From: Planctomycetaceae bacterium
GTDB taxonomy: Bacteria; Planctomycetota; Planctomycetia; Pirellulales; Pirellulaceae
Direction: 5' to 3'
DNA length: 42,861 nt
Assembly: GCA_003233175.1 (NCBI GenBank)
Contig: QIKY01000373.1
Span: 1 to 42,861, forward strand
The notes under the pieces were generated by a model. The model was not told the origin of the DNA and searched no databases. It worked only from the letters and a program-made list of their open reading frames with translations. Below, one piece after another: positions 1 through 42,861 of this stretch; position 1 is the first letter of the stretch, and the number at the start of each line of letters is the position of its first letter. Position numbers and translations under genes: made by a program.

Positions 1-757
1 ATTCGCAAAACTTCGTGTCGCGGTCCATGATCAGGTAACGTTTGTCATTCAGAAAACCGTCTTCGCAATCGGTCAAATTTCTGGCGATCTGTTTGATCCA
101 CCGCTCGGTTGGACTGGTTGTGCAACCTGCGAAGTACACGCGTCGCGTTTTGAGTTCCAAGACGAACAACAGGTAGAACGTAATGAGCCCACCCTTGGTC
201 CAAACTTCAACGCTGGTGAAGTCGATCGCCGCCAGCACATTCCAGTGTGCTTTGAGAAACGTCTTCCAGGTTGTCCGTTGTTTTCGGTCGGGCGCTGGTT
301 CGACGCCGTGCTCCTTGAAAATATTCCCCACCGTTTGATCGGACATTTTGTGGCCGAGATTCGCAAGCGCACCCTGAATTTTGTCATAACCCCAGGTGGG
401 ATTTTCCCGAGCCAGTCGCAAAACAAGATCGACGATCTCTTGTTTCACGCGAGGCCGACCAACGGACTTGCGCCGCTGGCTGTAGTCCCACTTCTTGGCG
501 ACCAACATGCGATGCCACCGTAGGATTGTGTCTGGCGTGAACAGTGTTCCGATTTCCTCCAGTCGCTTCCGGCCAAGAATCTTTCCTTTGACGGCCAGCC
601 GTCGACGTTGGTCATCGTCGAGCAAAATTCGTTTCTTACCAAGCTTCTCCTTGAGCACTTGATCGCGCAGGTAGGCGATGACCTCTTGTTGTTCGCGGTT
701 GACCCAACCAGCGAGAACGACGAAATACAATTGCCAGGGTTGAAGAATGAAGTCCAT
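1..757 (-). CDS. Integrase-core (DDE) transposase, 3' end outside window
   Basis: An uninterrupted minus-strand frame runs from ATG at 757 off the left edge: 252 codons are seen and the C-terminus is missing. It starts MDFILQPWQLYFVVLAGW. A basic helix-turn-helix-like region follows (IGTLFTPDTILRWHRMLVAKKW, residues about 80-100), then an integrase catalytic core. The first catalytic Asp is in NVLAAIDFTSVEVW (about 165-180) and the second in KRYLIMDRDTKFCE at the window edge. The catalytic Glu should lie just outside. The pattern is that of the integrase-core transposases common in planctomycete genomes (IS3/IS481-like). No terminal inverted repeats were identified. Upstream DNA holds relics of other mobile elements, so this is part of an insertion hotspot. 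It looks intact as far as visible; activity is unknown. Confidence 0.85.
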   Translation of the reverse strand, partial: MDFILQPWQLYFVVLAGWVNREQQEVIAYLRDQVLKEKLGKKRILLDDDQRRRLAVKGKILGRKRLEEIGTLFTPDTILRWHRMLVAKKWDYSQRRKSVGRPRVKQEIVDLVLRLARENPTWGYDKIQGALANLGHKMSDQTVGNIFKEHGVEPAPDRKQRTTWKTFLKAHWNVLAAIDFTSVEVWTKGGLITFYLLFVLELKTRRVYFAGCTTSPTERWIKQIARNLTDCEDGFLNDKRYLIMDRDTKFCE

Positions 758-1073
758 GAGCGAACCGATAGAGGGAAGGACGTCTGGGATGCTGCACCCT
801 ATTGCCGCAGCGTTTGCTGGTCAACGGAGTCGAGTGCCCGCTTATTCCGATTGCCGAAAGCGTGAACTTCCACGTGCTGGCATCTTGAGCCGCTTTTGGC
901 GTGCTGCTGTTTCGATCCTGTTGTAGAATAAGCGTTGTGAGGTCCCCCCACTAATCCCCCCACTAATCCGCGAAATCGTACTTTGGCCGTAGCAAAATCG
1001 AAGTAAAGGGAACGCAAGAGACGCTGAAAACCAAGTGTTTTTCAAGCGTCGTGAAAACAAGATACAAGCCAAG
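758..1073. other. Gap with no recognised gene
   Basis: Between the transposase start and the tRNA fragment I see no convincing gene. Minus-strand frames of 62-76 codons exist but resemble nothing I know. A short direct duplication (two copies of CCCCCCACTAAT around 943-966) and an imperfect hairpin around 1031-1051 (GCTGAAAA / TTTTTCAAGC) are the only visible structures. This is probably the degraded edge of a mobile element. Confidence 0.4.
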
Positions 1074-1120
1074 GCGGTCTTCGGAACCGAGGGTTGGAGG
1101 TTCGAATCCTACCGGGCGTA
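1074..1120 (+). pseudogene. 3' half of tRNA-Arg(TCG), probable integration scar
   Basis: The sequence CGGT-CTTCGGA-ACCG (1075-1089) folds as an anticodon arm with anticodon TCG, which reads Arg CGA. A T-arm follows with loop TTCGAAT (1101-1107), then an acceptor 3' strand CGGGCGT with discriminator A (1113-1120). No D-arm and no matching 5' acceptor (ACGCCCG) are found upstream, so only the 3' half is present. One T-stem pair and one anticodon-stem pair are mismatched. tRNA 3' halves are classic attachment-site duplications left by tyrosine-recombinase elements. The integrase stub starting 126 bp downstream supports that reading. It is unlikely to be a functional tRNA. Confidence 0.7.
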
Positions 1121-1246
1121 CTCGGCATAACTTCAAGAATAATCACGAGTTAGATACCTCTCTGCGTTCGGTAGTGCCGCATTTTCCAAGAGAGCCGAAA
1201 CGGTAATTACTGTTTCGGCGTCCCTGCTTTTTGGAGACACGCACTC

Positions 1247-1312
1247 ATGCCACGACTTACGAACGCGCCGCCGAAATTTCGGAAGCACCGAGCAAGCGGC
1301 TCCCGAAAATGA
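1247..1312 (+). pseudogene. Tyrosine integrase N-terminal stub
   Basis: ATG at 1247 opens a 21-residue peptide, MPRLTNAPPKFRKHRASGSR plus one Lys, that ends at TGA 1310-1312. The TNAPPKFRKHRASG pattern matches the extreme N-terminus of planctomycete phage-type tyrosine integrases. In those proteins it is followed by an AVVTLNGKDxYLG-like strand, which is absent here. The gene therefore appears cut after about 20 codons by a deletion or rearrangement. Its place just downstream of a tRNA-Arg 3' half is the usual position of an integrase gene beside its attachment site. The match is from memory of the family, not from a search. Confidence 0.5.
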
Positions 1313-1406
1313 GGCCACCTCCATGAAAACAACGCCACCCAACAATCACGGTGGGCCTAACACCACCTAGGAACAGTTGGAATGCCCCCATTTTTTGTAC
1401 TAGGGG

Positions 1407-1616
1407 TTATGAGAGTACGGTTTGGGTAAGGGGTTCCGCAGAACACTGCGACGCGAATTCCGCTGGGGTCTGGTAACCAAGACTACTGTGGGGCCGCTCC
1501 GCGTGGTGCTCGTGACGGCGACGCTGGGCGAACCAGCGAGCCTCCGCCAAGTTCATGATCTCCTCCACGTGCAACAGTTCATCACGCAGGCGGCTGGAAA
1601 ACGATTCCGCACAGCC
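1407..1616 (-). pseudogene. IS3-family OrfB transposase, C-terminal remnant
   Basis: The minus frame from about 1616 to the stop at 1407 reads GCAESFSSRLRDELLH, then an ARWFAQRRRHEHH stretch and ERPHSSLGYQTPAEFAS. This is the signature end of IS3-group OrfB transposases (NGYCESFNxKLRDELLN...RPHSSLGYxTP), including the catalytic Glu region. Upstream codons in this frame show no transposase similarity, so at least 200 residues, including both catalytic Asp residues, are missing. With the integrase stub and tRNA fragment it marks a decayed insertion site beside katG. It has no function on its own. Confidence 0.85.
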
Positions 1617-1689
1617 CTGATCACATGCGATTTCAGGCCAGACGGGCAACGAATGATTGACCGCAATATGTCGGTATAGTGTAGTAAGG

Positions 1690-1728
1690 AAAACGATCCC
1701 GTCCGGTGGCAGCCGAACGGGATCGTTT
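1690..1728 (-). terminator. Hairpin terminator-like, probably for katG
   Basis: The arms ACGATCCCGTCCGG and CCGAACGGGATCGT pair over 13-14 positions with one mismatch around a short loop. Read on the minus strand the hairpin is followed by TTTTCC. It lies about 200 bp after the katG stop in the katG direction, so it is a plausible factor-independent terminator for that gene. Confidence 0.6.
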
Positions 1729-1925
1729 CGTTGGTCTTGGTCGACTCGCGTGTAGCGTCCGCGTGCGCAGATTGAACGCATTGGTCGATGTAATCGACAC
1801 TGACTTCAACGCCACAAGACAGTCTCTTCGAGAGTGTGAATCTTGTCACACCTGTTGCCGATTCTGATCGGTGAAGCGCCGGGCAGACCTGATTCCTATC
1901 GGGCTTGAGAATCAAACCCGAATTC

Positions 1926-4316
<2,391 letters not shown>

Positions 4317-4390
4317 TTAGATTGGGATTGAGGGTGAAATTCGACGCTTACAGTGCGGATTGGCTGGCCAGCCTCGACCGTTGAAGTATC

Positions 4391-4453
4391 GCAATGCACG
4401 TTCGATGCGTCCAATGCATTGTGGTACTATCTGCTATGCACTCAAAGCATTGC
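4391..4453. promoter_or_regulatory. Probable OxyR operator between katG and oxyR
   Basis: The 168-bp divergent gap contains a repeated half-site: CAATGC at 4392-4397, the 10-bp palindrome CAATGCATTG at 4412-4421, and GCATTGC at 4447-4453. CAATGC and GCATTG form an inverted pair across about 30 bp. LysR regulators typically bind such dyads in the shared promoter region of the regulator and its divergent target. No clear -35/-10 pair can be fixed by eye. Confidence 0.5.
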
Positions 4454-4475
4454 TTCTCAAGTGGAAGGACTTGCC

Positions 4476-5360
4476 ATGGAACTCGATCAGCTGCGTTACT
4501 TCCTGCACATTGCCGAACGAGGTAACTTCACGCGGGCAGCGGAGGACTCGGGTGTCTCGCAGCCGGCGCTGAGCCGTTCGATACAGAAGCTGGAAGAAGA
4601 ACTCGGGCAGCCTGTCTTCGAACGGAAGACACGATCGGTCTCGCTGACGGAAGCCGGCGTCTTGCTCCAGTCGCGGGCTCAGCAGGTGCTGACGATTCTC
4701 GAAGATACAAAGGCCGAGATCACAGATGATGGCGAAAGTGGCCGCATCCGAATCGGCGCCATTCCGACGATCGCCCCGTATTTTCTGCCCGGCCTTCTCC
4801 GCCAGTTTTCCTCGGAGTTTCCCAAGGCGACAATTATTGTCCAAGAGAACACGACCGACGTTCTTCTCAAGAGTTGCACGCAGGGAGAGATTGATCTAGC
4901 GATTCTCGCGCTGCCAGTTCCGGCGAAATACTTGGAAGCCGAGGAACTGTTTGAGGAGGAACTGTTGCTGGTTCTCCCATCCGATCATCCGCTGGTCGAG
5001 AAGCCAAAAATCCGCCTGAGTGACGTCGAGCCGCTTCCGTTCATACTTCTCAACGAAGCCCACTGCCTTTCGGACAACATCGTGACATTCTGCCGCCAGC
5101 GGTCGATCCAGCCGGTGGCGGTGGAACGAACGAGTCAACTGACGATGGTTCAGGAACTGGTCTCGCTGTCTCACGGCGTGTCGATGATCCCCGCGATGGC
5201 GCGTGTGCTGGACCAGAGCGACCGGCGAGTCTATCGTTCCCTAACCGGTCGAAAGCCGACGCGAAAAATCGCCGTCGTCTGGAATCCCTACCGTTTTCAA
5301 AGCCGATTGCTGGAAGCCTTTCGCGAACGACTGCGACGTTATTCCGTAGCGGAAAAATGA
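4476..5360 (+). CDS. oxyR: LysR-type peroxide regulator, OxyR-like
   Basis: A 294-aa transcription regulator. Residues 1-60 are a LysR winged helix-turn-helix ([37 protein letters not shown]). The rest is an effector-binding domain. In that domain [11 protein letters not shown] places two Cys nine residues apart. This is the spacing of the redox pair Cys199/Cys208 of E. coli OxyR, and the first Cys sits in the same HCL context. Divergent katG supports the assignment. ATG 4476 was chosen because GGAAGGA precedes it at good distance and the LysR fold starts there. The frame is open further upstream to 4353, but that part overlaps the operator region. It probably activates katG upon peroxide oxidation and may repress itself. 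Confidence 0.92.
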
Positions 5361-5817
5361 TCTTTTCGTCCGAGCAGAAGTAGCTCGCCGGGATACCCCG
5401 GAAGGGGTGTCGTGATGGAGTTCTTGCGTCACGATCTGAACTCGAACAGTCAAGAATGGCAACCGGTGCTGGAAACTCTCATCGGAATCGGTTTCGACAT
5501 CGGAGCGGCGAGCCGTTTGGTTCGTCGGTATCCCAGTTTGATTGCTCGAAGAATGGGCCGACATCACGCAGGCGAAACCGGGCGGAGGAGTGTCGCAGGT
5601 GTGGAAACTAGTGAGCAACCCATGAAGGGCCGTGAAGAATCAGGCTGCGGAATGCATCTAAAACAACAGCGATCCTAAAAATGACTCCGGCTCAGAAAGG
5701 CGCCGCAAGGATTCGTCGGCCTGCAAAATGAGAGTGCGGAGATTTCGGTCACCAATTGTTGCATGGCGGGTTCTGTTGACCCATGTTTTTATCGCCGATG
5801 GCGAAAAGGAGGCGGTC
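5361..5817. other. Gap with no supported gene
   Basis: A plus-strand frame of 88 codons (5412-5678) and overlapping minus frames exist, but none has a ribosome site or recognisable protein features. A small dyad (GAGC / GCTC around 5371-5385) just after oxyR lacks a T-run. The promoter of the downstream secreted protein should lie near 5700-5810. Confidence 0.5.
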
Positions 5818-7080
5818 ATGTCCGGTCTACTCTCATTGCGAAATTTGGCAAGGGTTGTGGTGTTGTTCGCCACGGCGATGATTTCCTCGCCCGCTTGGTC
5901 ACAATACGATGGCCTCAACTACACGTATGGAGGCGGAGGCGTTGGCGGAGGCGTTGGCGGAGGCGTTGGCGGGTACGGCGTTGGCGGCCATTATGGAGGT
6001 TATGGCGAGCGCCAAGGGTATCGGGGATATCGTGGCTATGTCGGCCGTTCCGGCTATGGACGCTTTGGCGCTCTCCGCGACTATGCACCCTACCGAGACG
6101 GATACGACGCCTCTGGTTACAGTTACGGATACGGCGACGATGGCTATCAAACGTTCGGGAACGGTTATGGTGTTTACCTGCTCGGAAAAGGGTACGGGTT
6201 GTATGGCAATAGCAACGGATATCTTCCTGACGACGGCATCGGTTATCCGCGAGGCTATTCCGGGCAAGATCGCGGCGAACCGTACGCCGCGCAAGCCCCA
6301 GATTTGCGCCAGACCTTCAAGCCTTGGTATGGTTTCTATCCATTGAAAGAAGGCGAGCATGGCGAAGCGCCCGCGAAAGAACAGGCGGCGAAAGGTGAAG
6401 CGCCCGCGAAAGATAAATCGGCGCACCACTTGAAACTGGAGCGTTCTCTCAGGCGCAAGTACGTGCCTGGGCCACAACCGGCAACGCTTATTCGCCGCGC
6501 CGAGCTATTGTTTCGGGTCGAGCGTTACGATTCCTCGGTGGAATTGGCGAGCCGTGCATTGGCCGATATGCCGCAAAACGGCAAGCTGATGCTGCTGCTT
6601 TCGCATGCCTTGTTCGCTTCCGGCGACTACGAAGCCGCCGCCGGCGCGATCCACAAGGCATCTTCAATCCTGGACAAAGACGACTGGGGGTATGTCGTGC
6701 GGAATAGTCGCGACTATTACCGGGGCCGGGCGTATGTCAGAGCGACCGATCGGCTGAACCAGTTTATCGAAGAGCACCCAGAAGCCGCCTACGCGCGCTT
6801 TTTGCGGGCGTACCATTTTGGCTTCCTCGGCCGAGACGAATTTGCCCGTAAGGAAATGAGTAAAGCCATCGAACTCGAAAGTCGCGACAAGCTGGCCGTT
6901 GTGTTGCTGGAGCAGTTTGGCGGCGCCCCGGTGAAAGCGGTTGCCAACACAACGCCGGAGCAACCTCCGGCGGCCGATGCCGCGGTCGCGAAACCGGCGG
7001 TTAAAAAACCCGCAAACGATGACACCCTCAGGCCCAACCAACAGCGCGCCGAACCCACTAAACCGCCAGCGACTCCGTAG
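5818..7080 (+). CDS. Secreted Gly/Tyr-rich protein with TPR-like C-terminal domain
   Basis: A 420-aa protein. Residues 1-30 form a signal peptide (NLARVVVLFATAMISSPAWSQ). Residues about 31-160 are a low-complexity Gly/Tyr-rich domain (GGGVGGGVGG, then GYG and GYRGYVGRSGYG motifs). A Lys/Glu/Ala linker with duplicated GEAPAKE/D follows. Residues about 215-385 are helical repeats of tetratricopeptide character (ATLIRRAELLFRVERYDSSVELASRALADMPQNGKLMLLLSHALFASGDYEAAAGAIHKA in sequence). The tail is Pro/Ala-rich. ATG 5818 is chosen for its AAGGAGG site at 6 nt and the signal peptide that begins there; an earlier ATG at 5728 lacks both. The design suggests an exported, surface-exposed scaffold protein. 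The exact role is unknown. Confidence 0.85.
   Translation: MSGLLSLRNLARVVVLFATAMISSPAWSQYDGLNYTYGGGGVGGGVGGGVGGYGVGGHYGGYGERQGYRGYRGYVGRSGYGRFGALRDYAPYRDGYDASGYSYGYGDDGYQTFGNGYGVYLLGKGYGLYGNSNGYLPDDGIGYPRGYSGQDRGEPYAAQAPDLRQTFKPWYGFYPLKEGEHGEAPAKEQAAKGEAPAKDKSAHHLKLERSLRRKYVPGPQPATLIRRAELLFRVERYDSSVELASRALADMPQNGKLMLLLSHALFASGDYEAAAGAIHKASSILDKDDWGYVVRNSRDYYRGRAYVRATDRLNQFIEEHPEAAYARFLRAYHFGFLGRDEFARKEMSKAIELESRDKLAVVLLEQFGGAPVKAVANTTPEQPPAADAAVAKPAVKKPANDDTLRPNQQRAEPTKPPATP
5935..5970 (+). repeat. Three 12-bp tandem repeats in the Gly-rich segment
   Basis: GGAGGCGTTGGC occurs three times head to tail and encodes GGVG units of the secreted protein. Exact identity at synonymous positions points to recent slippage expansion. 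Confidence 0.9.
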
Positions 7081-7258
7081 CTGATCGTGGCGACGCCACC
7101 GGTTAATGGCTATTATCCTTCCAGGATAAAAAACCAAAGACGCTTGAACCCTTTTGTTGCAGGGGATAAACAACGCTAAGCCCCGTGAAATCAACGAGTT
7201 ACTGCTAGACCCGTTTTCGGATAGACTCTCAGAGGGGCAAAAAACCCCAAAGAAGCAT
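7081..7258. other. Short gap before the toxin-antitoxin promoter
   Basis: No gene is seen. Two small hairpins are visible: ATCCT-tcc-AGGAT near 7115-7127, followed by an A-run, and GGGG-caaaaaa-CCCC near 7234-7248. Neither has a clear T-run on the plus strand. Confidence 0.4.
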
Positions 7259-7297
7259 TATGTCAGACTTGACATATTCCGAATGCGACATAGAGTT
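7259..7297 (+). promoter_or_regulatory. Promoter and operator of the toxin-antitoxin pair
   Basis: A dyad TATGTCA-gact-TGACATA (7259-7276) overlaps a consensus -35 box TTGACA (7269-7274). Sixteen bp later comes TAGAGT (7291-7296), a plausible -10. A third half-site, GACATA, lies at 7287-7292. An operator over the -35 is what autorepression by an antitoxin complex predicts. The expected transcription start falls at or next to the toxin ATG at 7304, so the mRNA may be nearly leaderless. Confidence 0.65.
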
Positions 7298-7303
7298 GAT
7301 TGA

Positions 7304-7639
7304 ATGGATGATGATAAACCGCTTGTTTGGCTGCATGGCGAGGTTAAAACGCCACCGTTTTCGCTGGAAGCTCGAATTGAAGCGGGCACACTGTTGCGAC
7401 GGCTCCAAAGCGGAGAACGCATTGGGTTGCCGCACAGTCGGCCGATGCCATCGATCTGGAAACGGTGTCATGAGTTACGCATCCCGGATGAAAACGCAAC
7501 GTGGCGCATTGTTTACCGAACTGATGCCGATGCCATCGTAATCGGCGAAGTGTTTGCGAAGAAGACCATCGCAACGCCAAAGAAGGTGATCGATGCATGT
7601 AGGCGTCGATTCAAAAAGTACGACGAGGTTATCGAATGA
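7304..7639 (+). CDS. higB: HigB/RelE-type toxin (Gp49-like family)
   Basis: A 111-aa basic protein matching the phage Gp49-like/HigB branch of the RelE superfamily, ribosome-dependent mRNA interferases. Conserved features are RCHELRIPDENATWRIVYR (about 54-72), then AIVIGEVFAKKT and a C-terminal VIDACRRRFKKYDE helix. Its stop overlaps the ATG of the antitoxin by 4 nt (ATGA), so the pair is translationally coupled in toxin-first order, as in higBA. There is no clear Shine-Dalgarno; the promoter position suggests a very short leader. No frameshift or missing core residue is apparent. Confidence 0.87.
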   Translation: MDDDKPLVWLHGEVKTPPFSLEARIEAGTLLRRLQSGERIGLPHSRPMPSIWKRCHELRIPDENATWRIVYRTDADAIVIGEVFAKKTIATPKKVIDACRRRFKKYDEVIE

Positions 7640-8001
7640 AGGCGGCAAAACGGAAAAAACTTGAAGCTGCGGGTTGGAAAGTCGGCTCCGTGTCTCAGTT
7701 TCTCGAACTCAGCGATGCCGAAGCGATGCTCGTTAACGTGAAATTGGCTCTGTCCGAAAAAGTAAAAGAGCTGCGGCAGAGCAAAAGGATTACGCAAAAC
7801 GACTTGGCCAAGCTGCTCGGTTCGAGCCAATCGCGTGTGGCGAAACTGGAGACTTCAGATCGCTCGGTATCCATGGAGCTTCTTATCAGGGCGCTCGTAA
7901 CGTTGGGCGCAACACGAGCGCAGATCGGCAAAATCGTGGGCGCCAAAGTCGCTCCAATAAAGAAAACATCAGCGAGCAAGAAACGGCCCGTGAAAGCGTG
8001 A
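7636..8001 (+). CDS. higA: HigA-type antitoxin, XRE family
   Basis: A 121-aa antitoxin. A Cro/CI-type helix-turn-helix occupies about residues 35-95 (LSEKVKELRQSKRITQNDLAKLLGSSQSRVAKLE), and a basic Lys-rich tail follows (APIKKTSASKKRPVKA). It overlaps the toxin gene by 4 nt. Known relatives bind and neutralise the toxin and repress their own promoter through an inverted repeat, which fits the dyad at 7259-7276. The N-terminal 30 residues probably make toxin contacts; this is inference. Confidence 0.88.
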   Translation: MKAAKRKKLEAAGWKVGSVSQFLELSDAEAMLVNVKLALSEKVKELRQSKRITQNDLAKLLGSSQSRVAKLETSDRSVSMELLIRALVTLGATRAQIGKIVGAKVAPIKKTSASKKRPVKA

Positions 8002-8054
8002 AAGCGGCCATGCGTCCTGCGCTTACCTTGGTTCAGCGCAATTGCGTTTGCGGT

Positions 8055-9887
8055 TCAGGAAGAGCGCTGGTGTTGTTCGTGGAGCGCGGCCATCTGCTCA
8101 TTGTAGGCCGCGATGACATTCTTGCGGCTGAGCATGGCGATGATTTGCCGAGCGTCGTCGGGATCGACCACCGGTATTTCGTCAATATTTTCGCGCGTGA
8201 ACCAACGCATGGCGGTGTGCAGGTCGTCGTCGGGTTTGACGGTGAACACATTCTGTGTGGCTAGGTCGGTGGCTACGACCAGAGCGCCGGCGGTTTCGTC
8301 GGTCATGGCGCCGCGCAGGTCTCGCAGGGAAAAAATGCCCACCAACTTTCGTTCGGCGTCGACGACTGGGAAATACGTGTTTTGCGAATGCGAGGCCAAA
8401 CGCAAAATCTGTGGCAGAGGCGTCGCTTCGGGAACGAAATCGATCGGGCGGTCGGTCTGCATGACTTCCTTGACGCGAATCTGCTCCAAAACGTCGACGA
8501 TAAAATCGCCCATGTGGGCGGGGCTGTCGACCATGCCCGGCACTTGCTCTTCGTACAATGTCCAACGTCGGGAAAGAAAAGCCACGTTCAAAATGCTCAC
8601 CAGCATCATCGGCGGGAGCAGTCCATAGGAACCGCTCATCTCACAAACCATGAGCATGGCGGTGAGCGGAACCTTGGCCACGCCGGCAAAAAAGGCGCCC
8701 ATGCCCACCAGCACATACGCTTCGGGCTGGGTGACGATTCCCGGAAAAAATTGATTACAGGCGTAGCCGTAAGCGCCGCCCAGCATCGCCCCGATAAAGA
8801 GCGATGGCGCAAAAACACCGCCGCTGCCGCCCGAAGATATCGTAAACGAGGTCGCCAAGACTTTCGCCAAGCCGAGCATGATCATCAGCCGGATCGGCAT
8901 TTGGTTGTCGAGCGCCAACTGCACCCAACCGTAACCGCCGCCCATGATCTGCGGGAAAAACAGCGCCAACACGCCCAGTAGAAAGCCGCCGATGGCCGTT
9001 TTATACATGCTGGGAATCGGCAGCTTGGCAAAAAACTTGTCGCGGAGGCCGTAGAAGGAGGTCACATAAAATGCAGCCGTCAAGGCGCAGAGAATGGCCA
9101 GTCCGGCATAGAACGGCAACTCCGCCAGATTGAGTTGCGTATCGAGCGAGACACTGTCCGGTACGGTGAAAACATGGCCCGACCCATAGATTCCCGTAAA
9201 CACGACAAACGCGGTAATCGAGGCGATGGCCGCCGGCACCACCGCTTCGAATTCAACGGCGGCCGTCGAATAAAGCACTTCGGCCACGAACAAGGCTCCG
9301 CCCAAAGGCGCGCGAAAAATGGCCCCAATCCCTCCCGCGCCGCCGGCGAGCATGAGCAACCGCCGTTCTCGCTCACTGAGTTTGAGTTTATCGGCCAGAA
9401 CGGATCCGAAGCCCGCTCCAATCTGAGCGATCGGCCCTTCGTGCCCCGCCGAACCTCCGGTGCTGATCGTGAGAACGGAGGCCACGGCCTTGACCAGCGG
9501 CGTTCGGGCCCGGATTTTGCCGCCTTGGCGATGAAAAGCGCGCACCATGGCGTCGGTGCCGTGCCCCTCGGCTTCCGGGGCGTAGCCATAGACCAGCCAA
9601 CCGCACGCCAAACCGCCTAATGTGGGAATCAGCAGCACCCAGTACCAATGTGTTGGCATCTGAGGGGCGGTCTCCGCGACCTGGCTCCCCGCAGCGGGCG
9701 GAATATACCCCATACCCACGCCCAAAATCCATTCCTGCGCCCCATGCACACAGAAAAAGAAGGCCGCCGTTCCCAACCCGATAAAGACACCCACCACCGG
9801 ACTGAACAAAATCAGCCGTCCCGACGATTCGGTGTCGAAAATAGTGTGAACGTGCTCAAACGCCTTTTCGCAGACTCTCCGTAACAC
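8055..9887 (-). CDS. clcA: ClC chloride/proton antiporter with two CBS domains
   Basis: A 610-aa membrane protein. Residues about 25-440 are the ClC fold with its selectivity-filter motifs: TGGSAGHEGPIAQIG (canonical GREGP with His for Arg; the gating Glu is kept), GGSGGVFAPSLF (GxFxP) and GMGAFFAGVAKVPLTA. The C-terminal 130 residues contain two CBS domains (VKEVMQTDRPIDFVP... and TQNVFTVKPDDDLHTAMRWF), which usually sense adenine nucleotides. Retention of the gating Glu favours an exchanger over a channel. The start is GTG 9887, preceded by TGAGG at 5 nt. It is convergent with the toxin-antitoxin pair and apparently monocistronic. The substrate (chloride, nitrate or fluoride) cannot be settled; the fluoride-type motifs are absent. 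Confidence 0.94.
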   Translation of the reverse strand: MLRRVCEKAFEHVHTIFDTESSGRLILFSPVVGVFIGLGTAAFFFCVHGAQEWILGVGMGYIPPAAGSQVAETAPQMPTHWYWVLLIPTLGGLACGWLVYGYAPEAEGHGTDAMVRAFHRQGGKIRARTPLVKAVASVLTISTGGSAGHEGPIAQIGAGFGSVLADKLKLSERERRLLMLAGGAGGIGAIFRAPLGGALFVAEVLYSTAAVEFEAVVPAAIASITAFVVFTGIYGSGHVFTVPDSVSLDTQLNLAELPFYAGLAILCALTAAFYVTSFYGLRDKFFAKLPIPSMYKTAIGGFLLGVLALFFPQIMGGGYGWVQLALDNQMPIRLMIMLGLAKVLATSFTISSGGSGGVFAPSLFIGAMLGGAYGYACNQFFPGIVTQPEAYVLVGMGAFFAGVAKVPLTAMLMVCEMSGSYGLLPPMMLVSILNVAFLSRRWTLYEEQVPGMVDSPAHMGDFIVDVLEQIRVKEVMQTDRPIDFVPEATPLPQILRLASHSQNTYFPVVDAERKLVGIFSLRDLRGAMTDETAGALVVATDLATQNVFTVKPDDDLHTAMRWFTRENIDEIPVVDPDDARQIIAMLSRKNVIAAYNEQMAALHEQHQRSS

Positions 9888-10181
9888 GTTGGCCTCAGGT
9901 CGTGGAAAAGCAAGGGATTTGCTCGCAGGGTAGTTCCCACGTGCAAGGCAATGGCCTCAAAACGGCGAAAAACAGACGTTATGCCTCAGGCGTCTGGAAA
10001 GGTAACATTCGGCGTAACACAGTATGCGACAGTGTCAAATCTGATTCCTGCGAAGTACGTTGATCGGCCGCCCGCCATTCTAGGCTGCAAGCCTCTGGGC
10101 TTCTACGGGTATTGTGAGAATGTTTTTTGCAGCGGGCCCGTTATCGCAACGCATGGGTAATGCTGTGCACGGCATAATTCG
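9888..10181. other. Gap with no supported gene
   Basis: Upstream region of clcA. A 69-codon plus frame (9951-10160) has no ribosome site or family features. The 3' part probably belongs to the decayed insertion sequence that follows. Confidence 0.4.
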
Positions 10182-10358
10182 TTTTACACCGGGCAGACGC
10201 AGCTCTTCGGGGGCGCGGCTCCGGCCTTCGGGCGACGTCCGAAAAAGTCGAACCAGAAGCGTCAGCCAGACGCCAAGGACCGCAAGATCGAACTGTTGGA
10301 AGAGAAGCTCCAGAAAAACGAAGTCGTGGTGGAGCTTTTGGAGGAGCACGTCCAGTAA
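10182..10358 (+). pseudogene. IS3-family OrfA-type remnant
   Basis: The frame reads FYTGQTQLFGGAAPAFGRR, then KDRKIELLEEKLQKNEVVVELLEEHVQ and a stop at 10356. It matches the C-terminal part of IS3-group OrfA proteins (a basic segment plus a leucine-zipper-like coiled coil ending in EHVQLKKELGEL). No start codon is available and the helix-turn-helix part is missing. At the stop there is an A7G3 run. Reading in the +1 frame after it gives KKGSREL and a TGA, which resembles the normal OrfA ending, so a frameshift is likely. Only a trace of OrfB could follow and none is convincing. Confidence 0.6.
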
Positions 10359-10545
10359 AAAAAGGGAGCAGGGAACTCTGAACGCGGGTGAACTTTTTCC
10401 GTCTGGACGGGCGGCGGCCAAAGAGCTAAAGTTCCGCCCGCTGGAACTGAAAGCCCGTTTCCACCATTTCATTGGTTATTGGCGAAATCTCCTGCATTCC
10501 GCCGGTCAAACACGACAAGCCACACAACGCCAAGGATAAAAAATC

Positions 10546-10785
10546 ATGAACGTAAACTTCTTCCAGTGGATGCGAGAAGGTGTGAAACATGCGGTTTTGC
10601 TGGGTGTTTCCGATGCAATCGAAGATATCGGGTTGCCCGGCGACAACGACGAAGCGAATCAAAAACTGCTGTCCACGCTGCAAAAAAACACGGCAGCCAC
10701 AATCACTTCCGCCAAGACGACCACGCCGCGAGCCGGTCGCAAACGGTTGGGACGCTCCCTGAAAGACGTCGGCGCCGCTGAGTGA
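10546..10785 (+). CDS. Small conserved planctomycete protein, function unknown
   Basis: A 79-aa protein starting MNVNFFQWMREGVKHAVLLG, then VSDAIEDIGLP, and ending with a basic GRKRLGRSLKDVG motif. Similar short proteins (MNVNF.QWLREGVR.AVLLGVSDA.E.IG) occur in Pirellulales, as far as I recall; no function is known. An AAGGA ribosome site precedes the ATG. A strong bidirectional-looking hairpin follows 72 bp after the stop. No membrane segment or metal-binding motif is present. The N-terminal half looks amphipathic and the C-terminal half is disordered and basic. Confidence 0.75.
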   Translation: MNVNFFQWMREGVKHAVLLGVSDAIEDIGLPGDNDEANQKLLSTLQKNTAATITSAKTTTPRAGRKRLGRSLKDVGAAE

Positions 10786-10856
10786 CGGAAAACGCTGGCA
10801 TTCCGCAACTCTTCAGATCCAAAGGAAGCGTGATAAAACTACAGCTCGGTTCGTAG

Positions 10857-10881
10857 GCCCGGCTTTTTCAAAAAGCCGGGC
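10857..10881. terminator. Perfect hairpin between convergent genes
   Basis: GCCCGGCTTTTT and AAAAAGCCGGGC form a 12-bp perfect stem around a single C. It sits between the small protein (plus) and the LVIVD protein (minus) and can act in both directions thanks to the internal T/A runs. TTCTCT follows on the plus side. Confidence 0.85.
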
Positions 10882-10887
10882 TTCTCT

Positions 10888-10915
10888 GATATCAATTCGT
10901 TGATATCAATTCGTT
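10888..10915. repeat. 14-bp tandem duplication across a stop codon
   Basis: GATATCAATTCGTT occurs twice in direct succession (10888-10901 and 10902-10915). The second copy holds the stop codon (10906-10908) and last codons of the minus-strand LVIVD gene. The first copy lies just beyond it. A recent duplication seems likely. Confidence 0.9.
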
Positions 10916-13900
10916 TTCTCTACGGTTGAGAATAACAGACCCTGATAGCCGTTAGGAATTACGATCAGTCCTCTGTGGATTTGAACGCGTCCAGGATTGC
11001 CAAGCGTGCGGAATTGTTCAATCAGTTTCGGTTTCTCGATGTTGGAAATGTCGACAACCGTGACTACGCCGGTGGATCGATTCGCCGCGTAGAGCCGGTC
11101 GCCGAAGATCGTCGGTTTGCCGATATGAAGGCGGCCAGAGCCGACGCGCCGAACGGGTAACTCAGCCAACGGGCGACGTTCGTGACGATCAAGCAGCACA
11201 TAGCCGCCACGCAACGTGGCCAACGTGTCGCCTTGGTATGCGACCAAGCCATTGGCAGCGCCGATACGCAAGGGGCAGTTATCTTGGCTGTAGGTCGGCG
11301 CGGGGTTGGCGCTCATGTCGTACCAGTGGAGACCAGACACATGCCAGAAAACGCAGGCGTAACGATTTTCGGCCAGGCCTTGCATCAGCTGGTCGCCATA
11401 AAGCAGGCCCGGCTTCGACTCATTTAGAACTCGCTTCGGCGCAGCGGGATTGCTGATATCAACAATGTGCAAATTATTCGCGCCGACTTGAACCAGCGCA
11501 TATTTCCCCGGAAACGGCGCCTCCACCTGCTTGACCGCGCGACCACTAACGCGATATTGTCCCTTGAGAAAAAGCTCGCCTTGCTTCGATATTTCGCAAA
11601 TCAAGAGGCCAGCACCGCCCGCCGCGATGAGCACTTTTTCACTCGAAATTGAAACGTCGGTGGCAAAGTCTTGTGTCTTGAATACCGAAAGCCGCTTGAG
11701 CGATGGTGATAGCGCAACGACATGAACGCCGGCGCTCCCGCACGCCACAACCGCCCGATCGCCAAGGAACCCCACTGCGCGGATTTGCCCGTCGGTGCGA
11801 TATACGCGGAATCGTTCATCTTTTTTAACAGGCTGAGGCCGTGAAATGGAAGGCGTTTTGGTTGGCGCCCTGGCGACAACGCGAGCGATCTCGGGCGCGG
11901 CTAGGATGTGTAAGTCGGTCGCCCCGCCAGCGACATAAATCGAGCCGTCCGCCAGTGCCAGGCCACCCACGAAGCCCGGCATCTTCAGCGAAGCGACATA
12001 CGGAAGTTTTCGATACCCGGTAACGGTTGGGTGCTTCGGATCCGACACCTCGACGACAAAAACTCCGTTGTGCGTATCTGCAACGAACGCATGACCGCGG
12101 TTTACCGTCACGCCCCACATGTCGTGTCCCATGTTGTAGAGACGCGGAAACTTCACGCGTGCAACGAACTGTGGGCGAGCCGGATCGGAGATATCGAAAA
12201 TCTCCAACCCATGGCCAGCTCCATAACCGGGGTCGTCCGCCGTGCGATGCGCGCCGGTGCGGGAGTGGTGCCCCGTGGCCGCGTACAGATAATGGCCTTG
12301 TACATCGACGCCGTCTCCGAAACCGTCCAATGCAACACGTGCGCTGATATTCGGCCGCCGAGGATCGGCTACATTGACCACCACAACCTCCGACGTGGCC
12401 CAAACGCCGACATAAAGCCACTCGCCTCGCGCAACGACCGACTGGGCCTCACCGGTTCGAATGGTGCTCAAGTGAATGGGCTTGTTCGGCGCCGACACGT
12501 CAATCAACTCGACGCCGTAATGCCGGCAGGCCACGAACAATACATGGCCCGTGATCGCGACGCCGGTCGCAAACTCGATTGTGTCGTAGTGACTGAGCAG
12601 CCGGGGCTTGTCCGGCTGCTCCACGCTAACAACGAACAGCCCGTCCTCGCGCGATGTGATATAAGCAACTTCATCGTGGACGACAATCTGTCGCACGTGT
12701 CCCAAACCGGAAAGCTCGCCAATAACCCGAGGACTGGCAGGACTGCTGATGTCGAGGGAATGTAGCTTTCCGCGTCCGATGGCATAGGCTTTTTCACCGG
12801 CGATGGCCACATCCATCGTCGGGCCGATTCCAACATTCTTCGCCAAGGAAAGCTCTTTCCCATACGCATTGTCTGGCTGCGCGGAGACATCACCTTCCGC
12901 AAATAGTTCTTGATGCGTGAAGTAAAACGCGTACGCATGCAGCGCGACTACCGTAAAAAGATAATTCGTCTCGCCGGCGCTGATCTTCTTCAGGTCGACC
13001 GTTGTGAGCATCTTCCAGATCGATCCCAAACGCTGGCGGATCAGCTCCGGTTGTTCGCTGAGCATCAGCATGTGAAAACCACCCAGAGGAAATCGGACGT
13101 GGGCAAGAGTCGGCAGCCCGCCAAGCTTGAGCATGTCTGGGTGAAAAGCGTTCCACGCTTCCTTGGCGCCGTGCAGGTTGGCGTCTTGCCAACCAAGTTG
13201 CTTTCTCAATGCCTCCCACTCTTCCCCGGAATGAAAACGGCGATAAAACGGCCCCGGAAAATCACGCCGCCATTGCATTTCGGCCGTCTGCCTCAGCAGA
13301 CCGCGGAGAACTTCTTTTCGCGCGGGATCGGCCTCCAATTGAAACAGAGCGTGGACGCGAAACGCATTCTGGTTGGCATAAATCGGATGCCCGTTAATCC
13401 GAACGTGCGGGCCAGCATGCATTCGCCGCCAGCGTAGCCCGTCTTTCTCGGCCAGAAATCGTTCGTAGGTTTCCAGCCAGTGTTTGTCGCCCGTTCCCTT
13501 GTACAGTGCATACACGGCCGGGAGTAGAATGGAGGCGTGATCGGAATGGAATCCTGTCCAGGCAAACCCGACATGCGACTGGGTGACGCCGTCTGCCTGC
13601 TTGATCGACCAGCGATATTTTTCCAGCCGCCGGCCGACTTTTTGCAGCGATTGGCGAATCCAGGCTCTATCTTCATCGCTGGCCAGCGACGAATTCGCGT
13701 AGCGAGCCAGGCTGATGATGTAGGTCGTGTGCTGGTCCATCGACGAATCGTCGTAGTAGGCGCTCATGTCGTCAGGATGAGGCCCTCTCGGCACGAGCCC
13801 CGCGAGCGCTGGCTTATCCGGTTTGGGATGCGTCTCGGGGAGCGAACCGATGAGCTTCAACGCGGCGAACGTCTTTTGAATATTCTGTTTCAGAAATGGA

Positions 13901-14313
13901 GCCGGGCGAGCTTGGTGAGCGTCTAACAATGCCGCCAGCAGATGGCCGCAATGCAGCGCGGTGTCGGCAATCCGAGAGCCGTATCCCCACGGTTTCGGCA
14001 GGCCGGCTGTCACATCGGCGGGCGACGTCCAGGTCTGCTTCGTCGCCAGACGCGCGCCGTAGAGAACATGCGTTGTCGGATGCCGGAAGTCGTCAAAGTA
14101 GGCGTCTGCCAGAGAAAAAACATGCTGAGTAATTTCCTTGTCAGACACGGAAAACGTGGTCTTACCACCGCTGGCCTGCGTCGCGTCCGCCGGCAAGGCT
14201 TCATTGGCGGCGGCGAGCCATGAAACAAGCAGACCGCCGAGCGCCATTCGAAGGACAATGTGAAAAAAACAATGCGGACATTGGTTCTTTGCGGCGTAAT
14301 TCATGAAAACCAT
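10906..14313 (-). CDS. Large secreted protein: helical N-terminal domain plus LVIVD beta-propeller
   Basis: About 1135 aa. A hydrophobic segment near the N-terminus (FFHIVLRMALGGLLVSWLAAANEALPA) is a signal peptide or anchor. Residues about 50-490 are helix-rich and contain repeated aromatic/His patterns (YDDSSMDQHTTYIISLARYANSS, GFAWTGFHSDHASILLPAVYALYKGTGDKHWLETYERFL in sequence), suggesting an alpha/alpha toroid as in polysaccharide lyases and glycosidases. From about 490 to the end there are many LVIVD-type repeats (AIGRGKLHSLDISSPASPRVIG, GVELIDVSAPNKPIHLS, GLEIFDISDPARPQFVA, NLHIVDISNPAAPKRV, VTVVDISNIEKPKLIEQ). Start is uncertain: TTG 14334, ATG 14313 or ATG 14304; none has a clear ribosome site. 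Its likely place is outside the cytoplasm. Substrate is unknown. Confidence 0.85.
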   Translation of the reverse strand: MVFMNYAAKNQCPHCFFHIVLRMALGGLLVSWLAAANEALPADATQASGGKTTFSVSDKEITQHVFSLADAYFDDFRHPTTHVLYGARLATKQTWTSPADVTAGLPKPWGYGSRIADTALHCGHLLAALLDAHQARPAPFLKQNIQKTFAALKLIGSLPETHPKPDKPALAGLVPRGPHPDDMSAYYDDSSMDQHTTYIISLARYANSSLASDEDRAWIRQSLQKVGRRLEKYRWSIKQADGVTQSHVGFAWTGFHSDHASILLPAVYALYKGTGDKHWLETYERFLAEKDGLRWRRMHAGPHVRINGHPIYANQNAFRVHALFQLEADPARKEVLRGLLRQTAEMQWRRDFPGPFYRRFHSGEEWEALRKQLGWQDANLHGAKEAWNAFHPDMLKLGGLPTLAHVRFPLGGFHMLMLSEQPELIRQRLGSIWKMLTTVDLKKISAGETNYLFTVVALHAYAFYFTHQELFAEGDVSAQPDNAYGKELSLAKNVGIGPTMDVAIAGEKAYAIGRGKLHSLDISSPASPRVIGELSGLGHVRQIVVHDEVAYITSREDGLFVVSVEQPDKPRLLSHYDTIEFATGVAITGHVLFVACRHYGVELIDVSAPNKPIHLSTIRTGEAQSVVARGEWLYVGVWATSEVVVVNVADPRRPNISARVALDGFGDGVDVQGHYLYAATGHHSRTGAHRTADDPGYGAGHGLEIFDISDPARPQFVARVKFPRLYNMGHDMWGVTVNRGHAFVADTHNGVFVVEVSDPKHPTVTGYRKLPYVASLKMPGFVGGLALADGSIYVAGGATDLHILAAPEIARVVARAPTKTPSISRPQPVKKDERFRVYRTDGQIRAVGFLGDRAVVACGSAGVHVVALSPSLKRLSVFKTQDFATDVSISSEKVLIAAGGAGLLICEISKQGELFLKGQYRVSGRAVKQVEAPFPGKYALVQVGANNLHIVDISNPAAPKRVLNESKPGLLYGDQLMQGLAENRYACVFWHVSGLHWYDMSANPAPTYSQDNCPLRIGAANGLVAYQGDTLATLRGGYVLLDRHERRPLAELPVRRVGSGRLHIGKPTIFGDRLYAANRSTGVVTVVDISNIEKPKLIEQFRTLGNPGRVQIHRGLIVIPNGYQGLLFSTVEKTN

Positions 14314-14441
14314 ACGTTCTATATTGAGGCGCAACGGGTGCTTCCGTTTACCATGGTATTATTGGGTGTTGTTATTGTAACACTCCGGGGGGGGTTGCGC
14401 CCGCACTTGCTTTGAACATGGCGACGTGAGACGATGGTTCC
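14314..14441. promoter_or_regulatory. Divergent promoter region
   Basis: A 128-bp gap between the LVIVD gene (minus) and the PQQ lipoprotein gene (plus). It holds an AT-rich stretch (TATTATTGGGTGTTGTTATTG, about 14356-14375) and a run of eight G near 14387. Promoters for both genes must lie here, but no box can be fixed with confidence. Confidence 0.35.
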
Positions 14442-15971
14442 ATGAGGAAACACTCTCAAAATCTTGGCCGACGGCGCACCAGCCGGGCGACGTACGAAAA
14501 CGGCGGGCAGCGCCGTGTTTCGACCAGCGTCACAAATGCCGCCCCCCGTTTCGAGCAGCGTTCACTGGCGGCGGCGTTTTTGTGTCTATTGGCGGTGTGG
14601 GGGTGCTCTTCATCCACAACGCCGCCGCCGACTTCGGCAGACCAGCAGGGCGTTCTTTTGAAAGACGCCGCCCTTTTGAAAGACGCCGCCCTTTCGAAAG
14701 ACGCCACCGGTATTGATGTTGCTGAGAACGCTGTTGCCGAGAACGCTGCCGCTCACAGTGATACGCCGCCAGCGCCGCGCGCAGCGGCGGCCAGTCCACC
14801 CTCCGGAGAATTTCCCTCCTGGCCGAATTGGATGGGGCCGAATCGCGATGGCGTCTCCCACGAAACCAATTGGTCGGCCGATTGGCCGGCCACCGGGTTG
14901 CCGGTTTTATGGACGCGTGAAATTGGCATCGGCTTCAGTTCCGTTTCCCTGCACGGCAACCGCCTGTTCACCATGGGACATATCGACGGCGACGAGTTTG
15001 TTTACTGCCTCAACGCAGACACCGGCGAAACGATTTGGTCGTATTCGTATCCCTCGGCGTTGGTCGATAACTTGCACGAAGGCGGGCCCGGCGCCACGCC
15101 CGCCATTGATGGCGATTTCGTCTACACCGTGGGCCGGGAAGGGCAACTCCATTGCTTCCGAACAGCCGATGGCGAAATTGTCTGGTCCAAACAATTACAG
15201 CAAGACCTCGACGTCGCGATGCCGGAGTGGGGGTTTTCCAGTTCCGCGTACATCCTCGGCGACCAACTCATTCTGGAGGCGGGCCGCGTGGTTTCGCACC
15301 ACAAACTCACCGGCGAAAAGAACTGGCAAACCGAGCCGCACGCCGCCGGGTACGGGTCGGCCGTCAGTTTCATACAAGACGGAAAAACTCTGCTGGCCAC
15401 GCTCGACTGCGAAGCCCTTCGCGTGCTGGACGCGGCCGATGGAAAAGAACTCGCCACCTACAAATGGGCTTCTCCCTTCGGCACGAATTCCACCACGCCC
15501 ATTGTTCATGAAGGCCGCATCTACATTTCCACGGGGTATCAGGTCGGCTGCGGAATGTTTCGCCTCAAAAATAATGAGCTTGAATTGGTCTACGCCAACC
15601 GCGAAATGCGGAATCATTTCAACAACAGTATTTTGCATGACGGCTATCTGTACGGGTTCGACGGAAACTCTAACTTGGGCCGCGTCGTGCAACTCACCTG
15701 CATGGACTTCGCCACCGGCGAAGTGATGTGGAAAAAACGCGGCTTCGGTTGCGGTTCGTTGATGATCGCCGATGGCAAGCTTCTCATCCTCAGCGACGCT
15801 GGCGAATTGGTGCTCGCCGAAGCGACGTCGAAAGGGTTTCAAGAAATCACGCGGTCCCAATTTTTAGAGGGCCGCTGCTGGACGGTTCCCGTTCTTTTGA
15901 ATGGCCGCGTGTTCGGACGCAACGCCGCCGGCAAGTTGGTTTGTCTCACGCTGCCAAAGCGAGGGGCATAA
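14442..15971 (+). CDS. PQQ-like beta-propeller lipoprotein
   Basis: A 509-aa protein. Residues about 40-60 (RSLAAAFLCLLAVWGCSSS) form a lipoprotein signal with the lipobox Cys, preceded by an unusually long basic N-terminal region, so the real start may lie later. A spacer with triplicated (L/S)KDA(A/T)LL units follows, then a PQQ-type WD-like propeller from about residue 130 to the end (DEFVYCLNADTGETIWSYS, GQLHCFRTADGEIVWSKQ, EALRVLDAADGKELATYKW, DFATGEVMWKKRGF). The pattern is like BamB or the many planctomycete PQQ-repeat proteins. It lies 152 bp upstream of the PSD1 gene on the same strand, so co-transcription is possible. Role: probably a binding scaffold at the membrane. No PQQ-enzyme active site is visible. 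Confidence 0.88.
   Translation: MRKHSQNLGRRRTSRATYENGGQRRVSTSVTNAAPRFEQRSLAAAFLCLLAVWGCSSSTTPPPTSADQQGVLLKDAALLKDAALSKDATGIDVAENAVAENAAAHSDTPPAPRAAAASPPSGEFPSWPNWMGPNRDGVSHETNWSADWPATGLPVLWTREIGIGFSSVSLHGNRLFTMGHIDGDEFVYCLNADTGETIWSYSYPSALVDNLHEGGPGATPAIDGDFVYTVGREGQLHCFRTADGEIVWSKQLQQDLDVAMPEWGFSSSAYILGDQLILEAGRVVSHHKLTGEKNWQTEPHAAGYGSAVSFIQDGKTLLATLDCEALRVLDAADGKELATYKWASPFGTNSTTPIVHEGRIYISTGYQVGCGMFRLKNNELELVYANREMRNHFNNSILHDGYLYGFDGNSNLGRVVQLTCMDFATGEVMWKKRGFGCGSLMIADGKLLILSDAGELVLAEATSKGFQEITRSQFLEGRCWTVPVLLNGRVFGRNAAGKLVCLTLPKRGA
14655..14708 (+). repeat. Three 18-bp tandem repeats
   Basis: The unit CTTTTGAAAGACGCCGCC appears twice exactly and a third time with two changes (14691-14708). 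It encodes LLKDAA units in the linker after the lipobox of the PQQ lipoprotein. Confidence 0.9.
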
Positions 15972-16123
15972 CGTTGGATTTTGAGGCGTGAATTTTGGGA
16001 CGCGGGTATTGCGGCATGTTTTGTGAGCGAATCGGGTTTGTGTCAACGACAAGCGAAGGGGCCTCGCGCAGGAGTCTTTACCTCGGCTCGACTGTTGAAA
16101 AAGAATTTGCGGAGAAATGGAAC

Positions 16124-19100
16124 GTGAAAAACGTCATTAGATATGCTGTCGTTTTCCTCCTGCTGACCAGCTGGACCGGCGGTTGGGGCGCGCCCGCCCG
16201 CGCTGCGGAAAACAATCCCGAACAGAAAATCGACTACCTCACCCAGATTAAACCGCTGTTGGCGGCGAAGTGTTACGCCTGCCACGGCGCGCTGAAACAA
16301 GAGGCCGACCTGCGACTGGAAACGCGAACCCTCATGCTCGACGGCGGCGATAGCGGCGAAGTGATATCGCCCGGCGCCGCCGAAGAAAGCCTGCTGCTGG
16401 AACGCATCACCGCCGATGACGAAGAGCGCATGCCGCCGCTCGACGAAGGCGCCCGCTTAACGGCCGAGGAAATATCGCTGATTCGCGTTTGGATCGAGCA
16501 GGGCGCCGAAGCGCCGGCCGAGGAAATTCCCGCCGATCCTGCCGACCATTGGTCGTTCCGCGCGCCGCTGCGGGTCGACATTCCCCGACCGCAGGACGTA
16601 GCCTGGCGCGAAAACCCGATCGACGCCTTCCTTGCTGCGCGGCAAGAAAAACTCGGCTTGGTGCGCGTTAAGCCGGCCGATAAACAAACCCTGCTCCGCC
16701 GCGTCTATCTCGATCTGACCGGCCTGCCGCCCACGCGAAAGGAGTTGCAAACCTTCGCCGCCGACGACGCGCGCGATGCCTATGAAAAGGTCGTGCAGCG
16801 GTTGTTGGCGAGTCCTCAATACGGAGAACGCTGGGGCCGCCATTGGATGGATGTCTGGCGTTACACCGATTGGTACGGCCTTGGCGCCCAGCTGCGCAAC
16901 AGCCAAAAACACATTTGGCATTGGCGCGATTGGATCATCGAATCGCTCAACGCCGACAAGGGCTACGACCAAATGGTGTTGGAAATGCTGGCGGCCGATG
17001 AAATCGCCCCGACCGATCAAAACACCTTGCGGGCCACTGGCTATTTGGCGCGCCACTATTATTTGTTCAATCGCACCACCTGGATGGACGACACCATCGA
17101 GCATACCGCCAAGGCGTTTTTGGGCCTGACCATGAACTGCACCAAGTGCCATGATCATAAATACGATCCGATCGATCAGGTCGACTATTACCGTTTGCGG
17201 GCCTTTTTTGAACCGTACCAAGTTCGGCTCGACGCCTTGCCGGGAGAAACCGACTTGGAGAAAAACGGCCTGCCTCGCATTTTCGACGCGCACCTCGAAA
17301 CGCCGACCTATCTTCACGTTCGCGGCAACGAAAAAGATCCTGACAAAAACACGGCCATCGAACCGGGCGTGCCGAAGTTGCTGGCCTTTGCCGAAATGAA
17401 GATCACGCCGGTAACGCTTCCCGCCGCAGCGCATCGTCCGGCGTTGCGGGCGTTTGTCTTGCAAGATCAACTCGCCGTAGCCGAGCGTCAAATCGTTGCG
17501 GCGCGCGGCATACTGGAGAAAGCCAGCGGGCAGTTGGCCGCGGCGCAAGCGGCGGCGAATCAAACGGCAGCGACTCAAACAGCGGAGGAAAATAAATCGG
17601 AGACGGGTTCTTCTGCTTTCCTGCAGGATGATTTTTCGGAACTTCAAACCGATCTTTGGGAAACCGTGGGCGGCGCCTGGCAATATGGCGATGGCAAGGT
17701 TGTGCAGTCGAACACCGGCGCTAGCCGGGCGTTTCTGCGCACGCGCGAGCCGCACCCCGTCAATTTCATCGCCCGCTTGAAGTTCAAGATTCTCGGCGGC
17801 GAGAAGTGGAAATCGGTCGGCGTTTGTTTTGACGTCGCCGAGAATCGCGAAAAAATGGTTTATCTGAGCGCGGTTTCGCCCGGCTCGAAAGTGCAAATTT
17901 CCTACAATCAAGGCGGCGGGCATGTGTACCCGGCGGCGGGGCGGCAAAACAGGCCCGTCACGCTCGACACTTTCTACGAAATGACGATCTCGGTGCGGGC
18001 GCAACTGGTGAACGTCGCGATCAACGGCCAGCACGCGTTGGCGTTTCAATTGCCGATCGCTCGGGCGCCGGGCCAGATGAAAATCGTGGCCTTCGATGCG
18101 AAGGCGGAGTTCGATTCGTTTGAAGTCAAAACGTTGCCGGCGTCGGTCCAACTTGTGGCGGCGGGCGGCGCGGCGCCGCCCACGCTCGTTGTCGCAGAAG
18201 CGGCGGAAAAAGTCGCTCGGTTGCAACTAGCGGCGGCCAATCTTCACCCGGCGGCGCTGCAAACGGCCCAGGCGGCTGATCTTGCCAAGTTCGCTTCGCC
18301 TCCGGCGGAAAACTCCGCTGAGTTAGCCAAAGCGGCCGCGATTGCCGCACGCAAGTACAGACTCGCAAAATTCGCACAAGCCGAGGCGGCGCTGGCGGTC
18401 GCGAAAAAGGCGCTCGCCTCCGCCGATGACAAAACCAAACCGCAGGCTGAGAAGGCGGTAGCGGCGGCGCGGGCCAAGTTCGTCCCGGCTCAAAGGGCGA
18501 TACAAAAACCAGACGCGGCCTACACCTCGTTGCGTGCTTCGCGAAAGGCTTTGGAGGGCCCTTCGGAAAAGCCGGCCTCGCGCGACAAGCCTTATCCCGC
18601 CACCAGCACCGGCCGCAGAACCGCGCTGGCGCGTTGGATGATCGATCGTCGCAATCCGCTCACGGCGCGGGTGGCGGTCAATCATATTTGGCTGCGGCAT
18701 TTCGGCCAACCGTTGGTCGATTCCTTGGACGACTTCGGCGCCCGGGCGCCGAAACCGGTGCAGCACGCCCTGCTCGACTGGCTGGCGGTGGAGTTGATGG
18801 AGCATGATTGGAGCATGAAGCACCTGCACCATTTAATGGTCACATCTCGCACGTACCAACTGAGTTCGTCGCAAAACGGCGCCGATCAACACAGCCGGGA
18901 AAAAGATTCTGAGAATCAATATTACTGGCGCCGCCGGCCGGTCAGAATGGAATCGCAGGTCATTCGCGACAGCCTGCTGCAATTGGCCGGCGTGCTCAAC
19001 CCCACGTTGGGCGGGCCGACAATCAACCCCGACAAGGAAGGCAACCCCGATAAGGAAGGCAATCCCGACAAGGAAGACACCGTCTTCCGCCGCAGCATGT

Positions 19101-19492
19101 ACTTCACCCACTCGCGCGACGCCCGGCACAAGTTCCTTTCCATGTTCGACGACGCCGATATTCTGCGTTGTTACCGCCGCAGCGAGAGTATCGTGCCGCA
19201 ACAGGCGTTGGCCTTGGCCAATAGCAAACTGGCGCTCGCGATGTCGCGAAAAATCGCTGCGAAGCTACAAAAAGAGTTGGGCCAACCGACCGACGAACAG
19301 TTCATCGTCGCGGCTTTTGAAACCGTGCTCGCCGGGCGTCCAACCGAAGCAGAAAAACAAGCCTGCCAAACAGCGTTGGCCGAAACACGTTCGGTGTTGG
19401 CTTCCGCCGATGAAAAAGAGGCCGCCCGCCGCGCACGTGAAAACTTGGTGCATGCGCTCTTGAACCATAACGACTTTGTAACCGTTCGCTGA
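16124..19492 (+). CDS. PSD1/DUF1549/DUF1553 planctomycete cytochrome protein
   Basis: About 1122 aa from GTG 16124, which has a GGAG site and starts the signal peptide ([24 protein letters not shown]). The open frame reaches back to 15995 without a good start. Domain order: planctomycete cytochrome c domain with haem motif CYACH (residues 50-54); DUF1549 (about 180-390) with a second CxxCH, CTKCH (339-343), in [15 protein letters not shown]; an inserted beta-rich segment (about 500-670, [20 protein letters not shown] to FEVKTLP) like a concanavalin/LamG domain; an Ala/Lys-rich coiled region; then DUF1553 (about 830 to the end: [42 protein letters not shown]). A NPDKEG triplet repeat sits near residue 965. 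It is followed 23 bp later by a DUF1501 gene, the standard planctomycete pair. Biochemical function is unproven; haem binding is likely. Confidence 0.93.
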
Positions 19493-19515
19493 AAAAACGA
19501 ACCTGGAGAAATTCC

Positions 19516-20988
19516 ATGGACGCCAACCAATACCAACATCGCTGGGAAGAAAGCCAACAACCCAACCGGCGGGCGTTCTTGCGCCGTTTCGGTTCGGGCT
19601 TGGGCGGCGTCGCGATGGCGGCAATGCTGAGCCAGGAACAAGCCCGCTCGGCGCCGCAAGGCTGGCGCCCGCCCGATGGCAAACCGCACTTCGCCCCCAA
19701 GGCCAAGAGCGTCATCTGGATGTTCATGCGCGGCGGCCTCAGCCACTTGGAAAGTTTTGATCACAAACCCGCGATGAATCAATACGCGGGGAAGTCGATC
19801 AACGAAACGCCCTGGAGTTACGTACAAGACCCTGAGCGGCTGAAAAAAGTTCGCGTAGTCGTGGTCGACGACGCCAACGGCAAGCAACGCAACAAGCTGT
19901 ATCCGCTGCAAGTCGGCTTCAAAAAACATGGGCAATCCGGGATAGAGGTTTCCGATTGGTTCCCGCATTTGGCTCGTCGTATTGACGACATTTCGCTCAT
20001 TCGTTCGATGTGGACCACCGACGACAACCACGGCGCCCAAGTGCAGTTCCATTCTGGTCGGCACATGCTGGAGGGCCGCGTTCCCACGATTGGCGCCTGG
20101 ATCAACTACGGGCTGGGCTCCCTGAACGACAACCTGCCGCAGTTCATCAATATGGGCCCGCGTTATTTTGATCTTCGCGATGGCCATTATCTGGGCCCCG
20201 CCTACGACGCGGTGCCGCTGAAAATCGATCCCAAGAATCCGCTGCCGTACGCCCGGCCCGAATTGGAACTCTCGTCAGCGGAACAAAAAATTGAGTTCGG
20301 ACTAATCGACCGGCTCAATCAGCTTCGCGCCGGCGAATACCCGCACGACGCCATGCTCAGCGCCCGAATGAAGTCGTACGCATTGGCGTTTCGCATGCAA
20401 ACGGCGGTTCCCGAAGTGATTAACTTTGAAGACGAAACCGAGTACACCAAGAATCTCTATGGCCTGAACGACAAAAAAACGAAGCCGTTCGCCATGCAGT
20501 TGCTCAGCGCGCGGCGGTTTGTTGAAAAGGGCGTGCGGTTCGTGCAGATCATGCATGGCGCCGGCGCCGCGGGCGCCTGGGATTCCCACTCCAATTTGAA
20601 GGTGAATCACGCGAATCTGGCCAAGCAGGTCGACCAACCGATCGCGGGCTTGTTGCAAGACTTAAAACAACGCGGCTTGCTCGATGAAACCTTGGTCGTG
20701 TTCGCCACCGAATTCGGCCGCACGCCCGGTTCGCAAGGCGGCAACGGCCGCGACCACCATCCGTTCGGCTTCTCCGTTTGGATGGCCGGCGGCGGCCTCA
20801 AGGGCGGCGTTGCTCACGGCGCGACCGATGAACTCGGCTTCCACGCGGTGGAGCATCCTCACTACGTGACCGATATCCACGCCACGTTAATGCAGCAACT
20901 CGGGCTCGACGCCCGTCTGTTGGAAGTGCCGGGTCAGAAACGGATCGAACAAGATTTCGGCCATCCGATTCAAGAAATTATCGCGTAA
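19516..20988 (+). CDS. DUF1501 protein with Tat signal
   Basis: A 490-aa alkaline-phosphatase/sulfatase-superfamily protein. Residues about 17-36 ([22 protein letters not shown]) carry a twin-arginine-type signal. The DUF1501 core follows with [22 protein letters not shown] (about 55-77), [17 protein letters not shown], a [15 protein letters not shown] stretch, [25 protein letters not shown] and the C-terminal [13 protein letters not shown]...[24 protein letters not shown] 19516 has a GGAG ribosome site. It is the obligate partner of the upstream PSD1 gene (23-bp gap) and its stop overlaps the next gene by 1 nt. Substrate is not known; the fold predicts a metal-dependent hydrolase outside the cytoplasm. 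Confidence 0.93.
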
Positions 20989-21773
20989 TGCCCGAAATTT
21001 TGCAGCTTTCCGATTTGCACGTGATGGCTGATCCTCACGCGCGGCTCAAGGGCGTTTGCACCCGAGAGACGCTCGCCGCCGTGCTGCGGCATGTGAATGC
21101 GGGCGTTGCGGCGGGGAAATGGAATTTCGATGCGGTTGTGATTACGGGCGATTTCACGCACGATGAAACACCGGCTGCGTACGAAGCCGTGAAGGAATTA
21201 CTGAGCGATTGGCTGCCGCGCTGCCGCATCATTCCCGGCAATCACGACGACCGCAGTGTGCTGCGTTCCGTGTTTGGCGAGCAGGCGCCGCGAGCAGGCG
21301 AATTTATCAACTTCTCCTGCGAAACAGCCTCCCCGGAAACCGACGCTTGGCGTTTGATCGGCCTCGACACCCACGTTCCCGGCAAGTTATACGGCGAACT
21401 TCCCACCTCGCAACTCGAATGGTTTGCCAAGGAATTGGAAACGCATGCAGCCGAACCCACGCTGTTGTTCATGCACCATCCGCCGACGCCGATCGGTTCG
21501 CCCTGGATTGACGACATCGGCTTGCGCGAGCCGGCGGCGTTCTTAAACCTGATCGGCCAACATTCTCAAGTGCGCATCGTGGCCACGGGGCATGTGCATC
21601 AGGAATTCACGACATCGCTGGGCGGCGCCACGCTGTTCTGCACGCCTTCGACCGGCGTGCAATTTCTTCCCCAACAAGAGACCCTCGTCTGCGATACCGC
21701 GCCGCCCGGCTTCCGTGTTTTTCGCCTTGACGGCAACGCCTTTGAAACCGAAGTGGTGCGTCTGCCGCAATAG
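20988..21773 (+). CDS. CpdA-like calcineurin-type phosphoesterase
   Basis: A 261-aa metallophosphoesterase. All metal-site motifs are present in order: LQLSDLHVM (D-x-H), VVITGDFTHD (GD), IIPGNHDDR (GNHD), LLFMHHPPTP (H) and IVATGHVHQEF (GHxH). The arrangement matches class III cyclic-nucleotide phosphodiesterases such as CpdA, which hydrolyse cAMP; other phosphodiesters are possible. It has no signal peptide, so it is cytoplasmic, unlike its exported operon partners. Its ATG shares one base with the TAA of the DUF1501 gene (TAATG), so translation is coupled. The downstream neighbour is convergent. Confidence 0.88.
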   Translation: MPEILQLSDLHVMADPHARLKGVCTRETLAAVLRHVNAGVAAGKWNFDAVVITGDFTHDETPAAYEAVKELLSDWLPRCRIIPGNHDDRSVLRSVFGEQAPRAGEFINFSCETASPETDAWRLIGLDTHVPGKLYGELPTSQLEWFAKELETHAAEPTLLFMHHPPTPIGSPWIDDIGLREPAAFLNLIGQHSQVRIVATGHVHQEFTTSLGGATLFCTPSTGVQFLPQQETLVCDTAPPGFRVFRLDGNAFETEVVRLPQ

Positions 21774-21849
21774 CGGTTCGGCGGTTTAACTGAAGAACCG
21801 AAACGAGCGCGGCATTGCCCACTGGAAAAAGAAACCGCAACCGCTCCGT

Positions 21850-22713
21850 TCAAGCAATTGCCTTCGATAAATACGGCGACAGATACAACGATTCGATGGT
21901 CTGGGCGTTGCGGCCCAGTAACGTGGCCTGGCTGGAACGGCCGGCGTTGATTTCGAGCCGTGTCAGTTGCAACGATTTCGGCAGGGGTTCGCCGAAATGC
22001 TTGGCGCCGGTGCGGCCATCGTACGAAACCAAGTAGCGTGTTTTCCGCTGATTGAGTTGGGCGAGCGCCGCACAGAATGTTTCGTGATCGAGCGAGGTAA
22101 GATATCGCGAATCGCGCCGACCGCCCACGCCTTGGTAGGGCGGGTCGAGATAGATCAGGTCGCGGGGCGTGCATTGTTCGAGCACGTGCTGGTAATCCTG
22201 GGCGGAAAATTGCACGGCGCCGTGAAGAAGTTCAGCGGTCTTTTCAATGCGGCGTCTCATTTCGGCCGGACGCGCGCCGCAACGGCGATGGTCGGGCGTG
22301 TTATTGAATTCGCCCTTGGCGTTATAACGCACGGCCGCTTTCACACATCGGGCCAGCAAATACAGCAAGTCGGCTGGATCATGGGTTTGATTAAAACGGC
22401 CGCGAACTTCTTGGAAGTATTCGCGTTCTCGTCCCAACTGCTCATGCCAACGGGTTTCGTAGGCAGTCGCCAAACGCTCAGGCTGCGTGACCAACTCGCG
22501 CCAGAGGGCCATTAAAGGCGCGTTGCCGTCGTTGAGCCAATAACACGAAGCAACGCCGCGCATGGCGGCTGCAATCGAAACCGCCGCCGAACCGGCGAAC
22601 GGCTCCACCAACCGCTCGACCCCGCCGGGAAAGCACTCCAATATTTGAGAGGCGATGCGCCGCTTGCTGCCTTGGTAGGGAATGGGCTGTGGCGCTGCGA
22701 GACGACGTGTCAT
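21850..22713 (-). CDS. dam: Dam-type DNA adenine methylase
   Basis: A 287-aa class alpha N6-adenine methyltransferase. It carries PIPYQGSKRRIASQI near the N-terminus, SAM motif VERLVEPFAGSAAVSIAAAMRG (motif I, FxGxG variant), an Asp-rich LNDGNAPLMALW stretch, and catalytic motif IV DPPY in RDLIYLDPPYQGVGG (about residues 195-210). SYDGRTG lies near the C-terminus. ATG 22713 is chosen because the fold starts there; the longer frame to 23004 overlaps the upstream sialidase gene. No restriction endonuclease or MutHLS gene is adjacent, so it appears to be a solitary methylase. The target (GATC in E. coli Dam) cannot be read from the sequence. Confidence 0.88.
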   Translation of the reverse strand: MTRRLAAPQPIPYQGSKRRIASQILECFPGGVERLVEPFAGSAAVSIAAAMRGVASCYWLNDGNAPLMALWRELVTQPERLATAYETRWHEQLGREREYFQEVRGRFNQTHDPADLLYLLARCVKAAVRYNAKGEFNNTPDHRRCGARPAEMRRRIEKTAELLHGAVQFSAQDYQHVLEQCTPRDLIYLDPPYQGVGGRRDSRYLTSLDHETFCAALAQLNQRKTRYLVSYDGRTGAKHFGEPLPKSLQLTRLEINAGRSSQATLLGRNAQTIESLYLSPYLSKAIA

Positions 22714-22819
22714 CCTGGCTGTTCCCCGATGTGCCGATTGCCGTGATATGCAGGACGGCGCCGTTTTCAACCGTGTGTCGTGAAGTCCATTGGCCGCAAC
22801 GCAAATGTCTTTTGGCCGG

Positions 22820-23890
22820 CTATTGCCCGTCGATTTTAAGCCGCGTCCAACGAATACCGCAGACCCCGCCTTCCACGCACCAATGCGTGGCCAGAAAGGC
22901 GCCGTCGTGGAGGCGAATGGCGGTGGGGAATCCGAATGCGAACGCCGCCAATTCATCAATGCCGCTCGCGACATCGGCCGAGCGCTCGTGCTGCGCGTGG
23001 CCATCGTACATAACCTGTTCGTATTCGACCGACCAACCGCCCCCGGCCAGCGAGACCAAACACATCATGATTCCCTGCTGGCCGTAACGGCGGTTGTAGA
23101 GCACGAGCAGCTTTTCTTCGCTGAGCGGAATGGGCGTGAGCGTTTGGCCTTGCATGCCGGTCGACAGCGGCGGGCGCCAGGTGCGGCCAGCGTCGTCGGA
23201 AAATGTGTAGCTGTTGGGCTGGTCGCGGTAATCGCCCAGAGTGACGGTCCAGGCGGTCGCCAGCAAACGGCCTGAAGGGAGTTTCGCAAATTTGTGCTCA
23301 AAAAAACCCAGCCGTCCTTGAGGATCTTGAAAAACGACGCTCTGTTCCGGCCAAGTTCGCCCGCCATCGTTGGAAAAAGCCGCTAGCACTTTTTCACCCA
23401 GCCGTTCGGGCGACGGCAACGTGGCGGCGGGCGCCAGGAGTCGGCCGCCGCCGAGCGGAAGAATGCCATGCGATACTTCCCACGATGCTCCCTCGGCGGG
23501 CAGCGGAATGTAGGTCGGCGGCGACCACGAACCACCTTCATCGTTCGAGCGGCAAAACAACGCCTGCGTGGGTCGATGGCCGAAGGCGTCGTGGCGGTTG
23601 TCGGAAAGCTCCGCCCCGTAGGCGTAAATCGTGCGGCCGTCGGGCGCCAGGGAAAGCTTGAGAAAGTTGGCTTTTCCCTCGGCTGAATTCGCGGGCAAGA
23701 TAACGCCGCTCGGCGTCCATGTTTTTCCGCCATCGGCCGACGTCGAACATTCGGTGCCGCCGGTGACGTCGGCCCCGCCGCCAACGCTGAACGAGCAGAG
23801 AATCTTGCCGCTGGGCAATTGCACCGCCATGGGGAATGCAGACTCACGCGCATCGATTCGGCCGGAGGTTTGAATCTCGATACTTGCCAT
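22820..23890 (-). CDS. Sialidase-like BNR-repeat protein
   Basis: A 356-aa six-bladed propeller of the exo-sialidase type. Four Asp-boxes (SxDxGxTW) are visible: STSADGGKTW, RSNDEGGSW, SNDGGRTW and FSDDAGRTW. An Arg-rich beta strand and GFPTAIRLHDGAFLATHWC near the end fit planctomycete 'exo-alpha-sialidase' proteins. No signal peptide is found with ATG 23890 (GGGAG at about 10 nt), so the location is uncertain. It lies 106 bp upstream of the dam-type gene on the same strand. Substrate is not shown: many such proteins bind or cut other sugars. Confidence 0.82.
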   Translation of the reverse strand: MASIEIQTSGRIDARESAFPMAVQLPSGKILCSFSVGGGADVTGGTECSTSADGGKTWTPSGVILPANSAEGKANFLKLSLAPDGRTIYAYGAELSDNRHDAFGHRPTQALFCRSNDEGGSWSPPTYIPLPAEGASWEVSHGILPLGGGRLLAPAATLPSPERLGEKVLAAFSNDGGRTWPEQSVVFQDPQGRLGFFEHKFAKLPSGRLLATAWTVTLGDYRDQPNSYTFSDDAGRTWRPPLSTGMQGQTLTPIPLSEEKLLVLYNRRYGQQGIMMCLVSLAGGGWSVEYEQVMYDGHAQHERSADVASGIDELAAFAFGFPTAIRLHDGAFLATHWCVEGGVCGIRWTRLKIDGQ

Positions 23891-24328
23891 GCAAACACTG
23901 CTCCCGTGAAAAACAGTCGTTCGATAACAGACCGACAGGCCCGCCGCCCATCGCACCACCGCCCATCGTACCCGCCACGGCCCATCGTACGTTGTCGCTG
24001 GGTGGTTGGGTATCGTGCGTTGCTTGAATCGCGTTTTTGTTTCAATGGGGCGGTCTGGGGAATGCTGGTAATTCGTCGTTCAAGGCGGGAAAGCATGGTT
24101 TGAGGGCCTAGTGCGAAATGTCCGGCGGGGGTGTTAGAAAATTCGCAGGCGGGCTGTCTTTCGTAGTCCTTGCAATCGTTGGTTAAAATGGCTGTTAAAC
24201 CTGTTTTTTGTGCTCTCGCGCTTTCCCGACGCATGTTCGTGACCTACCATTGAACGTCTGCTTCTGCAACGAAGTGAGTCTGTTTTTTGAAGCGGGAAAG
24301 AGTGCCGTTTGATCATCTGGGGTGCAAA
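23891..24328. other. Gap with small direct repeats
   Basis: A 438-bp divergent region between the sialidase-like gene and the Pro-rich protein. GCCCATCG occurs three times within about 40 bp (23945-23990). Frames here are shadows. Promoters for both neighbours should be inside; none can be assigned with confidence. Confidence 0.45.
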
Positions 24329-25690
24329 ATGTCGACCAAGGTAGGATTACGAGTTTCGCTGTTTCTTCTGGTTTTGGCCGTGCCATTTTCCAGTCCTGGC
24401 GAGGCGAATGCAGGTCCGTTCCTAGACTGGCTCTTCGGCCGCCCGACGTACTACTACGCACCCGTGCAGCCCGTCGTGGTGCAACAGCCGATTGTGGCGG
24501 CGCGGCCGATTGGAGCGCCGCGATATGCCGTGCAACGCCCTGTCCTTTCGCAGCCCGTCCTTTCGCAGCCCGTCCTTTCGCAGCCCGTCCTTTCGCAGCC
24601 CGTCGCTATTCAACCTACGGTGGCGCTGCGGCCATTTGCGACCCAGAGTTACGTTGTACAACGTCCGGCGGCGCCCGCTTACGCTACTCAAGCGTACGCT
24701 GTGCAGCCGCGCGTCGTTCAATACGCGCCCGTTCAATATGCCGCAGTTCCCGTCTTTCGCACCATGTGGTTCCGAGCCCCGGTGACCTATTACCGGCCAG
24801 TTGCGGCGCCCGTTTCGCCTGCATCGGTGGTCGTCCCCGCAGCCAGCCCAACCACAACCTACTACGGCGGTTGCACGGCGCAACAATGGCAAGTGCGGCG
24901 ACTGCCGACAACCTACGTGGCGCCTGCCGTTGTGGCGCCGGGCGCGCTTGCGGCGCCAAGCTATCCGGCAACGGGCTACCCCAGCCAACCCGCCGCGACG
25001 CCTCCCGCGGGTTTTCAACCGGCGCCGTTTTCTCTGGCAGCGCCGCCCAGCGGGCCGTCCACGCACCTGGCGCCCGCCGACCAAGCACCAACATTGAATA
25101 AACCCGTCCACGACGGCGGCACAAACGCCGCTGAACGCAATTCGTTCGGCGCCGAAGGCCGACGCAGTAACGAATCGCCCGCCGCTCCGGCGGCAGGTGA
25201 TATCCCACCGGCCGCACACGATCAGGGCGACGATGGTCACGATCATGGCGACGACGGCCATGCAGGACACAGCCACGGCGCGGCCGCATTGCCAAAGAGC
25301 ATACCCTCGCAAGCGGTTCTCACTCCGGTGCGTAAGCCGAGCAGCGGCGCCGCCACGGGCGAGCAAGGTCTGCGTCCGACGCCAGATCGTTCACATCGCT
25401 CGCTACGCCTCCTGCCCGACCCCGATTGGCGCCGCGAATCGCCCGCCGCGCCGCCTCTGAACGAGCCGGAAGATCGCACGGCCCGAAATCGGCAGCCGAC
25501 CTCGAAGTTCGCGGAAATCATGCGGCGCGCTGAATCTGCGCAGACGGCCAAGGTGGTGCGGTATTCCAAAATCGGTCGTCCGGTCGGGGAGTCGATTCGT
25601 CAGGTGAGCGCTCAAATCGCGACGCCCTCGCCGCTGAACGGCCGCATCGATCAGAACGACAGCGGCTGGCGTTCGGCTCGCAGCCGTTAG
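24329..25690 (+). CDS. Secreted Pro/Tyr/Ala-rich protein with pentapeptide repeats and His/Asp cluster
   Basis: A 453-aa protein. Residues 1-30 are a signal peptide (KVGLRVSLFLLVLAVPFSSPGEANAGP), followed by FLDWLFGRPTYYYAPVQPVV, a typical start of planctomycete surface proteins. QPVLS is repeated four times (about 70-90). A long region rich in Pro, Ala, Tyr, Val and Gln follows. Around residue 300 a metal-binding-like cluster appears (DQGDDGHDHGDDGHAGHSHG). The C-terminus is Arg/Pro-rich and likely disordered. ATG 24329 has GGGGTG upstream; the frame opens from TTG 24287 without a ribosome site. No known domain. Probably exported and disordered; a cell-wall or metal-related role is a guess. 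Confidence 0.8.
   Translation: MSTKVGLRVSLFLLVLAVPFSSPGEANAGPFLDWLFGRPTYYYAPVQPVVVQQPIVAARPIGAPRYAVQRPVLSQPVLSQPVLSQPVLSQPVAIQPTVALRPFATQSYVVQRPAAPAYATQAYAVQPRVVQYAPVQYAAVPVFRTMWFRAPVTYYRPVAAPVSPASVVVPAASPTTTYYGGCTAQQWQVRRLPTTYVAPAVVAPGALAAPSYPATGYPSQPAATPPAGFQPAPFSLAAPPSGPSTHLAPADQAPTLNKPVHDGGTNAAERNSFGAEGRRSNESPAAPAAGDIPPAAHDQGDDGHDHGDDGHAGHSHGAAALPKSIPSQAVLTPVRKPSSGAATGEQGLRPTPDRSHRSLRLLPDPDWRRESPAAPPLNEPEDRTARNRQPTSKFAEIMRRAESAQTAKVVRYSKIGRPVGESIRQVSAQIATPSPLNGRIDQNDSGWRSARSR
24536..24604 (+). repeat. 15-bp tandem repeat coding QPVLS
   Basis: The unit CAGCCCGTCCTTTCG is present three times exactly (24551-24595), preceded by a variant copy (24536-24550) and followed by a partial one. It encodes QPVLS. 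Exact repeats at third codon positions suggest recent expansion. Confidence 0.92.
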
Positions 25691-26106
25691 TCGCTACGGC
25701 CCACATGCTTTGTTCGCTGGTATCCGTTCACGGGTTTGGCGCCGCCGGATAAATAGCGATCACCTTTCCAGGCGCCGCTGGCGGAAGTCCAGACTTTGCT
25801 CGGCGGTTTCCACGTGCATTTCAACGCAAAGGTGCGGAGGGCCGTGGAAGAAAACCTCCGCTCGGCTCAAAAGAGGGTCCTTTCAAGAAACACCGCTCCC
25901 TTTGTCGAGCCCGAACCGAGGCGGGCATGAGGCGCCGACATACCGGAACGACCCATTCTACCTCAATCGGTTTGAGATATTACTTTTGCACTGGGCACGA
26001 TGCGACTTTGTCAGTCCTTACCGTGCGGGGTATAAGTCGAACCTGCTGGATGACGCAGACGCAGCGCCGAAATGTCGGGACAGTGGGCCGGCCCTGGCCC
26101 CGGCGA
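25691..26106. other. Gap with no supported gene
   Basis: A 416-bp space between the Pro-rich gene (plus) and the acidic-repeat gene (minus). Long frames here continue into the satellite on the plus strand and have no ribosome site. No hairpin terminator with a T-run is obvious. Confidence 0.45.
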
Positions 26107-26622
26107 TCAATCCTCGTCATCCCAAGCCTCATCTTCTAGGTCATCATCTTCGAGGTCATCGTCTTCGAGGTCATCGTCTTCGAGGTCATCGTCTTCGAGG
26201 TCATCGTCTTCGAGGTCATCGTCTTCGAGGTCATCATCTTCTAGGTCATCATCTTCGAGGTCATCATCTTCGAGGTCATCATCTTCGAGGTCATCATCTT
26301 CGAGGTCATCATCTTCGAGGTCATCGTCTTCGAGGTCATCGTCTTCGAGGTCATCATCTTCGAGGTCATCGTCGTCGAGGTCATCGTCGTCGACTTCTTC
26401 CCAAGCGTCGAATTCCTCATCGTCATCAACTTTGTCGTTATCGCCCTCAACTTCATCGCCTTCGATTTTATCGCCCTCGATGGTTTCCCATTCTTCTTCG
26501 TCTTCGACATCTTCATATTCCCATTCTCCGTCGCCCTCGTCTTCCGCCGCAATATCATCGGCAAGACCGAAAGGCGCGATGGTTGTTTCTTCATCTTGGT
26601 GCTTAACAATGCTGAAAGTCAT
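26107..26622 (-). CDS. Extremely acidic LEDDD-repeat protein
   Basis: A 171-aa protein. The N-terminal 70 residues are unique and acidic (MTFSIVKHQDEETTIAPFGL, ADDIAAEDEGDGEWEYEDVEDEEEWE). The rest is about 17 nearly identical pentads, LEDDD, ending in EDEAWDDED. The ribosome site GGAAGGAG at 6 nt from ATG 26622 argues that it is really translated, and the unique head argues against a satellite artefact. The plus-strand frame through the same DNA (RSSSS repeats) has neither. Charge density implies a disordered polyanion able to bind divalent cations or basic proteins; no function is known. The gene follows scpB on the same strand after about 350 bp. Confidence 0.72.
   Translation of the reverse strand: MTFSIVKHQDEETTIAPFGLADDIAAEDEGDGEWEYEDVEDEEEWETIEGDKIEGDEVEGDNDKVDDDEEFDAWEEVDDDDLDDDDLEDDDLEDDDLEDDDLEDDDLEDDDLEDDDLEDDDLEDDDLEDDDLEDDDLEDDDLEDDDLEDDDLEDDDLEDDDLEDEAWDDED
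26138..26392 (-). repeat. 15-bp satellite, about 17 units
   Basis: On the plus strand the unit is GAGGTCATCGTCTTC with single-base variants (CATCATC versus CATCGTC, TCTAGG versus TCGAGG). Every unit is 15 bp so the reading frame is preserved, giving LEDDD. Variants are silent or conservative (Asp codons GAT/GAC), which points to selection on the protein. Confidence 0.92.
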
Positions 26623-26693
26623 GTTGAACTCCTTCCGATTACGATCCGGTGGTTTGAAAGCGTGGACGAACTAGCTCGCGAATGGGCGCCGCG

Positions 26694-26726
26694 AGAAGCC
26701 CGGCCTTGTAAAAAATCCGGGCTTCT
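26694..26726. terminator. GC-rich hairpin between scpB and the acidic gene
   Basis: AGAAGCCCGG (26694-26703) pairs perfectly with CCGGGCTTCT (26717-26726). It resembles the 10857 hairpin (same GCCCGG/CCGGGC arms). No T-run follows on the minus strand, so a terminator or RNA-processing role is only plausible. Confidence 0.5.
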
Positions 26727-26761
26727 GAACTGGGAAATCATTTTCCCACACTTTCCTTGGG

Positions 26762-26918
26762 CTCTTAGGCGAGCGGCAGAAAATAACTTACGCGCACGCA
26801 GCGGGAGTCCGTGAGTTTTTTTGGGTTCCCGCCTACGCAGGAATGAGCGTTTGCTGATTCACTCGCTTGCGCTTCGTGCTTGTATTAGGTAAATTTCCAT
26901 CTGCCGCTCGCCTTAGAG
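26762..26918. repeat. MITE-like element with 19-bp inverted ends
   Basis: The left end CTCTTAGGCGAGCGGCAGA (26762-26780) matches the reverse complement of the right end (26900-26918) in 18 of 19 positions. The 157-bp unit holds a small dyad TTCC-cgcctacgca-GGAA near 26826 and no gene. No target duplication is evident next to the ends. It lies between scpB and the acidic-repeat gene. Confidence 0.6.
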
Positions 26919-26968
26919 GGCGTTTTGGATAAAACTTTAACCATGTTTGAATTCGACGGCATAGGGGG

Positions 26969-27724
26969 TTAGTCGGTATTTTGGCCGTCGTGGCAACACT
27001 CTTTGTTCGTTTGCTGAAGCCATTCCGATCGAGGCAGTGCTTCGAGCGACTTGAGTCCAAAAACCTGCAAGAAATATTTGGTGGTTCCGTAGAGGTAGGG
27101 GCGGCCCAGTTCCTCGCTTCGGCCGCAAACACGTATTTGATCGCGTTCGAGCAGCTGCCGCAACATCTCTCCGCAATTCACGCCCCGCACGGCTTCGATA
27201 TCGGCTCGCAATACCGGCTGACGATACGCCACAACCGCCAATATTTCCAAGGCCGGCGTGGAAAAACGGAGGTCGCCCGGAACATGCCGCAAACGTTTCA
27301 GCCAAGTGGCGAATTGCCGACGCGTCAGCAGGCGGAATCCGCCGGCCATTTCCTCAATGCGAAACGCCCGCCCCTGAGCGTCATATTTTTCATTCAATCG
27401 GCGAATCAGTATACGTGCTTGGACGCCATCCGCCAGGCTGGCGAATTGGCTAATTTTTCGACTCAACAGCGGCTCCCGGGCCAGAAACAAAATTGCCTCC
27501 AGCCGGCGCATTTTAACTTCGATATCTTCGTCGTCTTGCACCGGCGGCGGACTGCCGAGGTGTGAACTTCGAGGTTCGGCATAGGGGCGTCTTAGCCCCC
27601 ATCGTTCAAAAAACCGGAGTTGGCCGCTGTCTCGACACGAGACGCCGCCGGTGCGCGTCGCAAACGCGCGGGAATAGCGTTTGGGCCCGACCAGTCGAGA
27701 ATTTCGCTGCGTTGCAAGCGTCAT
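26969..27724 (-). CDS. scpB: Segregation and condensation protein ScpB
   Basis: ScpB is the winged-helix kleisin-associated subunit of the SMC-ScpAB condensin. The core starts at MRRLEAILFLAREPLLSRKI and contains FRIEEMAGGFRLLTRRQFATWLKRL and the second winged helix (LRFSTPALEILAVVAYRQPVLRADIEAVRGVNCGEMLRQLLERDQIRVCGRSEELGRPYLYGTTKYFLQVFGL in sequence), all characteristic. The stop is at 26969. The start is uncertain: ATG 27724 gives a 251-aa form with an Arg-rich N-terminal extension; GTG near 27541 or ATG 27511 would give about 180-190 aa, closer to the usual length. No scpA is nearby. Confidence 0.88.
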   Translation of the reverse strand: MTLATQRNSRLVGPKRYSRAFATRTGGVSCRDSGQLRFFERWGLRRPYAEPRSSHLGSPPPVQDDEDIEVKMRRLEAILFLAREPLLSRKISQFASLADGVQARILIRRLNEKYDAQGRAFRIEEMAGGFRLLTRRQFATWLKRLRHVPGDLRFSTPALEILAVVAYRQPVLRADIEAVRGVNCGEMLRQLLERDQIRVCGRSEELGRPYLYGTTKYFLQVFGLKSLEALPRSEWLQQTNKECCHDGQNTD

Positions 27725-27828
27725 GGGTAACAACCGACTTCAAGCCCATCCGGTCTGTTCCCGGAAATCCTGTTTCGACGGCCTTGGAAGGCCAGCGTAC
27801 AACATATGTATAAACAACAGGGTCTTTC

Positions 27829-28368
27829 CTAACGGTACACTTTGGTCGCGGCGCGGGATACGCCCCGTGCGGCGAGCCAGCGTTCGACTTGAGCCACCAC
27901 CCGTCGGACCACCACGACGCGGTCGGTGTCGACATCTTCAAACCGCCGCGCATAGTTGGAGCCGGCGCCCAACGGCATGTCGCAGACAAACCGGTGCCGG
28001 CGCCCTTGGTGAATTTCGATCAGCCTTTGGGTGCGGGAGCCCAATTCTTGCAGTCGTTGCTGCAATTGCCTGATTTCACTATCTGCCGTCTTTTTGACGG
28101 CCGCTCTGGGGCGAGCGGCGGGAGCGCCGCCGAGCGGGCGCCGCCGCACCGCGCCGGCGGGAAGCAGATCTTCCGTCGGACCGGCCTTGAACAGGGGGGC
28201 GGGGCGTTGTTCGAGGGCGCCGGCGGCGGGTTTCGTCGCCAACGGGAAGCGGTTTTCGGCCACAAACCGCCCGGCGCCCAACGACGCCGCCAACAATGCC
28301 GCCAAGAACACAACCACCCAGCAGGCGCGAACAATTCTGGAAACGGCCTTCCGCATCGGGCAGTCCAT
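27829..28368 (-). CDS. Membrane-anchored hypothetical protein
   Basis: A 179-aa protein, unrecognised. One N-terminal membrane segment (ACWVVVFLAALLAASLGAG, about residues 15-33) is followed by a Pro/Ala/Arg-rich linker, a coiled coil (ADSEIRQLQQRLQELGSRTQRL, about 95-116) and a conserved-looking C-terminal domain (FVCDMPLGAGSNYARRFEDVDTD, VVVVRRVVAQVERWLA). It is probably a single-pass protein with a periplasmic domain. Start ATG 28368 or Met5. It is transcribed divergently from a pair of membrane-anchored proteins, so the three may belong to one envelope function. No ribosome site stands out. Confidence 0.6.
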   Translation of the reverse strand: MDCPMRKAVSRIVRACWVVVFLAALLAASLGAGRFVAENRFPLATKPAAGALEQRPAPLFKAGPTEDLLPAGAVRRRPLGGAPAARPRAAVKKTADSEIRQLQQRLQELGSRTQRLIEIHQGRRHRFVCDMPLGAGSNYARRFEDVDTDRVVVVRRVVAQVERWLAARGVSRAATKVYR

Positions 28369-28599
28369 CGAAGTCGGTTAAAAATGCGGGCCAAGGCCCG
28401 GGGAATTTTGGAATACCGTCACTTTACCGTTTTCCCGCGAGTTGGGCAGCGCCATTTTGGAACACAAACGAGGATATTGGGGCGCCTGCAATATTTTGCG
28501 GTGTGCGAAAGTTGATGACGATATCAAATACGTGGTAAAGTTGTGATAATCTGCGAAGCCTCGTATTGGCGGCTTGCCACGACTTGAGGATTGGAACGC

Positions 28600-29253
28600 A
28601 TGTACTTTCGGCTGCTCAAAAATTCTCCGCTGCTGCTGCTGATTGGCGCGGGGCTGTTTATGTTGTTGCAGGCCCAAGCCGAGCGGCGAGAAGTGGCGCG
28701 AGAATACGATCGGTTGGTGGCCAAGGTCGGCCGTTTGAAAGTGACTGATTCCAGCAAATTCCTGGTGGCGCCCATTCCAACCGATGATCCCATGCGTTTC
28801 GCCTGGCGCGTTTATGCGCCGGCGGGTCTGCCGCTCCAGCAGCGGTCTGAGCATCTTTCCGGAGGGGCGAACAGGTCGAGTTCAACGCAACCCGAGGGAG
28901 AATTCATTGTTAGAGCCTGCTATCGATTTGAGGGCGATTCGGTCAGGGTGTTTGTCAAAGGGTTTTCGAGCGCTTCGGAGTCAGGGTTTTCCGACAAGTC
29001 GTTCGCTAGGTTTATTCAAAAGCATTGGCGGGAATTTGAAGTGGAATCGTTGGCCGCCGATGGACCAACGCAATATGAACCCGACGAAGTATTGACGATG
29101 CTCAAAATAACCATTCCGGAAAAATTTTATGAACAAATCAAGCAGGCGTCGGATTCGTACCTAGCCGACCGATTGAAAACGAAACCGCTGACGCTCGTCC
29201 GCATTGGAACCGACGCCGCATTTGCAGCGGAGGAGAGCAAAGCCCGTGAGTGA
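28600..29253 (+). CDS. Membrane-anchored protein, first of a tandem pair
   Basis: A 217-aa protein of unknown function. A membrane helix at about residues 8-25 (NSPLLLLIGAGLFMLLQA) is followed by a short coiled coil (ERREVAREYDRLVAKVGRL) and a soluble domain with MRFAWRVYAPAGLP, EGDSVRVFVKGFS and MLKITIPEKFYE. The helix, coiled coil and [FR]xWRxxxPxGxP motif recur in the next protein, so the two look paralogous. GAGGA lies 10 nt before ATG 28600; a TTG at 28591 is possible. Its end overlaps the next start by 8 nt. Confidence 0.72.
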   Translation: MYFRLLKNSPLLLLIGAGLFMLLQAQAERREVAREYDRLVAKVGRLKVTDSSKFLVAPIPTDDPMRFAWRVYAPAGLPLQQRSEHLSGGANRSSSTQPEGEFIVRACYRFEGDSVRVFVKGFSSASESGFSDKSFARFIQKHWREFEVESLAADGPTQYEPDEVLTMLKITIPEKFYEQIKQASDSYLADRLKTKPLTLVRIGTDAAFAAEESKARE

Positions 29254-29953
29254 TGCAACGTCCGCCACAAGTAATACAACGTCTACCGCCGAGGCCGCGC
29301 CGCCACGGAAAAGGAGCCCTTGGCGACTGCTGCAATTCAGTTTGCTCAGCATTTTGTTGCTGACCGTGGCGATTGCCGTGTGGCTGGCCTACCGGAGAAC
29401 GCTTCAAGAGACGGCGCAAATGCGGCGCGAACTTCCCAGTTTGCGGGAAGTCGCCCGTGAGCTGATCGTGGCCGATCCTGAACGCTACGCCGTCGTTCAA
29501 CACCACCAAATGTCGATGGCTGATTTCCGCTGGCGAATCCATCTGCCCCAGGGGCGGCCATACAAGTTGGCTCTGGCCACGCATAATATCTCGCCCAATA
29601 ACAGCGGCTCTTTATCTTCAGGTTCAGTATCGTCAGGACCGGCGGCGGCAACGTGCGAAATAAGTAGCGGCGAGCATGAGTTGGAACTACAAAAAAATCG
29701 CCGGGAAGATCAGTCGTGGCAGGTGTTGGTGTTGGTCGACGGAGAAGTTGTTATGGAAAAAACCCTGCCCGAAGAATGGGAGCCCAGCATGGGAAGCGCC
29801 GGCGGCAGTTGGGTTTCCGGCAGCGTCCAGCAGGATGTCGAACAGCCGCTGGTCCTTTTTCGCCGCCGCTTTGTGATAATAGACAACACAGGAATTCGAA
29901 GGACGCCACGTTATCCCTCCAATGGAATAGCCCTCTGGATCGACGCCAAGTAA
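29246..29953 (+). CDS. Membrane-anchored protein, second of a tandem pair
   Basis: A 235-aa protein of unknown function. GTG 29246 is chosen because GGAGGAG lies just upstream and it overlaps the previous stop (GTGAGTGA), as in coupled genes. After a Ser/Thr/Ala-rich cytoplasmic head come one membrane helix (LLQFSLLSILLLTVAIAVWLAY), a coiled coil (LQETAQMRRELPSLREVARE), the DFRWRIHLPQGRP motif shared with the previous protein, a Ser/Gly linker, and a beta-rich end (VLFRRRFVIIDNTGIRR). Probably an envelope protein acting with its neighbour. Confidence 0.72.
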   Translation: MSDATSATSNTTSTAEAAPPRKRSPWRLLQFSLLSILLLTVAIAVWLAYRRTLQETAQMRRELPSLREVARELIVADPERYAVVQHHQMSMADFRWRIHLPQGRPYKLALATHNISPNNSGSLSSGSVSSGPAAATCEISSGEHELELQKNRREDQSWQVLVLVDGEVVMEKTLPEEWEPSMGSAGGSWVSGSVQQDVEQPLVLFRRRFVIIDNTGIRRTPRYPSNGIALWIDAK

Positions 29954-29974
29954 CCGTAGACTAGATCGCACCCA

Positions 29975-30026
29975 CCGTTGGAGTTCATGCTTTAGCATGT
30001 TTGATTGCGCCGTTGGAGTTCATGCT
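29975..30026. repeat. GTTGGAGTTCATGC family: two left half-copies
   Basis: CCGTTGGAGTTCATGCTTTA (29975-) and GCGCCGTTGGAGTTCATGCT (30007-30026) are direct half-copies of the dispersed palindromic family. Their matching right halves are the two copies at 30262-30322, about 250 bp away, so a full unit seems to have been split by the composite palindrome between them. Confidence 0.85.
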
Positions 30027-30043
30027 ATATTCTGTTCCATCTG

Positions 30044-30239
30044 TTGGCCGAAGGCCAAGTTCACCGTAGCCTGGGGCATCGCCCCAGGTACGATGGCCGA
30101 CCCCGTTCGTTTGGCCGAAGGCCTTATTCACATCCTGCAAGATGGCGGGTGAACTTGGCCTTCGGCCAAACAAATGGATGTCGTATTTTATTCCTGGGGC
30201 GATGCCCCAGGCTACGGTGAAAAAAGGCCTTCGGCCAAA
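30044..30239. repeat. Composite nested palindrome
   Basis: Outer arms TTGGCCGAAGGCC (30044-30056) and GGCCTTCGGCCAA (30226-30238). Inside them, a 28-bp arm at 30061-30088 is the exact reverse complement of 30193-30220, and each arm itself contains the dyad CTGGGGCATCGCCCCAG. Inside that, a second GTTTGGCCGAAGGCC (30109-30123) pairs with GGCCTTCGGCCAAAC (30157-30171), with TTCAC/GTGAA next to them. The whole block can fold as nested hairpins and codes for nothing. Confidence 0.88.
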
Positions 30240-30261
30240 TGAAACATTGCGAAAACTAATC

Positions 30262-30322
30262 AAGCGTACACTCCAACGGCGCGGTGAAAGAAAGCACACT
30301 AAAGTGTGAACTCCAACGGCGC
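30262..30322. repeat. GTTGGAGTTCATGC family: two right half-copies
   Basis: AAGCGTACACTCCAACGGCGC (30262-30282, shown as the reverse arm) and CACACTAAAGTGTGAACTCC... to 30322 are right half-copies of the family. The frame of the next gene is open through them, which artificially extends it upstream to 30284. Confidence 0.85.
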
Positions 30323-30373
30323 GGCCAAAGGAAAACCACGCTCAAACGCACACCTCATCACTCTTTGATCTTT

Positions 30374-32239
30374 ATGACGCTCCAAAAACCAGAACCCAAC
30401 GAACGCACTCCGCTCTGGACGCCCGACGCCGAAACGATTGCCAGGTCGAACATCCAGGCGGCATGCGATCGCCTTTCGTTCGATTCGTATGATGCACTTT
30501 ATCGGTGGTCGATAACGCGGCCCGCCGAATTTTGGGGCTATGTCGTGGAACGGCTAGGCGTTCGATTTGAAACGCCCTACAACGAAGTATTGAACCTGGA
30601 AAATGGTCCGGCCGACGCCCGCTGGTTTTCCGGCGCGACGATGAACATCGCCGAAAGTTGCTTTCAAGCCGAAGCCTCCGCAACCGCCATTCTTCATGGC
30701 GGACCCGATGGCGAAATCCAAACCATGACCTACGGCGAACTGCGCCGCATGGCCGACGCCATCGCTGCGGGACTCAAACGTTTGGGCTTAAAGCCCGGCG
30801 ATGCCGTGGCGGTATTTCTGCCGATGACCGCCCGTTCGGTGGCTGTTTATCTGGGTGCTATTTTAGGCGGTTACGTAGTGGTTTCGATTGCCGATAGTTT
30901 TTCGGCCGAACAGGTGGCCCTGCGGCTGAAAATCGGACAGGCCAAGGCGATTTTCACCCAGAGCTTTCTCCAACGCGGCCAGAAAAACATCGCGCTGTTA
31001 GAACGCGTGGCGGAAGCGGCGGGACCTCGCGCCATTCTCGTGGACGATACGCCGCCCGCCGCAGTTGCGTTGCGCAAAGATGATGTGTGTTGGACCGACT
31101 TTCTGGCCGATCTTCCCGCTGCCGCGCCGCCGGTGTATGTCGCCCCCGAAACGGCGATCACGGTGCTGTTTTCCTCCGGCACGACGGGCGCCCCCAAAGC
31201 CGTGCCCTGGGACCACGCCACGCCGATCAAGGGCGCCTCCGACGGCTGCTTCCATCACGACATCCACCCCCGCGACGTGGTCGTCTGGCCGACGAATCTG
31301 GGTTGGATGATGGGCCCCTGGCTGATTTTCGCCGCGCTGATCAACCGCGCCGCGATCGGCCTGTTTGAAGGTTCGCCGCTGGAGCGGCCGTTTGGCCGGT
31401 TCGTGCAACAGGCCGGCGTTACGATGCTGGGCGTGGTTCCCAGCCTGGTGCGCGCGTGGCGGCAATGCGGTTGCATGGACGGGTTGGATTGGTCGTCGGT
31501 GCGCGTGTTCAGCAGCACGGGCGAATGTTCGAACGCCGACGACATGCGTTATTTGAGCCAACTTGCCGGCGGCAGGCCGATTATCGAATACTGCGGCGGC
31601 ACCGAAATCGGCGGCGGGTACTTGGCCGCGACCGTCGTGCAGCCGAATATCCCCAGCACGTTTTCCACGCCCGCGCTCGGCAACGGCCTGCTCATTCTCG
31701 ACGAACATGGCGCGCCCGCACACGCCGGTGAACTGTTTCTGATACCGCCCGCGATTGGCATGTCGAACCGGTTGCTGAATTTCGAGCATCATGAGGTTTA
31801 TTACCAAGACACGCCGACCGGCCCCGCTGGCGAGACGCTGCGCCGTCATGGCGACCAAATGTTACGGCTCCCTTCCGGTTATTATTGTGCCTTGGGCCGC
31901 GCCGACGACGCCATGAATCTGGGCGGGATTAAAGTCGGGGCGGCGGAAATCGAAACCGCGCTGGCCGGACTGCCCAACGTAAAAGAAGTGGCGGTCATTT
32001 GCGTGGCCACGCCCGGCGGGGGGCCTGATCGGTTGGTCGTGTGCCTGGGCGCCGAAGCCAGTCAACTTCCGGAGAAGGCCGCCTTACAGGCCGAATTGCA
32101 ACAAGCCCTCAAGACCAAGCTCAATCCGCTGTTCAAAATCCACGACGTCTTTGTTCTGGCCAGCCTGCCGCGCACCGCCTCAAACAAAATCATTCGCCGC
32201 CAACTGCGGGCCGACTACGAAAACAGCTTGGGTTCGTAG
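30374..32239 (+). CDS. Acyl-activating enzyme resembling plant AAE17/AAE18
   Basis: A 621-aa ANL-superfamily adenylate-forming ligase that would activate a carboxylic acid via an acyl-AMP and make the CoA ester. Motifs: P-loop-like VLFSSGTTGAPKAVPW (about 264-280), WPTNLGWMMGPWL, STGECSNADDM, CGGTEIGGGYL, RRHGDQMLRLP, GRADDAMNLGGIK, and the catalytic Lys in LPRTASNKIIRRQL. Short runs such as VVSIADSFSAEQ, ADDxMNLGGIK and LNPLFK closely match what I remember of plant peroxisomal AAE17/18, more than acetyl-CoA synthetase. ATG 30374 avoids the repeat-derived upstream extension (from 30284). The substrate is unknown; an aromatic or auxin-like acid (as for AAE18) is speculation. No operon partners. 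Confidence 0.87.
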   Translation: MTLQKPEPNERTPLWTPDAETIARSNIQAACDRLSFDSYDALYRWSITRPAEFWGYVVERLGVRFETPYNEVLNLENGPADARWFSGATMNIAESCFQAEASATAILHGGPDGEIQTMTYGELRRMADAIAAGLKRLGLKPGDAVAVFLPMTARSVAVYLGAILGGYVVVSIADSFSAEQVALRLKIGQAKAIFTQSFLQRGQKNIALLERVAEAAGPRAILVDDTPPAAVALRKDDVCWTDFLADLPAAAPPVYVAPETAITVLFSSGTTGAPKAVPWDHATPIKGASDGCFHHDIHPRDVVVWPTNLGWMMGPWLIFAALINRAAIGLFEGSPLERPFGRFVQQAGVTMLGVVPSLVRAWRQCGCMDGLDWSSVRVFSSTGECSNADDMRYLSQLAGGRPIIEYCGGTEIGGGYLAATVVQPNIPSTFSTPALGNGLLILDEHGAPAHAGELFLIPPAIGMSNRLLNFEHHEVYYQDTPTGPAGETLRRHGDQMLRLPSGYYCALGRADDAMNLGGIKVGAAEIETALAGLPNVKEVAVICVATPGGGPDRLVVCLGAEASQLPEKAALQAELQQALKTKLNPLFKIHDVFVLASLPRTASNKIIRRQLRADYENSLGS

Positions 32240-32250
32240 CAGCTTCCGCA

Positions 32251-32328
32251 CCGTTGGAGTTCATGCTTTAGCATGTTTTCTTCTGAGTGCTCATACAAAC
32301 AGCCTGAAGGCTGAACGCCAACGGCGCG
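32251..32328. repeat. GTTGGAGTTCATGC family copy after the acyl-activating gene
   Basis: Left arm CCGTTGGAGTTCATGCTTTA from 32251, then AGCATGTTTT; the diverged right arm AGCCTGAAGGCTGAACGCCA continues to ACGGCGC (32301-32328). It fills the convergent gap between that gene and pntB and could serve as a terminator. Confidence 0.85.
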
Positions 32329-32355
32329 GCCTGCGCATCGTGGAACCTATCGAGG

Positions 32356-33732
32356 CTACAAATTCTCCTTGACGGCGTTGAGAATTTCCAGCACCGCTTT
32401 TTGGGCGTCGCCAAACAGCATGAGGGTGTTGTCGGCGGCGAACAGCGGGTTGGGAATGCCGGCGAAACCGGGGCTCAGGCTGCGTTTGATCACGATCACG
32501 GTGCGGGCCTTGCCGACTTCAATAATTGGCATGCCGGCGATCACGCTGTTGGGGTCGGTCTGGGCGACGGGGTTCACGACATCGTTGGCGCCGATCACGA
32601 ACGCGACATCGACGGTGTCGAGCGTTTGGTTGATTTCGTCCATCTCCTTGAGTTGTTCGTAGGGCACATCGGCTTCGGCCAGCAACACGTTCATGTGCCC
32701 CGGCATGCGGCCCGCCACCGGGTGGATGCCGTATTCGATATGGGCGCCGTGCTCCTCCAGCACCTTGGCCAGATTGCGCACGGCGTGTTGCGCCTGAGCC
32801 ACCGCCATGCCGTAGCCGGGAACAAACACCACGCGTTGGGCGCCGTCGAGAATCATCGCGACATCGTCGGCCGAAGTGCTGCGCACATTGCGGTACACTT
32901 CGTCGGCGTCGGCCACTTCGCCGCCTTCGCCCATCACGCCGAACAGCACGTTGGTCAGCGAGCGGTTCATGGCCTTGCACATCAGGCTGGTGAGAATCAA
33001 GCCCGAAGCGCCCACCAAGGCGCCGGAAATCACCAGCACCACATTGTTGATGACGAAACCGGTCGCGGCGGCGGCCAAACCCGAATACGAATTCAACAGC
33101 GCGATCACGACCGGCATGTCGGCCCCGCCGATCGAATTCACCAGCAACACGCCCAGCGCCGAAGCCGCTATCACGATCACGACGTACACCAACCCGTGGC
33201 CGGTGTTCAAAACCACGAACAAGGCGCACATCGCCAGGATGAATGCGGCGAGCAAGCCGTTGACCATTTGCTGCGAGGGCACGTGAAACGGCTTTTTGAA
33301 CGCCTTTAACTCTTGGAGTTTTCCAAACGCGACCAAACTCCCCCAGAACGTGACCGCGCCAATCACGCCCGTCGCGGCGGTGGCAATCAGTTCGTGCGAC
33401 TGCTGGTGGGGATCGAGCATTAAAGCGGCGCCGGCCACTAAAATGGAGGCCGCTCCGCCAAGGCCGTTGAAGAGGGCCACCAGTTGCGGCATGGACGTCA
33501 TTTTAATCGTCGTGGCCAGCCAAACGCCAATCGCGGCGCCGGCCATTAGTCCAACAAATATATAGACATAGCCGTCCCGCGAGATGAGTGCAATCGCGAG
33601 CGCCAGCGCCATGGCGATGGCGCTCAACGCGTTTCCCTTGACGGCGGTGCGCGGGTGCGTCATTTTCTTCAGACCGAAAATGAACAGCACCGCCGCTACA
33701 AAATACGCGACTTGTAAATAAACTGAGTCCAC
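32356..33732 (-). CDS. pntB: NAD(P) transhydrogenase subunit beta
   Basis: A 458-aa protein of the proton-translocating transhydrogenase. The N-terminal half has eight or nine membrane helices (VYLQVAYFVAAVLFIFGLKKM, ISRDGYVYIFVGLMAGAAIGVWLA, MPQLVALFNGLGGAASILVA, DMPVVIALLNSYSGLAAAATGF). The C-terminal domain III binds NADP (RVVFVPGYGMAVAQAQHAVRNLA, HPVAGRMPGHMNVLLAEA, VAFVIGANDVVNPVA, VIVIKRSLSPGFAGIPNPLF). It drives NADPH formation from NADH with proton flow. Third gene of the pntAa-pntAb-pntB operon. Confidence 0.97.
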   Translation of the reverse strand: MDSVYLQVAYFVAAVLFIFGLKKMTHPRTAVKGNALSAIAMALALAIALISRDGYVYIFVGLMAGAAIGVWLATTIKMTSMPQLVALFNGLGGAASILVAGAALMLDPHQQSHELIATAATGVIGAVTFWGSLVAFGKLQELKAFKKPFHVPSQQMVNGLLAAFILAMCALFVVLNTGHGLVYVVIVIAASALGVLLVNSIGGADMPVVIALLNSYSGLAAAATGFVINNVVLVISGALVGASGLILTSLMCKAMNRSLTNVLFGVMGEGGEVADADEVYRNVRSTSADDVAMILDGAQRVVFVPGYGMAVAQAQHAVRNLAKVLEEHGAHIEYGIHPVAGRMPGHMNVLLAEADVPYEQLKEMDEINQTLDTVDVAFVIGANDVVNPVAQTDPNSVIAGMPIIEVGKARTVIVIKRSLSPGFAGIPNPLFAADNTLMLFGDAQKAVLEILNAVKENL

Positions 33733-33801
33733 GATGGCGGGCCTTTCGCGTTTCCGGCGTACGGCGGGGAAATATGTTGGTTGGGTGTGTTGCGGCGCGG
33801 C

Positions 33802-34317
33802 TTATCGTTTTTGGAACATTGCCAACATGCGGTGTGTGACCAGGAAGCCGCCGACGGCGTTGATCGTGGCCAGTACAACGGCCAAAAATCCGATGAAAGC
33901 AGAAACGCCTTGGCCATCGCCGGCAACCAGCAAGGCGCCGACAATCGTGATGCCGCTAATGGCGTTCGAGCCCGACATCAACGGCGTATGCAGCGTGGGC
34001 GGCACCTTGGTGATGATTTCGAAGCCGATAAAAATAGCCAACACAAAAATAAACAGCAGCAGCGCGATCACCGACGGCGAGAGCCCATCTGCTTCACTTC
34101 CAGCCGCCGCTTCCGATGGAGCAGCCGCCGTTTCCGCCGACTTCGCTTTTGGCTCAGCGGGCGCATTCTCCTCAAGGAGCTGTTTTTGTAGCGATTTGAC
34201 CGTGGTCGGCTCCGGTTGGGCGGCTGGCTTCGCGGCGTCTTCGGCCCAGGCCAAACCGGCCGCCGTTATCACCAAGAGGACGGCCGTCGCACAACTCCAT
34301 TTCAGCACGCGTTGCAT
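33802..34317 (-). CDS. pntAB: NAD(P) transhydrogenase alpha-2 (membrane) subunit
   Basis: About 171 aa. The C-terminal 95 residues are the classic PntA membrane domain: VIALLLFIFVLAIFIGFEIITKVPPTLHTPLMSGSNAISGI in order, then ALLVAGDGQGVSAFIGFLAVVLATINAVGGFLVTHRML. Unusually, it has an N-terminal hydrophobic segment (CATAVLLVITAAGLAWAED, a signal peptide or extra helix) and an Ala/Pro/Glu-rich linker (about 25-85). Its GTG at 34329 directly follows the alpha-1 stop; ATG 34317 fits the signal-like start better. Separate alpha-1 and alpha-2 genes are common outside gamma-proteobacteria. Confidence 0.92.
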   Translation of the reverse strand: MQRVLKWSCATAVLLVITAAGLAWAEDAAKPAAQPEPTTVKSLQKQLLEENAPAEPKAKSAETAAAPSEAAAGSEADGLSPSVIALLLFIFVLAIFIGFEIITKVPPTLHTPLMSGSNAISGITIVGALLVAGDGQGVSAFIGFLAVVLATINAVGGFLVTHRMLAMFQKR

Positions 34318-34329
34318 GGCGATTCTCAC

Positions 34330-35604
34330 TTAGTCCTTGCTTGGGTCTTGATCTGTTTCAGAGCCGCCGTTTTCAGCGTTGCCATCTTCCGAGCCGTCAT
34401 CAAATGGAATGGGTTTGTCGCCTTCGGCAATCTCTTCTTCCGGCGCCGGTTCCGGCAGCGGCGGCAATTCGAGCATTTCCCGGATGCGGCCGTTGACCAC
34501 TTCTCCGCCGAACGCCACGCGGGTGTCGCGCACGATTTGATCTTCCAGGTCGAGCCTGATTTCACCGTCTTTGCTCATGTTGAGCAGGAATTTCGTCACG
34601 TTGTTGCCAAACATGCGGCTGGCGTCGGCGGGAATTTCGGCCGGGAGGTTGGTCGGTCCGAGTATGACCACACCGTTTTCCTCCACCCTTGTGTCTGGCT
34701 GGCTCAGTTCGCAGTTGCCGCCGCGTTCGGCCGCCAAGTCGATAATGACCGACCCCGCGGCCATGCCATGCACGGCGTCGGCGGTGATGAGCAGCGGAGA
34801 TTGGCGTCCTGGAATGGCGGCCGTGGTGATAATGACATCGCTCTCGGCGGCGATTTCGGCCATCAGCTTGCGTTGCCTCTGATAAAAGGCTTCATCCATC
34901 GCCTTGGCGTAACCGCCCTTGTCTTCGGCGTTGCCGGCTTCTAGTTCGACGAACCGCCCTCCCAAGCTTTCCACCTGTTCGCGGCACGCGGGCCGAACAT
35001 CGTATCCTTGCACCACGCCGCCCAGCCGCTTGGCGGTGGCAATGGCTTGCAAACCGGCCACGCCGGCGCCGATCACGAAAACGCGCGCCGGTTTGATCGT
35101 GCCGGCGGCGGTCATGAGCATGGGAAACATCTTGGTGAGTTCGGTGGCGGCCAGCAGAACGGCGCGGTACCCGGCAATAGTGGCCATCGACGAGAGAACG
35201 TCCATGCTCTGGGCGCGGGTGATGCGGGGAATCATTTCCAGGGCGAAGAGCGCGGCGCCGGTTTGGGCGATTTCCGCGATGGCCTGCGGCGCGCCCAGCG
35301 GATCGCACATCCCGATCACGATTTGGCCGGCGCGCAAGCGGCTGAGGTCGGCCCGGCCAGCTTCCGGGTTGGCGCCAAGTGTGCGCACTTGGCAAAGCAC
35401 ATCGGCTTGGAAGAGGTCGTCTCGCGAGGCAACGCACTCCGCCCCGGCCTGGATGTATTCGTCGTCGGAGAAACCGGCAGCCGCGCCACAGCCCGACTCC
35501 ACCACGATTTCCCAGCCCGTTTTCTTGATCTGGGCCACATTCGTGGGCGCTAGCGCCACGCGGCGTTCGCTCGGATACGTCTCTTTTAGTACGGCCAGCT
35601 TCAT
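34330..35604 (-). CDS. pntAA: NAD(P) transhydrogenase alpha-1 (NAD-binding) subunit
   Basis: A 424-aa soluble domain I. It starts MKLAVLKETYPSERRVALAP and has the NAD fold motif ARVFVIGAGVAGLQAIATAKRLG, the SMATIAGYRAVLLAA and TAAGTIKPA segments, the loop GGYAKAMDEAFYQRQRKLM, and SVIIDLAAERGGNCELS. The C-terminal 40 residues are very acidic (PEEEIAEGDKPIPFDDGSEDG), which is unusual and not part of the fold. First gene of the pnt operon. Confidence 0.96.
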   Translation of the reverse strand: MKLAVLKETYPSERRVALAPTNVAQIKKTGWEIVVESGCGAAAGFSDDEYIQAGAECVASRDDLFQADVLCQVRTLGANPEAGRADLSRLRAGQIVIGMCDPLGAPQAIAEIAQTGAALFALEMIPRITRAQSMDVLSSMATIAGYRAVLLAATELTKMFPMLMTAAGTIKPARVFVIGAGVAGLQAIATAKRLGGVVQGYDVRPACREQVESLGGRFVELEAGNAEDKGGYAKAMDEAFYQRQRKLMAEIAAESDVIITTAAIPGRQSPLLITADAVHGMAAGSVIIDLAAERGGNCELSQPDTRVEENGVVILGPTNLPAEIPADASRMFGNNVTKFLLNMSKDGEIRLDLEDQIVRDTRVAFGGEVVNGRIREMLELPPLPEPAPEEEIAEGDKPIPFDDGSEDGNAENGGSETDQDPSKD

Positions 35605-35983
35605 CGATGCGCCCCGCGATTCAACCCGGCATGCTTCACGCGGCTAGCAATGGCTCGTTTAACGGCAAGCCGAAGGCGACTGCGTTTTTCTGTATTGCTC
35701 GAACGGATCGGCACAAAACACAGTCGCCTTCGGCTTGCCGTTAAACGAAAAATGCGACAGTTTCAACCGGGAGCAGCATAGCAGGCAAGTGGAAGGATGC
35801 CGGATTCTTACATAAACCCCACACTTTGAGTACCCGACTTGCGTCGAAGCAGCGTTGCCGGTACATTGGCGAATTCGGAAATAGCGGTTCTTCACCGTTG
35901 CGCGGGCAAACTGTCAAGCAACCGGCAAACATACAGCGACTCATTTTTATACAGAGCGTCGGCGACGCGGGAGTACAGGAATC
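35605..35983. promoter_or_regulatory. Divergent promoter region of pntAA and rplM
   Basis: A 379-bp gap containing the long palindrome at 35656-35747. The remainder (35750-35983) must hold the ribosomal-protein promoter and leader; an AT-rich spot CATTTTTATACAGAG near 35941-35955 is a candidate -10. No leader structure can be assigned reliably. Confidence 0.35.
35656..35747. repeat. Long inverted repeat, 27-bp perfect arms
   Basis: 35656-35682 is the exact reverse complement of 35721-35747 (core AAGCCGAAGGCGACTG / CAGTCGCCTTCGGCTT). One mismatch further in, pairing resumes for about four to five bp, leaving a loop of roughly 30 nt with short T- and A-runs. It codes for nothing and lies upstream of pntAA and rplM. 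Palindrome or MITE-like. Confidence 0.9.
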
Positions 35984-36433
35984 TTGTCATCCAATAAGAC
36001 TTACATGGCCAAAACGGGCGAAGTCGACCAAAAATGGTGGCATGTCGACGCCACCGATAAGATTGTCGGCCGCTTGGCCAGCGATATTGCCGTGATTCTC
36101 ATGGGCAAACATCGCCCGACCTACACGCCGCATGTCGACACTGGCGACTATGTTGTTGTCACGAACGCCGAAAAAGTCGTGTTCACCGGAAAAAAGTGGG
36201 ATCAAAAAAGGTACACTTGGTACACCGGCTATACCGGGCTCCGTGAAGAGACCGCCGGCGACCGCCTGGCGCGGCAGCCCGAGCGTATTCTCAGCGAAGC
36301 CGTTCGCCGTATGCTGCCAAAAAACAAGTTGGCCACGAAAATGCTGGCCAAACTGAAAGTTTACGCCGGACCCGACCATCCGCACCAGGCGCAGAACCCG
36401 GCGTCGAAGGATCTGGGCTCGAAAAAGAAGTAG
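35984..36433 (+). CDS. rplM: Ribosomal protein uL13
   Basis: 149 aa, large-subunit protein. The sequence [22 protein letters not shown] (from residue 5) and [44 protein letters not shown] in order are family signatures, followed by [32 protein letters not shown] 35984 is preferred because the KTYMAK start is conserved in L13 and an AGGA lies upstream; ATG 36005 would remove it. It is followed by rpsI after 91 bp, the standard rplM-rpsI operon. Confidence 0.95.
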
Positions 36434-36524
36434 TTTCTCGATTCATTTGGGTTCGGCGAGGCGAATTTGCCGGGCTGTTCCTGTTGCTTACACACTAATC
36501 GCTTGCTCGTTTTTCGCAAAAAAC

Positions 36525-36947
36525 ATGGAAACAAACACCAAATTCAAAACGGATAAAATCACCGGCGACGCTCTCGGAACCGGGCGGCGCAAGTCGTCGG
36601 TGGCCCGCGTCCGCATCAAGGCCGGTAGCGGAAAAATCAGCATCAATCGGCGGCCCATCGAAGAATACTTCGTCAACCTGCAAGATCGGCAGGCGGTGGT
36701 CGGTCCGCTGGAAGCCGTGGAAAAAATGGCTGATCTCGACATCACGATTCGCGTGCATGGCGGCGGGAACACCGGTCAGGCCGGCGCCTGCCGAATGGGA
36801 ATCGCGAGAGCCTTGGTCGCGATGGACGAAGAAGCCTTCAACGCCCTCCGCGAAGGCGGCTACCTCACCCGCGATTCGCGCATGAAAGAACGCAAGAAGC
36901 CCGGCCTGCATGGTGCTCGCCGCGGAACCCAGTTCTCCAAACGTTAA
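36525..36947 (+). CDS. rpsI: Ribosomal protein uS9
   Basis: 140 aa, small-subunit protein. GTGRRKSSVARVRIKAGSGKISINRRP (in order), EYF, VHGGGNTGQAGACRMGIARAL and the C-terminal RKKPGLHGARRGTQFSKR (tail reaching the P site) are diagnostic. ATG 36525 gives a short Lys/Thr-rich extension before the conserved GTGRRK, as in other planctomycetes. Paired with rplM upstream; a strong terminator follows about 100 bp after the stop. Confidence 0.96.
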   Translation: METNTKFKTDKITGDALGTGRRKSSVARVRIKAGSGKISINRRPIEEYFVNLQDRQAVVGPLEAVEKMADLDITIRVHGGGNTGQAGACRMGIARALVAMDEEAFNALREGGYLTRDSRMKERKKPGLHGARRGTQFSKR

Positions 36948-37042
36948 GAATAGTGGATACGTCGTGTTTGCGGCGAATCGGGCGGATGCTGGCCGAGCAT
37001 GCCCGCCAGCGGCAGGACGAACTGAAAAGTTTGAATATCTCG

Positions 37043-37075
37043 AAAACGACGAGCAGCGATGCTCGTCGTTTTTTT
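37043..37075 (+). terminator. Strong factor-independent terminator of rplM-rpsI
   Basis: ACGACGAGC-agcgat-GCTCGTCGT forms a perfect 9-bp stem and is followed by TTTTTTT. It lies 100 bp after the rpsI stop. The long methylase frame is open across it, which suggests the true methylase start is downstream. Confidence 0.93.
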
Positions 37076-37096
37076 GTCGACCCGTCCGCCGAAAAT

Positions 37097-39790
37097 GTGA
37101 CGCATGACCATTCGGCGCGGGTGAGTTTGGCGCAAGGCGCCGCCTTCCTGCAATTCTCGCGAAGTTTGGTCGAGACGGGGCGGCTTTCCCAGCGGGCGCT
37201 GGCTTGGGCGCTGGCGCCGGCGGAATCGTCGTCCGAATACGCCTGTTGCCAATTTCTGCAAGAAGCCGAGCTGCCGACCGCGCGGCGGGAGAGCCAGCGG
37301 CGCGAACTAGCGGACGCAATGGAGAAAATTTTCACCTCCTCCTCTGCCGATAAATCGCACATCGCCTGGGCAATTCCCACCATCGTGGAAAGTTTTCTGG
37401 CCGAAGCCAATGCGCGGGCGCGGCGGCGGCGGGGCGTTTATTACACGCCTCCCGAACTGGCGAGGTTCGTGATTCGCGGCGTCGATTCGCAGTTGGCCTC
37501 TCAATTCCAACTGGCCGATGGCTTGGCAAGCGCCGTTGGAGTTCACGCTTTAGCGTGCGTCCGAGACGAAAACACGCTAAAGCGTGAACTCCAACGGCGC
37601 GCGGCAAAGCGCATTCCTGCCGATGCAGCGCCCTTTGTCCGTTTGCTCGATCCCGCCGTGGGCAGCGGCGCGTTTTTGCTGGCTGCGGTGGAATGCATTG
37701 GCGGGCGGTTGGCCGAGAAATGGGAGCGCGTCAAGGAAAACAAGGAGCACGCGGCGCGGTGGTGGGCATCGCAATGGAACGCACAACTGCAATCCAAACT
37801 GACCGGCTTCGAGATTTCCCGCCTTCAGGCGATGATGGCCCGCGTCGCCTTGGCCGTGATGTTGGAACATTGGCATTATCAATTCATCGACGCGCCGCCC
37901 TGCCCGATTTACGTCGCCGATTCGCTAGCGGGTCCTAATTCGGGGCGGGCGCCAGAGCTTCCAGCCACGGTGATCGTGGGCAATCCGCCGTTCGCGGCGA
38001 TATCGGCCAATCGCTCCGCCTGGATCCAACAGCTATTGCGCGGCGACGATGGCGAGCGTGGCGATCTGGCGAATTACTATCAAATCGATGGCCAACCGTT
38101 GGGCGAGCGGAAACTTTGGCTGCAAGATGATTACGTCAAGTTCATGCGTTACGCGCAGTGGCACATTGAACGGGCGGGACGCGGTATCGTGGCGCTCGTG
38201 ACCAACCATGGCTATTTGGATAACCCCACGTTTCGCGGCATGCGGCAACAGTTGCTCAAGACGTTTCCCGCGATGCAAATCGTGAACCTGCACGGCAATT
38301 CCCGCGCGGCGCGGTGCGGCTCTTCCAGTGAACGCGACGAAAACGTCTTCGCCATCGAACAAGGGGTTTCGGTCGGTTTTTTTAGCCGCGATGCTGGGCA
38401 ACCGGTTGCCCGGGTTCGCTATGGCGAACTGCGAGGCGCGCGAAAACACAAACTGGCGCGGCTCGATTCCACCACGCCCGACGATCTGGCCGCGCGGGAG
38501 CTGTCGCCGAAATCTCCCTTGTATTTGTTCTGTCCTCGCGACGAAACGGCCGACCAGGAATTTCGCTCGGGGTTCTCTCTCGAACAGGTCATGCCGGAGA
38601 ACGTGACAGCGCCCGTCACGGCGCGCGATCATTTGGTGGTGGCGATGAGCCGCGAGGAACTTGTGGCGAGAATCGAACAGTTTTGCGATTCCAAAACGAG
38701 CGATGCACAAATACGGCGCCACTTTTTTCCCCGTCCTCGCAGCCATAAATATCCCGCCGGCGATACGCGCGGCTGGCGTTTGGCCGATGCCCGGCGTTGG
38801 CTGCAACAAAGCGAGCAATGGCGCCGCTGCATTCGGCCTTGTTGGTACCGGCCGTTCGACCAGCGAATGATTTTGTGGTGCGAGCAAATGATCGACTGGC
38901 CGCGCGGCGAACTGATCAATCAGTTGATCAAGGGGCAAGAGACCGACAACGAAAGCAAGCATGTCGACCAAGCCGGATTCGAGACGTTGCAACTCGCGCT
39001 GATCGCACGGCGGCAAATTCCGCCCGCGCATCAGGCTCAATTCTTTTGGATCGTCGACGGCCTGACGCTCGACGGCGTGATACGCTCCGATAATCGCGGT
39101 TCGGAGTCGGTCTTTCCGCTGTATCGCTGCGAAACCCACGACGGCCAGCTTCAGCGCACGCTTAATTTTTCTCCCGAATTGCTGGCCGCCTACGCCGCCG
39201 CCCGTGGGCGACAAAACCGCACAACTCCGCTGGAAAACGATTTGCCTTTGGGGCGGGAGTTGCTCTGCGTGATTTACGCCGAGTTCTTTTCTCCGGCCTA
39301 TCGAAACCGATTCGCAGACTGTTTTCGAGCGGCGTTTCCACGTGTGTTCCCACCTAAGTCGGCCGAACTTTGCCAGACGCTCCATGCATTGGGAAGCCGT
39401 TTGATCGAACTTCATTTATTGCAAGCGGAGCAGATTCCCCAGTTGGCAAAGCTGGCTTGGGAAGGGCCCCGCGCGAGTGGACCGGCTTCGGCCAAGACAC
39501 GGCGGTTTCCCTATTGGGAGGCGGGACGAATCGCGCTCAACGCGGAATGTTCGCTCAACGGTGTTGACGAACCGACGTGGCGTTTCGGCGTGGGCGGCCA
39601 CCAGGTGTGCCGCAAATGGTTGAAAGATCGTCGCGGCGCGCCGCTGGGCGAAAAAGATCGCCACTTGTACCGCCGAATCGTGGCCTCGATCGCCGAGACG
39701 CTCGAAATCATGCCCTTGATCGACGCCGCAATTTCCGAGCATGGCGGTTGGCCCGACGCTTTTCAGAAAAACGTGGCGGCCGATAAGTGA
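37097..39790 (+). CDS. N6-adenine DNA methylase, type ISP/IIG-like
   Basis: A large methyltransferase of about 897 aa from GTG 37097. The frame is open from GTG 36953, but a perfect terminator at 37043-37075 lies inside it, so a later start is likely (GTG 37097 or 37121). Order: helical N-terminal region; RRGVYYTPPELARFVIRGV (typical of N6-methylases); an in-frame palindromic repeat; SAM motif I LLDPAVGSGAFLLAAVE; FEISRLQAMMARVAL; catalytic motif IV IVGNPPFAA; VALVTNHGYLDNPTFRGMR; then a target-recognition region; C-terminal YRRIVASIAETLEIMPLID after GGHQVCRKWLKDRRG, which matches type ISP methylase-specificity proteins. No nuclease or helicase domain is visible, so it is probably an orphan or a modification-only enzyme. 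Confidence 0.85.
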   Translation: MTHDHSARVSLAQGAAFLQFSRSLVETGRLSQRALAWALAPAESSSEYACCQFLQEAELPTARRESQRRELADAMEKIFTSSSADKSHIAWAIPTIVESFLAEANARARRRRGVYYTPPELARFVIRGVDSQLASQFQLADGLASAVGVHALACVRDENTLKRELQRRAAKRIPADAAPFVRLLDPAVGSGAFLLAAVECIGGRLAEKWERVKENKEHAARWWASQWNAQLQSKLTGFEISRLQAMMARVALAVMLEHWHYQFIDAPPCPIYVADSLAGPNSGRAPELPATVIVGNPPFAAISANRSAWIQQLLRGDDGERGDLANYYQIDGQPLGERKLWLQDDYVKFMRYAQWHIERAGRGIVALVTNHGYLDNPTFRGMRQQLLKTFPAMQIVNLHGNSRAARCGSSSERDENVFAIEQGVSVGFFSRDAGQPVARVRYGELRGARKHKLARLDSTTPDDLAARELSPKSPLYLFCPRDETADQEFRSGFSLEQVMPENVTAPVTARDHLVVAMSREELVARIEQFCDSKTSDAQIRRHFFPRPRSHKYPAGDTRGWRLADARRWLQQSEQWRRCIRPCWYRPFDQRMILWCEQMIDWPRGELINQLIKGQETDNESKHVDQAGFETLQLALIARRQIPPAHQAQFFWIVDGLTLDGVIRSDNRGSESVFPLYRCETHDGQLQRTLNFSPELLAAYAAARGRQNRTTPLENDLPLGRELLCVIYAEFFSPAYRNRFADCFRAAFPRVFPPKSAELCQTLHALGSRLIELHLLQAEQIPQLAKLAWEGPRASGPASAKTRRFPYWEAGRIALNAECSLNGVDEPTWRFGVGGHQVCRKWLKDRRGAPLGEKDRHLYRRIVASIAETLEIMPLIDAAISEHGGWPDAFQKNVAADK
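37531..37599 (+). repeat. Intragenic palindrome of the GTTGGAGTTCAxGC family
   Basis: 37531-37557 is the exact reverse complement of 37573-37599 (27-bp arms, 15-nt loop CGTCCGAGACGAAAA). It has the same core as the intergenic copies (GCCGTTGGAGTTCACGCTTT). It keeps the reading frame and encodes roughly AVGVHALACVRDENTLKREL plus QRRA, between the YYTPPELARF helix and SAM motif I. Confidence 0.95.
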
Positions 39791-39831
39791 AACGATTTCG
39801 GGGTATGCCAAGCGGTTACATTTCAAGGTCT

Positions 39832-39975
39832 GCGCCGTTGGAGTTCATGCTTTAGCATGTTTTGTTTTTTGGCATCTTTTAAGGACCGCGAAAGCGACCC
39901 TCCTGTTCGCTTTATCTGTTTTTTAGGTGCGGTGGGTAGAAAGAAAACACGCTGAAGCGTACACTCCAACGGCGC
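39832..39975. repeat. GTTGGAGTTCATGC family copy between convergent genes
   Basis: Left arm GCGCCGTTGGAGTTCATGCT from 39832 then TTAGCATGTTTTG; right arm ACACGCTGAAGCGTACACTC...ACGGCGC (39947-39975). The loop is about 83 nt. It fills the gap between the methylase and ftsH, where a bidirectional terminator would be expected. Confidence 0.88.
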
Positions 39976-39999
39976 ACACCCAAGGGAACAAAACCAGAA

Positions 40000-42027
40000 T
40001 CAGCCTTGACGTTCCGAGGCGTTCAGGCCGTCGGCGGCGCGGGGCGGCGGCGAGGTTTTTTTCTCGTTGGTGCCCGGAACCACCAACGGGCCGGGGCAGT
40101 TCTCTTCCACGATTTTTCGGAGTTGTTCGCCGCTGATCGACTCAATTTCTATCAAACGCTCCGCCACGGCGATGAGCGCCTCGCGGCGGGTCTCTAAAAT
40201 ATGTCGCACCGTTTCCAGCGAGCTTTCGATAATGCGGCGCACTTCTTCGTCGATTTCGCGGGCTGTTTGTTCGCTGTGCATGCGTCCCGCAGATTCGTCG
40301 CCGGCGGAGGCGGCGAGAAAGATCGACCCCGTGGACGCTTTATAGTTGACGCGTCCCAACCGGCTCATGCCGTATTCCATCACCATGCTCTGGGCGATGC
40401 TGGTGGCTCGTTCGAGGTCGTTCGAGGCGCCGGTGGAAATGTCGTGAAAGATAATCTCTTCGGTAATCGTGCCGGCCAGCAGAACATGAATGCGGCTCTC
40501 CAATTCTCCCTGCGTCATGAGGAAGCGGTCGCCGTTGGGCCTTTGCATGGTGTAGCCGAGCGCGGCGAAACCGCGCGGAATGATCGACACCTTATGCACG
40601 GGGTCGGTATTCGGCAGGCTGAACGCCACCAGCGCATGCCCCGCTTCATGGTAGGCGACGCGCTGTTTTTCGTCGGCGTCCATGACGCGCTGCTTCTTTT
40701 CCAGACCGGCCGTGACGCGTTCCACGCCCTCGTTGAAGTCGTCCATCTGGACCGCCGATTTACCCGCCCTGGCCGCCAGCAGGGCTGCTTCATTGACTAG
40801 GTTGGCTAGGTCCGACCCAACAAAACCGGGCGTGATCGAGGCGACTTTTCTGAGATCGACTTTCGGGTCGAGTTTGACGCGTTTGACATGCACCTTGAGA
40901 ATCGCATCGCGACCGAGAATGTCGGGGCGATCGACCAGCACTTGGCGGTCGAAGCGTCCGGCTCGGAGCAGGGCGGAGTCGAGTGTTTCGGGGCGATTCG
41001 TGGCGGCGAGCACGATCACGCCGCTGTTCGTGGTAAAGCCATCCATTTCGACCAACAGCGCGTTGAGCGTTTGTTCTCGTTCGTCGTGCCCGCCGGCCAT
41101 GCCGGAGCCCCGGCTTTTGCCGAGAGCGTCGAGTTCGTCGATAAAAAGAATGCACGGGGCCTTGCTCTCGGCCTGCTGGAACATATCTCGCACGCGGGCG
41201 GCGCCAACGCCGACGAACATCTCGACGAAGTCGGAGCCCGAAAGGCTGAAAAACGGCACGCCGGCTTCGCCCGCAATCGCCTTGGCGAGCAGTGTCTTCC
41301 CGGTTCCGGGAGGACCGACCAGCAGCACGCCCTTGGGGATGCGTCCGCCCAGGCGTTGGTATTTTTCCGGTGAACTGAGGAAATCGACCACTTCCTTGAC
41401 TTCGCCCACGGCTTCATCAATGCCGGCGGCGTCGTCGAAGGTGACGTCTAGGTCGTCTTGTGCGTAGAGCCGGCCTCGGCTGCGTCCAAACGACATCGGC
41501 GACCCCGCCCCGCTCAAACGCCGCATCATCACGACAAACAGCACCACGAAGAGGCCGATCACCAACAAACCGAAGATATTATTTTTCCAGTAGTTCTCTG
41601 GTTCGTTGGTCCAGGAAATACCGTTTTTGGAAAGCGCGGCGCTGAGCTTGCTGAGCTGTAGGTCGGACGAACTCTTGTACGTGCGAAAGGCAACCTTCTT
41701 CTTTACGCCGTTCCGACTGGGATCTTCACTATCGAACGTTTCGGCGTCGACCACGCCCCAAACGAGGGTGTCGTCGACCCGCACGTTGCGGAGGTTAAAG
41801 TAACGCGTGCGGATTGTTTCCCCCGTCACCTCGACTTCGCCATTCTCGATCAGCTTCTCAAGATCGGGATAACTGATTTCCGGGCTGGCTTGGTGGATGA
41901 CGTAAAACGTAGCCACGACAATCAACAGGCCAATGCCAAAAAACGCATAAAGAATGTTTTGCCCTTGCCCGCCAGAGGAGCCCTTTGGTTCGTGAGGGCG
42001 CCGCGAAGAACCGTCGTCATGTGTCAT
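40000..42027 (-). CDS. ftsH: ATP-dependent zinc metalloprotease FtsH
   Basis: 675 aa, membrane AAA+ protease for quality control of membrane and regulatory proteins. Two membrane helices ([21 protein letters not shown], about 24-44; [21 protein letters not shown], about 150-170) flank a periplasmic domain. AAA+ module: Walker A GPPGTGKT, Walker [35 protein letters not shown]. Protease motif HEAGH (zinc ligands) and the third ligand Asp in SNDLERAT. The C-terminal tail is Pro/Lys-rich. Start ATG 42027; no strong ribosome site. Divergent from dxr. Confidence 0.97.
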
Positions 42028-42432
42028 GGAGAGTCTTTCAGAAAAAAATCGGCGAAGCTTCGACCCGAGCCGGCCGTTGGCGAGCTAAGGTTCCATTATA
42101 CTCTCCGGTTGAAAAACGATATCCCCTATATTGCGGGGGGCGATGTGGCGGGCAGCACACTTTTTCGGCGGCTTTTGGTTCTGCCAAGCGCCGTTGGAGT
42201 TCATGCTTCAGCATGTTTTGCAGTGCGAAGTACCTAAAAGACGAAAACACGCTGAAGCGTACACTCCAACGGTGGGCGGCGGTGTGAATGGCGGCGACGG
42301 CGAGAGCGCCGCCTTTCAGGGTTGCCGCCAAACGGGCGCCGCGCTAGAATGCCCTGGATGACCCGAACTTGAATGTTCAAGGGGGGTTACGGCTTATGTA
42401 TTATCGGCGGGCCCACGGCATGGCGTACGCAA
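42028..42432. promoter_or_regulatory. Divergent promoter region of ftsH and dxr, with a repeat
   Basis: A 405-bp gap containing the family repeat at 42188-42272. Promoters for ftsH (minus) and dxr (plus) must be here; CCATTATACTCTCC near 42093 (a TATACT-like -10) is a candidate. Small frames are shadows of the repeat. Confidence 0.4.
42188..42272. repeat. GTTGGAGTTCATGC family copy upstream of ftsH and dxr
   Basis: Left arm GCGCCGTTGGAGTTCATGCT from 42188, then TCAGCATGTTTT; right arm AACACGCTGAAGCGTACACT to CCAACGG (42246-42272). The TTCAGC / GCTGAA change is compensatory between the arms, which keeps pairing. Confidence 0.88.
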
Positions 42433-42861
42433 ATGACTCAGGATGCCCGTAAAGTCGCGATACTCGGCGCCACCGGCAGCATCGGGCGCAGTGCTTTGGA
42501 AGTGGTGGCGGGTTCGGCTGGGCGACTGCGGGTGTGGGCGGTTTCCGCACATCGGCGTTGTGAAGAATTGCTGGTTTTGGCCCAAAAAACACGCCCCAAG
42601 TTCGTCGTCGCGACAGATTCCCGCCGCGCCGCCGAATTCGACTGGCAAGAGTTGCCGCCTGAAACCGAACTGCTGGTGGGCCAGGAGGGCCTCCGCCAAG
42701 TAGTACAACACGACGAAGTAGATATCGTGCTGGCCGCGATTGTCGGCAGCGCTGGGCTGACCAGCGTGTGGGCCGCACTCGAAGCCGGAAAAACCGTCGC
42801 TCTGGCCAACAAAGAACCGCTCGTGATGGCCGGTCCGCTCATTATGGAGTTGGCACGGCGG
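42433..42861 (+). CDS. dxr: 1-deoxy-D-xylulose 5-phosphate reductoisomerase, N-terminal part
   Basis: 143 codons are visible before the window ends. NADPH-binding VAILGATGSIGRSALEVV, AVSAHRRCEELL, VDIVLAAIVGSAGLTSVWAALEAGKTVALANKEPLVMAG are diagnostic of Dxr, the second step of the MEP isoprenoid pathway (DOXP to 2-C-methyl-erythritol 4-phosphate). The more usual NKESLV reads NKEPLV here. The catalytic metal-binding part lies outside the window. Start ATG 42433; earlier ATGs are out of frame. Confidence 0.94.
   Translation, partial: MTQDARKVAILGATGSIGRSALEVVAGSAGRLRVWAVSAHRRCEELLVLAQKTRPKFVVATDSRRAAEFDWQELPPETELLVGQEGLRQVVQHDEVDIVLAAIVGSAGLTSVWAALEAGKTVALANKEPLVMAGPLIMELARR

Follow-up and report, generated by a model that had tools for sequence, protein, structure and literature searches.

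Dispersed palindromes that lie in frame within bacterial genes are already known. Rickettsia palindromic elements (RPEs; Ogata et al., 2000, 2002; reviewed in PMC10969869) are sequences of about 100-150 bp that sit in frame in unrelated protein genes and lengthen the products by some tens of residues. Dimers of GTAG/CGTC REPs encode 20-30 residues within ORFs of many species, with most copies being intergenic (Di Nocera et al., 2013; PMC3733652), and super-families of these repeats have also been reported in Planctomycetes and in the verrucomicrobium Opitutus terrae (PMC3733652). Bacterial MITEs, too, can be fused in frame to genes, as in the case of ERIC and of the QMITEs of Coxiella (PMC5896051).

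Here, we describe an in-frame palindrome in a DNA methylase gene of a Planctomycetaceae bacterium. The window, i.e., the whole stretch of DNA analysed (42,861 nucleotides), makes up contig C5 of the genome (G000), which totals 5.99 Mb in 440 contigs. Like RPEs, the repeat is a dispersed palindrome found in frame within unrelated genes, here three, but it occurs in another phylum and has different ends, most of its sampled copies are intergenic, and its ends match an identifiable insertion sequence (IS). The likeness is probably one of analogy rather than family membership; to our knowledge, the mobiliser of RPEs is not known. Like the GTAG/CGTC REPs, the palindrome adds a short peptide inside an ORF; unlike them, it lacks GTAG, has CGTC in a single subfamily only, within the loop, and sits within a longer MITE with terminal inverted repeats. 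With QMITE/ERIC-type MITEs it shares terminal inverted repeats, an apparently IS-derived and non-autonomous nature and occasional in-frame gene fusion, whereas its palindromic core, three interior insertions in the same frame and element-free sister sites set it apart. The planctomycete case thus behaves like RPEs and intragenic REPs, and provides an unusually clean demonstration.

Results

The host gene (36953..39790, plus strand) encodes, as judged from its open reading frame and Pfam matches, an N6-adenine DNA methylase of 945 aa with a Type ISP C-terminal specificity domain (Type_ISP_C, E 3.3e-48; N6_Mtase, E 7.9e-6). Its start is called at GTG 36953, and the true start may lie further downstream. 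Neither a helicase nor a nuclease domain was detected in the ORF 36953-39790, and the gene is therefore filed only as a methylase with Type_ISP_C. A repeat search located the core palindrome in this gene: a left arm of 27 bp (37531..37557, plus strand) and a right arm of 27 bp (37573..37599, minus strand), separated by a 15-nt loop (37558..37572, plus strand), with 24-nt arm cores enclosing the subfamily spacer CGTCCGAGACGAAAA. The preliminary description was accurate on this architecture: the arms are exact reverse complements, they lie between YYTPPEL and motif I (DPAVGSGAFL), and the 945-codon frame is open through the whole palindrome. Imperfect pairing reaches beyond the 27-bp arms, out to 37523-37607, and the folded RNA has a predicted energy of -66.5 kcal/mol against -30.5 +/- 3.0 kcal/mol for shuffled sequences (z -12).

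Comparison with a sister genome of the same genus (G001) defines the inserted segment. The orthologous methylase lacks exactly 93 bp at 37526-37618 (plus strand; boundaries from the alignment, +/- few bases), its sequence there being GATGGCCTA-GCCGATGCAG as against GATGGCTTG-[93 bp]-GCCGATGCAG in the window; gene order is the same and the methylase flanks are collinear on both sides at about 90-95% DNA identity. In the protein, GLADAAPLV of the sister corresponds to GLA(31 residues)DAAPFV, the 31 codons being residues 192-222, ASAVGVHALACVRDENTLKRELQRRAAKRIP. The gain is hence larger than the palindrome itself and exceeds the 24 or so residues first estimated. On either side of the palindrome, comparison with other copies identified a remnant of the left part of a MITE (..GCCAAGC; 37526..37530, plus strand), the left terminal repeat being absent, and a remnant of its right end (37600..37618, plus strand; consensus GTGGGCGGCAAAGTGCGTTCCTGCACCC minus the last few bases), the bases 3' of the right arm, GCGCGCGGCAAAGCGCATTCCTGC, corresponding to the MITE right end. 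Since both the palindrome and its flanking bases match the element, the whole 93 bp is element-derived. The methylase copy shows no visible target-site duplication. A misjoined repeat within the methylase contig might produce a similar picture in a fragmented assembly with hundreds of near-identical repeats, but the sequence on either side of the insert is collinear with that of the sister, the frame is maintained exactly and in-frame copies occur in two more genes, which makes such an artefact very unlikely.

Did the element arrive in the window lineage, or did the sister lose it? In distant methylase homologues, this linker comprises about 25 residues (typically TWxEMxxR...IPxGA), in others only a few, implying that the site tolerates length change. 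The preliminary description had asked whether repeat-free homologues share the added residues: their length is indeed similar in distant homologues, but their sequence is unrelated to the element, and the closest homologue has no such residues. One might argue from the length of the distant linkers, and from the two residues left in the sister, that the insertion is ancestral and was deleted by the sister, or that the sister replaced a native linker. We consider this distinctly improbable, given that the native residues show no similarity to the element, that no element remnant is present at the sister site and that the sister is also devoid of most compared copies elsewhere. The simplest reading is a short linker in the common ancestor of the pair, and the methylase insertion would then be recent, postdating the split from the sister, in line with the recent event proposed earlier.

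The arm is not unique, in keeping with the initial view of a dispersed repeat. An arm pattern allowing <=2 mismatches gave 209+238 = 447 matches in the window genome (reversed control, 0), 180 in the sister, 166 in a member of another genus (G024) and 0 or 2 in nine other family members. The form with 15-nt spacing was searched in 240 family genomes, every palindrome matching once on each strand: the window genome has 20 copies and the sister 5, and the remaining 238 genomes gave no match. None of the 166 arm matches of G024 has the 15-nt-loop form, so the core palindrome may predate the MITE or have a wider distribution than it. Within the window, the remaining family copies are intergenic, as originally noted (all plus strand): a cluster of arms at 29969..30327 (29969-30041 and 30246-30327), a copy between convergent genes at 32245..32332, an inverted arm pair between the methylase and ftsH at 39829..39980 and a copy absent from the sister at 42185..42280.

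The window also contains other repeats. An intergenic inverted repeat at 35655-35748 (34-bp arms, 97%) is a different palindrome and is identical over its whole length in the sister. An intergenic cluster that combines several types of palindrome includes perfect 29-bp inverted arms, TTCACCGTAGCCTGGGGCATCGCCCCAGG, with a separation of 104 bp (30060-30221). At 26069-26473, a 15-bp tandem repeat, TCATCGTCTTCGAGG, is present about 19 times; it overlaps open frames and apparently encodes an acidic repeat on the minus strand, and CCCGTCCTTTCGCAG occurs four times in tandem inside an open frame at 24539-24613.

Alignment of 48 copies, a sample of those in the genome, placed the palindrome in the middle of a longer element. 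Complete copies measure 147-151 bp, begin GGTGYRGGAACGCACTTTTTAGGCGGCGGCGTCTGCCGCATCC.., finish ..GTGGGCGGCAAAGTGCGTTCCYGCACC and run GGTGYRGGAACGCACTTTTTAGGC...AAAGTGCGTTCCYGCACC; terminal inverted repeats, GGTGYRGGAACGCACTTT / AAAGTGCGTTCCYGCACC, are present in the full copies L051, L052 and L003, and the methylase copy lacks the left one. The core contains stops in four of six frames and is open in two. The sister site is empty at most of 29 compared loci, and a 9-bp duplication, putatively of the target site, was seen at one clean locus (L054) and a 6-bp overlap at L060. We therefore classify the element as a MITE whose sequence and lineage are new within the reach of our searches. At two loci (L070 and L074, on contigs C28 and C57 of the window genome), the MITE is nested in a larger element (about 420 bp; ends resembling CTGTCCAAGATCTATTCCGTGCAATGG) that has a 6-bp duplication and empty sister sites.

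Which enzyme might mobilise the element? The 18-bp terminal repeat of the MITE recurs in the sister about 90-140 bp from contig ends, where it opens a frame, MGKDAQKSVVLTGVAKKKFDECVAALAACGF, on one side and closes a frame, ..LKKHMQSRPGNPFRPNVKIKSAATAA, on the other. The IS ends in this genome, GGGTGCAGGAACGCACTTTGCCGCC / GGGTGCAGGAACGCACTTTTTAGGC, match the MITE right and left ends, respectively: the right end corresponds to the start side of the IS (GCACTTTGCCGCC) and the left end to its stop side (GCACTTTTTAGGC). Because both ends match side for side, we infer that the MITE was very probably moved in trans by this IS, which is known from end pieces only. Assemblers halt inside high-copy identical repeats, and contigs therefore end there. 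Sister contigs C5, C13, C14, C20, C34, C38, C107 and others break off 90-140 bp into this IS, which makes a high copy number probable; a complete IS seems to be absent from the assembly. No IS copy was seen in the window genome at the search sensitivity used, no Pfam or NCBIfam model matched the end peptides, and a plasmid match was not found. ISKra4 was tried as the IS family and discarded, its model giving one weak match in the window genome and none in the sister.

Alternatively, the core could be a REPIN, i.e., two inverse REP sequences moved by a RAYT (Y1) transposase, as suggested by its two inverted hairpins and by the five Y1_Tnp genes of the genome. Yet the flanks of Y1 genes are armless at six of seven loci, the seventh having one distant single arm, and nowhere are they flanked by inverted arms; mobilisation by RAYT was rejected on this basis. 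The arm, CGCCGTTGGAGTTCACGCTTTAGCGTG, is moreover free of the GTAG signature, and the long terminal repeats and 9-bp duplication are better suited to a DDE-type IS. A REPIN origin is thus unlikely.

A search with the encoded peptide, followed by an open-frame check, uncovered two parallel interior insertions, of near-identical copies, in the window genome. One copy lies in frame in a gene for a 998-residue YfhO-like membrane protein (C192), to which it adds 37 codons, and another in a gene for a 525-residue protein with a MauE match (C27); the sister has neither. At the C27 point the sister has a VGLPAS tandem repeat, leaving the exact gain there undefined. In all three genes the element has the same orientation and frame, with the peptide AVGVHALACVRDENTLKRELQR and close variants, and the open frames indicate that it is probably translated in each; the three proteins have no domain in common. 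A borderline case is contig C133 (L197), where a short secretion-like ORF carries the element close to its N-terminus. Further peptide matches in long frames (a glmM-like gene on C197, a glpK-like gene on C67, frames on C237, C256, C101 and C290, and one on C409 of G024) are not interior insertions and were rejected because the element precedes the probable start or the frame looks non-coding. Among copies with both flanks located in the sister, 3/29 are gene-interior, in a set limited to those most similar to the window copy and in which in-frame cases are easier to spot; none of the other copies among the 29 resembled an insertion-broken gene. In-frame residence of a dispersed palindrome in the methylase is hence borne out, and the assertion that it is rare has to be tempered, given two more in-frame interior copies in this genome and the intragenic REPs and RPEs documented in other bacteria (PMC3733652, PMC10969869).

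Conceivably, the MITE itself has been shaped for translation, as a frame-neutral coding passenger that repeatedly donates one peptide module to Planctomycetota proteins. In the reading frame shared by the three genes, the complete copies L051 and L052 contain no stop from one end to the other, and adding a 9-bp duplication to 150 bp gives a length divisible by three. At this G+C, simple arithmetic predicts that about one in five frames of 50 codons is free of stops, so that one of the six should be open in any case. We regard this idea as doubtful.

Do the host genes benefit from the element? Measured between the window genome and the sister, and thus over both lineages together rather than for the insert-bearing allele alone, dN/dS was 0.29 for the methylase, 0.25 and 0.29 for the other two element-bearing genes and 0.05 for three neighbouring housekeeping-type genes (ftsH, rpsI and a pntA-like gene), suggesting that the element-bearing genes are maintained without strong constraint. 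An AlphaFold model of the methylase with its insert (mean pLDDT 80.8) has a confidently modelled methylase core, with pLDDT of about 45-66 in ten-residue blocks of the insert region and 88 and 91 in the bordering blocks, and the insert thus falls into a linker of low model confidence, outside the methylase fold, which is intact in the model. The preliminary description spoke of exaptation and, as one option, of selection for the hairpin. Under exaptation, the peptide or the RNA hairpin would be kept for a benefit to the methylase, such as tuning of translation or specificity. The very stable hairpin, the perfect arms with their preserved open frame and the recurrence of the same peptide in three proteins might be quoted in its support. 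However, the 24-nt arms have zero mismatches in 14/48 sampled copies, mostly intergenic, and one mismatch in many; perfect arms being so common, they point to a young family and not to selection at the methylase site. The low-confidence loop, the recent insertion and the lack of a domain common to the three hosts likewise speak against exaptation, and we see no sign of function in a linker whose length varies among homologues. Selection for the hairpin is accordingly not upheld, and exaptation appears very improbable.

Discussion

The reading that we favour, with a probability of roughly 85%, is that a short, left-truncated copy of the MITE inserted into the methylase linker and is carried as a translated passenger, the MITE having very probably been moved in trans by the IS. 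We envision a scenario whereby a genus-restricted MITE, about 150 bp long when complete and with a nested palindromic core, was mobilised by the IS and entered an accessory N6-methylase, in the linker that separates its N-terminal helices from motif I, once the two species had diverged. The ends of the element would have been trimmed before or after insertion, and the remaining 93 bp, a multiple of three, would be read in one of the two stop-free frames among the six of the core. Given this length and an open frame, the product would merely gain 31 residues in a flexible loop. Survival of the insertion might thus reflect purifying selection acting on its frame and its position, and not a benefit, such that MITE insertions persist in genes if they are short, in frame and located in a tolerant loop.

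How might selfish palindromes become protein? Our findings capture this conversion in three genes, each carrying the element in one genome and lacking it in the sister, and extend the phenomenon of protein-coding palindromes to a new lineage, together with a plausible IS source. The frequency with which such insertions survive becomes testable. For annotators, a corollary is that a peptide recurring in unrelated proteins may be a repeat rather than a domain.
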